A stretch of DNA of 64,000 bases from NCBI GenBank assembly GCA_023657465.1, contig JAGTJX010000003.1, positions 561,889 through 625,888 on the forward strand, written 5' to 3'. The DNA is from Lysobacteraceae bacterium (lineage in GTDB: Bacteria; Bdellovibrionota; UBA1018; JAGTJX01). The translations under genes were made by a program, and so were the position numbers. The notes beneath the pieces were generated by a model that was given only the letters and a program-made list of their open reading frames with translations, ran no database searches and was not told the origin of the DNA. Every line of letters starts with the position of its first letter. Positions within the stretch are counted from its first letter, which is position 1. Shown here in pieces: positions 1 through 64,000 of the stretch.

Positions 1-2
1 AA

Positions 3-254
3 GTGATGAAAACATTAGATGACGCTGAACCTTATCTCAAGATGAGCCTCGATCAGCTTCTGAGAATCATTGAGAAATACGAAGAACCTAGCAGCTACCA
101 ACTCAGAGTTCAGTTCCTCAGACGCAAACTTCCACGTTACTTGAGATTGAGTTCTGAATATCGTGTTGTTCTTAAAATCGGCCCTGAGTACTCTGAAATC
201 ATTAAGACAGGATTAGGCGAAAACGGTCCTACCCTTACCCTCGAATATCTGTAG
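3..254 (+). CDS. Hypothetical protein, possibly 5'-truncated by the window edge
   Basis: Open frame of 83 codons beginning with GTG at 3 followed directly by ATG at 6, ending in TAG. It starts three bases into the window, so the real start may lie upstream. The protein is charged and leucine-rich (basic segment QFLRRKLPRYLRL near the middle) with no signal peptide or membrane segment. I do not recognise the family. It is convergent with the lipoprotein gene at 277-1002. Confidence 0.5.
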   Translation: MMKTLDDAEPYLKMSLDQLLRIIEKYEEPSSYQLRVQFLRRKLPRYLRLSSEYRVVLKIGPEYSEIIKTGLGENGPTLTLEYL

Positions 255-276
255 AAGTTTTAGACAATCGCTTGAA

Positions 277-1002
277 CTATGGCCAGCGAGGGAACTCACG
301 AGTATCCGATTTGAATATCTTCTCATCTTGGAAGCAAGCCTGGCACATCTTCCTAGGAACGGACTTACCATGAAGAGTGTTATTCTTCCCGAAGAAGGGC
401 GACAAAGCCCAAGCTTCTATTAAGCGCCTCGTGTCGTTCTCAGTTCTAGGGAAATCTTCCGTAGAAAGAGTTACACTCATCTCTGTATCTGTTTCTAACC
501 AGACTGAATCGAGAGAATCATCTCGCTCAATATCTATTCTGGAATTGATACAAGTCAGCACAGACTCATGATCTGCAAGGAAGAACACTTCGCGCGGTAC
601 GGGAATGAACGAAATCTCTTCTACTAAACAATCCGGAGTGTCCTCACCTACTTGCAGAACCCATTCAGGCTCCGAATGCCTGAGGAGTTCAAAGTTTAGC
701 TTCAGTGGATCTTTTAGGGACTTGAAACACTGAAGGATCTTCTTCATTTTATCTTTTTTGATGAGTTGATCAATGGGTTGGCATTCCATTTGGTCAGTAT
801 TGGCTTCGACTGCTCGCGCAGAACGATCACTACCTGGAGTTTCGTTAGGTTTAATCGGAGGCGCTACAGGTCTTCGCATACGGATAGGACCTACGAATAC
901 ATTGGGAACTGTGATTCCTGGATCATCATTCTTCTGAGGGCTTGAGCAGTTGGAGATAAGAGCTAGTGCGAATAGAATGAGAACTTTATTTCTGTGAAGC
1001 AT
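277..1002 (-). CDS. Putative lipoprotein, unknown function
   Basis: 241 residues. The N-terminus is a short basic stretch, a hydrophobic run and then LISNC-SS, a lipobox-like site with an unusual Asn at -1, so lipidation at about Cys19 is probable but not certain. The mature part begins with a Pro-rich linker and has scattered cysteines, including a CQPID segment and a CQAC pair near the C-terminus. No family recognised. It is the last gene of the leucine-degradation operon, overlapping the end of the HMG-CoA lyase gene by 17 bases, so it is probably co-transcribed; a role in that pathway is not implied. Confidence 0.6.
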   Translation of the reverse strand: MLHRNKVLILFALALISNCSSPQKNDDPGITVPNVFVGPIRMRRPVAPPIKPNETPGSDRSARAVEANTDQMECQPIDQLIKKDKMKKILQCFKSLKDPLKLNFELLRHSEPEWVLQVGEDTPDCLVEEISFIPVPREVFFLADHESVLTCINSRIDIERDDSLDSVWLETDTEMSVTLSTEDFPRTENDTRRLIEAWALSPFFGKNNTLHGKSVPRKMCQACFQDEKIFKSDTREFPRWP

Positions 1003-1873
1003 AAGTTTTCAAGTATCTACTCACAATCGGACGATTCATTAGTCGAAAAAGTGCAAACGATGTTTCGCAGAGCTTTTCGAGATTGACTCCAGTTTTAACT
1101 CCCATGCCGTCTAACATATAGATCAAATCTTCAGTCGCGAGATTACCCGTGGCACCAGGAGCATAAGGACAGCCACCCAAGCCACCTGCAGAAGTATCAA
1201 CGATTTTCACTCCGTGCTCAAGAGAGCGCAGAGTATTAGCAAGAGCAAGTCCACGAGTATCGTGGAAGTGAACCGCGACTCGCTTGGCTCCTAACATCTT
1301 GAGAGCTGGCTTAATGATCTGATCAACACCTTTGGGGTGAGCTACACCAATAGTGTCTCCAATAGAAACTTCCCTCACTCCGAAGTCAGCCATGCGCTCA
1401 ATGATTTTGAGTGCCTGCTTAGGAGGTGTCGGTCCTTCAAAAGGGCATCCAAACACTGTCGAGACGTATCCACGGAGTTGAATTTTTTTCTTCTTGGCTT
1501 CTTTCACAACATCGGTCATGGCACGGAAACTCTCGTCGATCGACATGCCGATATTCTTCTGATTGAATGTTTCTGTCGCTGCGGTGAAGAGTGCAACTCG
1601 TTTTACGCCTGATGAAACTGCCCTCTCTAATCCTTTCAGATTGGGCACAAGATACCAAAGCTGTGGAAACTCCTTCGCCACTTGATCGGTGTTTTCCATC
1701 TGAGGGACTTTGTCTGCCCTGACGAATGCGCCTGCTTCGACTTCATTGAGGCCAGAAGCGAGTAGTCCTTCGATGAACCATTTCTTCTGTTCAAAAGTGA
1801 GACTCATCTGCTCATTCTGAAGACCATCACGAGGACCTACATCGAATACGGTGACTTGTTTGGAAACACTCAT
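986..1873 (-). CDS. mvaB: Hydroxymethylglutaryl-CoA lyase
   Basis: 295 residues, normal length for the family. It cleaves HMG-CoA to acetoacetate and acetyl-CoA, the last step of leucine degradation. The TIM-barrel DRE-type signature DVGPRDGLQNEQ is near residue 11, the metal-binding His pair is in VHFHDTRG near 200, and the catalytic-Cys loop reads GGLGGCPYAPGATGN near 235. The ATG overlaps the stop of the upstream biotin-carrier gene by four bases (ATGA type), which points to translational coupling. Neighbours supply the preceding steps (carboxylase and hydratase), so the assignment to leucine catabolism (LiuE-like) is strong. Confidence 0.95.
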   Translation of the reverse strand: MSVSKQVTVFDVGPRDGLQNEQMSLTFEQKKWFIEGLLASGLNEVEAGAFVRADKVPQMENTDQVAKEFPQLWYLVPNLKGLERAVSSGVKRVALFTAATETFNQKNIGMSIDESFRAMTDVVKEAKKKKIQLRGYVSTVFGCPFEGPTPPKQALKIIERMADFGVREVSIGDTIGVAHPKGVDQIIKPALKMLGAKRVAVHFHDTRGLALANTLRSLEHGVKIVDTSAGGLGGCPYAPGATGNLATEDLIYMLDGMGVKTGVNLEKLCETSFALFRLMNRPIVSRYLKTYASQK

Positions 1874-2316
1874 TTCTTGGACTCCTCGAATTCAAGGAGA
1901 CTTGAACCCGGCGAGAAGTTCTCACCCTCTTTTATTTTCCATTTTTTAACTTTTCCGAGCGCAGGAGCCTTGATCGCAAACTCCATCTTCATCGCTTCAA
2001 GAAGGATGAGGGAGTCTCCGGCTTTAACGGTTTCGCCTTCTTTGACGAGGATCTTCCGTACCTTACCAGGATACTGCGGGATCAGACCTTCATCAGCAGC
2101 TCCACCAGTGGCTCTATTCTTCTCGACCAGTGATCCAGCGATGGTCTTGCCATCGATGTGTGTGAAGAAGTTATTACCCACGCGCACAGACCTCATGCGA
2201 TGGCGCTTACCATCTGCTGTAGTGATGATCTTCCATCCACCAGGACGGACATCTACTGTGACATTGCCAGATTTTCCAAGTTCAGTTTTTTTGCCTGCGA
2301 TTTTGATTTCACTCAT
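1870..2316 (-). CDS. Biotin carboxyl carrier protein of methylcrotonyl-CoA carboxylase (split alpha subunit)
   Basis: 148 residues. The C-terminal half is a biotinyl domain with the motif LLEAMKMEF; the biotinylated lysine would be Lys110. The N-terminal 70 residues resemble the linker/BT-like part that follows biotin carboxylase in full-length alpha subunits. In most methylcrotonyl-CoA carboxylases this module is fused to biotin carboxylase in one chain of about 650 residues. Here it is a separate gene in a different frame, overlapping the biotin carboxylase stop by four bases. It carries CO2 as carboxybiotin between the products of 2313-3755 and 4632-6239. Confidence 0.9.
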   Translation of the reverse strand: MSEIKIAGKKTELGKSGNVTVDVRPGGWKIITTADGKRHRMRSVRVGNNFFTHIDGKTIAGSLVEKNRATGGAADEGLIPQYPGKVRKILVKEGETVKAGDSLILLEAMKMEFAIKAPALGKVKKWKIKEGENFSPGSSLLEFEESKK

Positions 2317-3755
2317 TGGAACTTACTCCAAGGGGATTGAACGTCGCTTACTTTTGCTTGTCCTACTCCAGCAGAGTTCAAGGTTTCTGCAATAGCCAGA
2401 AGCTCTGCAGATGAGGGCGAAGTATCGAACTGGAATTCCTTCTCAAGCCACTGAGTGTATACAGTGTAATCACGTACAGCTGGAGAGTTGGCAAGTGCCA
2501 AGAGATAACTCTGATTCGTTCCAGGTCCTAAGACCACTGTCTCTTCGAGCGCATACTTCATACGTGCAAGTGCAAGTGTGCGAGTCTCTGCATACACAAT
2601 GATCTTAGCTAACATGGAATCAAACTGTGTGTTTACTGTCTGTCCAAGTTCAATTCCAGTATCCACTCTGATTCCAGGTCCCATGGGAAAATGAATTGCA
2701 GTGATCTTGCCAGGCGTAGGAATGAAACCTTGAGCGGGATCTTCAGCATAGAGCCTCACTTCGATTGCATGCCCACGAGCTTCTGAAACTGACTTCAGAG
2801 CAGGCTTTGTAGGATTGATCGCTTGTTCAATCTGTGCATGAACAAGATCGACTCCGGTAATGAGTTCACTCACTGGGTGTTCGACCTGTAATCTTGTATT
2901 CATCTCTAGGAAGTAAAACTCACCCGAGTCATCTACCAAGAACTCTAGCGTTCCAGCACTTCGGTACTTCGTAGCTTTCACGAGTTTCAGTGCGCACTCA
3001 TAAAGACCTTGGCGAGTTTTCTCTCCGAGGTTAGCAGCTCCCGCTTCTTCCCAAATCTTCTGATGCCTACGTTGAAGCGAACAATCTCTCTCATAGAGGT
3101 GAACTCCGCCGCCCATACCATCACCAAATACTTGAACTTCCACGTGACGTGGTTTCTCTACTAACTTCTCAATGAATAATGTCCCATCTCCGAATGCGGA
3201 GAGCGCTTCTGCTGCTGCCATCTCAGCTGCGAGATCGAGCTCCTCAGTCTTACGTACAATGCGCATTCCCTTACCACCACCACCTGCTGCGGCTTTGAGG
3301 AGAAGAGGGAATCCCACGTTTTTTGCAGCATCTTTGATGTTTTCGCCTTTTTTAATTTTAGCCCAAGGAAGTGTGGGCACACCGATCGATGTAACAAATT
3401 CTTTTGCAGTTATTTTTCCGCCCATCAATTCCATTGTTTCTGCACGAGGTCCTAGGAACGACATTCCTGCCTTCTCAATTGCTGAGACGAAGGGAGAGCG
3501 CTCAGAGAGGAATCCATATCCAGGGTGAACGAGAGTGACACCAATAGATTTTGCAGCATTCACGATTTCATCTATAGCTAGATAACTAGAGACTTTAATG
3601 ACTTCGTCAGCATAAGTGACATGCCTTGCTTCTTCATCTCCCGTTACGACTAATGCAACTGTAGGAATCCCACGCTCACGGCAAGCTTGGAACACACGGC
3701 ATGCGATCTCTCCACGGTTAGCGACGAGAAGTTTGTTCTTAATTATTGGGGCCAT
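2313..3755 (-). CDS. Biotin carboxylase subunit, probable methylcrotonyl-CoA carboxylase
   Basis: 480 residues, an ATP-grasp biotin carboxylase without a carrier domain. Visible are the N-terminal LLVANRGEIACRV, HPGYGFLSE (77-85), the glycine-rich ATP loop KAAAGGGGKGMRIV (about 154-167) and the active-site segment FLEMNTRLQVEHPVSE (about 283-298). The protein would carboxylate biotin on the carrier encoded next. By sequence alone it could be an acetyl-CoA carboxylase AccC, but its place between an enoyl-CoA hydratase and HMG-CoA lyase, opposite a propionyl/methylcrotonyl-type carboxyltransferase, makes a LiuD role much more likely. It overlaps the hydratase stop by 13 bases. Confidence 0.9.
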   Translation of the reverse strand: MAPIIKNKLLVANRGEIACRVFQACRERGIPTVALVVTGDEEARHVTYADEVIKVSSYLAIDEIVNAAKSIGVTLVHPGYGFLSERSPFVSAIEKAGMSFLGPRAETMELMGGKITAKEFVTSIGVPTLPWAKIKKGENIKDAAKNVGFPLLLKAAAGGGGKGMRIVRKTEELDLAAEMAAAEALSAFGDGTLFIEKLVEKPRHVEVQVFGDGMGGGVHLYERDCSLQRRHQKIWEEAGAANLGEKTRQGLYECALKLVKATKYRSAGTLEFLVDDSGEFYFLEMNTRLQVEHPVSELITGVDLVHAQIEQAINPTKPALKSVSEARGHAIEVRLYAEDPAQGFIPTPGKITAIHFPMGPGIRVDTGIELGQTVNTQFDSMLAKIIVYAETRTLALARMKYALEETVVLGPGTNQSYLLALANSPAVRDYTVYTQWLEKEFQFDTSPSSAELLAIAETLNSAGVGQAKVSDVQSPWSKFQ

Positions 3756-4543
3756 ACAGGAGTTCTTTTTTCTAAGAAGGCCTTGAGTCCTTCTTGAGCT
3801 TCTGGAGTGACTCTGAGTTCAGAGAGGGTCTTAGAAACATACTCGTAACAGTTTTTGATTTTCACACGTCGCTCTGGCCACGTGAGGTCGAGCACGAGTT
3901 GTTTAGCAATACTCATCGCACGAGGGCCTGCTTTCAACATATTGCTTGTGACTCGCTCGACTGCGATATCGAGTGCCATTGAGTCTTTTGCAATTTCGTG
4001 GATGAGACCGATTTCAAATGCTTTTGGAGATTGGAAACGCTCAGCGCTAATGAAAAGCGCTCTCGCATGTGAAGCACCGATCTTCGCTACCACGAAAGGT
4101 CCTATGCACGCAGGAACAATCCCTAGTCTCACTTCACTCAAACTAAAAGTAGTGTCAGTTGTTGCAATCACATAGTCACACACCGACACGAGTCCTACCC
4201 CTCCACCAATTGCGGCTCCATGAACTGCACCGATGATAGGTTTTGTACATTCATTAATAGTGCGGAACATATCGGAGAGGTGTCTCGTCTCGACAAGATT
4301 TTGTTTCACAGTAAGTTTAGATGAATTCTTCATCCAAGCGAGATCGCCCCCTGCGCAGAAGTTTGAACCTTCACCGCGGAAGACGACGATTTTTACTTTT
4401 TTATTCTCAGCGTCTTTACCAAAAACTTGATGCAGTTCATCGATCATCACTGCGTTGAAAGCATTCCTGATATCAGGTCGGTTCAACTTCACTGTAAGCA
4501 CGCCATTTGGGCTAAGAGTTGTCTCTAAAGTTTTAAATTTCAT
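3743..4543 (-). CDS. liuC: Enoyl-CoA hydratase, probable methylglutaconyl-CoA hydratase
   Basis: About 266 residues from the ATG at 4543. An in-frame ATG at 4573 would add ten residues ([10 protein letters not shown]) that do not look like family sequence. Crotonase fold: RPDIRNAFN near the N-terminus, the oxyanion-hole segments FCAGGDLAWMK and GAAIGGGVGLVSVCDY, and SEVRLGIVPACIGPFV further on. The family adds water across the double bond of enoyl-CoAs; the operon context predicts methylglutaconyl-CoA to HMG-CoA. First gene of the minus-strand operon, divergent from the carboxyltransferase gene. Specific substrate is inferred from neighbours. Confidence 0.85.
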   Translation of the reverse strand: MKFKTLETTLSPNGVLTVKLNRPDIRNAFNAVMIDELHQVFGKDAENKKVKIVVFRGEGSNFCAGGDLAWMKNSSKLTVKQNLVETRHLSDMFRTINECTKPIIGAVHGAAIGGGVGLVSVCDYVIATTDTTFSLSEVRLGIVPACIGPFVVAKIGASHARALFISAERFQSPKAFEIGLIHEIAKDSMALDIAVERVTSNMLKAGPRAMSIAKQLVLDLTWPERRVKIKNCYEYVSKTLSELRVTPEAQEGLKAFLEKRTPVWPQ

Positions 4544-4596
4544 TGTCTCAAACTCTAGTATGAGATGACGCATGATTCTTAGCGTTAAATCATGGA

Positions 4597-4625
4597 TTGA
4601 TTTTAATAAACCATGTGTCTATAGT
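4597..4625 (+). promoter_or_regulatory. Predicted promoter of the carboxyltransferase gene, probably leaderless
   Basis: TTGATT at 4597-4602 and TATAGT at 4620-4625 are separated by exactly 17 bases, a good sigma-70-type pair. The -10 ends only six bases before the ATG at 4632, so transcription would start at or next to the start codon, and no Shine-Dalgarno sequence is present. The pair CATGATT/AATCATG (4571-4577 and 4588-4594) forms a 7-bp inverted repeat just upstream of the -35 that could be an operator. Sequence prediction only. Confidence 0.5.
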
Positions 4626-4631
4626 TCGATC

Positions 4632-6239
4632 ATGGGCACCATTAAATCTCAAATTCAAACGTCGAGCGCTGAATTCAAGGCAAACTCCGAACACAATCGT
4701 GGATTAGTAAAAGACTTAGAGCAGAAACTTGCACAAGTCCGCGAAGGCGGCGGCCCTGAGGCACGGAAAAAACACGAGTCTCGTGGAAAGCTATTCGTTC
4801 GCGATCGCATCGCTAAACTCATTGATCCTGGCACGACGTTCATGGAGCTCTCACCGCTTGCAGCTTGGGATATTTATGAAGGCGCTGCTCCAGGTGCAGG
4901 AGTCGTAACCGGAGTCGGAGTCGTTCACGGCAGAGAAGTCATGATCGTTGCTAATGATGCTACCGTGAAAGGCGGAACTTACTTCCCCCTCACGGTGAAA
5001 AAACACGTTAGGGCTCAGGAAGTTGCTCAAGAAAATTTACTTCCTTGCATCTACCTCGTCGACTCAGGCGGAGCATTCCTCCCGATGCAAGATGAAGTGT
5101 TTCCAGACCGTGATCACTTCGGAAGAATTTTTTATAACCAAGCTCAGATGTCTGCTCTAGGAATTCCACAGATCGCAGTCGTGATGGGATCATGCACCGC
5201 GGGTGGCGCTTATATGCCATCGATGAGTGATGAAACCGTGATTGTGAAAAACCAAGGCACGATCTTCTTAGGTGGACCTCCACTCGTCAAAGCTGCAACT
5301 GGTGAAATCGTCTCTGCAGAAGAACTCGGCGGCGGAGACACTCATACTCGTATCAGTGGTGTTGCGGATCACTTGGCTGAGAACGATGAACACGCTCTTG
5401 AGATCGCTCGCGATATCGTTTTCAATCTCAATCGTAAAGCTGGAGCACAGCTCCAGCGGATGGCTCCGGAGGAGCCCCTCTATGATCCAGAAGAAATCGC
5501 AGGCATTGTTTCCAGAGATATTAAAGTTCCTTTTGATATCCGTGAAATCATCGCACGTACAGTTGACAGATCGCGTTTCCATGAATTCAAGCAAAACTAC
5601 GGCACTACGATCGTCTGCGGATTTGCTCACATCTATGGCTATCCAGTAGGTATCATCGGGAATAATGGAATCCTCTTTTCAGAGAGTTCGCTCAAAGCTG
5701 CACACTTCATCGAGCTTTGTTCTCAGCGTGGCGTTCCTCTCCTCTTCCTACAAAACATCACAGGATTCATGGTGGGGAAGAAATCTGAACATGGTGGAAT
5801 AGCAAAAGACGGAGCAAAACTCGTTACCGCAGTCTCTACTACTCAAGTCCCAAAACTCACTGTCATCGTTGGCGGAAGTTATGGAGCTGGAAACTATGGC
5901 ATGTGTGGAAGAGCATTCGATCCAAGGTTCCTCTGGATGTGGCCATCAGCCAGGATCTCAGTCATGGGAGGTGAGCAAGCAGCGCACGTCCTCTCTCAAG
6001 TGAAGGTCGAACAACTTGAAGCCAAAGGGAAAAAGTTGTCAGCAGCAGATATTAAGGCTCTCGAAGATCCGATTCGCAAACAATACGATACTCAGGGACA
6101 TCCTTACTACGCAACAGCAAGACTTTGGGATGATGGAATCATCACTCCTTGGAAGACACGTGCTCAGATTGCGCTTGCTCTCTCTACAACGCTGAACGCT
6201 CCGATTCAGGAGACTAAGTTCGGTCTGTTTAGAATGTAG
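4632..6239 (+). CDS. liuB: Methylcrotonyl-CoA carboxylase carboxyltransferase (beta) subunit
   Basis: 535 residues from ATG 4632, which matches the usual length; the frame is open 20 codons further upstream but that extension is unlike the family. Crotonase-type carboxyltransferase with the acyl-CoA pocket motif [11 protein letters not shown], the second half [17 protein letters not shown] and [15 protein letters not shown] near the C-terminus. It transfers CO2 from carboxybiotin to 3-methylcrotonyl-CoA in leucine degradation. The split alpha partners are encoded divergently. A propionyl-CoA carboxylase beta subunit is the alternative, but the [10 protein letters not shown] region and the hydratase/lyase neighbours favour MCC. 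Confidence 0.92.
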
Positions 6240-6250
6240 CAGCTACGATG

Positions 6251-6311
6251 GATCGCGCAGCGATCTAGCGCAGTGCTAACCCCTGTGAGCGGCAAATAGT
6301 GTAACTATTTG
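6251..6311. repeat. Cluster of short inverted repeats after liuB
   Basis: Three perfect or near-perfect short hairpins follow the liuB stop: GATCGC-GCA-GCGATC at 6251-6265, TAGC-GCAGT-GCTA at 6266-6278, and CAAATAGT-GTA-ACTATTTG at 6293-6311. None is followed by a T-run, so they are not classical intrinsic terminators. They lie directly beside the long palindrome at 6344-6425 between two convergent genes. Confidence 0.6.
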
Positions 6312-6343
6312 AAGCGAAGTGCCCTTCTATGCGACTCCCTTCG

Positions 6344-6425
6344 TTGTTATCAGGTTGTGGCATGAATGTGGCACGTAAATAAATTCGCTTTCCAATGCCA
6401 CATTCATGCCACAACCTGATAACAA
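6344..6425. repeat. Long palindromic element, copy 1
   Basis: Near-perfect inverted repeat with arms 6344-6373 and 6396-6425 (about 30 bp) and a 22-base loop. The inner arm is TTGTGGCATGAATGTGGCA, itself two direct TGTGGCA repeats around TGAA. The outer arm is GTTATCAGG paired with CCTGATAAC. The same inner arm occurs at 54579-54597 and, with one change, in inverted form at 54621-54639, but there the outer arm is different and still self-complementary. It sits between the convergent 3' ends of liuB and the acetyltransferase gene and has no T-tract, so a REP-like or nucleoid/replication/decay-control element is as likely as a terminator. Confidence 0.8.
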
Positions 6426-6493
6426 AGCACTAGCTTCTAAAAACCATAGTAGTGTTTGATTTTTTTCAGAGATGAAAAAGTATTTCCTGGAAG

Positions 6494-7018
6494 CTAGAAA
6501 CTAACCCAATACCTACGCTTGAGAGCTTTCTCGACAGGATCCATGTAAGTATTCTCGAGAGTTCCGCCGCACTTCTCGATGAGCTTGCGAGGAACTTCTG
6601 CAGAATCGCTGCAAGTGAGTAGTATGCGTGGCATGTCTGCCCTCTTCGCAATCGATAAACCTTGTTTCATGATCTCAGTTGCGTAGCCTTTTTTCCTCTG
6701 ATCAGGAATGACAATCACACCGATGTGACCTGCGGTATTGATCATCTCTTCGTTGAGATCGAATCTCAAGGTGAGACGCCCAACAATATCACCACCGACA
6801 AACGCATACATTACCGCTGCAGGCACGTGTCCTAGTGGGAGTTCATAACCTAACTTCACACTGTTTAAGATGTAGAGATACTGATCGAAGGTAATTCCCT
6901 TGTCGTAATAGTGCGCGAAGTTTGGATCGCTCGGAGTCTGCTCGATTGCCTTTTTAAAAGCAGCTTCATCTAGTTGTGTGAGTTCTCGGACTACCAAAGT
7001 TGAAGTGGGGTTTGCCAT
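6494..7018 (-). CDS. GNAT-family N-acetyltransferase
   Basis: 174 residues, single GNAT domain. The acetyl-CoA binding region is visible as HIGVIVIPDQRKKGYATEIM (about 110-130), matching the V-x-P-x-x-R-x-x-G-x-A pattern, and the C-terminal ILLTCSDSAEVPRKLIEKCG is the usual last strand/helix. Substrate cannot be predicted. It is preceded by a NUDIX gene on the same strand (21 bases apart). Resembles small uncharacterised acetyltransferases of the RimJ/RimL type. Confidence 0.85.
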   Translation of the reverse strand: MANPTSTLVVRELTQLDEAAFKKAIEQTPSDPNFAHYYDKGITFDQYLYILNSVKLGYELPLGHVPAAVMYAFVGGDIVGRLTLRFDLNEEMINTAGHIGVIVIPDQRKKGYATEIMKQGLSIAKRADMPRILLTCSDSAEVPRKLIEKCGGTLENTYMDPVEKALKRRYWVSF

Positions 7019-7039
7019 ACTGTTTAGTATATCGGCCGA

Positions 7040-7495
7040 TTACTTCGAGAGTAATAGTTTTTTTAAGAGGCTCTTGAGACCTTTTTGATTAGTGTCAAAA
7101 GTCAGCCGTTTCATCCCCTCGCTCACCGTGAGCCACTCGTAGCTCTGGTGCTCCTTTGGATCTAAAACTGGCTCCCACTTCTTTGGAACCTCGATGAAGA
7201 ACCCGTGCTCATGAGCTCTGCCCCACTTGCCCTCGAACTCAAAGTCATAGCCTAAATCTCTTGGATGATGGGATTCAGCATTCAGCTTGAACCCTGTCTC
7301 TTCGATTGCTTCACGGAGTGCGGCCTCAACGAGGGATTCACCCTTTTCAACTTTTCCAGTCACAGGCTGCCAGAACTCTCCGCGAGCTTTGTTCGTTTGG
7401 AGGAATAAGACTTCAATGAGCCCACGATCAGGCGATCGAGAGTAGATCCATACTTGTACTTTTTTGTAGGGCTTATTTTTTTCCACTGAGATCAA
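7040..7495 (-). CDS. NUDIX hydrolase, dihydroneopterin triphosphate pyrophosphatase-like
   Basis: 151 residues. A complete NUDIX box runs from Gly47 to Phe69 (G47-x5-E53-x7-R61-E62-x2-E65-E66-x-G68), the metal-binding motif for hydrolysis of nucleoside diphosphate-linked substrates. The opening KPYKKVQVWIYSR and FWQPVTGKVEKGE resemble NudB/Ap4A-type enzymes, but a house-cleaning hydrolase of unknown specificity is equally possible. The start overlaps the stop of the upstream DUF2141 gene by four bases, suggesting translational coupling. Confidence 0.85.
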   Translation of the reverse strand: MISVEKNKPYKKVQVWIYSRSPDRGLIEVLFLQTNKARGEFWQPVTGKVEKGESLVEAALREAIEETGFKLNAESHHPRDLGYDFEFEGKWGRAHEHGFFIEVPKKWEPVLDPKEHQSYEWLTVSEGMKRLTFDTNQKGLKSLLKKLLLSK

Positions 7496-7956
7496 TATTC
7501 GAGTGTGACTGTGATTTCAGTTTTTGGAGCTTTGAAAGCGAATTTAGCATCATTGAACTTAGGTGGTCCCATAGATCCTTTTGCATCGTTTGAAGCAGCA
7601 TAACCTTCGGCAAGACCGACTGGTATGAAGAGAGCCTTCTTCATATCTACTTTTCCATTTGCGTTCTCATCATGAATGACAGCAACCGCATGATCTTTTT
7701 CTGATAAACCTGTGAACTCAATGTCCATCTCGGTTCCTGTAACCTTGATTACTCTTTTATCTTTTGCGAGGTCTGGTTTGCTAGGAAAACCTTCTTCTTG
7801 GTCGAAAAGCGAAATCAAGAGTTGATCAACTTTTTCTTTTCCTTCTTCAGGAACCACTTTTTTGATGTTTTTCACATGAAGAATGAGAGTAGGAATTTCA
7901 GTTTTATTGGCGAAAGATGGCTGAATCAGAAGTAAAGCTAAGATGATTGTTTTCAT
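7492..7956 (-). CDS. DUF2141-type periplasmic protein
   Basis: About 154 residues from the ATG at 7956; 12 in-frame codons precede it from 7992, but the start at 7956 gives a clean signal peptide (MKTIILALLLIQPSFA-NKTE). The C-terminal half carries the DUF2141 pattern: YAVAVIHDENANGK-like AVAVIHDENANGKVD followed by PVGLAEGYAASNDA and GPPKFNDAKF. This is a small beta-sandwich domain common in exported proteins, function unknown. Overlaps the NUDIX gene start. Confidence 0.8.
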   Translation of the reverse strand: MKTIILALLLIQPSFANKTEIPTLILHVKNIKKVVPEEGKEKVDQLLISLFDQEEGFPSKPDLAKDKRVIKVTGTEMDIEFTGLSEKDHAVAVIHDENANGKVDMKKALFIPVGLAEGYAASNDAKGSMGPPKFNDAKFAFKAPKTEITVTLEY

Positions 7957-8004
7957 AATGACTTTAAAATAACACCTTATCTCTTTAGTCACCCTGCATT
8001 AATA

Positions 8005-8033
8005 TTGACGGAGTGAGCGTTAAACCGTAAAAA
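8005..8033 (+). promoter_or_regulatory. Predicted promoter of tRNA-Thr
   Basis: TTGACG at 8005-8010 and TAAAAA at 8028-8033 with a 17-base spacer, placing the start of transcription about 20 bases before the tRNA. The -35 is near consensus, the -10 is weak. Prediction from sequence and position only. Confidence 0.4.
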
Positions 8034-8058
8034 GGTTTGGCGCGAAGCTCCAAGGCAG

Positions 8059-8133
8059 GCCGGTGTAGCTCAGTGGTAGAGCAACGCTTTCGTAAAGCGT
8101 AGGTCGCGGGTTCGATTCCCATCACCGGCTCCA
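8059..8133 (+). tRNA. tRNA-Thr (anticodon CGT)
   Basis: Cloverleaf read by eye: acceptor GCCGGTG pairs with CACCGGC, D-arm GCTCAGTGGTAGAGC, anticodon stem ACGCT/AGCGT with loop TTCGTAA (anticodon CGT, reading ACG threonine codons), T-arm GCGGG-TTCGATT-CCCAT region, discriminator T and an encoded CCA at 8131-8133. 75 bases. The next gene, on the other strand, ends five bases downstream. Confidence 0.95.
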
Positions 8134-8137
8134 AAAT

Positions 8138-8884
8138 TCAATTACTAAATACTCTGTATAACTTTCTTCGAATTTGCATCATCGCAACTGCAAGTATCAA
8201 TGAAGTAAATAAAGGAATCCACAGGGCTTCAAATTGAAGACGCTTGGTCTCAATGACAGAAAAAACTGAACCTAGCGTAAACGAAAAAAAAGTAGCTAAT
8301 CTGCTATAATTAATTTTTTTAGTTAATTGATTTTCAGTTTTATTTAATTTTCCAAATAAAACTCTAGACAGATCCGTACCAATATCAGTGCTCAGGCCTG
8401 TGAGATGAGTAGTTCTAATTTGGCCACCCGTGAGAACGGCAATACATCCATTCTGAATGCCACAAATAAATGATAAAAAATACATCAGAACAAAGTCATG
8501 CCATACCAACAATCCTTCACCGAAGGTTCCAAATACTCCTCTACTTCCCAATAAAAACATTACTAAAAGACCAAGAGGAATAATGAAGAGAACTTGAGTG
8601 TATTGAGGCTTCAAACCTCTCTCTAGCCTTACGCTAGTGAATAACCCACTGACAAAAGCACCAAAAATAAATGAAAAGGGAAATCCCAAAAGTTCTAGCT
8701 CATACCAGAGACTATTGCTTCCTACTGCCATCCCGATCTGAGTTCCCACACCCGTAACATGAGAAACAAATGATCCAAAAGCTAGAAATCCAAAAGCATT
8801 GAGGAATCCTGCCTGAAAGCCAAAGACTGACCAGACGATAATTTTAGGTACTTCAAGGAGTTGTTTGCGTTCTAGTCGATACAT
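8138..8884 (-). CDS. DUF1275 (YoaK-type) membrane protein, copy 1
   Basis: About 248 residues from ATG 8884 (MYRLERKQLLEVPK). An upstream ATG at 8920 would overlap the RND gene, and the paralogue at 19447-20196 begins at the equivalent Met. Six or so hydrophobic segments, with family-typical GFQAGFLNAFGFL, SHVTGVGTQIGMA and GLQNGCI/GGQIRTTHLTG blocks. DUF1275 proteins are inner-membrane proteins of unknown function. It is the last gene of the metal-efflux operon, 20 bases after czcA. Closely similar to copy 2 over its full length. Confidence 0.85.
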   Translation of the reverse strand: MYRLERKQLLEVPKIIVWSVFGFQAGFLNAFGFLAFGSFVSHVTGVGTQIGMAVGSNSLWYELELLGFPFSFIFGAFVSGLFTSVRLERGLKPQYTQVLFIIPLGLLVMFLLGSRGVFGTFGEGLLVWHDFVLMYFLSFICGIQNGCIAVLTGGQIRTTHLTGLSTDIGTDLSRVLFGKLNKTENQLTKKINYSRLATFFSFTLGSVFSVIETKRLQFEALWIPLFTSLILAVAMMQIRRKLYRVFSN

Positions 8885-8903
8885 GCACAGGGAGTAACAT
8901 GCT

Positions 8904-11900
8904 TTACATTCTTTTTTCAAACATAACGTAAAGCGTCGGTAAGACGAGAAGCGTCAGCGCAGTTGATGAAATAACACCTCCGATAACAACTGTCGCCAAA
9001 GGCTGCTGCACCTCTGCTCCAACATCGGTAGAAAGCATCATTGGCAAAAAACCAAAGACATCTACCAGTGCCGTCATGAGAACAGGTCGTAAGCGAATAA
9101 GCGTGCCTTCTTTTACAAGATCGCCACCCGATTTTCCTTTTGCTTTTAAATCATTGAAATAATTCATCAGAACAACTCCATTGAGAACAGCAATCCCCGT
9201 GAGTGCAACAAATCCAACTCCTGCCGAAATACTAAAAGGCAATCCTTTTAGCATCAATCCGATGACTCCACCTACTAATGCTAAAGGAGCGCATGAAAAG
9301 ACAAGGAAGGTTTGAAACCAATTTTGAAACGCCATGTAAATCACAAGAATGACCAAGAGAAGCACAACAGGAGTGACTACCATCAATCGTTCTCTTGCTG
9401 AAATCAGATTTTTGAAATCACCACCCCATTCCAAACTATATCCTTCAGGTAGTTTGATCCGTTCTGAAACTAATTTTTGAGCTTCATGCACGAAGCTTTC
9501 TGTATCTCGACCTCTAGGATTAATGAGAACAGCAGTTCTTCTTTCAGAGTTTTCTCTGAGAATTAAACCATAGGTTTCATCAAACATAATATCACTGAGT
9601 TTTGATAATGGCATAGTTGCATTGAGTGAAACTTGAACGGGAAGCTTTTTTAAGGATTCTATTTTTGTTCTTTGTTCTTCGCTTAACCTTACCATGATTG
9701 GAAATCTTCGCTCATTCTCATAGAATGACCCTGCTTCTTCACCCCCAATAGCAATACCGACAGTCGACAGAATTTGATCGGGTGATAGAGCCATTCTTTG
9801 AATCATCGACGAATTCGGCGTTATTTTGAGTAAGTTTGATTTTCCAACAAGATCGACCTGTACATCTCCAGCGCCAGGTATGGTCTTAATGATGTCTCTC
9901 ATTTCTTTAGCAATTCTTACAATTTCATCTAGATTACTTCCAAAAACTTTCACTGAAACATCAGACCGAGTTCCTTCAAGAAGCTCATTGAATCTCATTT
10001 GAATGGGCTGAGACATAATGAAACGTTGCCCGGGAACTTCTTGATCTAAGCGCTTTGCAATTGAAGCGACAAGTTCTTTCTTGTTTTTAAACTGACTTTT
10101 TAATTTTGACCATTCTTCTCTCGGATGGAAAACAACATAAGTATCGGCTGTATTCACACCCTGAGGATCTGTTGCAACTTGAGCAGTTCCCATTCTAGAG
10201 AACACATGCTCAACCTCAGGATACTCTCGTATCATTTTTTCGACCTTTTCTTGCATTCTGATGGATTGATCAATACTGGTATTCACAGGTCTCACTAATT
10301 CCATCGCTAATGAGCCTTCATCTAGCTGAGGCAAGAACTCTCCACCTAACCTGGAGAATAAAAAAGCACCTAAAATGAAACCGATCACTCCAATTGATAC
10401 AGCGACTTGTTTGTACTTAAGGCATGAATTGAGAATTTTTTCATAAGCATCTCTGATTTTGATCATGAGTTTTGGCTCTTTGTCCTCAGCGTTTCCTTGG
10501 AGCAAAATACTTGCCAAAGCTGGAGCTGTAGTAAAAGACATGATCAAAGCAACAAAAACAGCAATAGAGAATGTAGCTGCCATGGGTCTAAACATTTTTC
10601 CTGCAACTCCATCGAGAGCAAAAACAGGAAGAAAAATGAGTAGAATAATAATCTGTCCAAAACCTGCAGCTTTTCTAATTTCGACCGTTGCTTGATAGAT
10701 TGCGTCTTTTAATTCTTCTTTGGTCAAAGCCCTGCGAATATCGTGAGTTTTCTCATGAATAAACCGCACACAATTATCTAAAACAATCACGGTGCCATCT
10801 ACGATAATTCCAAAGTCTAGAGCCCCTAAACTAATGAGGTTACCGCTGAGACCGAGCGGCTTCATGATAATAAAAGTTCCTAATAAAGTAAGTGGAATAG
10901 TTACGGCTGTAACAATTGCAGCTCTCACATTACCTACTAAAAGCAAAAGCACAACAATGACAAGTGCAGCACCTGTAGCAAGATTGTGCTCTACTGTACC
11001 TAATGTTGCATTCACGAGTTGCGAACGATTATAGAGAGGTGTGATTTTCACTCCTGCGGGTAGCTCCAAGTTGACTTTATCTACTTTTTCTTTCACACGA
11101 GTTGCTACTTTCCTACTATTCTCTCCTAGCAGCATGAGAGTAGTTCCTAAGATAGCCTCTTTACCATTCACAAGAGCTGCACCATTTCTTAACTCTTTGC
11201 CGATCACAACTTGAGCCACATCAGCAATAGTGATGGTTCTCAATGTCTCTAAAGATTTTACAGGAACATTTTTAATATCTTCAATGGTTTTAAAAATTCC
11301 TAAACCCTGAACTAAAAACTGTTCCGACGTTTGCTGAATATAAGAACCACCCACATTACGATTGACTCTCTGGATGGCAAGTTGAATATCTCTAAAGTGT
11401 AATCCATAGGCTGCTAGTTTTTTGGGATCGGGTTGTATATGGTATTCTTTTTCGTAGCCTCCAATTGTATTCACTTCTGCTATTCCAGGAACACTCAGTA
11501 ATCTTGGCTTGACGTACCAATCCTGAAGCGCCCTCAGATCTTGCAGCTGCTTTAATCTCAAGCTTGGGTCTGTTTCTACTTTCTCGTAGTCAATGGTATA
11601 GTGATAAATTTCACCCAGTCCTGTTGTAATAGGTCCCAACTGTGGCTTTGCATAGAGTGGTAAAGTCACTCCCTGCAAACGCTCAGAGACCATTTGCCTA
11701 GCTCTAAAAATATCCGAACCTTCTTCAAAAATGACAGTCACTTGAGAAATACCAAATCGTGTGATGGATCTAATCTGCTTCACTCCAGCAATGCCTCTCA
11801 TCGAAGCTTCTAGAGGGAACGTGATATTCCGTTCCAGTTCCTCAGGCACCAAACCCACTGCACGAGTATTCACTTGAACCTGAACATTGGTAATATCTGG

Positions 11901-12014
11901 CACAGCATCAATGGGAAGAACTTGAAAAACTGCAACACCTGCTAATGCCATCAATAAGGTCAAAACAAGTACTGTGTATTTATTCTCAATAGAATATTTT
12001 ATGATTGAGTTCAT
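8904..12014 (-). CDS. czcA: Heavy-metal efflux RND pump, CzcA-type
   Basis: 1036 residues, full length for the HME-RND family: N-terminal transmembrane segment, two large periplasmic loops and two blocks of membrane helices. The transmembrane-helix-4 signature is LDFGIIVDGTVIVLDN, with acidic residues at 400, 406 and 413. That is the proton/cation-site spacing of divalent-cation pumps (Zn, Co, Ni; CzcA has D-D-E) and unlike CusA (Cu, Ag); the third residue is Asp instead of the usual Glu. Proton-driven, tripartite export of metal ions from periplasm/cytoplasm. It lies directly behind a tiny adaptor-like gene and two TolC-like genes. Confidence 0.93.
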   Translation of the reverse strand: MNSIIKYSIENKYTVLVLTLLMALAGVAVFQVLPIDAVPDITNVQVQVNTRAVGLVPEELERNITFPLEASMRGIAGVKQIRSITRFGISQVTVIFEEGSDIFRARQMVSERLQGVTLPLYAKPQLGPITTGLGEIYHYTIDYEKVETDPSLRLKQLQDLRALQDWYVKPRLLSVPGIAEVNTIGGYEKEYHIQPDPKKLAAYGLHFRDIQLAIQRVNRNVGGSYIQQTSEQFLVQGLGIFKTIEDIKNVPVKSLETLRTITIADVAQVVIGKELRNGAALVNGKEAILGTTLMLLGENSRKVATRVKEKVDKVNLELPAGVKITPLYNRSQLVNATLGTVEHNLATGAALVIVVLLLLVGNVRAAIVTAVTIPLTLLGTFIIMKPLGLSGNLISLGALDFGIIVDGTVIVLDNCVRFIHEKTHDIRRALTKEELKDAIYQATVEIRKAAGFGQIIILLIFLPVFALDGVAGKMFRPMAATFSIAVFVALIMSFTTAPALASILLQGNAEDKEPKLMIKIRDAYEKILNSCLKYKQVAVSIGVIGFILGAFLFSRLGGEFLPQLDEGSLAMELVRPVNTSIDQSIRMQEKVEKMIREYPEVEHVFSRMGTAQVATDPQGVNTADTYVVFHPREEWSKLKSQFKNKKELVASIAKRLDQEVPGQRFIMSQPIQMRFNELLEGTRSDVSVKVFGSNLDEIVRIAKEMRDIIKTIPGAGDVQVDLVGKSNLLKITPNSSMIQRMALSPDQILSTVGIAIGGEEAGSFYENERRFPIMVRLSEEQRTKIESLKKLPVQVSLNATMPLSKLSDIMFDETYGLILRENSERRTAVLINPRGRDTESFVHEAQKLVSERIKLPEGYSLEWGGDFKNLISARERLMVVTPVVLLLVILVIYMAFQNWFQTFLVFSCAPLALVGGVIGLMLKGLPFSISAGVGFVALTGIAVLNGVVLMNYFNDLKAKGKSGGDLVKEGTLIRLRPVLMTALVDVFGFLPMMLSTDVGAEVQQPLATVVIGGVISSTALTLLVLPTLYVMFEKRM

Positions 12015-12016
12015 AT

Positions 12017-12415
12017 TTATTGTTTAGATTTTTCTATTTTAACAAAAGACTCAATTTCAGCTGTTCTTACAAAACTAGCTCCACTGACAACCCATTCATC
12101 ATTTGCAGCACTGAGTGAGCTGTCTACCGCACATTTAGAGCCCAAAGATTTAACTGGAATTTTTTTGAACCAATTTTCTCTTTTTCTGTAAATAAACAAT
12201 TCGTCTTTGATGCTCACGATAGACCGCTCATCGCAAACCAGTGCATTACTAGAAACAATGTTCATTGTTTTTAAAGCCGCATCTGATAGTTGGATTCCTT
12301 TTTCATAATCAGCTTGTTTGACTGATTTGTCGATGTGAACACTTGCAGAAGGGACCCATACACTTGAATGACCCATCATGATTGTAGATAAAAACAAATT
12401 AGTCCAAAGATTCAT
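12017..12415 (-). CDS. Small exported protein, reduced RND periplasmic-adaptor-like
   Basis: About 132 residues from ATG 12415 (MNLWTNLFLSTIMMGHSSV, a probable signal peptide); the frame is open to 12481. The segment KGIQLSDAALKTMNIV resembles the piece that opens the beta-barrel/membrane-proximal part of CusB/CzcB-type adaptors, and FIYRKRENWFKKIPVKSL fits a beta-barrel strand pair. The coiled-coil hairpin and lipoyl domains of a normal adaptor (350-400 residues) are absent. Its position between the outer-membrane-factor gene (17-base overlap) and czcA (2 bases) is where the adaptor belongs. Either a minimal adaptor or a remnant; family assignment is tentative. Confidence 0.6.
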   Translation of the reverse strand: MNLWTNLFLSTIMMGHSSVWVPSASVHIDKSVKQADYEKGIQLSDAALKTMNIVSSNALVCDERSIVSIKDELFIYRKRENWFKKIPVKSLGSKCAVDSSLSAANDEWVVSGASFVRTAEIESFVKIEKSKQ

Positions 12416-13640
12416 CTTCAAACCTTCCTTCCAAAATATATATTCGCCACAAAGATTCAATAGCAACAAGCTCTTGATCATTCACGCTTCTCACTACGTC
12501 CAGCATCTGCCTATTGGCTTCAATGACTAAGTAAGAAGGTAAAACACCTCTATAAAAGAGTTTTTCAGTCGTCGTGAAAGCACTATCAATTGAATCAAGC
12601 GTTCCCGCTCGTTCCAAAGTCTCAAGCGCCAAATGATACTGAGCGTACTCTCTTTTCTTCTCTACACTGAGTCGATACTTCATGATGTCGTAGAGGCTTT
12701 GACTTTGTTCTAAACTCTTTCGCCCGAAATCTACTTGTGAACCATAGTTATGCATGATGGGTAAACTTAACCCCAAGGAAACACCCAAACTAAAAAAAGA
12801 AATAGGTCCTTGAGTTTGTGCTTGTGCGATTGGACCTAACCTCAGATTGGGAATCTGCTGACTTTTTGAGTTCTCTAATAAGGATAGACTTTGGTCTATA
12901 TCGTTTTCATAAATCAGAATTTGTGAATTTTTTAAATCAGATGTCTCTTGTAAAATAGGCCATTTTGATTTGATTTCAGGGAGTTGTAAATTTCCTAAAT
13001 CAATAGTAGTTCCTGTTGCTGTTTCCAAGAATTGAGCATGACCTAATCTCTCTACTTCTAGCTGAGATTGTAATAACTGAGATTCTTTCATAGCCAATTG
13101 AAATACCGTGAGAGAAACCTGCTGCTCAGGATTCAGTGCAGGTCTTGATCGATACTGTTGACTGATAGTATTCCATGTCTTGAATGCTCTTTTTAATACC
13201 CCTTTTTCACTTTCGATTTGTCTTAGACGATACAAAGTACGAATAGTTGCAATTGCAGTTTCTTCTTTTGATTGAAGCAACTGTAGAGAAATATACTTAT
13301 TTTTAGTTTCTGCTACTTTAACTCTACTCGATCTCTTCCCCCCCAATTCAATCTCTTGAGTCAGTCGGCCTTCCAGTTGGACCATGCTGTCACCGAGCAT
13401 TTTTCCTGCTGTACCCCAGGTATCGATAGATGGATTAGGAATCTGCATAGCAACTCCTATATTTTCTTCGTTTTTGAGCAACTCTAAAGCAAAGCGCCTA
13501 ATCTGTGGGTGGTTTTTGAGAGTACACTTCAATACTTCGTTTGATTGCCTCAGTTGAACACATTCAGAAGCACTCATTTCAGGAATGAGTACAAAAAAGA
13601 ATAGAAAATGAATTGAATTTCTAGTGATTCTGATCTTCAT
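12399..13640 (-). CDS. TolC-family outer-membrane efflux protein, CzcC-like
   Basis: About 413 residues from ATG 13640; this start gives a signal peptide (MKIRITRNSIHFLFFFVLIPEMSAS) and overlaps the upstream gene by 20 bases. Frame is open 25 codons further. TolC-type features: early KNHPQIRRFALELLKNEENI, long amphipathic helices with regular Gln/Leu/Glu, a PSID-like turn and the repeat in the second half (LGVSLGLSLPIMHNYGSQVDFGRKSLEQ). It would form the outer-membrane channel for the pump encoded two genes downstream. Confidence 0.85.
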   Translation of the reverse strand: MKIRITRNSIHFLFFFVLIPEMSASECVQLRQSNEVLKCTLKNHPQIRRFALELLKNEENIGVAMQIPNPSIDTWGTAGKMLGDSMVQLEGRLTQEIELGGKRSSRVKVAETKNKYISLQLLQSKEETAIATIRTLYRLRQIESEKGVLKRAFKTWNTISQQYRSRPALNPEQQVSLTVFQLAMKESQLLQSQLEVERLGHAQFLETATGTTIDLGNLQLPEIKSKWPILQETSDLKNSQILIYENDIDQSLSLLENSKSQQIPNLRLGPIAQAQTQGPISFFSLGVSLGLSLPIMHNYGSQVDFGRKSLEQSQSLYDIMKYRLSVEKKREYAQYHLALETLERAGTLDSIDSAFTTTEKLFYRGVLPSYLVIEANRQMLDVVRSVNDQELVAIESLWRIYILEGRFEDESLD

Positions 13641-15018
13641 TTTTTTTACACAATCCAAATATTTTTCTAAAAAATCTACACTTTTTCTTTGGAAGATCTT
13701 TAAAAAGTTTTTCATCTTCTAAATCTTTATGATTTGTCTCTTCTTTGATTAACCTTAATTTTTCTTCAAATTTTCCTAATGATTCTATTTCAACAGGCTG
13801 CTGATTATAAACATCTTCAATTAATAGCCTGTTTTTTCTTTCCATGTGTTTATAGAATCTCAGTTCAACTTCTTGTTCAGACATTTCTGCTGCAATGTGG
13901 TTTCGAGATGCTTCAACAAGATGGAGTAAGTCCACTTCCTCACCCATCGAAATCCTCTTATACGTGATGTCGAGAAGTCCCTTTGTATATTCCACTCGCT
14001 TAGTGATGTTTTCAAGATTAGAGAAGTCTAACTCTACATCTAAGATCAGATTCTTAATTTGTTTTTTAATAACTTCTTCAATGACCCACTTCTGTAAAAT
14101 AAGTAAGTTTTGTTGACCTCTCGCAATTCGAATAGAAGCAGGAGTCCCGAAGCCCAATCCCGGTTGAATCGGCATCGAATCAAACTGAGATCCAGTAAAA
14201 CCACGAGCAAGAGTATTTAGACCTAGGGCTGTCACACTAAACTCTTGCCGTATGATTCTGGCCACAGAAATCAAGTTTTCATACTGTTGGACTTCGGGAG
14301 AACGCTCAAGTGCAATTCTAGATAAAAAAGAATAATCTAGACCAAACTTGAGCGAATCTATCTTAAGTTCTTTCATTGGAAGTAAAACAAGCTTGATATT
14401 TGGGTCGAGTGACATTGCCATTGCCAAAAGACTTCTTGTTTCAATCAACAAAGAATTGAGTGATCTTAAATCTTCTTCAAGTGCAAGGATTCTGACATCA
14501 AGCTCAAGAGTCGATCCTGGCCTCAGAGCACCCCATAGCTCACGCGATGCTACAATTTCCTTAATTGAATTCAATTCACGTATTTCACGTTTAATAAATT
14601 CACTAAGCCTTTGATCTAAGAAAATTTTATAATAGAGAACACGAGCATTGTAGACTTCGTTGAGCCAAAGTGCATAGTAGGCGTGCCTCTGAGACTCATA
14701 AAGCTCCTTCTGCTCTTGTACCCTAAACCAATTGGAAGGAACTAAAAAAGGAGCAACATCTTCAACAATGGAAGTAGCAGACCTGATGTCGAACAACATA
14801 CTAGACCACTTCCAAACATTCAACCTAGGCAGAACCTGTCCGCGCGAGACATTTACCGCTTCTTTCGACTGGTAAACCCTCATTGCATTTTGAAGTATTA
14901 GAAAATTTTGATCACTAACTTTTTTTGTGACTGTTTCAATGTCGACTTCAATGACAGGCTCGCTTCTTGAAGGCGCAGAGTACAGCATGAGCAGTAATGC
15001 TATTAGTATTTTTTTCAT
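13621..15018 (-). CDS. Second TolC-like outer-membrane protein in the efflux operon
   Basis: 465 residues with signal peptide MKKILIALLLMLYSAPSRS-EP. The body is mostly long helices with TolC-like spacing (NAMRVYQSKEAVNVSRGQVLPRLNVWKW is a typical first helix into strand) followed by a highly charged C-terminal tail rich in Lys/Glu and ending in a Cys/Lys segment. The two halves are less alike than in CzcC and the charged tail is unusual. Tightly followed by the CzcC-like gene, so two different outer-membrane factors appear in one operon. Which one partners CzcA is unclear. Confidence 0.7.
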   Translation of the reverse strand: MKKILIALLLMLYSAPSRSEPVIEVDIETVTKKVSDQNFLILQNAMRVYQSKEAVNVSRGQVLPRLNVWKWSSMLFDIRSATSIVEDVAPFLVPSNWFRVQEQKELYESQRHAYYALWLNEVYNARVLYYKIFLDQRLSEFIKREIRELNSIKEIVASRELWGALRPGSTLELDVRILALEEDLRSLNSLLIETRSLLAMAMSLDPNIKLVLLPMKELKIDSLKFGLDYSFLSRIALERSPEVQQYENLISVARIIRQEFSVTALGLNTLARGFTGSQFDSMPIQPGLGFGTPASIRIARGQQNLLILQKWVIEEVIKKQIKNLILDVELDFSNLENITKRVEYTKGLLDITYKRISMGEEVDLLHLVEASRNHIAAEMSEQEVELRFYKHMERKNRLLIEDVYNQQPVEIESLGKFEEKLRLIKEETNHKDLEDEKLFKDLPKKKCRFFRKIFGLCKKNEDQNH

Positions 15019-15025
15019 ATGTTAT

Positions 15026-15703
15026 TTATTTGGATTTATTTTTTACTATACGGTTTGCAGTAAATGTAAACGTATTGGGATTCTGAAGAGGCAATATTTC
15101 TCCATAAACTATAGGGATAATACTTTGTTCTTCATTTATTCTTAAATTCTGTGCAAACAGATAGCTTTGCGTTGAATCAAAAATACTTTCTGCGTCATGA
15201 GAAATAGAGATTTTATATAAATTCGGACAATTATCTGAAGAAATAGTCAACTCACCATTAACAAGATCGGGTTTAATCATTTCTACTTGGCAACCTATAG
15301 CCGATAGATTGTTATTAGGTAGCCATTGAATAATCTGTGCGTTTAATCCCAGTCGATCAAGATCGTTTGTGATTTCTTCGAGCATTCTGATACGAGGGAC
15401 TTGATAGTTTGGCAAACGAGAAGCTAGAGTGATTTTGATTCTGTAACCATTAGAAATTTCGCCTTCGTAAGTACCCACCAAGGCTTGGTAGAATTTTTGC
15501 CTTTCTAAAAAGTCTTTTTCCATTTCTTTAGATCGTTGCGTCAGATGAGCCATTTCTGCATCAATCTGGTTTTGAGAAATGACCTTACTCTCGATATCTG
15601 CTTTTTCTTTCAAACGATCATTACCCTGATCACAAGCAGAACTATAAAAAACTGTTACTAAAAAAAATATATAATATGGAAAAAACCTAAATCTAACCTT
15701 CAT
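15026..15703 (-). CDS. Putative lipoprotein, first gene of the efflux operon
   Basis: About 225 residues from ATG 15703 (MKVRFRFFPYYIFFLVTVFY), preferred over the ATG at 15727 because it starts a standard signal sequence with lipobox YSSAC near residue 24. A coiled-coil-prone segment (KADIESKVISQNQIDAEMAH onward) precedes a beta-rich domain starting FYQALVGTYEGEISNGY, which resembles small lipocalin-like or fibronectin-like barrels. Function unknown. The next gene starts 7 bases after its stop, so it is likely in the same transcript as the TolC and CzcA genes and may be an envelope accessory. Confidence 0.65.
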   Translation of the reverse strand: MKVRFRFFPYYIFFLVTVFYSSACDQGNDRLKEKADIESKVISQNQIDAEMAHLTQRSKEMEKDFLERQKFYQALVGTYEGEISNGYRIKITLASRLPNYQVPRIRMLEEITNDLDRLGLNAQIIQWLPNNNLSAIGCQVEMIKPDLVNGELTISSDNCPNLYKISISHDAESIFDSTQSYLFAQNLRINEEQSIIPIVYGEILPLQNPNTFTFTANRIVKNKSK

Positions 15704-15727
15704 AAATCCCCCTAGTTTCTGTGGCAT

Positions 15728-15753
15728 AAGTTTTATACCAATAAATAAAACTT
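15728..15753. repeat. AT-rich inverted repeat between operons
   Basis: AAGTTTTAT and ATAAAACTT form a perfect 9-bp stem with an 8-base loop between the end of the baeRF-like gene and the start of the lipoprotein gene. Low GC content makes a strong terminator unlikely. It could serve as an operator or weak terminator between the two minus-strand operons. Confidence 0.4.
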
Positions 15754-15801
15754 AGTATAAACAGATAAAACCACAAAGGGACTTCGGTTAAACCGATATT
15801 A

Positions 15802-16860
15802 CTAGGCGGAACGAGTTAGATTCCGTTCATAGAAAACTTTAATTGATTGAAGTTGAGAGGACTCCTTCAATAGAGCAATTGCTATCTCGCCTTTTGGCAT
15901 TCTAGAGCGAGGCACGATTCTGACTTCTCCTCCAGATCTTCCTACGATTTCAACTAAATCATCTAACAAATCATCAGACCTTAAAAATTCTGAAAACGAA
16001 TGCTTCTTCACCTCACCTGTTCGTTGACTGACCTCAGCCCACACATGATCATCTTGAGAGACAACCAAGCATTCAATCTGACCTCTTACTGCAAACTCAG
16101 CTATTTCGTTAATATTATTGATCAGACGATTCTGTTTTTTGCCTACAGTCAGAATATCTCTGACTTTGATTAAGTCTTCTTCTTGAATGGACCTGAGTAA
16201 AAAACGTCTACACTCCAACTGAAGCTGTAAGTCACTTTGATCCTCTGCAAACTCCGAGAGAACAACAACTTTTTTACTTTTAAGGATGTGAGCTATAATT
16301 TGGTTTTCTATAACATCCTTCCTTGCAGAGACAATCAGCATGGATTCTGGGTCTTTAACTTTTCTATTTAACAAATCCTCTACTTGATTGAAGTGACTAA
16401 CTTCAGCAATCAACTTCAATCCATTGAGTCTGCCCCGGTAAAGCTTGATTGATGAGCGATCGAACCTCAGCAAGAAATGCTTTTTTTCAATCTCAGCCCA
16501 TCTCACCACAGGTTTAATATGAAAACTCTTTGCTACAATTGCGGTTGGGAGTGTGTGAACTCCTATCGGTAAAGACCAGAAAAAATTTTCTGAACAAAAC
16601 AAAGCAACAGATACTGCTTTTGAATTAAATGCAAAATCAGCAAATTGATACTGAGATACTCTTTTTAAGAACACACTCGCATCTTGATCGCTCATGCTGA
16701 GCAAAAGTTTCTTTCTTACAGTTTTTAGAAGCGAATCGAGCACTTCTTTCTCTTGAGCAACATCATCATTCATTGAAATTTTAGGAATATATATGGAAAC
16801 ACAAGGGGCCATCTCCACTTGAAAAAGATCCAACAAAGATTTTATTTTTAATTTATTCAT
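15802..16860 (-). CDS. baeRF-like protein (bacterial archaeo-eukaryotic release-factor family)
   Basis: 352 residues, soluble. It opens CVSIYIPKISM and continues with FFWSLPIGVHTLPTAIVAKS and KPVVRWAE, the layout of the N-terminal domain of bacterial aeRF1-like proteins (family 3). A middle part ends in the VRDILTVGKKQNRLINNINE region and a C-terminal eL30-like domain contains GQIECLVVSQDDHVWAEV and GEVRIVPRSRMP. Proteins of this family are thought to act on stalled or hibernating ribosomes but lack a proven mechanism. Third gene of an operon headed by an HPF-like gene, which fits a ribosome-rescue or hibernation role. It overlaps the preceding gene by four bases. Confidence 0.75.
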   Translation of the reverse strand: MNKLKIKSLLDLFQVEMAPCVSIYIPKISMNDDVAQEKEVLDSLLKTVRKKLLLSMSDQDASVFLKRVSQYQFADFAFNSKAVSVALFCSENFFWSLPIGVHTLPTAIVAKSFHIKPVVRWAEIEKKHFLLRFDRSSIKLYRGRLNGLKLIAEVSHFNQVEDLLNRKVKDPESMLIVSARKDVIENQIIAHILKSKKVVVLSEFAEDQSDLQLQLECRRFLLRSIQEEDLIKVRDILTVGKKQNRLINNINEIAEFAVRGQIECLVVSQDDHVWAEVSQRTGEVKKHSFSEFLRSDDLLDDLVEIVGRSGGEVRIVPRSRMPKGEIAIALLKESSQLQSIKVFYERNLTRSA

Positions 16861-17138
16861 TGTATTTCTCCTATATTGATTTGAATACCACCAGCTGACA
16901 TTCTGAAAGATGAATTAATCTGAGTTTGAGAATTCACTCCATTGTAATGCCGATAATGTTCGCGAGCATCCATATGTATCAACTTAAACTGACTCTCTAA
17001 AGCAATCTTTGGAGCTTCCACTGCAGAACTTGGCATGCGATTGGTTTGATCATTCTGACTAGCAGAAAGTGACACCATCATTCCAAAAGTTGATAGATAA
17101 GCTGCCAAAACAATTAATGGCCATGTATAGTTTCTCAT
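16857..17138 (-). CDS. Small exported or membrane-anchored protein between HPF-like and baeRF-like genes
   Basis: 93 residues. The first 27 residues (MRNYTWPLIVLAAYLSTFGM onward) form a signal peptide or anchor, followed by a polar domain rich in Asn, Gln, Ser and His and ending in the beta-like SSFRMSAGGIQINIGEIQ. Its start and stop each overlap a neighbour by four bases (ATGA-type), so it is translationally coupled to both and is unlikely to be spurious. No family recognised. Confidence 0.7.
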   Translation of the reverse strand: MRNYTWPLIVLAAYLSTFGMMVSLSASQNDQTNRMPSSAVEAPKIALESQFKLIHMDAREHYRHYNGVNSQTQINSSFRMSAGGIQINIGEIQ

Positions 17139-17458
17139 ACAAAAGCCTCCATACTTTTTTTGTACTTTTTCGTAACGACTGCTGTCATTCTTAGGAATGC
17201 CGTTCGAATTGCTTTACCAAAAGTTAAGTCTTTGTGACTTAAGAATATTCTTCCGTTACGTTTCGTTTTAACGATGAGATGACAACTGTACTCATCTCTG
17301 CCGGGTTGTGTATCCGAATTAATCACTTTAAGGATAGCTTCAATCCCAAGCACTTGATCTTCAGGAATATAAGAAACAACTTCTTCAGAATATCGATTCA
17401 CTTCATCCTGAATCGCTTGAGTTTTTTTAAAATTAGAACAAAATAAACGAATACGCAT
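17135..17458 (-). CDS. HPF/RaiA-like ribosome hibernation factor
   Basis: About 107 residues. The start at 17458 is set by a strong GGAGG four bases upstream; ten in-frame codons precede it without a ribosome-binding site. The pattern of the short HPF fold is visible: an N-terminal strand and helix with alternating hydrophobics, EDQVLGIEAILKVIN, EYSCHLIVKTKRNGRIFLSH and a final helix FGKAIRTAFLRMTAVVTKKY that carries the basic face. Such proteins bind the decoding centre and inactivate ribosomes. Divergence from standard HPF is considerable, so the call is moderate. First gene of the three-gene operon. Confidence 0.65.
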   Translation of the reverse strand: MRIRLFCSNFKKTQAIQDEVNRYSEEVVSYIPEDQVLGIEAILKVINSDTQPGRDEYSCHLIVKTKRNGRIFLSHKDLTFGKAIRTAFLRMTAVVTKKYKKSMEAFV

Positions 17459-17471
17459 AGAGACCTCCAAA

Positions 17472-17583
17472 CATTGGTCACTCACCAATGAATTAGAGTC
17501 TCAGCTCGCACGATGCGTACTCATACCGATAGTAGTGATACTATGTCTTGACGATATGAGAGTTTCAGTACTAATTACTGAAA
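17472..17583 (-). promoter_or_regulatory. Leader with three hairpins upstream of the HPF-like operon
   Basis: Three perfect inverted repeats lie in the 200-base gap: CATTGGT/ACCAATG at 17472-17490 (7-bp stem, loop of 5), immediately upstream of the GGAGG ribosome-binding site; ATAGTA/TACTAT at 17529-17544 (loop GTGA); and TTTCAGTA/TACTGAAA at 17563-17583 (loop of 5). The last could also end LysR-gene transcription. The one next to the ribosome-binding site is placed to affect translation. Function is inferred. Confidence 0.5.
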
Positions 17584-17668
17584 AGCTTACTCCCTCTTTG
17601 TTACTTACTCAGTATCGTCTATTTCACTTAATAACAAAAACAGATAATAATTATTAGATCTATAGTTT

Positions 17669-18586
17669 TTAACGATGATTTAAGAAACTCTGAATCAATC
17701 CTTTTATCAATGGATCTGGCTTACTACGCTTGAGTGTAGTTACATAAAATATTTCATTGACTCTATCCAGTTTGAAACAAATCTCAAGTTCTTTTGATTG
17801 TATTTCGTTTTGAACAACTATTTCCGGAACAAACGCTAGTCCTTTACCTGAAATTGCAAAAAATCGCATCAAAGCAGGGTCTTCAATCTCTCCGATTATA
17901 TTTGGCTTAATGGATTCAGATTCAATCAAATAATCAATCTGACTACGAGTCCGATGAGAATAGGTAGGTAAAAACAAAGGAATGCCATTGATAGTTTTTA
18001 TATTTTTTTTATCAATTTTTTTTACTAAGTTCTTAGCTCCAACTACACAAATTGGAGCAACGAGCAGTTCCTGGGTTTGGAGTTGAATTTTCTGATTATG
18101 AATCAATTGTGTATCAGTGAGAACTAAGTCAACTTGATAAGTTTCAAGCATGAGCGCAAGATCACTTAAACTTCCTTGCAAAACTCTTACTGAAACACTC
18201 TTATCATTGAGAGACTGCTTTAAAAACTGGAACTGCAAGTTTTTAGAAAGACTCACTTGAGACCCTATTCGTATGATTTTTCTTTTTTGAGGAGTCTCTC
18301 TATTTTTCAAATGTGAAAATAACTCTTGGCCTGACTTGAAAATTTGCTCACAATATTCAAATGTAATGCTTCCTGTTTGATTCAAAATAAGATTTTTTTT
18401 GACACGGTCAAATAACGGCTCGCCGATTCTCTGTTCAAGGATCTTTAGCTGTTCACTGAGCGTTGATTGAGATAATCGTAGTTTTTTTGAGGCGCCCGTA
18501 ACACTGCCCTCTTTCACTATCATCCAAAAATAAAAAAGATGATGATAGTTAATCCAATCCACTAAAGAATAACTCCGCTGATCCAC
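17669..18586 (-). CDS. LysR-type regulator, NhaR-like
   Basis: 305 residues, start GTG at 18586 inside the last codons of the upstream gene (25-base overlap). The N-terminal winged helix reads INYHHLFYFWMIVKEGSVTG followed by KLRLSQSTLSEQLKILEQRIG; the YHHLFYFW opening is typical of the NhaR branch, which responds to Na+ or envelope stress in other bacteria. The remainder is a substrate-binding-type effector domain. It is transcribed behind a barrel protein gene instead of divergently from its target, so its regulon is not evident. Confidence 0.88.
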   Translation of the reverse strand: MDQRSYSLVDWINYHHLFYFWMIVKEGSVTGASKKLRLSQSTLSEQLKILEQRIGEPLFDRVKKNLILNQTGSITFEYCEQIFKSGQELFSHLKNRETPQKRKIIRIGSQVSLSKNLQFQFLKQSLNDKSVSVRVLQGSLSDLALMLETYQVDLVLTDTQLIHNQKIQLQTQELLVAPICVVGAKNLVKKIDKKNIKTINGIPLFLPTYSHRTRSQIDYLIESESIKPNIIGEIEDPALMRFFAISGKGLAFVPEIVVQNEIQSKELEICFKLDRVNEIFYVTTLKRSKPDPLIKGLIQSFLNHR

Positions 18587-19434
18587 ATACCTAATGAACT
18601 TGTGGCAAGACTCAAGCCCGGACCATCAAATGGAAATGTATTCACAAACGTATAGACTTCTAATTCAGGGCTAAACTTATATGTTAAGCCTGCGGTAGTT
18701 GGCATACGCCATCTTTTCCACTCAGCCCAATTTGACTCTACAAACTTCCTTACATCTAGAGTAGCACCTGCTCTTAATCCCAAACGATCGCTCACTGCAT
18801 AATTTACAGTAGGCGTGAGAGAGATCACCATTTCTGGTTTCTGTCCTGGTCTTAATCCCTCTGCAATCCACTGCGGCTCTACAGCGTCTCTATCTCCATA
18901 AAACCAAACCCTAGGAGTGAGCAGTGCAAAAACCGACCATCTACTTCCAGAAGGTGTATAAGCAAAATTTGCAAAAAGACCTGGATTAAAAAGGATCGTT
19001 CTTTCTGAAACTATATATCCCACACCTGGAATATCCGTATTCAGTGCACCAGAAAGACTCCAGTCTTGACCTGAAGCAAACTTTCCAGAGATTCCAACTC
19101 TTGGAGCTTGAAACCTTACTTCTGGAGAATTCGTTTGAATCCATTGAATACGATTCTGGACATCGATCGAATACTTCTCACTAAACCGATACTTCACTGA
19201 AATTAAATTCGTAAGACTGAGACCCGTGTCTAATGGTTTGCCTTTATCGTTAGGTGTAAAGGACTGCAGTCCACCTTCTAGTCCAGGACCATCCCAAAAC
19301 GAAAAGTAACTCATACCCCATTTCTTTGGAGCAGTAGAGATGACCTTCGTTTCAGATGTTTCGACTTTTGGAACTTGTGAGAAAGCAGATTGAGAAAAGA
19401 AACAAACTAAGACTATGAGAATTGATTTTTTCAA
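18562..19434 (-). CDS. Predicted outer-membrane beta-barrel protein
   Basis: 290 residues with signal peptide MKKSILIVLVCFFSQSAFSQ. The mature part alternates aromatic/hydrophobic and polar residues in about a dozen strands (examples: LISVKYRFSEKYSIDVQNRI, GLRAGATLDVRKFV) and ends in a hydrophobic strand GMWISGVIL, features of outer-membrane barrels. Specific family not recognised. Co-directional with the NhaR-like regulator, which overlaps its stop. Confidence 0.65.
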   Translation of the reverse strand: MKKSILIVLVCFFSQSAFSQVPKVETSETKVISTAPKKWGMSYFSFWDGPGLEGGLQSFTPNDKGKPLDTGLSLTNLISVKYRFSEKYSIDVQNRIQWIQTNSPEVRFQAPRVGISGKFASGQDWSLSGALNTDIPGVGYIVSERTILFNPGLFANFAYTPSGSRWSVFALLTPRVWFYGDRDAVEPQWIAEGLRPGQKPEMVISLTPTVNYAVSDRLGLRAGATLDVRKFVESNWAEWKRWRMPTTAGLTYKFSPELEVYTFVNTFPFDGPGLSLATSSLGMWISGVIL

Positions 19435-19446
19435 AATAAACCTCTT

Positions 19447-20196
19447 TTATTTTTTACCCCAAACCCTATCCAACTTACGACGAATCATTGTCATTGCAAG
19501 AGCTAGAACAAGAGATGAAACCAAGGGAATCCAAAGAGCAGCAAACTCAAGTCTCTTCGTTTCAATGACTGAAAAAACTGATCCAATTGCAAATGAAATG
19601 AAAATTGAAAGTCGAGTAAGATTTGTTTTTTTAGTTAATTCAAGCTCTTCACTTTTAAGACTTCCATGCAATATTCTAGAGAGATCAGTTCCAATATCTG
19701 TGCTGATTCCTGTCATATGCGTCGTTCTAATAGCGCCACCTGTGAGAACTGCGATGCATGCGTTTTGAAGTCCGCACAAAAACGACAGAAGATACATGAA
19801 AACGAAATCATGCCAAACCAGTAGTCCTTCTCCGAAGGCTCCAAAAGCACCATGGAAACCGAGATAAAGCATCAGCGCCAATCCTGCAGGTATCGCAAAT
19901 AGGACTAAATCATATTTTGGTGCTAGGCCCTGATCGAGCCTAGCACTTGTAAATACTCCGCTGATATATGATCCGAAGATAAAGGCTAGAGGAAAACCCA
20001 GAAGCTCAAAATCATACCAGATACTATTTCGACCTACTGCCATTCCGATCTGAGTTCCCACACCAGTAACGTGAGACACAAATGAGCCAAAGGCTAGAAA
20101 TCCAAATGCGTTGAGAAATCCTGCCTGAAATCCTAATGCCGACCAAATAGCGATACGAGGTGTTTCTAAGAATTGTTTTCTATCGAGCCTGTACAT
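19447..20196 (-). CDS. DUF1275 (YoaK-type) membrane protein, copy 2
   Basis: 249 residues, a close paralogue of the protein at 8138-8884: the blocks GFQAGFLNAFGFLAFGSFVS, GVGTQIGMAVG and GEGLLVWHDFVFMYLLSF recur almost unchanged. Inner-membrane protein with about six hydrophobic segments, function unknown. It begins 24 bases after the carbonic anhydrase stop, so both are likely co-transcribed. Confidence 0.85.
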   Translation of the reverse strand: MYRLDRKQFLETPRIAIWSALGFQAGFLNAFGFLAFGSFVSHVTGVGTQIGMAVGRNSIWYDFELLGFPLAFIFGSYISGVFTSARLDQGLAPKYDLVLFAIPAGLALMLYLGFHGAFGAFGEGLLVWHDFVFMYLLSFLCGLQNACIAVLTGGAIRTTHMTGISTDIGTDLSRILHGSLKSEELELTKKTNLTRLSIFISFAIGSVFSVIETKRLEFAALWIPLVSSLVLALAMTMIRRKLDRVWGKK

Positions 20197-20219
20197 GATT
20201 CATTATTTCCTTAAGGAAT

Positions 20220-20843
20220 TTAGGATAGAAAATTTACTTTACCTGTAGTGATGTCTAAAATTGCACCTACCACAGATATTTCATTTTTCTCGATGAGACC
20301 TCTCACAATTGAACTCTGTTCAACAATGAGACTCATGCTTCTCTTCACATTCTCTGCTGCTGCCAACTCAACTTGTTCTGCATCAGAAACCTTATTATTG
20401 TTGTTAATTGATTTAATCACAGCAGGTCTAATTCTACCGACCAACTCTTCCAGACTCGCTGAAGGCAATGTTTTATCTGGATTTTTGACACTCTGAAGAG
20501 TTGCGTTCACCGCTCCACACTTAGAGTGACCCATGACTACAATGATGGATGATCCGAAATTAGCCGCGGCAAACTCGATACTCGCTAACAAGCTCGGAGC
20601 AACAACGTTTCCAGCAACACGAACAACGAATAGATCACCCAACCCTTGATCGAAAATCATCTCGACAGGACTTCTTGAGTCAGAACAGGTAAGAACGATT
20701 GCAAAAGGCTTTTGACCCTTTTCTGCTAATTCAGCCATTTTTTTCTGACTGAGCAGGGATTCAACAGACATCACTCCAGATGTAAACCTGGCGTTACCTG
20801 CTTTTAGTTTGTCGAATGATTCAGTAATTTTTGATGTTTTCAT
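20220..20843 (-). CDS. can: Beta-class carbonic anhydrase
   Basis: About 207 residues from ATG 20843, chosen because GGAGG sits ten bases upstream; the frame is open further to 20906. Zinc ligands and catalytic dyad are visible: Cys53, Asp55 and Arg57 in CSDSR, then His106 and Cys109 in GHSKCGAVNA. Interconverts CO2 and bicarbonate in the cytoplasm. Divergent from a small winged-helix regulator with repeated ATTCATGC motifs in the shared control region, and followed by a DUF1275 gene, a pairing that hints at bicarbonate or pH homeostasis. Confidence 0.92.
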   Translation of the reverse strand: MKTSKITESFDKLKAGNARFTSGVMSVESLLSQKKMAELAEKGQKPFAIVLTCSDSRSPVEMIFDQGLGDLFVVRVAGNVVAPSLLASIEFAAANFGSSIIVVMGHSKCGAVNATLQSVKNPDKTLPSASLEELVGRIRPAVIKSINNNNKVSDAEQVELAAAENVKRSMSLIVEQSSIVRGLIEKNEISVVGAILDITTGKVNFLS

Positions 20844-20898
20844 AATTTCTATCCTCCGGTTGTTTTTCTTAAAGACGATCCTAGCACTGAAACAAGAT

Positions 20899-20950
20899 AC
20901 ATGCAATATAATTCATGCTTTACTATTCATGCTATTTATGTCATGATGTA
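20899..20950. promoter_or_regulatory. Repeated ATTCATGC-type motifs in the carbonic anhydrase/regulator control region
   Basis: ATTCATGCT occurs at 20911-20919 and again at 20925-20933 (14-base period), with related ACATGCAAT just upstream (about 20900) and GTCATGATG downstream. The block fills the space between the divergent carbonic anhydrase and winged-helix genes and is a plausible operator for the latter. No experimental basis. Confidence 0.4.
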
Positions 20951-20956
20951 TAAAAC

Positions 20957-21259
20957 ATGAATACTTTAAACAATCACCAACAGTGGACCTTTCTCACAAA
21001 TCATACACATGTACTTTTGTTGCTTGCCGCTATGCCTGATGTCGTTCTGAGAGAGGTTGCATTAAAAGCAGGGATCACCGAAAGAGCGGTACTGAGAATC
21101 CTTACTGAACTAGAGGCTGAAGGATTCGTAAAGAGGGAAAAAGACGGACGTAAAAACAGATACACTTTGAATCTCAGTAAACCACTGAGGCACCCCATCG
21201 AAGAAAAATGCTCAGTTGCAGACTTAATCAATCTGATTATGAAAAAGAATCACTTCTGA
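20957..21259 (+). CDS. Small winged-helix transcriptional regulator
   Basis: 100 residues, essentially one winged-helix domain: LREVALKAGITERAVLRILT is the helix-turn-helix, LEAEGFVKREKDGRKNRYTL the recognition end and beta wing. Closest in style to ArsR/MarR single-domain regulators; no metal-binding cysteines of ArsR type are visible (one Cys near residue 86). Divergent from the carbonic anhydrase gene, which it may regulate through the ATTCATGC repeats. Confidence 0.85.
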   Translation: MNTLNNHQQWTFLTNHTHVLLLLAAMPDVVLREVALKAGITERAVLRILTELEAEGFVKREKDGRKNRYTLNLSKPLRHPIEEKCSVADLINLIMKKNHF

Positions 21260-21297
21260 TTAAATATTGTTTTCATTAATTATTCCGGTAACTTAGT

Positions 21298-22473
21298 ATG
21301 ATGAGCACAAACTCCGGCAAGTATCTCAATAGCCCGACTCTCAAAACTATTTGGAGATTCATTGCTGATGATGAGCCCCTACTTAAGTCACTGCTTATTT
21401 ATTCAATTTCCTTAGGACTACTCTCATTAGTTATCCCAGTTTCAGTTCAGACCTTAGTGAATCATGTGACCTACGGAACTCTCATTCAGCCTATCGTGAT
21501 TCTCAGTATTTTGCTCCTGGGCTTCTTGAGTTTTACTGGAGCCATTAGAGTTATTCAGTACATAGCCGTTGAATGGTTACAACGCAGACTCCTAGCGCGA
21601 GTTGCGGTAGCAAAATCTGTTGAAAATAGTTTCGATGCCACAACCGTTAAGTTTCTAGAAGTCGTGACCATTCAAAAGGCCGGAGCTGCATTACTCATTG
21701 ATGGGCTCACTATTGCACTTCAAGGTGCTACAGGAGTGATCGTTCTTTCATTCTATCATCCCTGGTTTTTTTTATTTTCTCTGATTCTCATTGCGCTGAT
21801 GTCCTTCGTTATTCTCTCTGAGAAAACTGCTATCGAGACTGCTATCATTGAAAGCGATAAAAAATATGAACTCCTCGATTCATTGAGTGGCAATGAATCG
21901 AGCAAATCAGTTCCTACTGCTGTTTCCATTTACTTAAGAGCAAGAGGAAACCATTTTAATATTCTTTTGAGAAAATTTGTTTTTTCAATCACTCTTCAAG
22001 CTATAGCTAGTACAGCTTTACTGGGAATTGGAGGCATTCTTGTTGTCAATGGACAGCTCACAGTTGGACAATTGATCGCGGCTGAGCTCATTGCATCTGT
22101 AGTTCTTTTAAACTTTTCTAAGATTCCTAAATACTTAGAAAATTTTTATGACATTGTCGCTAGCTTTAAAAAGCTTGAAAAGTTCTTACACTTAGAGCCT
22201 TTAGATATACACTCAGATGTGAGTTTGATTGACACTCCCAATCAGTTTAAAACTCCTTCTTATCTTTCACAATACGCTAGAGTGCTAGGAACTACTTTTG
22301 CAGGCTTTCTGGTCATCTCAATTTTTTTACCTTGGCAGCAAACTTCTCAAGGGGAAGGAAAAGTGATCGCCTACTCTCCCTCTGAAAGATCACAGAATAT
22401 TGAAGCTCCTTTTGAAGGTAAAGTCACAGAGCTTCTCGTCACTGAAGGGCTCCAAGGTACTTGCAGGAGATAA
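21298..22473 (+). pseudogene. ABC exporter membrane domain fused to the start of an HlyD adaptor; ATPase domain missing
   Basis: 391 codons before a frameshift stop. Residues 1 to about 300 form an ABC type-I exporter membrane domain (six hydrophobic segments, ending NFYDIVASFKKLEKFLHLEP). Where a roughly 220-residue nucleotide-binding domain should follow, the sequence passes after some 20 residues into the beginning of an HlyD/MFP adaptor (TM segment VLGTTFAGFLVISIFLPW, then EGKVIAYSPSERSQNIEAPF). No Walker A, signature or Walker B motif exists in any frame here. The last residues (LQGTCRR) are out of frame. Best read as an internal deletion joining two adjacent genes, then decay. Confidence 0.75.
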
Positions 22474-23218
22474 TCTTTTTCAAGTGGTCGATAACGATCC
22501 AGAGATTCTCAACCGACTGAGAAAAGAAAAGTTAGCAGTTGAAACTAGACTTTCTGCATCCGAAAAAAGCCATTGAAACTTCAAAAAAGAATGTCAGCAG
22601 ACAAAAGTCATTGGAAGAGAAAGGTCTTTCATCTTCTCGAAGCTTTGAACTCGCTGAGCTTGAATACGCACGTTACTTATCCGAAGCAGCCAATGCAAGT
22701 GCAGAGCTAGCCAGGATAGAAACCAGGCTGAGCAGACAATCCCAACAAATGGTCAGAGCTCCAAGAGCGGGTATCATCCACCGAGTGCTCAAAGGTCGTG
22801 GTCCAAGAAATGGTAAAGGCTACAGATCCTGTCATGGTTTTAGTTCCTGATTCAGAGTTCAGGTCAGTTGAAATTCTCATCAACGGTAATGACATTCCAC
22901 TCCTCAGCGAAGGGACAGAAAGTCAGACTGCAGTTTGAAGGATGGCCTGCCATTCAGTTTGCTGGTTGGCCTAGTGTGGCTGTAGGCACTTTTGGAGGAG
23001 TGGTCAAAGTAGTTGATCCTTCGGACAACGGCTCAGGTTTATTCAGAATTTTGGTCAATGAAGATCCTGAGGACAAACCCTGGCCACAATTTCCTTATTT
23101 AAGACAAGGTGCTCGCGCGACGGGCTGGGTTCTACTGAACCGAGTCACCATTGGTTTTGAGATTTGGAGAAGGTTGAACGGATTTCCCAGTGAGTTTAAA
23201 GAAAATGCCGGATTCTAA
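22451..23218 (+). pseudogene. HlyD-type adaptor remnant with four +1 frameshifts
   Basis: Continuation of the fused adaptor. A single uninterrupted HlyD reading is recovered by deleting one base at each of four places: C near 22450, one A in the A-run 22563-22568, C near 22797 and A near 22915. Restored segments read SKVLAGDNLFQVVDNDP, the coiled-coil KAIETSKKNVSRQKSLEEKG, RAPRAGIIHRVLKG, PVMVLVPDSEFRSVEI and QKVRLQFEGWPAIQFAGWP, all typical of the family. The frame ends normally at 23218 beside an intact TolC gene. All four changes have the same sign and lie within about 470 bases; sequencing error, decay or recoding are the options. Confidence 0.8.
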
Positions 23219-23239
23219 AGGAACCACCGAAGGTAAAAA

Positions 23240-24640
23240 ATGATTCTATTCGTTCTCTTGAATTTCCAACTTGCTCTCTCCTTAGAGCTTCCTCCGTTTT
23301 CTGACTATATTAAAAAAGTTAATACACACTATCCTCTCATCATCGCTGCTGATCAAGAACTAGAGAATGCGGAAGGAGAATTGAAATCGAACTTAGGATC
23401 TTTCGATTTAACTTTGAAAAACAAAGCTCGATCAACGTTTGAGGGTTATTACAGATATCAATCAGTAGAAAGCATGCTCGAGAAACCCACAACGATCTGG
23501 GGGATGACTGGTTATGCTGGCTACCGTTTAGGCACCGGAACTTTTCCGAGTTATGACAAAGGTGAAACGCTCTCTCAGGGCGAGCTTTTCGTAGGCTTGG
23601 ATATTCCGATTCTTCGCAATGGTCCCATTGATCGAAGGCGAGCTAATCTCGCAAAGAGTGAAATCGGAATTCAAGTCGGTAAACAATCTCTGCGATCTCA
23701 AAGAATAGATGTTTTTAGAATTGCGACACAAAGATATTGGGAATACTTAGCGAATTATAGACGAAGGCAAATTGTAGATCATTTACTTAAGAACGCATTA
23801 GATCGAAACACTCAGCTCATTCAGCGAGTCAAACATGGAGATATTGCTAAGTTTGAGCAACTCGAAAACGAGCGAGCTATTCTCAATAGACAGGCTCAGC
23901 TGGTACAAGCAAATAGAAACTTAAGTGCAAGCATCCTTCAAATGTCGCTATTCCTGAGGAACGAACAAGGTAAGCCCATCATGATCAGTGCCGATGATTC
24001 CCCTGATGAAGCCCTGATAGCGTTTCTCAACCTTAAACCAATTGAAGACATGTCTCTGCCTGCTCCTCAAATCATTCAAGTCGCTCAAAAAAGAAGACCA
24101 GATTTACTCAGACTTCAAAACCAACTCGAGCAAAATCAAGTCGAAATCGATTTGGCAAAGAATCAATTCCTTCCCAAACTTGACTTACAACTTCAATACA
24201 CAAAAGATTTCGGAACGGGTTCTGTTACTCTCCAACCGCAACAAACTATTGGAATGCTGGCTCTTGAGATTCCCATTCAATGGCGATTTTTCTCTGGTAG
24301 ACTCATTCAAGCTAACTCTCAACAGATCAGGCTTGATGCACAGACCAAGCTCACTCAAGACAGAGTCAAAACAGAAGTGGAAGAGGCTCTGATCAATCTG
24401 AAAGCAGCCCATGACAGAGCTGAGTTTACTGCTTCAGAATACGAGCTCGCAGTAAAACTAGAAAAAGGTGAATACGATCGGTTCAAAAACGGAGATAGCC
24501 AACTCCTTTTAGTGAATCTCAGAGAGCAACAAACTGCAGACGCGGCCTTAAAGCAAACAGATGCTCTTCTTGATCATCACATCGCAATTGCAAATTACCA
24601 ATCAGTCACCGGTAATCTCAGTTACTGGTCTAAAGAATAA
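23240..24640 (+). CDS. TolC-family outer-membrane efflux protein
   Basis: 466 residues with a hydrophobic N-terminus (MILFVLLNFQLALSLELPP). Two TolC-like halves with long helices (ADQELENAEGELKSNLGSFD; RRPDLLRLQNQLEQNQVEID) and strand segments such as GELFVGLDIPILRN. Intact and 21 bases downstream of the broken ABC/HlyD locus, so it was the outer-membrane channel of that type-I-like system. Without the ATPase and adaptor it may be orphaned or serve another pump. Confidence 0.85.
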   Translation: MILFVLLNFQLALSLELPPFSDYIKKVNTHYPLIIAADQELENAEGELKSNLGSFDLTLKNKARSTFEGYYRYQSVESMLEKPTTIWGMTGYAGYRLGTGTFPSYDKGETLSQGELFVGLDIPILRNGPIDRRRANLAKSEIGIQVGKQSLRSQRIDVFRIATQRYWEYLANYRRRQIVDHLLKNALDRNTQLIQRVKHGDIAKFEQLENERAILNRQAQLVQANRNLSASILQMSLFLRNEQGKPIMISADDSPDEALIAFLNLKPIEDMSLPAPQIIQVAQKRRPDLLRLQNQLEQNQVEIDLAKNQFLPKLDLQLQYTKDFGTGSVTLQPQQTIGMLALEIPIQWRFFSGRLIQANSQQIRLDAQTKLTQDRVKTEVEEALINLKAAHDRAEFTASEYELAVKLEKGEYDRFKNGDSQLLLVNLREQQTADAALKQTDALLDHHIAIANYQSVTGNLSYWSKE

Positions 24641-24647
24641 AGATTCT

Positions 24648-25376
24648 TTAAATCTCGTATTCGGCTGACAAAAGAAGAGCATGAAAAAGTGCAAAATTAT
24701 TCACAGCGGTGATCACAGCGCCACCTTCAACGAATCTGTAGCCTAGCCCCACCTTGGTTTTTTCAATTACCTTATATTGAACATCTAACCTTCCATCGAA
24801 TGCTCTTCCAGGTCCTCCAGCAAGACCGTCGATGTCAAATGAGAGTATAAACGAGTTGAGAAAGGACCAATCTAATCCCAGATTCAATAAAGGTACAAAA
24901 CCTAAGTCGTCTTTACGTAATGTGGTCGCTCCGTCTGAAACCGTAATGTAAGCATCTCTTATTTTTGCTGTGAAACCCCAATGCCATTTAAAGTCTGCTG
25001 ATTCTTCCACATGTCTTATTATCGATACTCTGTATGAGTTAAACTTGTATCCAGCTGTCAGAGGAGTATTAGCGGCAAACGATGTATTATTAAAAACTGA
25101 AACAACAGGTGATTGATAAGAATAATTCACTGTCAATGGTGCATATAAAAATCTTAATCCCCATTTTTCAGAAACAGGAATACTGGCATAGATTCTATAG
25201 ATGGGTAGCCAAGCATTCGTCGGTAGATCAAACCTAGTATTAGCATTCTCATTCGGAATTCTAAAAAAATTGTATCCCGTAGTTGCCCCTGCGACCTCAA
25301 CACGTAAAGTAGGCTTCTGAGCTGCTTCGCATAAATTGAATATTAAAAAAGCAAAAAATATTATGATTATTTTCAT
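24648..25376 (-). CDS. Predicted outer-membrane protein, unknown family
   Basis: About 242 residues from ATG 25376 (a second ATG at 25394 is possible). Signal peptide MKIIIIFFAFLIFNLCEAAQ. The mature protein has regularly spaced beta strands with aromatic girdle-like residues (WGLRFLYAPLTVNYSYQSP, KTKVGLGYRFVEGGAVI) and ends LLLSAEYEI, suggesting a barrel. Convergent with the TolC gene (7 bases) and divergent from the gene at 25399. Confidence 0.6.
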   Translation of the reverse strand: MKIIIIFFAFLIFNLCEAAQKPTLRVEVAGATTGYNFFRIPNENANTRFDLPTNAWLPIYRIYASIPVSEKWGLRFLYAPLTVNYSYQSPVVSVFNNTSFAANTPLTAGYKFNSYRVSIIRHVEESADFKWHWGFTAKIRDAYITVSDGATTLRKDDLGFVPLLNLGLDWSFLNSFILSFDIDGLAGGPGRAFDGRLDVQYKVIEKTKVGLGYRFVEGGAVITAVNNFALFHALLLSAEYEI

Positions 25377-25398
25377 AGGCTGAATATAATCCATATTT

Positions 25399-26643
25399 AT
25401 GAAAAAAACTTTTTTTATTCTTTTTATGCTTTTTATTTCATCTGTTTTGTTTTTTAATTCATATGCATTCGCTCAATTCGATTGGAATCCCGAATATCGA
25501 TCGATGACAGAGCTAGATCCCACGCAGTTCGAATTACCTTCGAACGTAAACGCCACCTATCAATCTAATGCGATGACCTATGTATTTCTGCCAGAATGGC
25601 AACATCGGTGGTTACTCTCTAAAAACTCATTCACAATGGCATTTGGCAGTTTAGGTTCAAGACAGTTTTTAATGGATCGACACTTAAGACTCAAAGAATC
25701 CGTACGTGATTGGCTCGAGCTTAGAGTGAATTATTTTGACCAGAAAAATTTCGAAGATCAACAAATGCATTTTTACTTAGAACCCGTTATTTGGTTTAAA
25801 TCCTGGCTGGGAGTTTCTGCTTATTTTGAGCCTGAGTTCCAAAAAAGAAATGATAATATTGGATATGCACTATTAGTGAAGCCTGATGAACAATCTGAAC
25901 TCAAGCTATTCTATACAGATATTCTGTTCACAAGAAACTCGCGGAATAACATCAGTGATCGATTTCTTAACTCACCTACTGCTTACGGGGCTGTATACCG
26001 TACAGTAAACACGGAACAGTTCTTAGAGGCGGCTGTGAGGTTTGAATTGCCCGTTCGCTGGAACTATCCTGATACAACTAATCTCTATCAGTATTATCGC
26101 TCCATGATTCAAGTGATGGGATCAAGAAAAATTACTCAGGACGTGAGATTGAACGTGAGGTTACTAGCAGATCGACTGTCGGAATCAGCTACTTCTACTC
26201 CAGCTGCTGAATCTTGGCTAAAAGACCGAATCATGGGTACTCTCTCTACATCACTCTATAACGTAGGCCCATTCTCTCGCTGGACGATTATCCCTGGACT
26301 TCATTTTGCATACCGAGGTTGGGCGTCAAACACTGGAAACGCAACTCTGTCACAGGCTATTCCTCAAATTTGGATTGAAATGCCTGCATTCGGAGAAGGA
26401 GACAACGAAGACCGAATTTCACTCGGTTGGGATATTGATGTTTTCACTACGTGGACCACTGGCCCCATCTTAGCAGAAACCAGAGGAACAGGATGGGAAC
26501 ACCGCTTGAATACAAAATACGAAATCAAGCTGATCAATAAGTTAAGCGCAGTCGCTATGGCTACCTTCAATATCAATAATATCACTTCAGGTAGCCTACA
26601 TATTTTTCAAGGCGGAGCTGCTCAAGTCCAGTATTTGTTTTAA
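25399..26643 (+). CDS. Exported protein, probable outer-membrane barrel, unknown function
   Basis: 414 residues with signal peptide MKKTFFILFMLFISSVLFFN through AFA-QFDW. The mature part is rich in aromatic residues and beta-like strands (RDWLELRVNYFDQKNFEDQQ; ISLGWDIDVFTTWTTGP; LSAVAMATFNINNITSG) and ends GGAAQVQYLF with a C-terminal Phe, typical of outer-membrane barrels. Only about 22 bases separate its ATG from that of the divergent gene, leaving little room for two promoters. Family not recognised. Confidence 0.65.
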   Translation: MKKTFFILFMLFISSVLFFNSYAFAQFDWNPEYRSMTELDPTQFELPSNVNATYQSNAMTYVFLPEWQHRWLLSKNSFTMAFGSLGSRQFLMDRHLRLKESVRDWLELRVNYFDQKNFEDQQMHFYLEPVIWFKSWLGVSAYFEPEFQKRNDNIGYALLVKPDEQSELKLFYTDILFTRNSRNNISDRFLNSPTAYGAVYRTVNTEQFLEAAVRFELPVRWNYPDTTNLYQYYRSMIQVMGSRKITQDVRLNVRLLADRLSESATSTPAAESWLKDRIMGTLSTSLYNVGPFSRWTIIPGLHFAYRGWASNTGNATLSQAIPQIWIEMPAFGEGDNEDRISLGWDIDVFTTWTTGPILAETRGTGWEHRLNTKYEIKLINKLSAVAMATFNINNITSGSLHIFQGGAAQVQYLF

Positions 26644-26649
26644 TTTAAT

Positions 26650-27645
26650 CTAGAAACACTCTTTGATTTTAATGGGTTCAACTTGATTCTCTTTAAAAAC
26701 ATCGAATCTGAGGCACTTATTTTCAGAATCGAAATAATGAAACTTTATATCTGACCCACAGAGATCTGGGTGATTGATGCAAAATTGTTTTTGAGAATAT
26801 CTCTTTTGAATAACCCATTCGGAATTTGTACTTTCAATGGAGTAAAGTCTCGGTGCAACTTTGATATATTCACCGCCCAAAAAGTAAGGAGCAAAGTCAT
26901 ACAAAAACAACTTTTCAGATCCAGCTTCAGTAATCAGTCCGATTCTATTCCAATCACCTACTTGTACGGATCCGATTATTCTTAACTTACGGTCATCTAG
27001 TAGAGCCCTAAACCTTATTTCTTTAGATTCTAAATCTTCTATGCTGAGAACTATACTCTGATCTAATCGGTAGAAACTTAAACTCTGAATGAATTTACTC
27101 TTCGATTTAAGATTGAGCTCTTTTGGTTTTTCTTCGGTTAATCGTTTCAGTTGAAAACTATTTGGTCTCTTGCGATTGTATGCAAACTCAATGATTCCGT
27201 TAGGATCATTGCAGTACCAAACTGGACTCACTGTCTCAATATCTAAATTATTTTCACAAATCTCAACTCGATTCTGAGACTTGAGAGGAACAAGTATGAA
27301 TCGCTCTTTTAGTTTTATATACTGATTTCCCGAACGAAGAATGAATTCGAGACTTTGAGGGGATCGATTTTGTATGACGCTCTTGATTGAGAAGGAAATT
27401 AAAGAATAGGATGGTTCTTGGTGAACGAATACAAAGGATTTTGATTTTCGATTAATCAATACTTCGAAATCAGAGCTATCTCCGCCATCAATTCTCAGAG
27501 TACAAACGGATTCAGGACTGAGCCATGTAGTATGGGTCATCAACGAAGGATGACTCGATGTGCAATTAATTTCGGAGTAACTCACAATCCCAGATGACTG
27601 ACTATACGAGTTGATGCTGATTAAAAAAAAGAATAGATAATGCAT
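26650..27645 (-). CDS. Secreted protein of unknown function
   Basis: 331 residues with a short signal peptide (MHYLFFFLISINSYSQSSG). The mature part is beta-rich with several cysteines (SEINCTS, SVCTLRI, VEICENN, VWYCNDP, QFCINHPDLCG, NKCLRF, IKECF) suggesting disulfides in the periplasm or outside. No domain recognised. Convergent with the preceding barrel gene, six bases apart, no terminator visible. Confidence 0.6.
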   Translation of the reverse strand: MHYLFFFLISINSYSQSSGIVSYSEINCTSSHPSLMTHTTWLSPESVCTLRIDGGDSSDFEVLINRKSKSFVFVHQEPSYSLISFSIKSVIQNRSPQSLEFILRSGNQYIKLKERFILVPLKSQNRVEICENNLDIETVSPVWYCNDPNGIIEFAYNRKRPNSFQLKRLTEEKPKELNLKSKSKFIQSLSFYRLDQSIVLSIEDLESKEIRFRALLDDRKLRIIGSVQVGDWNRIGLITEAGSEKLFLYDFAPYFLGGEYIKVAPRLYSIESTNSEWVIQKRYSQKQFCINHPDLCGSDIKFHYFDSENKCLRFDVFKENQVEPIKIKECF

Positions 27646-27711
27646 TTAGCCCCCCAGCTAGTATAGGGAATAGATACATCGGCTATTTTTTGATTTCAAT
27701 GATAGATATGA

Positions 27712-29097
27712 TTAGTCACAACGATTTGAAGTGACTACCTCACCTGTGGCAATGTCATAAGTCTTGCCGTTGAGGTTAAAGGTTAAAACGCTGCAGTAAA
27801 CCTGGTTAATTTTACTTGTTTTGTTTCTTTGATAACCATTACCACAAGCATAGGCTCTCCAGTTCATCGCAAAGTCTGAAGGCTTATTCTTGATTTTATC
27901 ACTACTTATCTGAACTCCAAGACACTTCGCTACTTCATTTAAAAAAGCTCTATTTTCTTTAGAAATCGTGATCTCTTGAGAAGGCTTTGAATTCATCTCT
28001 TGTTTAGTAATGTACTGAGATTTTGAATCTGTAATTTTGCAATAATCAACCGATACGGTTTTAATGACACCCTTATTCATTCTTTTTTCATCTTCTTTTA
28101 TTATTTCTGCATCATAGCCAGGAGGTGCGACACAAGCATCTCTCTTAGATTTCAGATAACAAACAACGCCTTCAGTAGTAAAAAGCGGAAACGAATAATG
28201 ATCGGGATCTTTTGTACAACGAACACCTGCAGCTTTACGAATTTCATATGAATCTGATTTCGGAGTACGGCCTGAAATACTCGCTCTGGATTCGACCGGT
28301 GACTGAACTCCGCAATTAGCTTTAGGTGAATTTGGAGCTAGGCCTGAATAAGAATACCTACTTTTATCGCCTAAGGTGTCACACTTCTTCTCAAAGAGAT
28401 CCCCTTTTGCTTTCAATGCTGAATCAGAAACCGCAAGAAACTGATAGCCAATTAAGACATCAGTGAGTTTGAATGCGCCGCCCTTATCGTAGCATTTGAA
28501 GTTAGTTTTCCACTCACTCTTATGATGAATCAGCGCATTAGACAGACATTCACAGAGATTCGACTTGTCTGGCTCAGTAGTGCAGTCGGGTTTTCCAGAC
28601 TTTTTAGTAACATTAGCTTTAGGTTCGGGAGTTTTGCTATTTACTTCCTTAGGAATATTTTTAGAATTTAAATCTTTTGCCACTTCAGCTGTAAGTTTAC
28701 ACGTGTTTGCATCAAACCATTTAAAATCACCATATTTTGCAATGAGTTCAACTCCTTGAGCTTTGAGCTTCGGATCGGAGTATACAATGTCACTGAGACA
28801 GAATGGTTGCATCAGATTCACTTTTTGGTTAATTTTTTCCTGCAATTCAGGATTTTTTTTGATTTCCTCTAGAAACTCCGTTTGCAGAGCAATAGGGAGA
28901 GACTCAATTTTAGGAGGAATTGTTTCTGTAATTATTTTATTTTCAACAACTGTCTTAGCTTTTAATACTGGATCTTCGCAAAATTCAGACCAACCTAGCG
29001 CACACTGAACATCTCTGAGTTTAACTTTTTCTAGAGCTTGCACAGGAAATGGAATTGAGAAGAGAGTGAAAACAAAAAGAGTAAGGATTCTATTCAT
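27712..29097 (-). CDS. Cysteine-rich secreted protein of unknown function
   Basis: About 461 residues from ATG 29097, which begins a clean signal peptide (MNRILTLFVFTLFSIPFPVQA-LE); an in-frame ATG lies eight codons upstream. Around 17 cysteines are spread over the mature protein (for example CEDPVLK, DKSNLCECLS, FKCYDKGG, GVRCTKDPD, VVCYLKSKRDACVAPPG, YCSVLT, SNRCD), so a disulfide-stabilised extracellular protein is likely. The central part is Lys/Pro-rich and low complexity. The C-terminal FNLNGKTYDIATGEVV is a repeated-strand-like end. No family recognised. Confidence 0.6.
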   Translation of the reverse strand: MNRILTLFVFTLFSIPFPVQALEKVKLRDVQCALGWSEFCEDPVLKAKTVVENKIITETIPPKIESLPIALQTEFLEEIKKNPELQEKINQKVNLMQPFCLSDIVYSDPKLKAQGVELIAKYGDFKWFDANTCKLTAEVAKDLNSKNIPKEVNSKTPEPKANVTKKSGKPDCTTEPDKSNLCECLSNALIHHKSEWKTNFKCYDKGGAFKLTDVLIGYQFLAVSDSALKAKGDLFEKKCDTLGDKSRYSYSGLAPNSPKANCGVQSPVESRASISGRTPKSDSYEIRKAAGVRCTKDPDHYSFPLFTTEGVVCYLKSKRDACVAPPGYDAEIIKEDEKRMNKGVIKTVSVDYCKITDSKSQYITKQEMNSKPSQEITISKENRAFLNEVAKCLGVQISSDKIKNKPSDFAMNWRAYACGNGYQRNKTSKINQVYCSVLTFNLNGKTYDIATGEVVTSNRCD

Positions 29098-29133
29098 GGC
29101 AAGCCTCCGTGCTTTATCCATGTATAGTTTATC

Positions 29134-29841
29134 TTAGATTAAGGAAGTTGGCATTTCTAGATTAGGATTCTCAGTGATCGACAAAGGATTGACGAAGAAA
29201 CTCGCAAGAGCAGTTTCAAGCTCAGCTCTCCAGGGTTTTAATGCGATTTCAGACTTAAAATCAGCCACTCTCGTCATCACATCACTCTTAAATCCACAAG
29301 GAGAAATGAGATTAAACCCAGCAGGATCATTCACTACATTAATTGCGATCCCATGAAGAGTCACCCACTTACGAACTGCAATCCCCACAGAAGCAATCTT
29401 CTTATCTTGTCCATAGTGATCCTTCACCCAAACTCCGGATGAGTCTTTGATTCTGAATCCCGTAATTCCATAGAGGTGCTCGAGTGCATCGATGGCTACT
29501 TGTTCAAGTCTGCGAATGTAGGCTGCGATGTCGTTGATTTTAATAATTGGATACATGACGAGCTGTCCTGGCCCATGCCAGGTGAGATCCCCACCTCGTT
29601 CACATTCAGCGTAATCTACGCCTTCAGGAATGAGAGTGAAAATGGGTTTAGATCTCTCTCTTGTTTCAGTCTCTTCACCTGTTTTGAATTGCAGTCCACG
29701 TCCACGAGTAATAACTGGGTAATGCTCAATGAATAAAACTCGGTCAGTGGACTCGTCCGTCGCGCGAGTCTGCGCCCAAACTTGCATGAGCGCGTAAGCG
29801 TCTTTGAACCGTGATAATTCGGGTAGACTGATGAACTCCAT
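29134..29841 (-). CDS. lipB: Lipoyl(octanoyl) transferase
   Basis: 235 residues. Moves the octanoyl group from acyl-carrier protein to lipoyl domains. Family motifs: RGGDLTWHGPGQLVMYPI (82-99), the catalytic-site lysine in KKIASVGIAVRKWV (Lys148) and the nucleophile Cys182 in PCGFKSDVMT. It lies 6 bases downstream of lpdA in the cluster lipA-E2-lpdA-lipB, so lipoate assembly and its acceptor protein are made together. Confidence 0.95.
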   Translation of the reverse strand: MEFISLPELSRFKDAYALMQVWAQTRATDESTDRVLFIEHYPVITRGRGLQFKTGEETETRERSKPIFTLIPEGVDYAECERGGDLTWHGPGQLVMYPIIKINDIAAYIRRLEQVAIDALEHLYGITGFRIKDSSGVWVKDHYGQDKKIASVGIAVRKWVTLHGIAINVVNDPAGFNLISPCGFKSDVMTRVADFKSEIALKPWRAELETALASFFVNPLSITENPNLEMPTSLI

Positions 29842-29847
29842 AAAACC

Positions 29848-31287
29848 TTAAGCTCTTGCTTCAGGAGTATTGGGCTTAGGAGACTTACGTTGGAAGATGT
29901 GAATTGCGTGCCCGTGAGTCGCTTCTGCAGCTTCCATGAGTGCTTCTGGTAATGTCGGATGCGCGTGTACAGTGAGTGCGAGATCTTCGACTTGTGCGCC
30001 CATCTCAATCGCGAGAGTCGCTTCTGCAATGAGGTTTGAAGCTTCTACTCCTACGATGTGAACTCCGAGAAGTCTTCCGGTCTTAGCATCGCCCACTACT
30101 TTTACGAATCCATCAGACTCAGTCACAGAAAGTGCTCTGCCGTTTGCTGCGAATGGGAACACACCCACTTGAGTTTGGAATCCCTTGGCCTTAGCTTCAG
30201 CGTCTGACAGTCCAACAGTCGCAATCTCTGGATCAGTGAAGATCACAGCAGGCATCGCGAGAATGTCATACGTGGTTTTCATTCCTCCGATCGCTTCAGC
30301 AGCGACCATTCCTTCTTTGGAACCTTTGTGAGCAAGAAGCGGTTGACCTGCAATATCTCCGATTGCGTAAATGTGCGGAACATTCGTCTGTCTTGCAGCG
30401 TTCACGAGGATGAAGCCCTTACTGTCGAGCTTCACTCCGGTCTTCTCAAGTCCAATACCGTCACTGTTTGGAACACGACCAATGGTGACGAGGACTTTAT
30501 CCACTGTGATGGTTTCTGATTTGCCACCAGATTCTACGACGACCTTAACGTTTGCTCCGTCCTTCTTAACAGACTTCACCGCAGTTCCTGTTTTCACAGT
30601 GACTCCGCGTTTATCTAAACTTTTTGCTACGACCTTCACAAGATCTTGATCCATGGTACCGAGAAGCACTGGACCTGCTTCAACGACTGTGACTTTGGTT
30701 CCCACTTTTGCGTAGAAGGTACCTAGCTCAAGTCCAATGTATCCACCACCGATGCAGAGCATAGACTTAGGTACGGATTGAAGATGAAGTGCTCCAGTGG
30801 AGTCTAGGACATCCTTATTATCGATGGTCACTCCTGGAATAGAGAACGGACGAGAACCTGTCGCAATCACAATCTGATTGAATGTGACTGTGGTGGTTTC
30901 CTTGTCGCTCTTAACTTCGAGAGCCTTAGGTCCTGTGAACTTGGCGTCGCCTGCGAGGATAGTCACACCGTTCGCTTTGAGTAATCCACCCACTCCACCC
31001 GTGAGTTTCTTCACGACTGAGTCTTTCCACTTCATGAGCTTGGGGAGATTGACTTTCACAGATCCCACATCAATGCCGATCTCGTCTGCGTGCTTAATCT
31101 TCTCAACAAGAGAGCCTGCATAAATGAGCGCCTTCGAAGGAATACATCCACGGTTCAAACACACGCCGCCCAGTTCATCGCGATCGATGATGGTCACTTT
31201 CTTACCCAATTGAGCCAGTCTGATTGCGCAGACATAGCCTGCAGGGCCTGAACCTAGAACGACGACGTCAGCAGTTTGTGTAGCCAT
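29848..31287 (-). CDS. lpdA: Dihydrolipoyl dehydrogenase (E3)
   Basis: 479 residues, normal length. FAD-binding GSGPAGY (12-18), redox-active disulfide Cys43/Cys48 in GGVCLNRGCIPSKAL, NAD-binding GGGYIGLELGTFYAKVG in the middle and the catalytic His in HAHPTLPEALMEA near the C-terminus. Reoxidises dihydrolipoamide on the E2 encoded just upstream, with NAD+ as acceptor. Confidence 0.96.
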   Translation of the reverse strand: MATQTADVVVLGSGPAGYVCAIRLAQLGKKVTIIDRDELGGVCLNRGCIPSKALIYAGSLVEKIKHADEIGIDVGSVKVNLPKLMKWKDSVVKKLTGGVGGLLKANGVTILAGDAKFTGPKALEVKSDKETTTVTFNQIVIATGSRPFSIPGVTIDNKDVLDSTGALHLQSVPKSMLCIGGGYIGLELGTFYAKVGTKVTVVEAGPVLLGTMDQDLVKVVAKSLDKRGVTVKTGTAVKSVKKDGANVKVVVESGGKSETITVDKVLVTIGRVPNSDGIGLEKTGVKLDSKGFILVNAARQTNVPHIYAIGDIAGQPLLAHKGSKEGMVAAEAIGGMKTTYDILAMPAVIFTDPEIATVGLSDAEAKAKGFQTQVGVFPFAANGRALSVTESDGFVKVVGDAKTGRLLGVHIVGVEASNLIAEATLAIEMGAQVEDLALTVHAHPTLPEALMEAAEATHGHAIHIFQRKSPKPNTPEARA

Positions 31288-31293
31288 TGATGA

Positions 31294-32562
31294 TTACTCC
31301 TCTAGTACTAAAAGACTTGGGTTTTCGATGTAAGGAATAAACACTTTCATGAACTCAGCAGCAACTGCGCCGTCCACGATTCTGTGATCTAGAGAGATCG
31401 AGAACAATGTCCAATCACGAATGACCATTTTTTCTCTTCCACCAATGACTTTAACCACTGGTTTACGGAAAATTTTATTGAAGCCCAGGATCGCCACTTC
31501 TGGGAAGTTGATGATCGGAGTGGCGAATAATCCACCGATCGATCCTGCATTCGTCAGCGTGATCGTTCCACCCGTGAGGTCTTCCATCGTGAGGCGCTTC
31601 GCGCGAGATTTGTCGACGAGATCTTGAATTTCTTTTGCGAGCTGAAGAAGAGACTTTGATTCTACGTTCTTCACAACTGGAGCAGTAAGTCCGTCATCGG
31701 TCTGAACAGAGAGACCGATGTTATAGTAATGCTTCATCACGATTTCGTTGGTCGCTTCATCCAATGTAGCGTTCATGATTGGGAATCGCTTGAGCGCTGC
31801 AACCATGGCCTTCATCACAATCGGAAGATAAGTGACTTTGATTCCCTGTTTAGCACCTAACTCCTTCGCAGCGTTACGAAGCTTCACTAGCTCAGTAGCA
31901 TCGCACTCTTCGACGTAAGTGAAGTGAGCTGCTTTGTCTTTTGAGAGACGCATTTTTTCAGAAATTTTCTTACGAAGTCCTTTGAATGCGATTCGCTCTT
32001 CGCCGCCTGAATGAACGGAACGAGTTTGAGTCGCAGGACGAGAAGATTTGTTTCCACCTTTGATGAAGTTTTCAATGTCTTCGCGCATGACTCTGTTGTT
32101 AGGTCCTGATCCACTGATCATTCCTAGATCTGCACCCATTTCGCGAGCGAAACGACGTGCGGATGGAGCTGCGGTGACTTTCGATCCGAGCGATACAGCA
32201 GTTGCTGGTATCGCGACTTGAGCTGCTGAAACTGCGCCGCTAGATGCTGGCGCCGGTGCTTTTGCATGCTGTGAGCTCGGAGCATGTGCTGCGGGAGACG
32301 GCGGATTCGCTGCTGCTTTAGAACCAGCTGCGCCTTCATATTTAATAAGAGTCTGTCCGACTTTCACTACGGAACCTTCTTTGGCTTCAAGCGAGAGAAC
32401 CATGCCCGTGAATGGAGCTGGAATTTCCATCGTTGCTTTGTCAGTCATGACTTCGCAAATGGGTTGGTCGTCTTTCACCACATCGCCTACAGCGACTCTC
32501 CATTTTACGAGTTCGCCTTCGTGAACGCCTTCGCCTAGTTCCGGTAGTTTATAATCGGCCAT
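31294..32562 (-). CDS. Dihydrolipoyl acyltransferase E2 of a 2-oxoacid dehydrogenase complex, probably branched-chain
   Basis: 422 residues. N-terminal lipoyl domain (Lys42 in VMTDKATMEIPAP is the lipoylated residue), an Ala/Pro/Ser linker, the peripheral-subunit-binding domain (APSARRFAREMGADLG...NRVMREDIENFI) and the C-terminal catalytic domain ending with the His motif SLDHRIVDGAVAAEFM. No E1 genes are adjacent, so pyruvate, 2-oxoglutarate and branched-chain complexes all remain possible; the leucine-degradation locus in this window makes the branched-chain complex attractive. It overlaps the lipA gene by 14 bases. Confidence 0.88.
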   Translation of the reverse strand: MADYKLPELGEGVHEGELVKWRVAVGDVVKDDQPICEVMTDKATMEIPAPFTGMVLSLEAKEGSVVKVGQTLIKYEGAAGSKAAANPPSPAAHAPSSQHAKAPAPASSGAVSAAQVAIPATAVSLGSKVTAAPSARRFAREMGADLGMISGSGPNNRVMREDIENFIKGGNKSSRPATQTRSVHSGGEERIAFKGLRKKISEKMRLSKDKAAHFTYVEECDATELVKLRNAAKELGAKQGIKVTYLPIVMKAMVAALKRFPIMNATLDEATNEIVMKHYYNIGLSVQTDDGLTAPVVKNVESKSLLQLAKEIQDLVDKSRAKRLTMEDLTGGTITLTNAGSIGGLFATPIINFPEVAILGFNKIFRKPVVKVIGGREKMVIRDWTLFSISLDHRIVDGAVAAEFMKVFIPYIENPSLLVLEE

Positions 32563-33547
32563 GTGATTCTCCTCTTATTTTGGCTTCAATGAAAAATTCT
32601 GCTGCTTTGTAGCTAGACCTTACCATGGCGCCTGAAGCGACATACATAAATCCAGCCTCTAATGACTGTTTCTCATAAAGTTTAAACTCATCGGGAGTGA
32701 CGAATCGCTCCACAGGAAGGTGACTAATCGTTGGTCTCAAATATTGCCCCAGTGTGAGGACATCGACATCGAAACCACGAAGGTCTTCATATGCTTCGAG
32801 GAGTTCTGTTTCTGTTTCACCAAGGCCTAACATAATAGAAGACTTCGTGTAGAGCTTGCGTCCCACTGATGTGGCGTAATTCTTCGCAGCCCTTAATGTT
32901 CCTAAACTTTGGAGATATCCCGCGCGTGGGTCACGCACACGGTACTGAAGACGCTTCACGGTCTCTACGTTGTGAGCGTAAACATCCACGCCTGAATCGA
33001 CGATGATTTTGATGCAATCGGCTTCGCCACGGAAATCGGGAACGAGTGCTTCGACGATGATCGAAGGGTCGAGACGTTTGATCTCTTGGATAGTCTCTGC
33101 AAAATGGTTTGCGCCTTGGTCGTCGAGATCATCACGATCAACGCTCGTGAGAACGACGTACTTGAGCTTCATCGATGCCACAGACTGAGCTACATGCTTC
33201 GGCTCCTTCGGATCAAGCGGTGGCGGAATACGCGAAGTTTTGATCGCGCAGAATCTGCACGCACGCGTACAGACATCGCTTCCGATCATGAATGTAGCAG
33301 TTCCCGATGCCCAGCACTCAGAGAGATTCGGACAACGAGCTTCTTCGCACACGGTGTGGAGTTTGCGCTCATGTAGCATTTCTTTGATTCTGAGATAATT
33401 ATCGCCTGAGGGTGGACGGACTCGGATCCAATCTGGTTTCTTGCTCGATGGGATTTGGGCCGCACGAGAGGGTGAGATCGGACTCTCCATCTCTTCGTCA
33501 CGAGGGCTCACTTGATCCAAAATAGGTAGCTCTAGGAAAATACTCAT
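32549..33547 (-). CDS. lipA: Lipoyl synthase
   Basis: 332 residues. Radical SAM enzyme that inserts two sulfurs into octanoyl-lipoyl domains. Both iron-sulfur cluster sites are visible: the auxiliary cluster Cys67, Cys72, Cys78 (CEEARCPNLSEC) and the SAM cluster Cys93, Cys97, Cys100 (CTRACRFC), plus the C-terminal VRSSYKA motif with the last cluster-ligating Ser. First gene of the lipA-E2-lpdA-lipB cluster and divergent from the TadG-like gene. Confidence 0.96.
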   Translation of the reverse strand: MSIFLELPILDQVSPRDEEMESPISPSRAAQIPSSKKPDWIRVRPPSGDNYLRIKEMLHERKLHTVCEEARCPNLSECWASGTATFMIGSDVCTRACRFCAIKTSRIPPPLDPKEPKHVAQSVASMKLKYVVLTSVDRDDLDDQGANHFAETIQEIKRLDPSIIVEALVPDFRGEADCIKIIVDSGVDVYAHNVETVKRLQYRVRDPRAGYLQSLGTLRAAKNYATSVGRKLYTKSSIMLGLGETETELLEAYEDLRGFDVDVLTLGQYLRPTISHLPVERFVTPDEFKLYEKQSLEAGFMYVASGAMVRSSYKAAEFFIEAKIRGESHGRL

Positions 33548-33647
33548 TTAAGTCCAACCACTATAGCAGAACTCTTGGCGTGACTAGACGCGTCAAATTC
33601 ACTAAACAAGCTGACAATGCACAGCGCCTCGGTCAAACTAGAGTGAG

Positions 33648-35843
33648 ATGTCACGGAAGAAGACTCAGAAACCTAAGGGACAAGTCATGATCTTGGTCGC
33701 AATGCTTGCGACTACTTTTATTTTCTTCTTCAAGTTCGTGGTCGATACCGGGATCCTCGTCGTAGCCAAAATCAATCTGCAGAACGCAGCTGATCTCGCA
33801 GCCTACTCTGGAGCTGCTTCACAGGCAAGGCTACTGAATCAAATCGGATTCCTGAACTACGACATGAGGCGTGCTTATAAGAAGTTTCTGTTTCAGTATT
33901 ATGTGATTGGGACCTATAGCTACGATAGTTTCCCTAAAACATCAGGAACTAGCAAAGCGAGAGTCTACTCTCCTACAGTTAATCCCACTCCCAATCAAAA
34001 AGTCCCTGTCGTATGCATCGATTATCAAAACATGACTCAATCGCCTCCTACAAATTACTGCAACCGTTTAGCTGTAATTGCACAACCAAGAGCAACTGGT
34101 CTTCCAATGAGTAGTGCGATCGGGGGAATTTATAACAGTTTTGTTAATACACTCAATACAGCCCGGGGTAAAAACGGCTGCACGATGTTTGGTGGGGATA
34201 ACATGGCAACTCTCATTCCCTGGCTGTTTAACGCAGATCCAACAGGAAGAAGTTACACACAAGCCATCAACGATGTCATTAGTTCTGGTCAGAATAATCA
34301 GGCAATCCAACAGCAGAAAAAAACTCTAGAAGCAATGCAGGGTCTTTCTGGAGGCATGGGTTTATTACCGAGGCTTCTCATTAACAAAATGAGAATTGAA
34401 ACTCTCGCTGAATACATCAACGCTAATCCAGAACGAGTGGACTTCAGTGATATGTCCACCTTACAATCCGCTACCGATCCTGCAAAACATGAGCGCACAA
34501 TTGAGGCATTCTATTCAGCCTATCACTCGTTAGGGCAATTCCTATTTGACTCAAGCTCGATCACTCTGAAAGAACTTCCACCTTCTGGAAGTATAGGGAA
34601 CCAATATGTAAAAATCGAAACCCTCATTCATAACTTTACGACTTGGTTCTTAAATGCCGAAATTAATGGCACTAACGGATGTGATTTCGAACCCACAGCT
34701 ATTGATTTGATGAATGTACCGATCGGAGTATATAAAGACCCAAGTGTTTTGACTTATTATGCAGTGAGACTTGAAGCAAAGGCTAAGCTCCTCTATTGGC
34801 CAAACAAAAATTTTGAAGTGAAGGCCTATGCAGTCGCAAGTCCCTTCGGAGGTTACATAGGCCCCAATCAGCAGCAGTTTGATTTAAAATCTAAAATACA
34901 ATCTGGAATCGCTTGCCCCAGCACAACCGACTATACGATTAAATCTTACAGCTATACTGGAGGATCACCCTTAACCTGTCCTCCTACAGGAACAGACATG
35001 TTTCAGGCGACACCCAATCTTCAGCTCAAAGGAAGTTCAGATAGCCTGGGGTTTGATGATGAAAAACTACAATTCCTCTTAGCTTCCCAAATCACCACTT
35101 TACAAGGCGGCACCCCAGTCCTTGATCCAATAAAACTAAATAAGGCTTTTGAGTATGTGATGCTTCCCAATCCTTCAGAGCTCAATATGTACTTAATACC
35201 CAATGATGCTGGAGATGCGGAAAGCGCTAGTGCTACTCAAACTCATACTCATGAAAACGGCGGAGACCCTTTCAACCATTATTTTCATAGCCCTAAATAC
35301 ATTCATCATTTCTGGGCACCCATTATTCCACCGAGTAATGCTAGCAAAATCGATGATGCTGTTAATGAAATGCTCAATAAATTAAACAATACAGGAACAT
35401 CAAGTCCTATGAATCCAATCGTCAAAGCAAGAGTCGATGCGATGAAAAAAATCACCAAAGAATCGATTGAGTTTTATCTCAAAGATGTCCTGTATAATAA
35501 TGGAACAGATAGTCAGAACGGAGAGTTTGACGAGTCTCTCTTCATAGCAGGAATACCCGATTACTTATCAGCGGTAAGAAATCCCCCTGCAGGTCAAGGA
35601 ATCGACAATCAGTTCCACGCAACAAAACCTGAAGAATTACGACGCAGCTGGGTAACCACAAAAGATGAGAAAATCGAAAAAGCAGGGCGCGTGGGATACA
35701 GCGTCAAGTTCATCCGACTCAAATCCGTGATCGGAAAAGGCGCGCCGATCAATCCAGACGAGCGAAACACCACCATGAGCAACCGTCTGATCATCGACTC
35801 AGAGATGCAATCCGATGGATCTTATAAAGAGCTTGATCACTAA
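33648..35843 (+). CDS. TadG-like pilus/secretion-associated protein
   Basis: 731 residues. After a short basic tail (MSRKKTQKPKG) comes a single membrane helix (QVMILVAMLATTFIFFFKFV) and the phrase DTGILVVAKINLQNAADLAA, the hallmark of the N-terminal Flp-pilus TadE/TadG region, where minor pilins or pseudopilin-like proteins enter the Tad machinery. The rest is a large, Ser/Thr/Asn-rich extracytoplasmic region. No other Tad genes are in the window, so whether it works with a Tad system elsewhere is unknown. Confidence 0.7.
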   Translation: MSRKKTQKPKGQVMILVAMLATTFIFFFKFVVDTGILVVAKINLQNAADLAAYSGAASQARLLNQIGFLNYDMRRAYKKFLFQYYVIGTYSYDSFPKTSGTSKARVYSPTVNPTPNQKVPVVCIDYQNMTQSPPTNYCNRLAVIAQPRATGLPMSSAIGGIYNSFVNTLNTARGKNGCTMFGGDNMATLIPWLFNADPTGRSYTQAINDVISSGQNNQAIQQQKKTLEAMQGLSGGMGLLPRLLINKMRIETLAEYINANPERVDFSDMSTLQSATDPAKHERTIEAFYSAYHSLGQFLFDSSSITLKELPPSGSIGNQYVKIETLIHNFTTWFLNAEINGTNGCDFEPTAIDLMNVPIGVYKDPSVLTYYAVRLEAKAKLLYWPNKNFEVKAYAVASPFGGYIGPNQQQFDLKSKIQSGIACPSTTDYTIKSYSYTGGSPLTCPPTGTDMFQATPNLQLKGSSDSLGFDDEKLQFLLASQITTLQGGTPVLDPIKLNKAFEYVMLPNPSELNMYLIPNDAGDAESASATQTHTHENGGDPFNHYFHSPKYIHHFWAPIIPPSNASKIDDAVNEMLNKLNNTGTSSPMNPIVKARVDAMKKITKESIEFYLKDVLYNNGTDSQNGEFDESLFIAGIPDYLSAVRNPPAGQGIDNQFHATKPEELRRSWVTTKDEKIEKAGRVGYSVKFIRLKSVIGKGAPINPDERNTTMSNRLIIDSEMQSDGSYKELDH

Positions 35844-35867
35844 AGCAGGTTGTGGCTTTATTATCGA

Positions 35868-36434
35868 ATGGCAAAACCTAAAAAATCCAAAAGCAAAAAG
35901 TCCGTAAAAAAATCCGCTAAGAAAGTAGCTAAGCCTGCAAAAAAGAAGGCTGCTCCTAAGAAAAAAGCAAAAGCTGCGAAGAAGCCTGCGCCTAAAAAGA
36001 AGGTTGCAGCAAAGAAGCCCGCACCGAAAAAAGCAGCAGCACCTAAGAAACCAGCTGACAAAAAATCTCAAGGCATCGGACAAGCTCTACTCGGTGGCGC
36101 AATCGGGACTGCAGCTGCAGCCGCGATTAGCAAAGCGATGGAAAAAGATCCACCACAAACTCCTTCTACACTCTTCGGTCTCAAAGACGAACTCACCAAT
36201 GACAAAGACGATAGCGAAGTCGATGATGAGTTCGCCGAGCACGAAGAGTACCGTGATGACAACACCGATGACGAAGAAGATGACTTCGCACCGATGGATG
36301 CAGCCGATGTTGACGACGAAGAAGATGAGTCTGACGATATCTTCACTGCTGACGACGAAGAAGAGGAAGAAGACGATCTCGATCTCGGCGACGAAGATGA
36401 AGACGATGACCTAGGCGACGACGACGAAGAATAA
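35868..36434 (+). CDS. Bipolar Lys/Ala/Pro-rich and Asp/Glu-rich protein, histone H1-like N-terminus
   Basis: About 188 residues from ATG 35868 (24 bases after the TadG stop). The first 70 residues are repeated Lys-Lys-Pro-Ala units (AlgP/H1-tail-like), then a short hydrophobic/Ala helix (GQALLGGAIGTAAAAAISKA), then about 90 residues almost entirely Asp and Glu. Such charge separation fits a DNA- or RNA-binding tail paired with an acidic chaperone-like tail that could mask it. Reverse-strand frames over this region are composition artefacts. No conserved domain identified. Confidence 0.7.
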   Translation: MAKPKKSKSKKSVKKSAKKVAKPAKKKAAPKKKAKAAKKPAPKKKVAAKKPAPKKAAAPKKPADKKSQGIGQALLGGAIGTAAAAAISKAMEKDPPQTPSTLFGLKDELTNDKDDSEVDDEFAEHEEYRDDNTDDEEDDFAPMDAADVDDEEDESDDIFTADDEEEEEDDLDLGDEDEDDDLGDDDEE

Positions 36435-36437
36435 TTC

Positions 36438-37721
36438 GTGGAAATCAGAGACGCATTACATGGCTCGATCGCACTCGATCCTACTGAAGTCTCTGTAGTT
36501 GAATCTCCCTACTTCCAACGACTCCGTAGAATCAAGCAATTAGGTTTCGCAGAGACTGCGTTCCCTTCAGCAACTCATACGAGATTCGTCCACAGCCTGG
36601 GCGCCATGCATGTCGCAACCCAAGCATTCGACAATTTATTCCCTGATGAAGACGAGAGATACAAGCTGCTCAGGTTTAGAAAACTAGTGAGATTAGCAGC
36701 CCTCCTTCATGACGTAGGCCACGGTCCACTCTCTCACACCACTGAATCTGCAATGCCTCAGGTTGCAAAACTTGCGATTCCCCTACCTCATTACAAGACC
36801 GCAAAACGTCAAGCAACTCATGAAGATTACACTCTTAAGATCGTACTCGATTCAGAGTTAACCCCAAGGCTCGATCGCGCGGGCAAGAAGTCTGGATTCT
36901 CTTCTCTCCATGTAGCAGCACTCATCGAACCAGAAATCGAAGTCAAAGATGATTTCTTCAAAGAGAGACTAGGCGGAGAGATCGTAGACTTCAGACCCTT
37001 ACTAGAGCAGCTCATCTCAAGCGAACTCGATTGCGACAGAATGGATTACTTGAGACGTGACTCTCATTATCTCGGTGTCAGCTACGGCCAGTACGACTAC
37101 GACTGGATCATTGCGAATCTCTGCCCTCATGTGACGGGAGGCAAAGTTCACCTAGCGCTCAAGCATAGAGCTGTCACTGCGTTTGAAGATTTTCTGATTT
37201 CTCGTTTCCACATGTTCCTCATGATCTACTTCCACCACAAGTCCGTGATCTACGATCGCATGTTGCACGAGTACTGCCGAAGCTCGGATTCAACTTATGA
37301 AATCCCAAGCGATCTCACTGGATACTTGAACTGTGTCGACTCAGAACTCATGAATCATCTAGGTACGAGCAAGAACAAGTGGGCCAAGCGAATCACTGAA
37401 CGTAATCCATACGTCGTACTGATTGAGCTACCTAGTGGCCTCACAGATTCTAGCCCAGACCACGATCTTTTCTCGTCGGTAGAAGCGAAGCTCAAGAAAC
37501 AAGATATCCACTACCTTAAAGAAACATCCACGAGCGAACTTTCTAAGTACATCGACGGAGGCAAGAAGCCCCTCTACGTTCGATATGATAACTATTATAC
37601 CGAAACTAAATTCATCCCTCTCACTCAGTACTCTGATCTTTTCGATCGCTACAAAAAAAGAAGATCCGTATCTCGCATATATATAGACGAAGCTGAGGGG
37701 AAGCGTTTTAAAAACAGCTGA
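36438..37721 (+). CDS. HD-domain phosphohydrolase, dNTPase-related
   Basis: 427 residues, start GTG at 36438 three bases after the preceding stop. HD-superfamily metal ligands: His47 and His52 in SATHTRFVHSLG, His91-Asp92 in LLHDVGHGPLSH with His95 and His100, then a distal segment SELDCDRMDYLRRDSHYLG. Proteins of this type hydrolyse deoxynucleoside triphosphates or other phospho-esters; specificity here is not predictable. Confidence 0.9.
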   Translation: MEIRDALHGSIALDPTEVSVVESPYFQRLRRIKQLGFAETAFPSATHTRFVHSLGAMHVATQAFDNLFPDEDERYKLLRFRKLVRLAALLHDVGHGPLSHTTESAMPQVAKLAIPLPHYKTAKRQATHEDYTLKIVLDSELTPRLDRAGKKSGFSSLHVAALIEPEIEVKDDFFKERLGGEIVDFRPLLEQLISSELDCDRMDYLRRDSHYLGVSYGQYDYDWIIANLCPHVTGGKVHLALKHRAVTAFEDFLISRFHMFLMIYFHHKSVIYDRMLHEYCRSSDSTYEIPSDLTGYLNCVDSELMNHLGTSKNKWAKRITERNPYVVLIELPSGLTDSSPDHDLFSSVEAKLKKQDIHYLKETSTSELSKYIDGGKKPLYVRYDNYYTETKFIPLTQYSDLFDRYKKRRSVSRIYIDEAEGKRFKNS

Positions 37722-37807
37722 GCCTTTTCTCGCTTTCAAGTGTCCCAAGAGACACAATTATTTATTTCAAATAGCTCTGTTACCTTTAGAGAGTAGCAAG
37801 GGGTTTT

Positions 37808-37900
37808 ATGATTACTTTCGTCAAAACTACACTGAAAAACTTTGGTTATTTATTTTTGCTCTCGCATTTGCTTTCACCGCTGTCATTCGCAATATTTTAG
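37808..37900 (+). CDS. Possible small hydrophobic peptide
   Basis: 30 codons (MITFVKTTLKNFGYLFLLSH...) preceded by AAGGGG five bases before the ATG. The peptide is mostly a single hydrophobic stretch after a basic start, like a membrane micro-protein or leader. A second frame across the same DNA also reads as hydrophobic and protein-like (LWLFIFALAFAFTAVIRNIL) but has no ATG, GTG or TTG start. Low confidence; it could be chance. Confidence 0.25.
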   Translation: MITFVKTTLKNFGYLFLLSHLLSPLSFAIF

Positions 37901-37909
37901 ACTCTGTTA

Positions 37910-40900
37910 TTAAGCAAATTTTTGAGTAGCTGTCTTCCTCACCGCAGTCACAATTCCTACCCAGCTGAGTTGCGTGATCACAAACCCAATCACGCCTACT
38001 CCACCACCCGTGGAGAACCCGTAAGAATGGAGCCCTACGCCTAATACGAAGTTCACTCCGTACCAAGCCATGATGACTGACAGAAAACTCACTGTCGTCC
38101 AAATCGCAAAACCGAAACTCCCAACCCAGCCAGCGAATCTACCGTGAAGGATCGCGATGTATGTGAGGAGTGCAATGAGTGCCCAGACTTCCTTCGGATC
38201 CCAGCCCCAGAATCTACCCCAAGAATAATCCGCCCACACACCACCTAAGATCGTGCCTGCTGCAAGGAACGCGACACCAAACTGCATCGCTCGATAAGTC
38301 ATGAGGTTCAGATGATCCACTCGGGCAGTGAAGTTCACTCCACTTGCTCGCAATGCTTTCTCCCTGAAATAATTGAACAGTGTCACGTTCGCAATCCCGA
38401 GTGAAAGAGCAAACCCTGCATAGCCTAAAGTGATCGTGAGTACATGAATGGTGAGCCAGTAATTGGATCGCAGCACGGGTACGAGTGGATGAATATTCGG
38501 ATCTAAAATCGCAGGAGATGCGTCAGCCGCAAGTAACATGAGTCCAGCAACAACGCTTGCGACTCCTGGAATGAGTTTCTGCTTCTGAATAAAATAGAGA
38601 ATGAAAGCAAAGAGGAGCACGCCGAAACTCACCCAGATCACGCTCTCATACATATTCGATACAGGAGGGCGACCTGCAATAATACAACGGAGAGTGAAAC
38701 CATAGGCATGAAGTGCAAACGCAGTGAGAGTACCTACCCAAGCACCGATTGTTGCAAATTTATTCGTCGAAACGAGCCAGAGTAATCCTGCCACTAGGTA
38801 CAAAACCATCGCGTAAAAGAAAGGATTCGTTCTGTAATACAGAGCCTCAATCGAGAGGAGCTTGGGCGAGCTATCCCCCCAATTTAGAATCTCTTTTTCG
38901 ATTGTAGATTTGCCCGTGATTGCAAGCTTAGTGAAGTAATCGAGATCACCTTTCTGATAGGACGAAATCATCTCAGCAAAAATCGCGCGCATCACCGTAG
39001 ACTCCTTATCCGGAGTCGCAAGTGAGTTCCAAGGCTTGCCTGGTTTACGGTTTGGGATTAGAGTGAGCGCCTCTCCAGAGACAATCGTTCTGAACATTCC
39101 GATACGATCCAAGATCTTTTTCAACTCCTGCTCTCTTGCATTTGGCTTCACAGCATTGGTCACGCCGAGATTCACTCCACGCTCGCGCTTGGATAGTCCT
39201 TCTGCATATTGAATCAGGTTTTGATTTTTAATCAGTTCATTAGCCGAGTATCGATTCCTAGTCTGATCTAACATCAACTGGCGCTTCACATCTTCGTTTT
39301 GAATCTTAATGAGCGGCTCATTAGCCCAAGACTCAGGATCTGACATCCAAGAGAACATCATCTCAATCTGTCGCCATCCACTATAAGACTTGGATCCTGT
39401 CACATAGAGTACGGTTTCACGTGCGAACGAATCGAGTGGTTTGATCCGTCCCCCACTCTGCATAGGAATCTCTGAAGCCACACTCCAGTCCCATTTTGAT
39501 GCTTGCTTGGGAAGTTCTGCGAAGCATTCTGTCGAACTTACAGTTGAGAGGAGGAGTAATAATCCTAGAGCAACATTTTTCACGGTGGTTTTCTCCATTT
39601 TTTTCTTTTCCAAATATCTTCTTCCGAAGAGAAGCAGCACTCCCAATATAAGAATGAGTGAGCCTGTATACTTTGCTGTTCTTCCAGGATCTTGATTCAC
39701 TGAGAAAATCGAAGTCTTAGGTTTCGGATCTTCGGGTACGTAGCTCGCTTGATAGAGAGTGATCCCGCGGTGAGCGAGTGGCTCATTCATCGAGATCGTC
39801 TTCACTTCATGCTCACCTTGATCGACGATTTTCACATCCGATCTAAACGAGGAAGGATTCATCGTCCCTTCATAATGATCGAGATGGAATTCCTTGAGCT
39901 CTAATCCAAACGGAAGCATCACTCGCTTCTGAGTGAATGCCATCGAGAGCACTTGCTTACCGTAAGCAAGCTCAACTCGGTCTCCTAATCCCATCCACAT
40001 TCCGTTACTAGGAGCTGTGGTGCTGAGTGCTTTCACATGGATCGCAGGCGGTGGAGCAGTATCTCCGTAAAGATTCTTAGAGAGAGTGAACTGTGTCGCG
40101 TTCTGCGCGTGCTGGAAAAACTGATCTACTGTGAGCTTTAGCTCCATCCATCCTGTTTCAAGTGATGAGCCTACTTTGGTCGTCAGGGTCTTCGTCTCAC
40201 CACGTACTGATACGAGACGAATGCGGATTTGATTCTTGGATGTGGGTTCAATTTCAATCAGAGCTTGTCCCTTGTCGTTCTTTGCAGAACCGAGTTTCAT
40301 CCCTTGAGGCAGTAGCACCATCTTCAGGGGTCCAAGAGTGATCTGACTCCAAGACGGATCTCCTTGCCAGAGCCAAACTTGTTGGTCGAGTTGCATCGGC
40401 CCACCTTGAATTTTTAGTCCCATGGCAAGAGCTGCTTGGGGATCTTGCGAATCTTCGAAAGCAATTACGGCATCTGCACGTGCGAGATACTGATCGATCT
40501 CAAAACCATACTCAGGATACTTGATCGGACTAAACTTCACATGTGGAGGAAGCCATTTGAAATCTATATTCGCTCTCTGTCCTGCATGCTCTAGCTGGAG
40601 TTGATACTGATCGAGCTCGACAATCGAAGATTGAGCACCTTCAGAGACCTTGAGCATTCCATCTAATCCCCATTTCTGGGTGACCCAAGATCCCACGAGA
40701 ACCATAATAATCCCGAGATGTGCGAGGAGGAACGGGAGATGGCGCTTCTTCCAAGGCCAACGAGAGAATGCAGAGCACACAATGTTCACGCCTAGAGTGA
40801 ACAAAACAAAATGAAACCAGAACGCTCGGTACACCCAATACTTGCCTGTGGCGATATCATAGTAACTCTCAATCAAAGTACCAGCTGCAAGCGAGGCTGT

Positions 40901-40960
40901 AAGCGAGAGGATGACTACGACTGCAAGTTTAAGTGATGCGAGGAAACGGAATACAGCCAA
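37910..40960 (-). CDS. ccsBA: Fused cytochrome c biogenesis protein CcsB-CcsA (ResB-ResC)
   Basis: 1016 residues. The N-terminal half is ResB-like: membrane helices (LKLAVVVILSLTASLAAGTL; AFWFHFVLFTLGVNIVCSAF), a large periplasmic domain and a closing helix. The C-terminal half is CcsA-like with several helices and the heme-handling WWD segment WGRFWGWDPKEVW at 914-926, flanked by helices with conserved His. System II heme delivery to apocytochrome c in the periplasm. Natural fusions are known from epsilon-proteobacteria and others. Its 5' neighbour (40973) ends 12 bases upstream. Confidence 0.93.
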   Translation of the reverse strand: MAVFRFLASLKLAVVVILSLTASLAAGTLIESYYDIATGKYWVYRAFWFHFVLFTLGVNIVCSAFSRWPWKKRHLPFLLAHLGIIMVLVGSWVTQKWGLDGMLKVSEGAQSSIVELDQYQLQLEHAGQRANIDFKWLPPHVKFSPIKYPEYGFEIDQYLARADAVIAFEDSQDPQAALAMGLKIQGGPMQLDQQVWLWQGDPSWSQITLGPLKMVLLPQGMKLGSAKNDKGQALIEIEPTSKNQIRIRLVSVRGETKTLTTKVGSSLETGWMELKLTVDQFFQHAQNATQFTLSKNLYGDTAPPPAIHVKALSTTAPSNGMWMGLGDRVELAYGKQVLSMAFTQKRVMLPFGLELKEFHLDHYEGTMNPSSFRSDVKIVDQGEHEVKTISMNEPLAHRGITLYQASYVPEDPKPKTSIFSVNQDPGRTAKYTGSLILILGVLLLFGRRYLEKKKMEKTTVKNVALGLLLLLSTVSSTECFAELPKQASKWDWSVASEIPMQSGGRIKPLDSFARETVLYVTGSKSYSGWRQIEMMFSWMSDPESWANEPLIKIQNEDVKRQLMLDQTRNRYSANELIKNQNLIQYAEGLSKRERGVNLGVTNAVKPNAREQELKKILDRIGMFRTIVSGEALTLIPNRKPGKPWNSLATPDKESTVMRAIFAEMISSYQKGDLDYFTKLAITGKSTIEKEILNWGDSSPKLLSIEALYYRTNPFFYAMVLYLVAGLLWLVSTNKFATIGAWVGTLTAFALHAYGFTLRCIIAGRPPVSNMYESVIWVSFGVLLFAFILYFIQKQKLIPGVASVVAGLMLLAADASPAILDPNIHPLVPVLRSNYWLTIHVLTITLGYAGFALSLGIANVTLFNYFREKALRASGVNFTARVDHLNLMTYRAMQFGVAFLAAGTILGGVWADYSWGRFWGWDPKEVWALIALLTYIAILHGRFAGWVGSFGFAIWTTVSFLSVIMAWYGVNFVLGVGLHSYGFSTGGGVGVIGFVITQLSWVGIVTAVRKTATQKFA

Positions 40961-40972
40961 AGTGCGCCTCGC

Positions 40973-41533
40973 TCAGTGCTTCTGCAGCGGTGGAAGATCG
41001 AGCGCTATGATTTTGCTACGATCAACAGTAGTGCCAGCTACAGGCACTACTGCAATACCTGCCAATGCCAATACTTCTTTCTGCGCTAGTCTTTCGCGAT
41101 CGAGCATGTCTGTGGAAATGGTGATTTTGGTTTCATCGAAAATTCTGTCGTAGATACGCTTGCGGAAGATCCCTTTGTTGCGTCCGACGACAAACTTAGC
41201 GCGTGATTTGATTTTGCGTGCGAAGAACCATCCTTGCATCTGTCCTTCACCAGTGAAGTCGATTGCGAGATCGACTTTGCTAGGAATCTTGGGAGACTTC
41301 CATGCCTTACCAGATGTGGAGAGGAAGAAAACTTCTGAGCCTGGATATTCTCTCGTGATCATGGAGCGTAAACCTTCAGCATCAAACGCGAGACCCTTAG
41401 ATGGGAACACCACGAGGACCGTTTTCACATTGGGAATTCTGTTTTTTTCGATTTGCTCTTTGGTCTGAAGGAACTCTAAGTAAAACCCAGAGTCGTGATC
41501 ATTTTGCTTGCTTGAGAATGGTGAGTTTTGCAT
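40973..41533 (-). CDS. Hypothetical protein, glycosyltransferase-like fold possible
   Basis: 186 residues. Central part alternates strands and helices (VKTVLVVFPSKGLAFDAEGL; VDLAIDFTGEGQMQGWFFAR; RAKFVVGRNKGIF) in the way of the N-terminal domain of heptosyltransferase-type glycosyltransferases, but no catalytic motif is clear. Ends shortly before ccsBA on the same strand, probably co-transcribed. Divergent from elbB, 14 bases apart. Function unknown. Confidence 0.6.
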   Translation of the reverse strand: MQNSPFSSKQNDHDSGFYLEFLQTKEQIEKNRIPNVKTVLVVFPSKGLAFDAEGLRSMITREYPGSEVFFLSTSGKAWKSPKIPSKVDLAIDFTGEGQMQGWFFARKIKSRAKFVVGRNKGIFRKRIYDRIFDETKITISTDMLDRERLAQKEVLALAGIAVVPVAGTTVDRSKIIALDLPPLQKH

Positions 41534-41547
41534 AGTTTATTTTTAAC

Positions 41548-42231
41548 ATGAACCGATCAAAGACGAACAAGAAAGTAGCAGTTTTACTCTGTGGCTCCGG
41601 ATTCAAAGACGGCAGCGAAATCAGAGAGTCCGTAGCTACGCTCTTAGCCCTGAGCCAATGCGGCGCGCAGTACCAATGTTTCGCTCCAGACGCTCTGCAA
41701 CACCACGTAGTGAATTGCCTCACGGGTGAACCCGCAGTCGGTGAAGCAAGGAACATGCTTGTTGAAGCAGCGCGCATCGCTCGTGGCTCAGTCCGCGCGA
41801 TCACTGAGTTGAAGGTCTCTAATTACGACGCTCTCATGATCCCGGGTGGATTCGGTGTCGCAAAGAACTTATGTGACTTCGCCTCTCAAGGTTCAGGCGG
41901 ACACGCAAGGCTCGATGTGGCGGATGTGATTCAAGCGTTTCACCAGGCAAGGAAACCCATCGGTGCAATCTGCATCGCTCCAGCTCTTGTCGCGCTCACT
42001 TTGAGAGGTGCTGCACTCGAACTCACACTGGGCGAGACCTGTGAAGCTTCACAAGAAATCGAAAAGCTAGGACACAAGCACATCGTGATGTCAGTGACTG
42101 AGTGCCATGTCGATCGCAAGAACTTCTTCGTCACTACTCCTGCATACATGATCGACGATGCTCCCATTCATGAAGTCTTCTCAGGCATTGAGAAGTGCGT
42201 AAGCGCTGTCATAAATCTGACAGATTTGTAA
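41548..42231 (+). CDS. elbB: ElbB-type DJ-1/PfpI family protein (glyoxalase-like)
   Basis: 227 residues. Opens KKVAVLLCGSGFKDGSEIRE with DVAxLLCGSGxxDGSExxE-like spacing of ElbB, and has the nucleophile elbow GAICIAPALVALTLRG. Members of this branch were named for effects on isoprenoid production and show weak glyoxalase activity; the physiological role is unsettled. Length is normal. No clear ribosome-binding site precedes the ATG. Confidence 0.9.
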   Translation: MNRSKTNKKVAVLLCGSGFKDGSEIRESVATLLALSQCGAQYQCFAPDALQHHVVNCLTGEPAVGEARNMLVEAARIARGSVRAITELKVSNYDALMIPGGFGVAKNLCDFASQGSGGHARLDVADVIQAFHQARKPIGAICIAPALVALTLRGAALELTLGETCEASQEIEKLGHKHIVMSVTECHVDRKNFFVTTPAYMIDDAPIHEVFSGIEKCVSAVINLTDL

Positions 42232-42254
42232 AAATAAAAAGCATAATACGCCTG

Positions 42255-42274
42255 CGCTACCTGAAGTATGGGAC
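42255..42274. repeat. Short repeated motif, copy 1
   Basis: CGCTACCTGAAGTATGGGAC, matching the copy at 47189-47208 at 19 of 20 positions. Here it lies upstream of the exported dikinase-like gene; the other is upstream of bcp, in the opposite orientation relative to its gene. Function unknown. Confidence 0.5.
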
Positions 42275-42295
42275 AACACTAGCCGAAAAGAGCTA

Positions 42296-42760
42296 GTGAA
42301 CCTACTCACTCTTTTTTCATTAGTATACACCCTATCACTCCATCAAGCTGTGGCTAGGGATCAGTCACAAAATCAAATAAGAAACTTTCAGAATTGCGCT
42401 CAGAAACTTAAAGAGAGAAATCTCTCGGCGTATGTTTACTTAAATCCAAAAGATCAAAAATTCAGAGCACTCACACTGGACGAGCTACTAGCCCCAACTG
42501 ATCAGCACTTCAAAGAAGACACTTCAATTCAGTTTCAAGAGCTAGCGAACACCCTTGGGTGCACAGAATACTTTGGTCTGAAAAAAATAAATCCTGACAA
42601 AGAAACAATGAACGCTCTTCTTGAAAGATGGGGGAAAAACAAATCCACTCAATCCGAAAGTAACAGAATCAAGAACACGAACAATGATGAATGCTTTAAA
42701 AAAACATGGGCACAGACGTTCTCGCGCACAGACAATGAAACTTCTAAAATCTTAATGTAA
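42296..42760 (+). pseudogene. N-terminal part of an exported PEP-synthase/GWD-like protein, ends at an in-frame TAA
   Basis: 154 codons from GTG 42296: signal peptide MNLLTLFSLVYTLSLHQAVA-RD, then a polar domain with three or four cysteines. The frame stops at TAA (42758-42760) but continues open in the same frame for 32 codons (YYALTLYPKLEDDKF...) without ATG, GTG or TTG before the next Met at 42857, and then for 1286 more. The two parts are therefore one gene split by a nonsense codon. The start overlaps a hairpin, ACTAGC (42278-42283) pairing with GCTAGT (42292-42297). Confidence 0.75.
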
Positions 42761-45700
42761 TACTATGCACTTACACTTTACCCTAAACTTGAAGACGACA
42801 AATTCTCCGTCGCTCTAAAAACAATTTTTAAATATTCCGCACTGAGCAGACTGAAAATGAATGAAGTATCATGGGAAGTAAAATCTGCCTTATTTTACTC
42901 ACTTTGGAACGTTGTAAGCTTACACAGAACCGAAGAGAACATTAAGCGATCTCCAAATTTTGAATTTATACATTATCATATTTTAAATTCAGAAAATAAT
43001 ACTATTACAACGTTTGAAAAAAATTGGTTCTCTTGGTTACTAAACACACCATCTGTGAGCGATGAATTATTCGCCTTTGCAACTGACTATTTTACTAATC
43101 AAGTCACTTCATCACTCAATGTGCTTGAATTAATTAAGCAACAAAAAGTATATCAATCCGATTTAATTCAATCGATTTTAATTCAAAAGAAGAGGATATC
43201 TGAAAGCTGGAATACATCTTTTGCAAACTCAGTAGTGAAATCATTATTAGAATGGACCTTACAACTCAATGATCCAAGACTATTCAATGCAAGCTTCGAC
43301 CTCATTTTTCCTCTTATGTTAAAATATAATATCAATGGATATGATTCCTTAGCAATTAAAAAACTTTCTCTCGATCACGAATCACTCGAATCTATTCTTA
43401 AGAAATATAGTGAATATGTAATCGCAGATGTCTCCAATCTTCTGAAACAAAGCGTATTTATAACTCCACTTTCTCCAAAACACCTGGCGGAGTTCTTATC
43501 GAAAGTAGATTCATGGGGCCTTAGTGTTTACAAAAAAAACATAATGGAAATAGCCCAGAAAAGTTTCCTAGAGCATAAAAGTAATATGAGAATTTCTACG
43601 AAAAAAGAGTATGAAGAACGATTTCCAGAATTCAAGGAATCGATCATCACTCAAGTTTCCGAATATATTTCTCAACCAAGCACAGAAAAACTTTCTTTTT
43701 CAGTTGCGGATTTATTAAGGAATCAGAACGAGATCAATGCAAAACTAGAAGACAATTTGAATAGAAAAATTGAATCCAACGAGTTATCTACAAATGAGAA
43801 TTGGCTACAGATCATCAATAGACACCCTCTTTCGAAACGTTATGATGCCACTTTGAGAATTTTAAAAAAGAACGATGGCTCTGCAGATAGAGTTTCTAAA
43901 ATCATTGCCAAACTTGAACCTGTAGATGGAATTAGAGATGCTATACTAGACTTTATTAATTCGAGTGAACTCATGAACGCAAATCGCAGTGAGTTTTCTC
44001 AAGATCAAGTTAAGGCGATGATTCCTGATAGTAAATTCAATTTATATTTTCCTCATTTATTTTCTAGCACATTCTCAAGGGGAGCTATTAGAACGAAATT
44101 CTGCATAGCTATCAGAACATCAAGGAGTTCTCGCCTGAGAAGAGCATGGTTGAGCGAAAAACTAGATGATCAAGAGGTAAGAGACGACCCTCCTGAAATC
44201 ATGGGATACAGACCTGCTCTCACATTTGCTCACGTCACTTCACAGCTAGGAGATCAGCTTCGAGGAGGCGCTCTCACTAAAACAACTCCTACACGTCAAG
44301 CACGCGGTCTCATTGTTCAAGGATCATATGAAAAACAAGGCTTCACACTCATGGATACCGTCACCAATAGAGGCGGAATGCAGGTAGAAGAGGAGATACC
44401 CAGTTTTACTCGCGCTCTTGAGAATAGTTTAAGAACTGGAATCTTGAGTCATGACACATCTTTTGTTCGTAGGTGGTTTGTTTATAATTGGGGAGTCAGT
44501 AGTAATCAATCATTAGTTGAAACCATTAGAAACAGAGCTGAAACAATTGCATCAAGTGAGAGAAGCTTCTGGAATTTACGAGTAGAAATTCACAACTTTC
44601 CCAATCATGATGTCTTGAACAGAGTAAAACGATTCAGGCAAACTGAGAGTCTTAGCACTGAAACAGCACAATTGATTGATCAGATCATATCTGAAATAAG
44701 TTCACTTCTTGGCGTAACTTCTACTGTATCAAGTACCATAAAAAATGTGATCGATTCCATGCCTTGTTCAGACCAATCCAAACAAGAGTTAGGTAATATT
44801 ATAGGTGACTTTTCAAGCTATTCCCCATTAGAGCAACTGGCAGTCATTGAAAAAATGAGGAAACAATGGAAAGAAATAAAAACAAAATCTACCTCTTCAG
44901 AAAAAAACATTGAATACTATCAAGGTGATCGTGAGATAGCTGATTTTGCTCTCACGCTCTCGACACAAATTATTGAAAAAATGGGTTCAGCAAGAAATTC
45001 AAAAGACCTTAAAAATATCAATAATATAGCGCGATCTATACTTTCACTCATGAGCAATGAAGACCTCATTCAACATGAGCTAGAGCTTAAATATATTAAA
45101 AATCTAGAATCAGTTTCGACTGATACAAAACTTAGAATTTCTGAAAAAGTTGATTTTATAACCAAAATCTTAAGAAATGCTATCGACCAGACCTACTACT
45201 CACTGAATCGTGAGTTCGAAAAACAGGATCAGCTGACAGCAAAAATTGCAATTCGCCGAGATGATCTTGTAGCACAGCCCAGTTATTTTGTTGATACCGT
45301 GATGAGAAGTACGTCAGTTTTTGCATTGAGTAAATTAGCAGACAAGCTTTCTGAGATGTCAGGAGATGAAAAAGGGACTACACACCAAATCAATGAACAA
45401 GTATTTCAATCGTTTATAGATATTTACAATCCAGGTAAAACAATTGGAACTCTTAAAATTAATCCAGATCCTCAAACATTAAATCAAGATGATATTGCGG
45501 TATTTGATCAACTTCCAGCTCAGATGCTACCTACCAGTGGAATCATTACTATTGGTGTTGGTGCTCGACTATCTCACATTCAATTACTTGCAAAAGCTCT
45601 CAAAATTCCTAGTATTAAGGTCTCAGCTAATTATAAAGAAGCGCTTCAAAAATTAGACGGCAAAAAAATATTCTTTTCAACTGACTCAAAGGGCTCTGTT

Positions 45701-46717
45701 ACTTTGAATGAAGTAAAAGACAATGATTCAATTGATATTACTCAGACTCAAAATACTATCGAAATTCCATTTCCTTCTCATGCATTTTCTCAACCCTTAA
45801 GTTTTGAAAATGCTTCTACACATAAAGAATTAATTGCGGGTCCAAAAGGAATGAATTTAGCAAAACTATTTACTTCACCGAAAATGAAAGGACATACAGT
45901 GGATGGAGTGATCAATCCATTCGATATGTTCGATGCCTATGCAAGAACCATTGGGATATGGGACTGGGTCAGAGCATTGAGATACATCCATCTTAAAAAT
46001 GAATTCTTAGTCTCTGAACTCACTGAGAAAATCAGAAATGCAATAAGATCAAATCCAATTCCATCTATGGATGCTATTCTTTCTGCTATAGAACAACTGA
46101 AAGACAGAACTCATCATACAGGTGGATATTTCATTCGCAGTGATACAAACGTGGAGGATCTTCCGAATTTCAATGGAGCAGGACTAAACGAAAGCATAGC
46201 CAATGTCAGTCTTAAACCTGAAGCTTTTAATGAAGCGATCAGACAGGTTTGGAGTTCACCATTTGAAGAACGCTCCATCAGATGGCGATCAGCAGCTTTG
46301 CAAAACCCTAGGATCATTCACGCTGAACCATCGAGTCTCATCATGCCAACAGTTAACGCAAAAATATCTGGAGTCATGCTCTCTCAAGGCGGACAAATCA
46401 GTGCAAATTGGGGAATTGGCAGTGTTGTTGAATCTGAATCTCCTGTTGAAGAAATAAGTCTTTCTGGAAGTCAGCCCATTATTTATAGCTACAGCGTATC
46501 GGAAACAAAACCGATCCCTAACGACCAAGGTGGATTAAAGCTTGTCCCCGTCGAACCTGGAACAACTATACTCAGTACTGAAAATATTGCAGAACTGAAA
46601 CGTTTATCTCAAGTTGTTGAATCAGTATTAGGTAAACAACCCAATGGCTGGGATATTGAATGGGCAATAGATCAATCAGATCGTGTGATCATTCTACAAG
46701 CAAGACCTAATATGTGA
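42761..46717 (+). CDS. PEP/pyruvate dikinase-like protein (GWD-type domain order), continuation of the split gene
   Basis: 1286 residues if begun at Met 42857, but the open frame reaches back to the TAA at 42758. The first 800 residues are helical and unrecognised. Near 890-930 is a phosphohistidine swivel domain (LPTSGIITIGVGARLSHIQL, His in GARLSH) and residues from about 1000 form an ATP-binding domain like pyruvate phosphate dikinase and glucan-water dikinase (GPKGMNLAKLF; YFIRSDTNVEDLPNFNGAGL; GWDIEWAIDQSDRVIILQAR). The order swivel-then-ATP-domain matches GWD, not PEP synthase. If exported, its phosphate donor outside the cytoplasm is a puzzle. Overlaps bcp by 11 bases, tail to tail. 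Confidence 0.75.
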   Translation, partial: YYALTLYPKLEDDKFSVALKTIFKYSALSRLKMNEVSWEVKSALFYSLWNVVSLHRTEENIKRSPNFEFIHYHILNSENNTITTFEKNWFSWLLNTPSVSDELFAFATDYFTNQVTSSLNVLELIKQQKVYQSDLIQSILIQKKRISESWNTSFANSVVKSLLEWTLQLNDPRLFNASFDLIFPLMLKYNINGYDSLAIKKLSLDHESLESILKKYSEYVIADVSNLLKQSVFITPLSPKHLAEFLSKVDSWGLSVYKKNIMEIAQKSFLEHKSNMRISTKKEYEERFPEFKESIITQVSEYISQPSTEKLSFSVADLLRNQNEINAKLEDNLNRKIESNELSTNENWLQIINRHPLSKRYDATLRILKKNDGSADRVSKIIAKLEPVDGIRDAILDFINSSELMNANRSEFSQDQVKAMIPDSKFNLYFPHLFSSTFSRGAIRTKFCIAIRTSRSSRLRRAWLSEKLDDQEVRDDPPEIMGYRPALTFAHVTSQLGDQLRGGALTKTTPTRQARGLIVQGSYEKQGFTLMDTVTNRGGMQVEEEIPSFTRALENSLRTGILSHDTSFVRRWFVYNWGVSSNQSLVETIRNRAETIASSERSFWNLRVEIHNFPNHDVLNRVKRFRQTESLSTETAQLIDQIISEISSLLGVTSTVSSTIKNVIDSMPCSDQSKQELGNIIGDFSSYSPLEQLAVIEKMRKQWKEIKTKSTSSEKNIEYYQGDREIADFALTLSTQIIEKMGSARNSKDLKNINNIARSILSLMSNEDLIQHELELKYIKNLESVSTDTKLRISEKVDFITKILRNAIDQTYYSLNREFEKQDQLTAKIAIRRDDLVAQPSYFVDTVMRSTSVFALSKLADKLSEMSGDEKGTTHQINEQVFQSFIDIYNPGKTIGTLKINPDPQTLNQDDIAVFDQLPAQMLPTSGIITIGVGARLSHIQLLAKALKIPSIKVSANYKEALQKLDGKKIFFSTDSKGSVTLNEVKDNDSIDITQTQNTIEIPFPSHAFSQPLSFENASTHKELIAGPKGMNLAKLFTSPKMKGHTVDGVINPFDMFDAYARTIGIWDWVRALRYIHLKNEFLVSELTEKIRNAIRSNPIPSMDAILSAIEQLKDRTHHTGGYFIRSDTNVEDLPNFNGAGLNESIANVSLKPEAFNEAIRQVWSSPFEERSIRWRSAALQNPRIIHAEPSSLIMPTVNAKISGVMLSQGGQISANWGIGSVVESESPVEEISLSGSQPIIYSYSVSETKPIPNDQGGLKLVPVEPGTTILSTENIAELKRLSQVVESVLGKQPNGWDIEWAIDQSDRVIILQARPNM

Positions 46718-47174
46718 TGGAGCTCAGCACATCGTCGACGTGCCCAGGGACTTTGACCTTGTTGTAGATTTTCTCGATCACGCCTTTGGGTGAAATGATG
46801 AAGGTCGTGCGCTCGATGCCCATGTACTTACGTCCGTACATCGACTTCTCTTTCCACACTCCGTAAGCTTCACACATCTCTGTCTCTGGATCAGAGAGGA
46901 GATTGAACTTAAACTTGTACTTATCTCTAAACTTCACATGTGATGCGACAGAGTCTTTGGATACGCCAATAACAACTGCGTCCTTCTTCTTCAGCTTGGG
47001 AAGATTATCATTGAAGTCACAAGACTCAGTCGTGCAACCCGAAGTAAGATCCTTGGGGTAAAAATAAAGGACGAGTGTCTTACCTGAAAAATCTTTCAGA
47101 CTCATCCACTCGTCCTGGTCATTCTTTAATTTAAAAGCAGGAGCTTTATCCCCAACTTTAAGCTCTTTAGCCAT
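46707..47174 (-). CDS. bcp: Thioredoxin-dependent thiol peroxidase (Bcp, peroxiredoxin Q)
   Basis: 155 residues. Peroxidatic Cys47 and resolving Cys52 in YFYPKDLTSGCTTESCDF, five apart as in the 1-helix/2-Cys PrxQ group, then the TFIISPKGVIEKIYNKVKV end. Reduces hydrogen peroxide and organic hydroperoxides in the cytoplasm. Shares 11 bases of 3' end with the convergent dikinase-like gene. Confidence 0.95.
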   Translation of the reverse strand: MAKELKVGDKAPAFKLKNDQDEWMSLKDFSGKTLVLYFYPKDLTSGCTTESCDFNDNLPKLKKKDAVVIGVSKDSVASHVKFRDKYKFKFNLLSDPETEMCEAYGVWKEKSMYGRKYMGIERTTFIISPKGVIEKIYNKVKVPGHVDDVLSSITY

Positions 47175-47188
47175 TTTTAACGCACTCT

Positions 47189-47208
47189 CGCTACGTGAAG
47201 TATGGGAC
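47189..47208. repeat. Short repeated motif, copy 2
   Basis: CGCTACGTGAAGTATGGGAC on the + strand, one mismatch from the copy at 42255-42274. It lies in the 39-base gap between the 47214 gene and the bcp start, so it is upstream of bcp on its coding strand. Confidence 0.5.
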
Positions 47209-47213
47209 TACCT

Positions 47214-47753
47214 TTAAGCTTGAGTGGTTGGCTCAGTAGCTGTTTCAGTTGCTGCGCTTGAAGTCACCACAGGCTCAACTGCTGGAGATTTCTTAGCTGC
47301 TTTTTTCTTAGGAGAAGCTTTCTTCACAGTTTTGAGAATGTTTTTTGGTGATGGATCTTTTTTGATCGCGTTCAATGCTTTTTCGAACTCGCCTTTTTGG
47401 GAGAGTAAGAATTTCTTCAGTTTTTCAACTTCAGCTGGAAGAGTTTTTTGAAATTTTTCGAGCTGTGCTTTTTCTTTCTCAATGAAAGACTTCACTTTGT
47501 TTGCATCGCTCTTCAGAATTTTTTTCAACTCTTTACCTTGTTTGTCAGCATATTTCTTAGCTTCGCCAATGACATCATTGTTCTTGATGTAAGCTTGAAA
47601 TTCGCCTTGAGCTTTTTTCAATTGTTTTACTAACTTCTGAACTTCTTTGTTTGCTTCGTTGATTTTTGACATGAATACATTCCTCTTTTTGGGTTTAGTT
47701 TTTGTTCTCTGTTTTACTTTGATCTTGGATTTAGTCTTTAACTTCTTTGCCAT
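47214..47753 (-). CDS. Lys-rich, coiled-coil, histone-like protein
   Basis: About 179 residues from ATG 47753; a start at 47672 (MSKINEANKEVQ) has a better ribosome-binding site (AGAGG nine bases upstream) and is a real alternative that would remove a basic N-terminal tail. The core is a predicted coiled coil with heptads of Lys, Glu and Leu (VQKLVKQLKKAQGEFQ; EKLKKFLLSQKGEF); the C-terminus is Lys/Ala/Pro-rich (KKASPKKKAAKKSP) then Thr/Ala-rich. Resembles phasin-like or H1-like nucleoid proteins. Function unknown. Confidence 0.65.
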   Translation of the reverse strand: MAKKLKTKSKIKVKQRTKTKPKKRNVFMSKINEANKEVQKLVKQLKKAQGEFQAYIKNNDVIGEAKKYADKQGKELKKILKSDANKVKSFIEKEKAQLEKFQKTLPAEVEKLKKFLLSQKGEFEKALNAIKKDPSPKNILKTVKKASPKKKAAKKSPAVEPVVTSSAATETATEPTTQA

Positions 47754-47813
47754 GTCGACATTTGTAGCATTTTTTAGGGGGTTTGCGCTAGGGTCTCTCG
47801 GTAACAAATTAAT

Positions 47814-49445
47814 TTATTTTTGATCCCATATTTTCGCGACAGGAATACGTCGCCCAATCCCGAATGCCTTGGCTGAAGTTTTAAGCGCAGGTGCGGATTG
47901 TCTCCGCTTGTACTCGCTGATCTCAACTGTACGAATCACACCTCTGACCCACTCACCATGGCTGAGGGCGAGCTGATCTAGACTCACGCCGTCTTCAAGG
48001 TAGGATTTGAGAACAGGATCTAGCTTCTCATAGGGAGGCAAAGTGTCCTGATCGGTCTGATTCGGTCTCAATTCAGCGGAGGGGGCTTTGGTGATCGATC
48101 TCTCTGGAATAGGGCTACCCCAGTTCTCATTAACCCAACGAGAGAGTGCATAAACTTCGGTCTTGTAGAGATCTCCGATCGGGGCAATAGCTCCGACCAT
48201 GTCTCCATACATCGTGCAGTAACCCATCGCGATCTCAGATTTGTTGCCTGTAGTAATCACGAGCCTATTCTCATGGTTTGAGATCGACATGAGGAAGAGT
48301 CCACGGATACGGGACTGAAGGTTTTCCTGGCTCAGCTGGCTAAGTCCATCTCGGCTTTTACCGATCTGACTCTGAACCTTTGTAAAAACCGACTGAATCT
48401 CTTGGTTTTCGAGGGTTATCCCCAAGTTCTTAGCCAAGGTATCGGCATCCTGTAGCGAATGATCTGAGGAATATTGACTCGGCATCGTAACACCTAGGAC
48501 ACTCTCTTTGCCCAGAGCTCGGACTGCGAGACTGGCAACTATTGCAGAATCGATCCCGCCACTGAGTCCAATGAGTGCCTTCTTGAATCCCGTACGATTG
48601 AAGTAGGATCTTATCCCTGAAACTAAACCCAGAGCCAAGACTTCCATCTCGCTTGGAGGTTTTTGCCTGATCGGCATGAGTTGATGGGTATCGACAGTCA
48701 CTGTCTTGGATTCAAATGCGGGAAGGCTTACACACTTCTCACCCAAGGCATTAATCACAAACGATCTCCCATCGAAGAGCACTTCATCGTTAGCTCCCGT
48801 TTGGTTCACATAGAAAAGAGGCGAAGAAATTTTACGAGCGGCATGCTGATGAAGTTCTTCGCGAATCGATACTTTTTCTTTTTCGAAGGGGCTCGCAGCA
48901 ATCGCGATGAGGAAATCAGGTTTGAGCTTGGTAACTTCAGCGACAGGGTCACGAGAGTATCTGTGTCCTCCGGAACGAGTATCTTCACCCCAGAGATCTT
49001 CACAAATCAGAAACGCTACTTTTGATCCATCACAATCCCAAAGTTTGGGCTGGCTACCTGACTCGAAGTATCTCGACTCATCAAAGACATCATAAGTCGG
49101 AAGGAGGATCTTGGACTGAGTATAAACAATCTTGCCATCGTCGATCACGCTGAGAGAATTCATGAGTTTCTGAGCATGAGAGCCAGGTGAGAGATGTCCC
49201 ACAATGAGTGCACACTTCTTCCCACGAGTCGAATCCACGAGCGACTGAAGCTCAAGATCCGAGCGAGCGAGAATATCAGGGCGATCGAGCAGATCTAAAG
49301 CGGGATATCCTAAGAGAGAGAGTTCAGGAGTGACACAAACTCGTGCACCCTGCTGGATAGCCTCTTCTAGCGCACTCAAGATTCTTTCGCGATTTCCTTT
49401 AAGGTCACCAACAACGAGATCTAATTGTGCGAGAGCAATTTTCAT
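47814..49445 (-). CDS. nadE: Glutamine-dependent NAD+ synthetase
   Basis: 543 residues, two-domain form. N-terminal nitrilase-like glutaminase (Glu in TPELSLLGYPA, Cys in FLICEDLWG, Lys of the triad between) and C-terminal NAD synthetase with the PP-loop LSGGIDSAIVASLAVRALG and ITTGNKSEIAMGYCT. Makes NAD+ from nicotinate adenine dinucleotide, taking ammonia from glutamine. Four bases downstream of ndk. Confidence 0.96.
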   Translation of the reverse strand: MKIALAQLDLVVGDLKGNRERILSALEEAIQQGARVCVTPELSLLGYPALDLLDRPDILARSDLELQSLVDSTRGKKCALIVGHLSPGSHAQKLMNSLSVIDDGKIVYTQSKILLPTYDVFDESRYFESGSQPKLWDCDGSKVAFLICEDLWGEDTRSGGHRYSRDPVAEVTKLKPDFLIAIAASPFEKEKVSIREELHQHAARKISSPLFYVNQTGANDEVLFDGRSFVINALGEKCVSLPAFESKTVTVDTHQLMPIRQKPPSEMEVLALGLVSGIRSYFNRTGFKKALIGLSGGIDSAIVASLAVRALGKESVLGVTMPSQYSSDHSLQDADTLAKNLGITLENQEIQSVFTKVQSQIGKSRDGLSQLSQENLQSRIRGLFLMSISNHENRLVITTGNKSEIAMGYCTMYGDMVGAIAPIGDLYKTEVYALSRWVNENWGSPIPERSITKAPSAELRPNQTDQDTLPPYEKLDPVLKSYLEDGVSLDQLALSHGEWVRGVIRTVEISEYKRRQSAPALKTSAKAFGIGRRIPVAKIWDQK

Positions 49446-49449
49446 TTAA

Positions 49450-49878
49450 TTAGAAACGCTTTTGTAACTCCGCTTTGTCGAAGAAGTAAGCGATCTCTCT
49501 TTGAGCAGATTGTGGAGAATCTGATCCGTGAACTGCGTTAGCTTCGATAGAATCAGCGAAGTCTTTACGGATAGTTCCAGGAGCTGCGTTTGCAGGATTT
49601 GTTGCACCCATGATTTCACGATTGAGCATCACTGCTCCTTCGCCTTCGAGAACCATGAGGAGTACTGGACCAGAGGTCATGAATGAAACGAGAGATCCGA
49701 AGAACGGACGCTCTTTGTGTTCAATGTAGAACCCTTCTGCTTTCTCGCGAGAGAGTTTTGTGAATTTTGCAGCAGCGATTCTCAAGCCCTTTTGTTCAAA
49801 GCGCGTGATGACTTCGCCAATAACGTTTTTAGAAACTGCGTTTGGTTTAATGATCGAGAATGTTTGTTCGTTTGCCAT
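49450..49878 (-). CDS. ndk: Nucleoside diphosphate kinase
   Basis: 142 residues, normal length. Opens [10 protein letters not shown]; the phosphorylated residue is His117 in [12 protein letters not shown], followed by the terminal Phe-rich YFF segment. Moves gamma-phosphates between nucleoside triphosphates and diphosphates. Precedes nadE in the same direction. Confidence 0.97.
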
Positions 49879-49909
49879 GAGGGATAATTAAGGGTTTAAA
49901 GTCATAGTG

Positions 49910-50167
49910 TCAATAGGCAGCAGAGGCAGCTTCATCGAACCGCTCTATGAACGAGATGAAATCCTGCTGAAGCGCATGGCCATACTCCACAGTCTCAAGG
50001 TTGAGCTCCACGATATTACGGCCTGAGTCAGTTTTAGCCTGGTCATGCGCAATGGCTAGCTTGTTGAAGAACTCTAAGTCCTTGTTCATTTTGGAAGGGT
50101 CGATCCTGATCTTAGGTGATTCTTGAGAGATTGCAAGTGAGGCTAGGCCTTGGATCCATCTCGCCAT
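49910..50167 (-). CDS. Hypothetical protein, possibly part of the interrupted gene upstream
   Basis: 85 residues with ATG 50167, in the same frame as, and one codon after, a TAG (50171-50173) that ends the membrane protein upstream. No ribosome-binding site precedes the ATG. The protein is helical and acidic (NIVELNLETVEYGHALQQDF), no family recognised. It is either a separate small gene or the end of the 49910-51118 reading frame beyond a second in-frame stop. Confidence 0.5.
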   Translation of the reverse strand: MARWIQGLASLAISQESPKIRIDPSKMNKDLEFFNKLAIAHDQAKTDSGRNIVELNLETVEYGHALQQDFISFIERFDEAASAAY

Positions 50168-50170
50168 TGT

Positions 50171-50755
50171 CTAGAGAATATGCCCATCGCTCTCAGCTGC
50201 TGTAGGTCCTACGAGCGCCCAACGGAGCGAGAAGTACAGACTCACCATGCCGACAGTGATCAAGCTGGTTTTTCCTGTCTTGAAGACCAAGAACTTAACA
50301 AACATAGACTTGGGCACTGCCTGCCCGGGCTTGAGGCCCTTCCAGAAAAACTCTGCCCACTTCATCTGGGAAGTCAGAGACTTCAGTGCCTTCTTATCGT
50401 CCTTAGCAGCAGCAATATTCTGCTCGAGATCTGACAAGTACTTCACTCGGTCTACGCTGACATCAGAAAACGTTTTGAGCTGCGTGGTGTTGGGAAACAG
50501 ATCAAACAGATAAGGAGTGATGAACGTTACGCCGATATATTGGCTCATAAATGGCCACAAAAAAGCATAGGCCACAGTCGCATACGCGAAGATCATTTTC
50601 TCAGGAGAATCAGCAACAGCATAAGTCGCTCCACCCGTAATCGTCCCGTAAGTCGCTGCTGAGTACCAATAATTCCAAAAAAGTTTTTCTTTCTTAGAAA
50701 GGTCTGGATCAATCGATACTCCATTTCTGAAGATCGCTGCGATATTATATGAAAA
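50171..50755 (-). pseudogene. Middle/C-terminal part of a membrane protein, continuation past an in-frame TAA
   Basis: Open frame of 194 codons that starts immediately after the TAA at 50756-50758 and has no ATG, GTG or TTG for its first 53 codons (YNIAAIFRNGVSIDPDLSKK onward); the first Met is in SPEKMIFAYATV. It contains two or three membrane segments (ATVAYAFLWPFMSQYIGVTF; LITVGMVSLYFSLRW) around a helical, charged region. The 79-codon minus-strand frame at 50593-50832 is an overlapping shadow. Ends at TAG 50171-50173. Confidence 0.65.
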
Positions 50756-51118
50756 TTACGCTTCACTGAAGTTTGAAATGGTGTCTGAGGTGAACCAATC
50801 CTTGAAAACAGAAACATCGAGAAACTTTCCATCCTTATAGTAACTCGTTATTTGATTAGTGAACCATTTGAGAGACTTAGAAACCCAAGCGGAGATCGGA
50901 GTATTCACAATTCCGATGAGTGGCTGCTCAACGAAAACGAAGAATCGTTTCGCTTTTCCAATCTTTTCACCTAATGTGAGCTTGCCTTCTTTGATGTTGC
51001 GAGAGCAGTGCTGACCATCAGGCTCCGAACCAGTGGTTGCAGCTCGTGCCGAAAGAGAAGCTGCTTGGATTCCAAAAGTGATGATCAGAGCGGGTAGCAA
51101 AATGTGACGTATTCGCAT
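50756..51118 (-). pseudogene. N-terminal part of an exported membrane protein ending at an in-frame TAA
   Basis: About 120 codons from ATG 51118 (signal peptide MRIRHILLPALIITFGIQAA ending SARA); the frame is open to 51181. After a Cys-containing linker come amphipathic segments (KRFFVFVEQPLIGIVNTPIS; FKDWFTSDTISNFSEA) and then TAA, beyond which the same frame continues into the membrane protein at 50171-50755. No family recognised. Together the parts would form one protein of about 316 codons. Confidence 0.65.
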
Positions 51119-51264
51119 GCTCCAAATAGAGTAAAGGAGAGCAAAACTCATCACAAACAGTATTCCTGAGTGCGTCATCACTATGTTGATCTCTTCATAT
51201 TGACTGCATAAAACACGACTGATAGCTCATGGCGTTCGTTCAATTTATTTATACAAGGGTATTT

Positions 51265-52344
51265 ATGAAATCTAAAGTCATGTCGTCTTCTCTACTCATC
51301 AGCGCTGTGATTGTATCCGGCTGTGGTCTCATCAAAAACATGGATGAAATGCACGACGCCACCATGGAAATGAATGATGGCACCAAGGCGATGGGTAAAG
51401 ACGTTAAAGCGACGAAAGAAACCTCAATGAGCATGTTCATGGAAATGAGAAAAGATTCTGCTTCAAAAGACAGGAGAGAAGTCCTCAACGATCTCGAGAC
51501 GACTGACGAAATCGAAGCAAAGCTTTCTCAAGCAAAAACTTACGTCGACTCCATGGAATATCAACATTGGGATCCTGCCATTGAATCTCTGGAAAAACGT
51601 GAAGACATCATGGCTGAAGGCATGAGGCAGTTCTATTATGATATTTCTGAGTTCATCAAAGACCGAGATCAAGTCAGTCCGATTAAAACAAAAAACAACA
51701 TGGAGAATCTCTATGCATTCTCAGCAGCACTCAGTCACGTGAGTGATTCACAAAAACACATGGTCGGAGGCTCCGAAACTTCCCTCTTGAGTCCGCTCGA
51801 CATCATGATCTCTGCTCTCACAAAGCAAGCTCAGATCAATGTGGGCACGCTGAAGAGCGACTCTCTCACTTTTGCAGAGAAAGAAGTCGTGAAAAAAGCA
51901 GAAGATACAATCTATCTCATTCGTCTCCGCCATAACTTCCTCATGGCGTACACCTATGCACTCACTGCTCAATCATCGAATGGTAATCTCCCCACTACTT
52001 TCCAAAAACTAAAAGTACTGATGAAGACTAAGCTCTCTAAGAAATATCAATGGACTCCGAATTTCGCTTCACGTAATCCTGAGCAAATTAACTTTGCAAC
52101 TGACGTGGCTCAGAACTCAATCAATGCTGGAAGCTTCTTAAGATCTATCGGCTACGACCCACTCACAAATAAGACTATTGAGAAGATTCAAGCGCGAGCT
52201 GATTTTTCAGCTTTCGACTTAATGAGAATGAGTGATGATGGTCAATCCGAGAAAGCACTATCAATTGCTAAGTTCACTGCGATACATTCACAACTCGTAA
52301 TCAACAAAGAATTCCTTGCCAAAGATAAGAAGAAGAGGAAATAG
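51265..52344 (+). CDS. Putative lipoprotein, helical, unknown function
   Basis: About 359 residues from ATG 51265, preceded by AAGGG five bases upstream; an ATG at 51229 is in frame but lacks a ribosome-binding site. Lipobox IVSGC near residue 16, then a Met/Asp-rich coiled-coil-prone stretch (MDEMHDATMEMNDGTKAMGK) reminiscent of methyl-accepting or bacterial helical bundles, and a mostly helical remainder. Intact, and followed four bases later by the M64-type peptidase gene, likely the same transcript. Confidence 0.7.
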   Translation: MKSKVMSSSLLISAVIVSGCGLIKNMDEMHDATMEMNDGTKAMGKDVKATKETSMSMFMEMRKDSASKDRREVLNDLETTDEIEAKLSQAKTYVDSMEYQHWDPAIESLEKREDIMAEGMRQFYYDISEFIKDRDQVSPIKTKNNMENLYAFSAALSHVSDSQKHMVGGSETSLLSPLDIMISALTKQAQINVGTLKSDSLTFAEKEVVKKAEDTIYLIRLRHNFLMAYTYALTAQSSNGNLPTTFQKLKVLMKTKLSKKYQWTPNFASRNPEQINFATDVAQNSINAGSFLRSIGYDPLTNKTIEKIQARADFSAFDLMRMSDDGQSEKALSIAKFTAIHSQLVINKEFLAKDKKKRK

Positions 52345-52347
52345 TTC

Positions 52348-52692
52348 ATGAACAAGTACGCTTTAGCACTGAGTTTACTACCCTCTCTATCGATCCATGC
52401 TGATGAGCTCTTCTATAGAGTAAAAGAAAAAGTTGATGGTGACAAAATCACTGTGATCTCGGTTGATCCGATTCAACGCAAGAAGATGCCAGCAAAAGTC
52501 ACCATCAGAGCTCTTCCGATGTACCTCGTCGAAGGTACTGACGTAAACACTTCATCGTTCAAATACAACGAACGCTTCATATACGCGCACGAGTTACTTC
52601 CAGTACACAAGAGCTTCATCAAACAATACGGTGTCGCTAGCAAAACCAAGCTCGTAGAAATTCCAGGAGCTGAAGTACGAACTCTCGTGTAG
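52348..52692 (+). pseudogene. N-terminal part of an M64-family (IgA peptidase-type) metalloprotease, ends at an in-frame TAG
   Basis: 114 codons: signal peptide MNKYALALSLLPSLSIHA-DE and the N-terminal domain. The frame ends in GTG-TAG (52690-52692), but continues in the same frame with QGPPANRINLT and then Met 52726. That stretch is the start of the conserved M64 catalytic region (G-P-x-x-N-R-I-N-L), so no new gene begins there. The stop is followed by CAA, as in some leaky contexts (UAG-CAA). Either a nonsense mutation or readthrough. Confidence 0.8.
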
Positions 52693-53724
52693 CAAGGTCC
52701 TCCTGCTAACCGAATCAATCTCACTATGGTGAACGATCGTTACACTTCCTCACAAATGGAAGCCTTCTTCAAAGACGCTCAGCGCTTGACTGATGATCTT
52801 TTCCAAACTCCTACATTCAAAAGCTATCTCGCTCTCTTCAATGTCTATGCGGTTTTCGTTCCATCAAAGGAATCTGGAATCACTGACTTGACAAAGAAGA
52901 ACACCACACTAGGACTCTACCGTAGCCCTGCAGGTTCTAAGCGTGCGATCATGCCAGCCGATACTTCCTTCATTGAGAGCGTGCTGAAACTTGCTCCTGC
53001 GACTGGCTATCCCATCCTCATTGCAAACGATAACTTCTACGGAGGACTGGGTGGCCGTTACGCGATCACTGCTCGTTCTGTACGCAGTGGAGCAATCGTA
53101 CTCCGTCACGAACTCGGACATAAATTCGGTAACATCGGCGAAGAATACGACGGTGGCCAAGTCTATCAAGGTGCTAACTCCTCTGATGATCCGAAGTCCG
53201 ACTGGAGTGAGTGGTTCACTCATTGCGCAAGAAAGTACGAAGCCAAGTTCCTCACAGGCGACTACTTCTGGCAGAATTTACGTGATGGTGCCTACACCGA
53301 TACTTTTTACATCCCAGCTACACGCAACGGCCGAGGTTTCACGTTTGAACTCTGGATCAGCACTGTAGGCTGGCAGACACCAAGTGACGTGACAATTGAA
53401 CTCGATGGAGCAAAAGTTACTTTCGACGGTGAATTCACATTCTTAGCGCGAGTGAAGCTCTTCGACTCTGTGACTGTTGGAGAAAATAAGCGCAATGAGA
53501 AAATGGTAAAGCTCTCTGCTTTGAGCTTGGATGACCTAGCCGTGAACTGGTACAAGATTGAATCCGATGGTACCGAAACAGAACTCAGTCAGTACCGCGA
53601 TCTACTCAACTGGAAAATCCCAGAAGGACTTAAAGGTAAATTCCGTGTACGCGCATCATTCGAAACGGACGAAGTGAGAGCATACACCAAGGATTTCAAA
53701 GCGAAATATGACTTCACGAACTGA
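52693..53724 (+). CDS. M64-family metalloprotease catalytic domain, continuation past the TAG
   Basis: Open for 343 codons from the TAG; Met at 52726 gives 332 residues. Zinc-site motif HELGHKFGNIGEEYD (from Met 52726: His128, Glu129, His132, and Glu139-Glu140), matching the HExxH plus downstream acidic pattern of M64 peptidases; a beta-sandwich-like C-terminal domain follows (GFTFELWISTVGWQ; KVTFDGEFTFLARVKLF). Secreted endopeptidase if translated. Its last codons overlap the methyltransferase gene by 17 bases. Confidence 0.8.
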   Translation, partial: QGPPANRINLTMVNDRYTSSQMEAFFKDAQRLTDDLFQTPTFKSYLALFNVYAVFVPSKESGITDLTKKNTTLGLYRSPAGSKRAIMPADTSFIESVLKLAPATGYPILIANDNFYGGLGGRYAITARSVRSGAIVLRHELGHKFGNIGEEYDGGQVYQGANSSDDPKSDWSEWFTHCARKYEAKFLTGDYFWQNLRDGAYTDTFYIPATRNGRGFTFELWISTVGWQTPSDVTIELDGAKVTFDGEFTFLARVKLFDSVTVGENKRNEKMVKLSALSLDDLAVNWYKIESDGTETELSQYRDLLNWKIPEGLKGKFRVRASFETDEVRAYTKDFKAKYDFTN

Positions 53725-54556
53725 ACCGAAAGGTGAGTCCAAAGAAAAGTCTGAAATCAGAGAAGGACAATCCGTAGAGCTTCTGAAGGCACTTCACATC
53801 CTCACACGCGATGGGACGATGAACAGCGATTCACGCCGTAAGCTCAAGCAAGTGTATCACTTGGTAAGCTTCATAGAGCCTATCCTTAAGGAACTCTTGA
53901 AACGCGAGCAACCTGTGAACATCGTCGATGTCGGTGCAGGCAAGTCTTACTTGGGATTCATTCTCTATGATTTGTTCCTGAAGGATGCTACCAATGTGAA
54001 AATTTGGGCGATTGAAACGAGACATGATCTCGTAGAGAAGTCTGAGAAGCTAGCTTCTCAGTTTAAGTTCGACCGCATGAAGTTCATCAATGAGAAGATC
54101 TCTGACAGTAATAGTAAGAGCGAACTCCCTAAGAAGCTTGATCTCGTTTTGGCTCTCCATGCCTGCGATACAGCAACTGATGATGCCATTGATTTTGGTT
54201 TGAGCTCGCGAGCGGAGCACATCGTGCTTGTGCCTTGCTGCCAAGCTGAGATGGCTGAGAAACTCAAAGCCCTTCCCTCAACTCACGCGATACGAGAACT
54301 CTGGGCACATCCTCACCATAGAAGAGAGTTTGGCAGTCATCTCACGAACGTATTACGAGGACTGAAACTTGAATCCTCTGGCTACAAGGTGCGAGTAACT
54401 GAACTCGTGGGCTGGGAGCACTCTATGAAGAATGAACTCATTGTGGCGTCAGAGCTTGATAACAAGAGCTATGTGACTGAGGCTCGTAAGAGGTGGAAGT
54501 CCATGAGCGAGCAGATTCCCGTCAACACCCGCACTAGTTTTACAACTAAAGATTAG
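53708..54556 (+). CDS. SAM-dependent methyltransferase (Methyltransf_32-like)
   Basis: 282 residues. SAM-binding motif VNIVDVGAGKSYLGFILYDL near residue 75, then KKLDLVLALHACDTATDDAI, a His-Ala-Cys-Asp acidic motif, and IVLVPCCQAEM, matching proteins with the LHACG...PCC layout (RNA/other methyltransferases such as the TRMT13-like set). C-terminal basic segment. Substrate unknown. Overlaps the protease gene and ends before the palindrome at 54568. Confidence 0.8.
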   Translation: MTSRTEPKGESKEKSEIREGQSVELLKALHILTRDGTMNSDSRRKLKQVYHLVSFIEPILKELLKREQPVNIVDVGAGKSYLGFILYDLFLKDATNVKIWAIETRHDLVEKSEKLASQFKFDRMKFINEKISDSNSKSELPKKLDLVLALHACDTATDDAIDFGLSSRAEHIVLVPCCQAEMAEKLKALPSTHAIRELWAHPHHRREFGSHLTNVLRGLKLESSGYKVRVTELVGWEHSMKNELIVASELDNKSYVTEARKRWKSMSEQIPVNTRTSFTTKD

Positions 54557-54567
54557 TACTCAACTCT

Positions 54568-54650
54568 CCCTTATAAGATTGTGGCATGAATGTGGCATTG
54601 CCTAGCTCCAGGTTTTCGCGTACCACATTCATGCCACAATCTTATAAGGG
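54568..54650. repeat. Long palindromic element, copy 2
   Basis: Inverted repeat with arms 54568-54597 and 54621-54650 and a 23-base loop. Inner arm TTGTGGCATGAATGTGGCA at 54579-54597, identical to copy 1; its partner at 54621-54639 differs from the perfect complement by one base. The outer arm CCCTTATAAGA pairs perfectly with TCTTATAAGGG and is unrelated to the outer arm of copy 1. Located between the convergent 3' ends of the methyltransferase and metallo-beta-lactamase-fold genes, without a T-tract. Confidence 0.8.
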
Positions 54651-54676
54651 CGTGAGAGAGTTATATTTAACAGGGC

Positions 54677-55552
54677 TTATTCATTCAAATTAATTTTTTG
54701 ATAGAGAACAGGAGTCACCCACTTCGTCGTGGGAGACTTCTCTTTTAGCATTCGCTCGAGCTTGTCTAATCCAGCTCCTGGGAGCCACTGCTTTTCCAAC
54801 CACTCAGACTTTAAGAAGAACACATCGAAGTGAATCGGCACTACTCGTTTAGCCTTTACCACTAAAATACTGTTATCTACCCAATCTTCTACGCTTCTAC
54901 GATTCGCTATTCCTGCAAAATAAGTATCCACACGCCCTGAATACTTCTTATTTGCTGGATGGAATCTCCCGCCTTGGTCAAAAAGAATATTACCCAGGAG
55001 ATGCTCGATGAAATAATTCCAGGTCTCCCCTTCTCGGTACTGATAAAACTTAAAATCAAATCCTGGGGCAATCTCTCCAGGAAGGAAATGAAAGAGCGAT
55101 GCAATCGGAGCGTGGCCTCTTCTAATTGGGGTGATTTTGAACTTGCCGATCTGTACGGGTTTCTCTGGAGTGAGCTCGATATACTTAGGTGCGGGAGAAT
55201 ACGCCTCGGTGATTCGCTTCACAGATACTCCACCATAAATCGGAGCACGCATCATCAGAGCGACTTCTGCTCCATCTACTGCGTGATCGAAGTGAGTGTG
55301 GGACATGAATACTCCGCTAACTCTCTCGATTTCGGCTTTCCTCAACATCGTTGAAACTCTAACGACATCACTCTTCAACTCCGTTCCAAAGAGCCAATGG
55401 GAGAGTGATGGCTTAGTCGGGACAGGGTCGAAGATGAGCGTATCCTTGCCATCAGTGATTGCTACGCCTGCTACTCCAAGCCATTTAGCGGAGAGTGAGT
55501 CCTTAGCAAAAACAATAGGTTGTATGATTAAGTTCAAGAGAAGCATGATCAT
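54677..55552 (-). CDS. Metallo-beta-lactamase-fold hydrolase, exported
   Basis: About 291 residues from ATG 55552 (hydrophobic N-terminus MIMLLLNLIIQPIVFAKDS, probable signal peptide or anchor); the frame is open to 55627 but that would overlap the divergent gene. Zinc-binding HTHFDHAVDGAE (H-x-H-x-D-H) and later distal histidines (RRGHAPIASLFH; VVPIHFDVFF). Similar in style to UlaG/NAPE-PLD-type hydrolases; substrate not predictable. Confidence 0.82.
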   Translation of the reverse strand: MIMLLLNLIIQPIVFAKDSLSAKWLGVAGVAITDGKDTLIFDPVPTKPSLSHWLFGTELKSDVVRVSTMLRKAEIERVSGVFMSHTHFDHAVDGAEVALMMRAPIYGGVSVKRITEAYSPAPKYIELTPEKPVQIGKFKITPIRRGHAPIASLFHFLPGEIAPGFDFKFYQYREGETWNYFIEHLLGNILFDQGGRFHPANKKYSGRVDTYFAGIANRRSVEDWVDNSILVVKAKRVVPIHFDVFFLKSEWLEKQWLPGAGLDKLERMLKEKSPTTKWVTPVLYQKINLNE

Positions 55553-55603
55553 ATTCAATAGAGATATTGTAAGGCAATTAGTGTAAACACGGTAGCGCAA
55601 ATC

Positions 55604-56506
55604 ATGAACGCTCAAAAACGATTTCAAAAAGTGAATATTGAGATCTCAAACATCTGCAATCTCCAATGCAGCTTCTGTCCTCCTGTTGAGCGCTCGAAGA
55701 AGTTGATGGATATCAATTTGTTCGAAAAGATCATCTCTGAAGTTGCTCCGCTCACTGATCAAGTAGCGCTTCACCTCATGGGCGATCCACTCGTGCATCC
55801 CAAGCTTCAGCAGTTCTTAGATATCTGTAGTTTGCGTACAGTACCCGTGTTCCTCGTCACTAATGGCGTACTCATGCGCGATCACCAGTCCGATCTTCTT
55901 CTCCACTCCACCATCCGGCAAGTGAACTTCTCACTTCATAGTTTCTTCGATAATCATCCTGATGCTGATCCAACGACGTACCTCGAGCAGATCTTCCGAT
56001 TCACAGAGACTGCAATAGTGAAGCGCCCTGATCTCTACATCAATTACCGTTTATGGAATCTTGATTCTCCTCAAGGTACGGGAGCCAAGAATCGCGAGAT
56101 GCTTAAGCGAATTGAAGAGCGCTTCGACTTCACACCTAATCCTTCATCCGATGTCAGAGTCCAGAAGAGCAAACGAATTAAAAACAGACTCTATCTCCAC
56201 CTTGACACCGAATTCACTTGGCCTGCGATGAGCTTGCCTCAACTTGGCGTACAAGGCACTTGCTTAGGACTCACGTCGCACTTCGGAATTCTAGCGGATG
56301 GAACTGTAGTCCCCTGCTGTTTGGACAAAGAAGGCGATATTCCACTTGGGCGAATCGGTGACCAGTCCATTGTCGAAATTCTAGTCTCCGAGCGTGTTCA
56401 AAATATTCTGCGCGGATTCAAATCACGAAAACTTGTCGAAGATCTCTGCAAGCGCTGTCAGTACATTGAGCGGTTTGAGCAGAAGACCATGAATCAAGTC
56501 CTATAG
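55604..56506 (+). CDS. Radical SAM protein with SPASM-like domain
   Basis: 300 residues. Radical SAM cluster Cys18, Cys22, Cys25 in ISNICNLQCSFCPP, followed by HLMGDPLVHPKLQQFLDICS. The C-terminal region has further cysteines (QGTCLGL; GTVVPCCLDKEGD; EDLCKRCQYIERF) in the SPASM arrangement for auxiliary clusters. These enzymes modify peptides or cofactors; the substrate is not evident, and no small peptide gene stands out beside it. Overlaps argJ by 13 bases, tail to tail. Confidence 0.88.
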   Translation: MNAQKRFQKVNIEISNICNLQCSFCPPVERSKKLMDINLFEKIISEVAPLTDQVALHLMGDPLVHPKLQQFLDICSLRTVPVFLVTNGVLMRDHQSDLLLHSTIRQVNFSLHSFFDNHPDADPTTYLEQIFRFTETAIVKRPDLYINYRLWNLDSPQGTGAKNREMLKRIEERFDFTPNPSSDVRVQKSKRIKNRLYLHLDTEFTWPAMSLPQLGVQGTCLGLTSHFGILADGTVVPCCLDKEGDIPLGRIGDQSIVEILVSERVQNILRGFKSRKLVEDLCKRCQYIERFEQKTMNQVL

Positions 56507-57678
56507 TGAGCATTGATGCTCACGTATTCGTGAGTGAGATCACAAGTCCAGACTTCAGATTGTCCTGAGCCATGACCCACATTGAGTTCAACGGTAAGAT
56601 CAGGAGCTTCTAGAATCTTCAGCGCTTCTTCTTCTGAGAATGCGAGAGGCTGGCCAGCTTCTACTAATTTTAAATTTCCAAACTTAAGTTGAGCGAGTGA
56701 CGGATCAAACGTCACGCCACTACGACCTGCAGCTGCAAGCACCCTACCCCAGTTTGCGTCTTTGCCATAAATCGCAGTCTTAAAGAGAAGCGAGGTCGCA
56801 ATCGTTTTTGCGATCTGAGTTGCTTCACTATCAGTCTTCGTTCCAGAAACTCGGAGGGTGATGAGCTTCGTTGCACCTTCGCCATCTCTGAGAATCTGCT
56901 TGGAAAGATCAGTACACACTTCGAGGAGCGCTTCCGAGAACTTCGCAGCGTCGGGAGTGATCCCGCTTGCGCCACTTGCGAGTACTGCGAAGGTATCATT
57001 GGTCGAAGTATCTCCGTCGACCGTGATACGATTGTAGGACTTGTCCGCGACTTCACGAGTGATCTTCTTCAATACTTCTGGCTCAAACACTGCATCGGTA
57101 GTCACAATGCAAATCAAAGTCGCCATATTGGGATGAATCATCCCTACACCTTTAGCCATTCCACCGATCCTGACTTCGCCTTGGGAAGTCTCAATCACGG
57201 CTTGGGCTTTCTTAGGCTTCGTATCTGTAGTCATGATTCCAAGAGCAGCGTTCGCCCCGCCATCTGTTGAGAGTGACTTCTTCAACTCCTTGATTCCAGC
57301 AGAGACTTTCTTCATCGGAAGTTGCTGACCAATCACACCTGTGGACATGACCAGCACTTCTTCTGGTTTGCAGCCCACTGCCTGAGCAGTTTCTTGCGCC
57401 ATTGTAAGAGCATTCTTATAACCTTCTTCGCCAGTCACAGCGTTTGCACATCCACTGTTCACGATCACAGCTCGGATTTTGTTATGGGACTTTTCTAAGT
57501 TTGCCTTACTCACGACAACAGGTGCTGCGTGAACGAGATTCTGAGTGAAGACCGCGCCAGCTGGAATTGCGTTTTCAGCTGTGATCAGAGTCATATCAAG
57601 GAGTCCCACCTTCTTCTTGATCCCTGCAATGACTCCTGCTGCTTGAAAGCCTTTAGGGAAAGTAACGCCTACGCTCAT
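56494..57678 (-). CDS. argJ: Bifunctional glutamate N-acetyltransferase/ornithine acetyltransferase
   Basis: 394 residues. Autocleaved Ntn-type enzyme; the cleavage/nucleophile residue is Thr187 in HPNMATLICIVTT, after GGMAKGVGMIHP. Recycles the acetyl group from N-acetylornithine to glutamate. Last gene of the arginine operon; its start overlaps the NAGS-like gene stop by four bases. Confidence 0.95.
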   Translation of the reverse strand: MSVGVTFPKGFQAAGVIAGIKKKVGLLDMTLITAENAIPAGAVFTQNLVHAAPVVVSKANLEKSHNKIRAVIVNSGCANAVTGEEGYKNALTMAQETAQAVGCKPEEVLVMSTGVIGQQLPMKKVSAGIKELKKSLSTDGGANAALGIMTTDTKPKKAQAVIETSQGEVRIGGMAKGVGMIHPNMATLICIVTTDAVFEPEVLKKITREVADKSYNRITVDGDTSTNDTFAVLASGASGITPDAAKFSEALLEVCTDLSKQILRDGEGATKLITLRVSGTKTDSEATQIAKTIATSLLFKTAIYGKDANWGRVLAAAGRSGVTFDPSLAQLKFGNLKLVEAGQPLAFSEEEALKILEAPDLTVELNVGHGSGQSEVWTCDLTHEYVSINAHYRT

Positions 57679-58187
57679 TTAATTGCCCTCAATAATGTTT
57701 TAGATACTGCGACTTCAAGGCAGTTAGTCTGAAATGAACAGTTCAAACAATCTCCAACGATCTTCTCTGGGAATCTGAGCTTAGGCACGACATGAAATCC
57801 TGACTTCTTAAAAAACTCAGGTGTCACAGTGAGTGCAAATAGCGTTTTAATTTTGAGTTGCTTGGCTCTTGTGCTTAATTCTTTCAGTAGCTGTTTACCA
57901 ATTCCGTACCCTTGTAATCCTGGCTTCACGGCAAGAGATCTCACTTCTGCGCGATCTCTACTCCAGATCTTCAGTGATACGCAACCTACTATTACCTCAT
58001 CCATCTTCAACAGAATGAAACTGTGTAAATCAGTAAGGATCGATTCCTCTGAGCGAGGGAGGAGTACTCGTGGAGATTTGCTGTTTACTGAGAACTGCGA
58101 GATCAATCCTTGAATCGCATCGACGTCTTCTACTGTAGGAAAACTGATTACTGGTAATGATTTAAGTTCTAAATTTTTTTTAAGCAC
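57675..58187 (-). CDS. GNAT N-acetylglutamate synthase-like protein
   Basis: 170 residues: acetyl-CoA motif SLAVKPGLQGYGIGKQLLKE and a C-terminal tail with clustered cysteines (GDCLNCSFQTNCLEVAVSK) typical of short ArgA/NAGS-type GNATs found in arginine operons. It would feed acetylglutamate to ArgB. Overlaps argD by eight bases. Confirmation as NAGS rests on the operon. Confidence 0.8.
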   Translation of the reverse strand: MLKKNLELKSLPVISFPTVEDVDAIQGLISQFSVNSKSPRVLLPRSEESILTDLHSFILLKMDEVIVGCVSLKIWSRDRAEVRSLAVKPGLQGYGIGKQLLKELSTRAKQLKIKTLFALTVTPEFFKKSGFHVVPKLRFPEKIVGDCLNCSFQTNCLEVAVSKTLLRAIK

Positions 58188-59364
58188 TGTTTTTCATTTC
58201 CTTCAAAGCTTGAGTAAACGCTGCCATGAATTCATCAATGTGCATCTTCTCGGTGATGAGCGGAGGGAGGAGTCTCAGTACATTCTCACCTGAACTAATG
58301 CAGAGGATGCCTTGTTCAGCGAGTTGCTTAATCAGTGGCGCGACTTTGATATTCATCTCCACACCGATCATGAGTCCTGCGCCTCTGATCTCTTTGATGA
58401 TTGAAGGGAAGCTAGCCTGTAGGTCGTTGAGTTGTGAACTCAGCATATCGCCCATCTCTGTAACTCGGGAGAGGAATCCAGGTTTCAGCACCTCAGTGAG
58501 TACAGCAACTCCAGCAGCTGCGACAATGGGATTCGCACCGAATGTGCTCCCGTGATCTCCATAGTCCATACTCTCTGCTACTTCATCAGTTATGAGAACT
58601 GCCCCACAAGGAAGTCCGCCGCCCAGAGGCTTAGCAAGAGTCATCATATCCGGAGTCACTCCACTCCACTCGTGAGCCCAGAGCTTGCCAGTACGACCCA
58701 GACCACATTGAACTTCATCAAACACAAGAAGTGCGCCGTGCTGGGTACAGAGCTCACGCACTGACTTCAGAAATTCTGGATTAGCTGGAATAATCCCGCC
58801 TTCACCTTGAATGGGTTCAAGGAATACGGCTGCAGTCTGCTTATTGATTCCGAAGAGAACTGAGCTCATTGAATTGAATTCTAGAAACTCTACTTCTGGA
58901 ATCAGAGGTTCAAACGGCTCACGGTACTTGGCCTTCTCAGTGATCGAGAGTGCACCTAGTGTCCTGCCGTGAAACCCACCTTTAAAAGAAATGATTTTAT
59001 GTTTATCAGTCGCTCCTGATTTTAATATTTTCTTACGAGCAAACTTAATGGCAGCTTCGTTGGCTTCTGTACCTGAGTTACAGAAGAACACTCGCTCAGC
59101 AAAAGAATTCTCAATCAAAGTCTCAGCGAGTTTCCTCATGGGAGCAGTCCAATAAAGATTGGAGACATGCGAGAGCTTGGCTGCTTGCTCACTAATCTCG
59201 CGCACTACTGAAGGATGTGAATGGCCTAGTGCCTGAACTGCAATCCCTGAAGCGAAGTCCAAATACTTCTTCCCAGTTGTATCGTAAACGTACATGCCTT
59301 CACCACGCTCAAGTGTGAATGGGAATCTCTGATAAACATTGAGCAGTGGATCTTGAATACTCAT
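58180..59364 (-). CDS. argD: Acetylornithine aminotransferase
   Basis: 394 residues. Class-III PLP transaminase: NSGTEANEAAIKFARKK (97-113), Asp216 in LLVFDEVQCGLGRTG and the Schiff-base Lys245 in TLAKPLGGGLPCG. Converts acetylglutamate semialdehyde to acetylornithine with glutamate. Within the arginine operon, overlapping argB by four bases. Confidence 0.95.
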   Translation of the reverse strand: MSIQDPLLNVYQRFPFTLERGEGMYVYDTTGKKYLDFASGIAVQALGHSHPSVVREISEQAAKLSHVSNLYWTAPMRKLAETLIENSFAERVFFCNSGTEANEAAIKFARKKILKSGATDKHKIISFKGGFHGRTLGALSITEKAKYREPFEPLIPEVEFLEFNSMSSVLFGINKQTAAVFLEPIQGEGGIIPANPEFLKSVRELCTQHGALLVFDEVQCGLGRTGKLWAHEWSGVTPDMMTLAKPLGGGLPCGAVLITDEVAESMDYGDHGSTFGANPIVAAAGVAVLTEVLKPGFLSRVTEMGDMLSSQLNDLQASFPSIIKEIRGAGLMIGVEMNIKVAPLIKQLAEQGILCISSGENVLRLLPPLITEKMHIDEFMAAFTQALKEMKNSA

Positions 59365-60098
59365 GAGAACACCGTCCCTTCTCTTCCATCTTTGGTGATC
59401 CAGACTTCTGGAATACCTGCAGCGACTGCACTGAGCGCCGCTCTCACCTTAGGGATCATACCGCCTGTGATGGTTCCATCGGCAATCAGTGCTTCTGCTT
59501 CCGCTACATTCAACCGATCCATCTTCTTACCCTGTTTGAGTACTCCAAGAACATTCGTCACAAACCGGATGGATTGAGACTTGAGAGCGAGAGCCACGCC
59601 CACTGCTGCAGAATCTGCATTGACGTTGTAAGCTTGTCCCTCTTCATCCACTCCGAGTGGAGCGATCACGACGATCTTCTCCAGTTTCAGTTGAGACTGA
59701 ATGGGTAGAGTGTTGACTCCAGTGACTTCTCCTACGAATCCTAAGTCCTGTCCGTCCTCAAGTACGAGCTTCTTAGCTTTGATGAGTCCACCTTCAAACC
59801 CAGCCATGCCTTCAACAGCAAGTCCACCTAAACGGAGTGCAGCTACGATCGCAGAGTTGATTTTCCTCCAGAGCACGAGCTTCACTAGCTCTAATGTTTG
59901 AGAGTCTGTTACTCTTAATCCATCGATGGTTTTGTGTGGAATTCCTGCTTCCGACTGAAGCTTGGTGATTGAGCTTCCGCCACCATGAACGAGGATCACT
60001 CCTGTGTCTTTGAATTGAGCAAGTTCTTGAGAGAAGTTTTTGAGAAACTCCTTATCTTCAGACTCTGCTCCACCTAGTTTAATCACTGTAGTCTTCAT
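59361..60098 (-). CDS. argB: Acetylglutamate kinase
   Basis: 245 residues, on the short side for ArgB. Substrate and ATP motifs: VIKLGGAES at the start, VHGGGSSITKLQSEAG and the NVNADSAAVGVALALKSQ region. Phosphorylates acetylglutamate. Overlaps both argC and argD by four bases. Confidence 0.94.
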   Translation of the reverse strand: MKTTVIKLGGAESEDKEFLKNFSQELAQFKDTGVILVHGGGSSITKLQSEAGIPHKTIDGLRVTDSQTLELVKLVLWRKINSAIVAALRLGGLAVEGMAGFEGGLIKAKKLVLEDGQDLGFVGEVTGVNTLPIQSQLKLEKIVVIAPLGVDEEGQAYNVNADSAAVGVALALKSQSIRFVTNVLGVLKQGKKMDRLNVAEAEALIADGTITGGMIPKVRAALSAVAAGIPEVWITKDGREGTVFS

Positions 60099-61117
60099 AA
60101 GCCCGCATCCTCAGGGAATCCACACATGAGATTCGAGTTCTGGATCGCCTGCCCTGCTGCACCTTTGACGAGATTGTCGATACAGCTCGTGATAATTGCC
60201 ATACCACCATGTACTTCAAGTGAGATCACACAGAGATTCGTTCTTGTAACATACGAGAGCTGCGACTGCTTGCCTTCAGGCAATACTCTCACGAACTTTT
60301 CGTTTTCAAAGAAGCTTGAAAAGAGTGATCGGAGTTTCTTCGAGTCTATTCCGCCCATAACAGGTACATAAATATTGGAGAGAATCCCGCGGTCTACTGG
60401 AATCACTTGTGGTGTGAACACAAACTCTGGTGCCTTCCCAAGAGCGGACGTCAACGTCTGTCTGATCTCTGGATAATGTCTATGAGAGTGGCCGATACCA
60501 TAAGGGCGCATGTTCTCGATCATTTCACTGAAGAGTGAACCTACGACTGCTTTTCTGCCTGCGCCGCTCATGCCGCTCTTCGAATCGATGACGATGGAAC
60601 CTGAACCCATCAAACCAGGCTCTCGTGAGAACGGAAGTAATCCCAAAGCTGCACTCGTAGGATAGCAACCTGGGTTTGAAACTAAGCGCGCTTTCTTAAT
60701 TTTTGCACGGTTGAGCTCGGGGAGTCCGTAAACAAATTCCCGTAATTCGCTCTGAGCTGGGTGTGGATGGCCGTACCATTTTTCATAATCCGCCACATTT
60801 TGAAGTCTGAAGTCACCACCAAGATCGACGACTCGAACGTTCTTCTCGATGCACTTCTTCACTAGCTGAGGTAGCTCACTGGATCCATGAGACAGACAGA
60901 AGAAGACTAATTCAACTGAACCCATGTCTGCTTCTGCGGATGAGATGAGTTTGATGTTTTCACGGCTTGAAGAAACAGTGGGATAAATATCCGAGAGGCT
61001 TAGGCCTGCGGAACTTTCCCCGGTTGCAAAAGCAACCTCGAACTGGGGATGGCGTTTGATCCATTGTATGAGCTCAAATCCTGTGTAACCGCTCGCTCCA
61101 AAAATTCCGATTTTCAC
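60095..61117 (-). CDS. argC: N-acetyl-gamma-glutamyl-phosphate reductase
   Basis: 340 residues. NAD(P)-binding IGIFGASGYTGFELIQW and catalytic Cys151 in LVSNPGCYPTSAALGL, plus the His-containing substrate loop HSHRHYPEI. First gene of the minus-strand operon argC-argB-argD-NAGS-like-argJ; 65 bases separate it from the flavoprotein gene upstream. Confidence 0.96.
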   Translation of the reverse strand: MKIGIFGASGYTGFELIQWIKRHPQFEVAFATGESSAGLSLSDIYPTVSSSRENIKLISSAEADMGSVELVFFCLSHGSSELPQLVKKCIEKNVRVVDLGGDFRLQNVADYEKWYGHPHPAQSELREFVYGLPELNRAKIKKARLVSNPGCYPTSAALGLLPFSREPGLMGSGSIVIDSKSGMSGAGRKAVVGSLFSEMIENMRPYGIGHSHRHYPEIRQTLTSALGKAPEFVFTPQVIPVDRGILSNIYVPVMGGIDSKKLRSLFSSFFENEKFVRVLPEGKQSQLSYVTRTNLCVISLEVHGGMAIITSCIDNLVKGAAGQAIQNSNLMCGFPEDAGL

Positions 61118-61182
61118 TTCTTGTTTTAGTACCCCTCAATCAAAAGAAGTAACTGAAACTTTCCCCTCGCGCAAGAAAAGTT

Positions 61183-62316
61183 TTACTGCCCCAAGATCGC
61201 TTTTGCGACCCATGCTGCTTGAGAAACGCAACCTTGGAGAAGGAATCCCCCTGTAGGGACATCCCAGTCAATCATCTCTCCAATACAGTAGATCTTTGGA
61301 AACTTCTTGAGTCTCAGATTCTCATCGAGCTCGCTCCAATCCACTCCTCCACCTGAGGATATCGCTTCATCCAGTGGTTGCGTAGCTGTGAGCGTGAGTG
61401 GGAACGACTTAATCCTCTCGGCCATCTCACTGGGAGTGAGTGACTTGAGTAGCGCAGGTTCTGTCATATGGAAAATGAGCGAGTCAGCGACTGGTGAAAG
61501 CTTCAGCATCTTCTGTACTCGTCTCATAGGCGAGAGATTTTCCTTTGCGCTCTCAAGCCTAGTCACTAGATCTTCAATTGTGGAGTCGGGCTTGAGATCA
61601 ATTCTCACTTCACCTGCTTCGCCCAAGAAATAAATCGGAGTGCCCTCAAGTCCATACTTCGTGACCATGAGTTCACCCTTCTTCGATCCTCGCGAACTCG
61701 TGAGCACGATCGTCTTCAGAGGCTTGCCTTCAGACTCTGCAAGAAACTTCGCAGGCCACGCGACTTGATAACCGACATTGGACGCAGTGAAGTCATTGAA
61801 CTTGATTCCAAGATCCTTCAGGATCTTCACCCACCGGAGCGGCTTCTCATCCGGCTCCCAGCTCCCACCACCAAGCGCTAGAATCGTAGCATCGTATTGC
61901 TTCGTCTCTGCAATCCCACCCCACTCTGTCCCGAATCTAAACTCCACTCCTTGAGTGACGAGACGCTCTTGCCAAAGTTTTAGTAAGTTTGCAGCCTTCA
62001 TGTCTTCGACGAATACTCGCCTGCTTGTACCGACGAACGTGGGAATGCCTAACTCTTCGATCCAGTTTCTCCATTGGCGTGCAGTGAATGCACGGATCAT
62101 CTTGTCCCACATCTCGTGAGGCGCGCCATATTGCGCGACCAATTCTTCTAGTGGAGCATCGTATGTAATGTTGAGGCCTGAACTTCCAGCAATGAGGAGT
62201 TTACGTCCCGCTGATTTTCTTTTCTCGTAGACAGTCACCTTCATGCCCGCATCCGAGAGCTGATCTGCAACCATAAGTCCTGCTGGGCCTGAGCCGATGA
62301 TCGCGATGTTTTTCAT
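61183..62316 (-). CDS. HI0933/YhiN-type FAD-dependent flavoprotein
   Basis: 377 residues. FAD-binding IAIIGSGPAGLMVADQLSDA (7-23 region) and YEKRKSAGRKLLIAGSSGLN, the K-x-x-x-G-R-K-L-L-x-x-G signature of the family, ending GEMIDWDVPTGGFLLQGCVS. Flavin oxidoreductase of unknown substrate, common in Gram-negatives. The start overlaps the stop of the LamG lipoprotein gene by four bases. Confidence 0.9.
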   Translation of the reverse strand: MKNIAIIGSGPAGLMVADQLSDAGMKVTVYEKRKSAGRKLLIAGSSGLNITYDAPLEELVAQYGAPHEMWDKMIRAFTARQWRNWIEELGIPTFVGTSRRVFVEDMKAANLLKLWQERLVTQGVEFRFGTEWGGIAETKQYDATILALGGGSWEPDEKPLRWVKILKDLGIKFNDFTASNVGYQVAWPAKFLAESEGKPLKTIVLTSSRGSKKGELMVTKYGLEGTPIYFLGEAGEVRIDLKPDSTIEDLVTRLESAKENLSPMRRVQKMLKLSPVADSLIFHMTEPALLKSLTPSEMAERIKSFPLTLTATQPLDEAISSGGGVDWSELDENLRLKKFPKIYCIGEMIDWDVPTGGFLLQGCVSQAAWVAKAILGQ

Positions 62317-63077
62317 GTGAATGGGGACACTATTGAAAATGGCCCATTAGTAACAGTGAGAATAGGATACGAACATCCAGGGCAATCTTCGGAATTTAAT
62401 GGAGCTGCGTTTTCTGTTGGATCAGCGCTATTTAAATTATCAAAATGAACAAGAAGCCTAGTATTCCTGTCTGAAGTAAAAGGACTAGCCGCTGGGACAA
62501 AATCTCCAGTATAACGAGCAAAATTAGACACTCTCACTTTATCAATTACACCAGGAAACCAAGCGGTACCCGTTGTATCGCTTCCAATATATGTAGAAGC
62601 TGCAGTGCAGTTCAAACCTCCACCACCTCCACCAGTTCCTGCAAAAACACCATTAATGTAGAGATTAACAACGCTACTTGAAGGATGAGTCATCGCAACA
62701 TGAGTTCGAACTCCTAAAGTAATAGGAAAATTAGAAGTAGTTGCAACATAAGTACCACAACCACCATTGGTTACCACTCCGACCAAGTTAAGTCCTGTTG
62801 TTATAAAAACCTGTGGCCTAAAGGAACCAGAATTAAATCTATAAATATATCGATTGCCAGAAGGAATATAAGAATCAAGCCTTACCCAAGCTTCTATTGT
62901 AAGTGGAAAGATAAGAGTCATCGAAGAATGTGTGACCACTGCAGAGCCCGACCCATAAAACTGAAGCGCTCTACCGAACCATTGACTAAATACTGAAGAC
63001 ATTGACGTCAGCATCCCAGGCCCGCAGCCAGAAACATTAGCACAAGCAATCAACACAAGAATTGAAGTGTAACGCAT
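62313..63077 (-). CDS. Lipoprotein with a LamG/concanavalin-like domain
   Basis: About 254 residues from ATG 63077 (MRYTSILVLIACANVSG-C, lipobox NVSGC); the frame opens at 63098. Single LamG/Con-A-like beta-sandwich: LTIEAWVRLDSYIPSGNRYI, the ligand loop THVAMTHPSSSVVNLYINGV, and IDKVRVSNFARYTGDFVPAA. Carbohydrate or protein adhesion is the usual role. Overlaps the flavoprotein gene by four bases. Confidence 0.8.
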   Translation of the reverse strand: MRYTSILVLIACANVSGCGPGMLTSMSSVFSQWFGRALQFYGSGSAVVTHSSMTLIFPLTIEAWVRLDSYIPSGNRYIYRFNSGSFRPQVFITTGLNLVGVVTNGGCGTYVATTSNFPITLGVRTHVAMTHPSSSVVNLYINGVFAGTGGGGGGLNCTAASTYIGSDTTGTAWFPGVIDKVRVSNFARYTGDFVPAASPFTSDRNTRLLVHFDNLNSADPTENAAPLNSEDCPGCSYPILTVTNGPFSIVSPFT

Positions 63078-63114
63078 CTTGTATTTATACCTCTTCACGG
63101 GTTAAAAGTATCAT

Positions 63115-64000
63115 ATGAAACGAAGCAAGAACACAAGAGCCCTCATCAGTAGAGACGGAAGTTTCAATGTCATCTCGCGAGGAGTCGATGGTCTCAAAAT
63201 TGGCGATCTCTATCACACTCTCCTTACCCTTCATGGCGGAATACTTCTTTTGCTCACCTTTGCACTTTTCATCGCAGTGAACGTCATTTTCGCTACTCTT
63301 TATTATTCTTGTGGTCCGACTGCACTCGATGGCATCGATCCTAGGAACGGTTTTTCTTACTGGTTTGATTGTTTCTTCTTCAGTGTTCAGACTTTCGCTA
63401 CTATTGGTTACGGCAAAATGGTCCCTATTGGCACTATCCCTAATATTCTCACTGTCATTGAATCGTTCATCTCCCTCATGATGGGAGCGATCATCACAGG
63501 TATTTTCTTCTCCAAGTTTTCTCGAGCCACTGCACGCGTCCTCTTCAGTAACAAAGCCTGCATCACTACAGTTGATAGTGATCTCTGTTTGTTTTTCAGA
63601 ATGGCGAACGAGCGGTTCAATCAAATTGTCGATGCGGAAATTGATTTTTACTTATTAAAACGAATAGAAACAAAAGAAGGCAAAACGTATCGCGTCCCTA
63701 TTCATCTCGAATTAGAAACCAAACGCATTTCGATTTTCGCTCTTGGATTCACAGTATTTCACATCATCGGTAAGCACAGCCCTCTCCACGGACTCACAGA
63801 AAAAGACATCCACCAAATCGACGGACAATTCGTCGTCACTGTCCGCGGTTTGGACGGAACTATGAATCAAACCATTCATGCCAGACACGCTTACTCTCCA
63901 AACGAAGTCATGTGGGGACATGATTTTGTAGACATGATGAACTCAACCAAGGAAGTGACTGAAATTGACCTGTCCTTGATTCATGATACGCACGCTGTTT
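63115..64000 (+). CDS. Inward-rectifier potassium channel (KirBac-like), partial
   Basis: Open from ATG 63115 to the window edge (295 codons so far). Two membrane segments flank the selectivity filter TIGYG (residues 96-100) in FFFSVQTFATIGYGKM, and a long beta-rich cytoplasmic domain follows (LLKRIETKEGKTYRVPIH; LTEKDIHQIDGQFVVTVRGL), the KirBac architecture. K+ flux through the inner membrane. Divergent from the LamG lipoprotein gene. The 3' end is outside the window. Confidence 0.88.
   Translation, partial: MKRSKNTRALISRDGSFNVISRGVDGLKIGDLYHTLLTLHGGILLLLTFALFIAVNVIFATLYYSCGPTALDGIDPRNGFSYWFDCFFFSVQTFATIGYGKMVPIGTIPNILTVIESFISLMMGAIITGIFFSKFSRATARVLFSNKACITTVDSDLCLFFRMANERFNQIVDAEIDFYLLKRIETKEGKTYRVPIHLELETKRISIFALGFTVFHIIGKHSPLHGLTEKDIHQIDGQFVVTVRGLDGTMNQTIHARHAYSPNEVMWGHDFVDMMNSTKEVTEIDLSLIHDTHAV

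Follow-up and report, generated by a model that had tools for sequence, protein, structure and literature searches.

Intergenic palindromes and a loop-borne XRE-type gene: candidate copies of a small mobile element

Two long palindromes with perfect arms, at positions 6344–6425 (copy 1) and 54568–54650 (copy 2), lie in the stretch of DNA analyzed here (64,000 nt, referred to as the window) and raise the question of what kind of element they represent. The arms of copy 1 (6344–6373 and 6396–6425) are 30 nt long and 100% complementary, with a loop of 22 nt between them. Copy 2 spans 83 bp and features perfect arms of 28 nt (54568–54595 and 54623–54650), with a loop of 23 nt separating its 19-mers. 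The RNA folding z-scores of both copies lie between −10.1 and −10.6 on both strands, which is far beyond chance; the two hairpins noted originally are real. The window contains the 19-mer of the inner arm four times, compared with a mean of 0.01 in dinucleotide shuffles. In copy 2, the inner arm on the right side carries a single mismatch (TTGTGGCATGAATGTGGTA). The outer arms pair perfectly within each copy, as had been claimed, within arms of 30/30 paired nt in copy 1 and 28 nt in copy 2. They had also been described as differing entirely between the copies; this is wrong, as TTGTTATCAGG and CCCTTATAAGA have TTAT-AG in common when aligned from the inner arm. Neither terminator-like nor promoter-like sites were found at the two copies, and no T-tract follows the stems—in agreement with the earlier view that these are not simple Rho-independent terminators. 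A search of the hairpins against Rfam gave nothing at gathering score and, below threshold, only hairpin lookalikes of miRNA models.

Table 1. Coordinates of the two window palindromes and of further features (plain numbers are positions in the window)
Feature	Position	Strand	Remark
Copy 1 (E9), left outer arm TTGTTATCAGG	6344..6354		pairs with 6415–6425
Copy 1, left inner arm TTGTGGCATGAATGTGGCA	6355..6373	+	two TGTGGCA boxes, 11-bp period
Copy 1, loop, 22 nt	6374..6395		starts CG, ends CCAA; end pattern common to most copies
Copy 1, right inner arm	6396..6414	-	exact inverted copy of left
Copy 1, right outer arm	6415..6425		pairs with 6344–6354
Copy 2 (E10), left outer arm CCCTTATAAGA	54568..54578		
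Copy 2, left inner arm	54579..54597	+	
Copy 2, loop, 23 nt	54598..54620		reverse complement starts CG, ends CAA
Copy 2, right inner arm	54621..54639	-	one mismatch
Copy 2, right outer arm	54640..54650		
Gene-bearing element E8	C2:319096-319632		
Element E13	L034:6174-6259		
Y1_Tnp-like gene of G000	G000:C2:508923-509156 (L201:1327-1863)	-	
Tandem 11-bp units of G006	G006:C1:10412-10484		
Distant Y1_Tnp gene of G006	L202:1151-1951		

The element had been reported as found twice; both window copies stand, and a search of the whole genome (G000; 2.83 Mb, 4 contigs) by arm pattern, with the neighborhoods of the matches fetched, brings the total to 13 elements, named E1–E13. These comprise 23 arm matches at ≤3 mismatches, compared with 0 for the reversed pattern. 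Two full arms are present in ten elements; in E1 and E7, the left arm has contracted by exactly 11 bp, the length of one unit with its TGTGGCA box, and E12 has the right arm only. The full element consists of an outer arm; two (sometimes more) boxes of 7–8 bp at a period of 11 bp; a loop; and the same parts inverted. The gene-less loops measure 13–64 nt and are mutually unrelated, and most of them start with CG and end with CAA once oriented. Across ten elements, the outer arm follows the consensus YTATMRGR with four positions near-invariant. Though variable, the outer arm is therefore one of the element's own parts. Insertion into the loops of pre-existing terminator-like hairpins, as suggested originally, is therefore unsupported and was rejected. 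In G000, the 10-mer TTGTGGCATG is found almost only within the palindromes. Its three occurrences elsewhere are at about chance level, so that unpaired single arms are essentially absent from this genome, and a reading of the arms as DNA-uptake sequences was rejected on this ground. A scan of the collection (257 Gb) for the 19-mer gave 39 GTDB species-genome contigs and 3 viral contigs. This is about chance level, none of these matches has an inverted partner resembling the element beside it, and the arm sequence is thus private to the lineage of G000.

The two arms of an element change in concert. For the four outer-arm bases nearest the inner arm, 36 of 40 positions agree within elements, compared with an expectation of 21.5 from arms reassigned between elements (P = 5e-5). 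In the alignment of the elements, 95.4% of the cells pair, and both-side changes occur in 21 cells versus 8.9 in shuffles. Covariation within elements is significant, its score being reached by 0 of 500 shuffles. The compensatory change of the stem proposed originally is, hence, real, but the selection for the folded form deduced from it is not forced, since template switching homogenizes the arms of inverted repeats without selection on RNA (PMC8604942, PMC8794818).

Both window copies lie between convergent genes, as originally noted: copy 1 between Carboxyl_trans (+) and GNAT (−), and copy 2 between Methyltransf_32 (+) and an ORF without a Pfam match. In the whole family, convergent-gene gaps hold seven elements (E2, E3, E4, E7, E8, E9, and E10), tandem-gene gaps five (E1, E5, E6, E12, and E13), and a divergent-gene gap one (E11). 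The convergent bias asked about at the outset is present across the family, with 7/13 elements versus 4/66 nearby element-free gaps (P = 1.4e-4), where orientation is the author's reading of the flanks based on a simple codon model of the author's own as gene finder. E13 ends approximately ten bases upstream of the likely start codon of its neighbor and, because of this position, may affect the expression of that gene.

One element, E8, carries a gene, whose protein is encoded at C2:319151-319576. Its family arms are 481 nt apart, and the loop is a single intact open frame of about 150–170 aa with an atypical codon usage that sets it apart from local genes (−0.04 per codon, where genes average 0.09 with an sd of 0.035). 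The gene-bearing element is present in a single copy in G000. The C-terminal half of the protein is an XRE/Cro HTH (HTH_31/HTH_3). The N-terminal part of approximately 85 aa features a conserved R-RR-x-ILL-x-x-FR and HSD and has no relatives in Pfam, NCBIfam, PHROG, or solved structures. Only HTH domains match in proteins of this type; no nuclease, recombinase, or HUH domain was recognized. A decayed Y1 transposase was rejected as an identity of the N-domain, as hhalign against the Y1 profile yielded a probability of 0.4% and, hence, no match. A MITE of a known IS family shares its terminal repeats with a transposase-encoding IS; here, the only gene found between the arms encodes an HTH protein without a transposase match, in searches that addressed this gene and some of the IS families.

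Of 369 genomes in the phylum, 18 carry full-length homologues of the E8 protein; every one of these genomes belongs to the same order as G000, and all members of the protein family match HTH_3/HTH_31. Long inverted repeats tightly bracket 18 of 23 homologues, as tested against shuffled flanks, compared with 0 of 10 HTH-only XRE control genes (Fisher P = 3e-5). The bracketing repeats are lineage-specific—for example, TTATCAGGTTGTGGCATGAGTGTGGCA, CTGTTCCGTTGTCGGAAGTGTGTCGG, TAGCCATTTGTGCGCTTCGG, and GGGTACTGGCCACATTTTGGACTTTGG—and often contain short boxes repeated at 7–11 bp. Five homologues (G002, G021, G029, G045, and G038) are without a clear bracketing repeat. In G002, G021, and G029, a hairpin lies beside the gene; G045 has an 11-bp repeat; and G038 has neither bracketing repeat, adjoining hairpin, nor 11-bp repeat. 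The genome G013 holds three copies of the XRE-type gene (loci L109, L128, and L199), the closest pair being approximately 57% identical, and each is bracketed by a different inverted repeat.

Dispersed cognate arms are present in three genomes: G000, G006, and G035. The arm found at the gene of G006 is matched 62 times in that genome, compared with 2 matches for the reversed pattern as control. The matches sit in palindromic loci, always in the order + then −, and the arms recur every 56–58 bp; the locus with the gene is likewise arranged ++ −−. The outer arms of G006 covary as well (TGTGCAG/CTGCACA versus TGTTCAG/CTGAACA). One palindromic locus of this genome adjoins iteron-like tandem 11-bp units (GTGTCGGACTT). 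In G035, the arm GCCATTTGTGCGCTTY occurs in seven inverted pairs, one of them around the gene. G022 has the bracketing pair only, with no dispersed arm copies. For four G035 palindromes, the flanking sequences were looked for in G028 and G044, two genomes of the same genus. Two sites, the lepA-side and the ftsW/rodA-side locus, are empty there: the orthologous gaps are short and palindrome-free, and the fetched orthologous stretches contain no arms. These empty sites come from diverged genomes of the genus, and this divergence hides junctions and target duplications.

The best explanation, given a probability of about 0.6, takes the hairpins to be copies, devoid of the gene, of a small palindromic element that is mobile or dispersing and comprises a gene-bearing master, many satellites, and an XRE-type protein. 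One master copy per family would encode, in its loop, a protein of approximately 150 aa composed of the N-domain and the XRE/Cro HTH. This HTH protein would recognize the boxes, which are helically phased, in the form of a duplex, a cruciform, or a single-strand hairpin, and it would promote copying that places the palindrome at further sites between genes. Judged from sequence, it presumably binds the arms, and it is presumably this protein and not another enzyme that drives the movement of the element. The loops would drift freely, and the arms would be kept by recognition together with homogenization by template switching. The 11-bp contractions of E1 and E7 and the 11-bp arrays of G006 agree with a protein reading a single box in each helical turn. 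The explanation draws on the 13-element family, the gene in the E8 loop, the bracketing of its homologues, the dispersed arms of G006 and G035, and the two empty sites; against it speak the protein's lack of a recognized nuclease, recombinase, or HUH domain, the single gene-bearing copy of G000, the five homologues without clear bracketing, and the missing dispersal in G022.

The XRE-type protein could instead be a regulator; the palindromes would then serve as its operators or, at the RNA level, as its sites at the ends of transcripts, and the repeats around the gene would be autoregulatory. The HTH domain in all family members, the enrichment between convergent genes, and the covarying stems are in line with such a role, which is nevertheless judged unlikely: an operator normally takes the form of a single unpaired arm, and such arms hardly occur; the arms lie mostly at 3′ ends and not at promoters, only E11 (divergent) and E13 (just before a start codon) being possible operators; and the sites differ between same-genus genomes. 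A purely regulatory role, hence, leaves the gene in the loop, the missing single sites, and the turnover between genomes unexplained. Ordinary bidirectional terminators that share their sequence by chance would suit the strength of the hairpins and the many elements between convergent genes. They are hardly credible given the absent T-tract, a conservation over 19 bp that exceeds the need of a stem, and the presence of one copy with a gene, one between divergent genes, and one abutting a start codon.

Alternatively, the palindromes could be REPIN-like and owe their movement to a Y1 (RAYT-like) transposase that acts in trans, the XRE gene being cargo or repressor. A REP-type transposase had been proposed as a target to look for, and G000 does contain one Y1_Tnp-like gene. 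However, this gene has Q-V-H where the HUH motif normally shows H-x-H, and no palindrome arms flank it; the arms bracket the XRE-type gene instead, as they do in many genomes. G006 has several Y1_Tnp homologues, one of them approximately 0.7 kb from an arm pair, whereas a search of G035 gave no Y1_Tnp match despite its dispersed palindromes. A trans-acting Y1 is thus conceivable but does not suit every one of the three genomes, and this explanation is judged quite improbable.

Compared with known systems, the mobile-element reading finds its closest description in REPIN/RAYT, where short intergenic palindromes consist of two inverted lineage-specific arms and an arm-flanked cognate gene occurs in one or few copies (PMC3116915). 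The dispersed intergenic inverted pairs of a conserved arm and the cognate gene flanked by the same arms are found here as well. In contrast, the cognate gene encodes an XRE-type HTH with an N-domain of no known family and not a Y1 HUH protein, and the arms are long perfect stems with boxes 11 bp apart. Because no Y1 HUH protein lies between the arms and the N-domain has no Y1 match, the element fails the defining test of a RAYT. With MITEs and IS, the element shares terminal inverted repeats, gene-bearing and gene-less copies, and presence or absence between related genomes; it differs by gene-less loops that are unrelated to each other and to the gene-bearing copy and by lacking a recognized transposase. 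In iterons and ParR-type 11-bp repeats, which sit at an origin or centromere, successive boxes are spaced by one turn of the helix. The present boxes have the same spacing, with arrays in G006, but are spread over the chromosome in inverted pairs.

The open literature, as distinct from subscription papers, gave no description of XRE genes bracketed by such palindromes. An undescribed class of minimal mobile elements—an XRE-type HTH with a new N-domain, box-phased hairpins, and no known transposase fold—is tentatively proposed, at rather less than even odds. Such an element would spread itself and the gene-less palindromes by means of the box-phased hairpins, possibly with host replication. If right, the RAYT/REPIN life style of a cognate gene with a population of gene-less palindromes arose with a non-HUH protein, and a protein of approximately 150 aa with 80 bp of DNA offers a small testable system of palindrome spread as well as a new domain to characterize. 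Covarying intergenic stems of bacteria may then be mobile DNA instead of functional RNA.

Four of the Y1-like proteins of G006 (L200, L203, L204, and L205) are related to each other and have an intact H-x-H; their genes have no flanking inverted repeats well above shuffles, and one of the four is the gene near two palindrome arms. A more distant Y1_Tnp gene of the same genome, at L202, lies between the copies of a 21-bp inverted repeat (TCTGAGCACCTTTTGATGCCC), with which it possibly forms a conventional RAYT/REP pair.

Follow-up and report, generated by a model that had tools for sequence, protein, structure and literature searches.

The window, by which we mean the whole 64,000-nucleotide stretch of DNA that was analysed, contains three closely packed genes on the minus strand. 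The first encodes a short HPF/RaiA-type protein of 107 aa (17135..17458), the second a 93-aa protein with an N-terminal membrane span or signal peptide, no cysteine and no known family (16857..17138), and the third a Balon/baeRF-family protein of 352 aa (15802..16860). The initial annotation had described three genes joined by four-base overlaps, and the window's list of open reading frames (ORFs) agrees with it on every coordinate and on both junctions, the HPF gene overlapping the middle gene at 17135-17138 and the middle gene overlapping the Balon-like gene at 16857-16860. SD-like sites precede all three starts (GGAGG before 17458 and before 17138, GGAG before 16860). The mechanical ORF of the HPF gene begins at an upstream TTG, at 17488; the start is best placed at the ATG at 17458, which GGAGG precedes. 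Upstream of the operon and on the same strand lies a gene for an NhaR-like LysR-type regulator (17669..18586, minus strand), recognized by PRK11062, and 20 bp after its stop codon the PWM score picks out a candidate operator, ATTATCTGTTTTTGTTATT (17630..17648, minus strand). The LysR ORF itself overlaps an upstream 290-aa ORF by 25 bases (18562-18586). Scans for sigma-70 promoters and for terminators gave no excess over shuffles.

The product of 17135..17458 had been called HPF-like, with structure prediction proposed as the check, and the fold is indeed present. Predicted with its relatives by AF2 (mean pLDDT 86.8), the protein has its secondary structure elements in the order E-H-E-E-E-H, i.e. 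the beta-alpha-beta-beta-beta-alpha fold of short-type HPF/RaiA (S30AE). The model has 33 Foldseek matches at E<=0.001, with entry titles that fit HPF/RaiA/YfiA/pY-type chains. RaiA chain 8rd8_D, from a P. urativorans ribosome structure that also contains Balon, ranks fourth by Foldseek (E 1.4e-6) and heads the VIA list (Z 16.0, with an rmsd of 2.2 across 104 residues), and as modelled the 107-aa protein has the HPF/RaiA fold. The sequence matches PF02482 (S30AE) with E 0.0092 and 17.1 bits, under the gathering score of 23.7; among six relatives, L028, L031, L032, L037 and L041 pass this profile and L025 has no match. A family profile of the HPF-like proteins matches 8rd8_D with E 7.5e-7. The computed pI is basic, at 9.2, for the ORF taken from the TTG start. 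In the window's own genome, which is 96% complete, a PF02482 search has no match at E<=0.001 and our HPF profile A1 has one, the operon's HPF-like gene, making its product the only HPF candidate that sequence searches found there.

The baeRF-like identity of the third protein is likewise upheld. It matches NF052287 (AOC03_06830 family ribosome hibernation factor) with E 6.5e-18 and 65.3 bits, the best stretch being residues 206-325 of 352, and does not reach the equivalog cut-off of 330 bits. The tag AOC03_06830 we take to be that of the Psychrobacter Balon. Profile A2, built from nine proteins (the window's Balon-like protein and eight relatives), matches the solved Balon chain 8rd8_B with E 1.3e-19 over profile positions 6-352 of 369, so that the homology extends along the three-domain length; a phmmer search with just the window protein gives no PDB chain at E<=10. 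By inspection the 352-aa protein contains no GGQ and no NIKS string. In a tree it sits on a very long branch, with AU p values of 0.60 and 0.29 for alternative placements. By sequence it is a remote Balon homologue of the aeRF1 superfamily, and we do not file it as an equivalog.

The codon usage of the middle gene is coding-like: its score is reached by 0.6% of the out-of-frame stretches sampled from window genes, and among sampled in-frame stretches it stands at the 16th percentile. The protein has an N-terminal hydrophobic stretch (KD15 2.09, best span residues 8-26, second best 0.36) and zero cysteines. It has no Pfam match over the cut-off and no NCBIfam match; weak Pfam matches to CBM_20 and NtrZ are both under the cut-off and were taken as chance. 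The 93-aa ORF looks coding and exported. The initial annotation had called it a small signal-peptide protein of no known family, and both the hydrophobic N-terminus and the lack of a family match hold, export itself being a prediction. Co-occurrence of the three families in other genomes, which had been proposed as a check, did not appear: the middle protein has no homologue at E<=0.001 in either the 117 or the 368 genomes of the phylum that were searched. The best other match, at E 0.0024, covers 24 residues of a 993-aa frame with a stop and was also taken as chance.

To place the operon among its relatives, we used a survey of 368 genomes of Bdellovibrionota, with profile matches counted at E<=0.001. 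The HPF profile matches in 117 of the 368 and the Balon profile in 100. In 31 of the 368, the window's included, a Balon gene lies on the same strand within 1.5 kb of an HPF gene; 34 HPF genes are so paired, 24 of them in Balon-first order and 10 in HPF-first order, that of the window. An intact middle gene is found in 11/34 pairs: nine belong to the family described below, one is at L037 and one is that of the window. In 23 of the other 33 pairs the middle gene is missing or no longer intact (13 Balon-first pairs have nothing there, one keeps a remnant and 9 are HPF-first), so that relatives with the other two genes do literally lack the middle one, an outcome that the initial annotation had named as counting against its proposal. 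A same-strand NhaR-like LysR gene lies upstream in 25 of the 35 HPF–Balon pairs read in fetched loci, window included; this total is the 34 pairs plus one extra with a Balon remnant at L141, and 3 of the 10 pairs without LysR have <500 bp upstream in their stretch. The remnant (L141:1507-1617) is 36 codons long and lies between LysR and HPF.

In the relatives, the slot between Balon and HPF is repeatedly occupied by a family for which we coin the label TMF: one membrane span, followed by a Cys pair usually 29 apart. TMF is in this slot at 10/24 Balon-first loci (nine by HMM plus L037), with a remnant at an eleventh. The first HMM was built from eight in-slot members and found the ninth, at L106. 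The L037 protein is not matched by the HMM; its Cys spacings of 29, 8 and 5 are the same as those of the four-Cys TMF members, and hhalign aligns both cysteines (probability 7.5, E 0.0047). The remnant, between HPF and Balon in G342 (L113), spans 27 codons and apparently retains the start and the last Cys region. TMF proteins have a single hydrophobic span whose flanking charges fit an N-in/C-out orientation; the C-terminal tail is predicted to be periplasmic and is probably disulfide-bonded. The Cys pair is 29 apart in 17/18 members in fetched loci, as compared with 19 of 265 other similar-sized ORFs that contain at least two Cys. For 12 members compared with Pfam, the lowest E-value is 0.016, two members tested against NCBIfam have no match at E<=0.01, and structure prediction gives a mean pLDDT of 52.9. 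Across the survey there are 25 TMF places in 23/368 genomes, of which 19 are strong and six are weak matches of partial length (E 1.5e-5 to 8.3e-4); apart from the G342 remnant, our counts use only the 19. Thirteen of the 19 adjoin HPF and/or Balon, including HPF alone in G279, G299 and G318 and Balon alone in G311 C18. Six are stand-alone (G276, G317, G047, G262, G297 and G270).

We considered whether the window's middle protein is a distant TMF member and rejected this: it has no match to the TMF HMM at E<=10, an hhalign probability of 0.2 and no Cys. Since neither sequence nor cysteines match, it would be at best a functional replacement of TMF. An export-type N-terminus is present in 11/11 intact middle genes and is reached by 6 of 21 control small operonic ORFs, the hydrophobicity threshold being that of the lowest of the 11. 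This common N-terminus is weak evidence by itself because the 11 genes represent no more than two families, that of TMF and that of the window gene. The claim of the window's middle gene to the module is made from its position, its overlaps, its export-type N-terminus and a promoter region shared with the other genes, all read from sequence. That a ribosome module can include an envelope component, as the initial annotation proposed, holds in some relatives through TMF, but no relative surveyed shares the middle gene seen in the window.

The window's LysR protein matches PRK11062 NhaR with E 1.9e-36, under its equivalog cut-off. In the relatives, the gap between LysR and the first gene contains a 19-bp motif, TTTATC[TC]ATTTTAACAATT, which is placed 24 bp past the LysR stop codon in 23/33 gaps and at another position in most of the rest. 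At a threshold of at least 14 of 19 positions it is present in 31/33 of these gaps versus 32/990 shuffled gaps. Consensus and PWM were derived from these same 33 gaps, and therefore the tests that count are sites outside the training set. For module genes that have no LysR next to them on the same strand, a PWM score of 31.0 is found before a Balon gene that also lacks an adjacent HPF (L134), before an HPF gene that also lacks an adjacent Balon (L135), and at L120 and L179. Further sites score 21.5 (L038), 21.1 (L110), 19.5 (L124), 15.7 (L033), 15.1 (the second L106 pair), 13.0 (L130, L131 and L123), 7.6 (L181) and 7.4 (L030), and the low scorers are L129 (5.2), L182 (3.5), L183 (1.7), L027 (-7.5), L180 (-10.4) and L139 (-21.1). 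Genes of the other Balon type are without the motif (L029 2.3, L034 -9.4, L035 -9.5, L036 1.8), as is L039 (2.2).

Stand-alone TMF genes offer a second set of sites outside the training gaps. At L173-L177 the PWM scores are 30.6, 11.6, 7.2, 12.7 and -0.8, and 0, 0, 4, 10 and 366 of 2000 dinucleotide shuffles, respectively, score as high; L177, the last of these, has no motif site. A score of at least 7 is thus reached by 4 of the 5 testable stand-alone TMF genes versus 1 of 152 control genes, with the G270 copy outside the test, as the stretch near its contig end (L178) holds no TMF ORF. The TMF gene of L142 has no good site (PWM 1.9). Two scans with the exact pattern covered 46 genomes, nearly all chosen for holding module genes. 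The first found 15 sites in 12/16 genomes, 13 of them before module genes, and 1 site for the reversed pattern; the second found 23 sites in 15/30 genomes, 14 of them at the module (one ~300 bp before a LysR gene), and 0 reversed-pattern sites. Away from module genes lie 2 of the 15 sites in the first scan and 9 of the 23 in the second; three of these eleven have an ORF of >250 aa starting within 70 bp downstream, and eight show nothing convincing.

Several genes outside the module carry the motif or lie close to it. A DUF1275 gene (L206:666-1457) has a perfect copy 61 bp upstream, and a DUF1275 gene is found near the operon in the window (19447-20196); DUF1275 may be another member of the regulon. 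Two more ORFs have the exact motif upstream: one of 256 aa whose start resembles a signal peptide (L188:683-1453; motif at 65 bp) and one of 286 aa that is hydrophobic in its N-terminal region (L223:1538-2398; motif at 37 bp). They may be additional envelope genes of the regulon, or the motif may stand there by chance. In L025, L026, L028, L113 and L119, a weaker second copy, TTATC[GAT]ATTTGA, is present on the opposite strand beside the LysR start, where it perhaps serves autoregulation or a divergent gene.

By its sequence, the window's copy of the motif is degenerate and is placed as in the relatives. The site in the LysR–HPF gap, ATTATCTGTTTTTGTTATT, ranks third by PWM score among all window positions; when the 250 bp upstream of the HPF start are dinucleotide-shuffled, 4 of 2000 shuffles reach its score. 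A search for the exact pattern in the window's own genome gives 0 sites. The best PWM hit in the window, at 12029(+) with a score of 18.3, falls close to where a small minus-strand ORF ends; no module gene follows it, and it has no plausible target.

Our preferred reading, which we consider rather probable, is that of a stress- or stationary-phase hibernation operon under a local NhaR-like LysR regulator, with the middle protein as the envelope arm of the regulon. Its starting points are the gene order, the predicted HPF fold, the Balon homology, the envelope gene that recurs at the slot in relatives and the shared upstream motif. The NhaR-like LysR protein would bind the motif upstream of the operon. 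The short HPF/RaiA-type protein would then sit in the small-subunit mRNA/tRNA path of an idle 70S ribosome, and the Balon-type protein would occupy the A site of the same ribosome, a joint occupancy modelled on RaiA and Balon in Psychrobacter. Made at the same time as HPF and Balon, the middle protein would be exported and act at or outside the inner membrane instead of binding the ribosome. The envelope slot would be filled by single-span TMF in the relatives and by an unrelated, cysteine-free protein in the window's genome. That some distant relatives have a different envelope gene in the slot, behind what is apparently the same switch, hints at a common control of ribosome sleep and the cell surface. 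A bolder form of this reading, which we put forward only tentatively and judge doubtful, would have Bdellovibrionota couple hibernation to the state of the envelope: one LysR and an almost module-specific operator would switch on HPF, Balon and a membrane protein with a periplasmic disulfide hairpin that senses or protects the envelope in dormancy, the window's lineage having swapped in an unrelated exported protein.

Neighbours of the module include a Na+/H+ antiporter (L025), TerC (L028), genes of the Sbt_1 bicarbonate transporter and sulfate-permease families (L028:4464-5414 and L028:2770-4302) and carbonic anhydrase (L137:2704-3459, L140:3047-3700 and window 20220-20906). Such neighbouring genes, among which the bicarbonate-type ones recur, hint at sodium, pH or bicarbonate as the starting signal.

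Three other accounts of the locus have to be weighed against this one. The window's middle gene could be an unrelated insertion or orphan, with only HPF and Balon of consequence. The absence of homologues in the 368 genomes and of any TMF similarity would fit such a history, as would the 23/33 other pairs that manage without an intact middle gene and the 6/21 controls that share this kind of N-terminus. Against it are the four-base overlaps on both sides, the SD site and the coding-like codon use, and a different envelope family occupies the same slot in some relatives, with the motif even when it stands alone; we regard this account as unlikely, with a real share of probability nonetheless. 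Alternatively, the Balon-like protein might be a rescue or release factor acting on stalled ribosomes and not a hibernation factor, as its place in the aeRF1 superfamily, via Balon homology, would allow. Against this are the missing GGQ and NIKS strings, the linkage of the family to HPF at 34 same-strand loci and the finding, in passages of PMC10901736, that mycobacterial Balon homologues inhibit translation in vitro, and we think it very improbable.

The remaining account is that the middle protein and TMF tether hibernating ribosomes to the inner membrane in the manner of E. coli YqjD/ElaB/YgaM, membrane proteins that are implicated in hibernation in the part of PMC10502375 that bears on them. 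In 9/12 aligned TMF members, a basic N-tail of 24-29 residues (6-9 K+R, 1-2 D+E) precedes the span and could serve such a function, and genes matching DUF883_C occur near some other Balon genes (L036:10934-11206, over the Pfam cut-off, and L029:8848-9135, just below it). Those two genes lie near the other Balon type, in Bdellovibrio-like genomes. In the window, L037, L103, L109 and L110, however, just 5-12 residues precede the span, which leaves little for ribosome binding, and both invariant TMF cysteines are in the predicted periplasmic tail. Moreover, the window protein has no match to DUF883 (YqjD/ElaB) at E<=10, and its hydrophobic span is N-terminal, not a C-terminal anchor. Tethering appears improbable to us, and we return to the hibernation operon with an envelope arm: in the window organism, a relative of predatory bacteria, a probable cell-envelope gene is set between two genes whose products probably send ribosomes into dormancy.

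The initial annotation had called the arrangement one not known to it. This is so in part: linkage of HPF to baeRF is already published (PMC6514570, PMC10901736), but the open-access literature, among the matches listed, contains no report of the TMF family, of the motif or of this arrangement. What is new here is TMF between Balon and HPF in other Bdellovibrionota, together with the 19-bp motif; HPF–Balon adjacency is not. The motif gives a handle on the signal that starts hibernation in a phylum of predatory bacteria and their relatives. As described in parts of Helena-Bueno et al. 2024 (PMC10901736), HPF/RaiA beside Balon is the most frequent Balon neighbourhood, and Balon operons carry other stress genes, some of them envelope or membrane genes by name (OsmB, OsmY, HdeD and EmrB); the word "membrane" is absent from its main text. 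Our operon shares with those operons the adjacent Balon-family and HPF/RaiA genes, and differs in its LysR and shared upstream motif and, in the relatives, in the Cys-pair membrane protein between the two genes. Sections of Burroughs and Aravind 2019 (PMC6514570) link baeRF-1 families to HPF and predict them to be A-site inhibitors. The HPF linkage is common to those neighbourhoods and ours, whereas neither "membrane" nor "LysR" occurs anywhere in the main text of that paper. According to the relevant part of the review PMC10502375, ribosome hibernation has so far been connected with no membrane-bound proteins other than YqjD, ElaB and YgaM. Another membrane family, not related to these and associated with Balon and HPF through gene order and the shared motif, would make it testable why hibernation needs a membrane partner. 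Like TMF and the window protein, these E. coli proteins of stationary phase are small membrane proteins; in the review's account, however, they are anchored by their C-terminal tails, with the N-terminus of YqjD on the 30S subunit, whereas the proteins described here have their span at the N-terminus and a tail predicted to lie outside.
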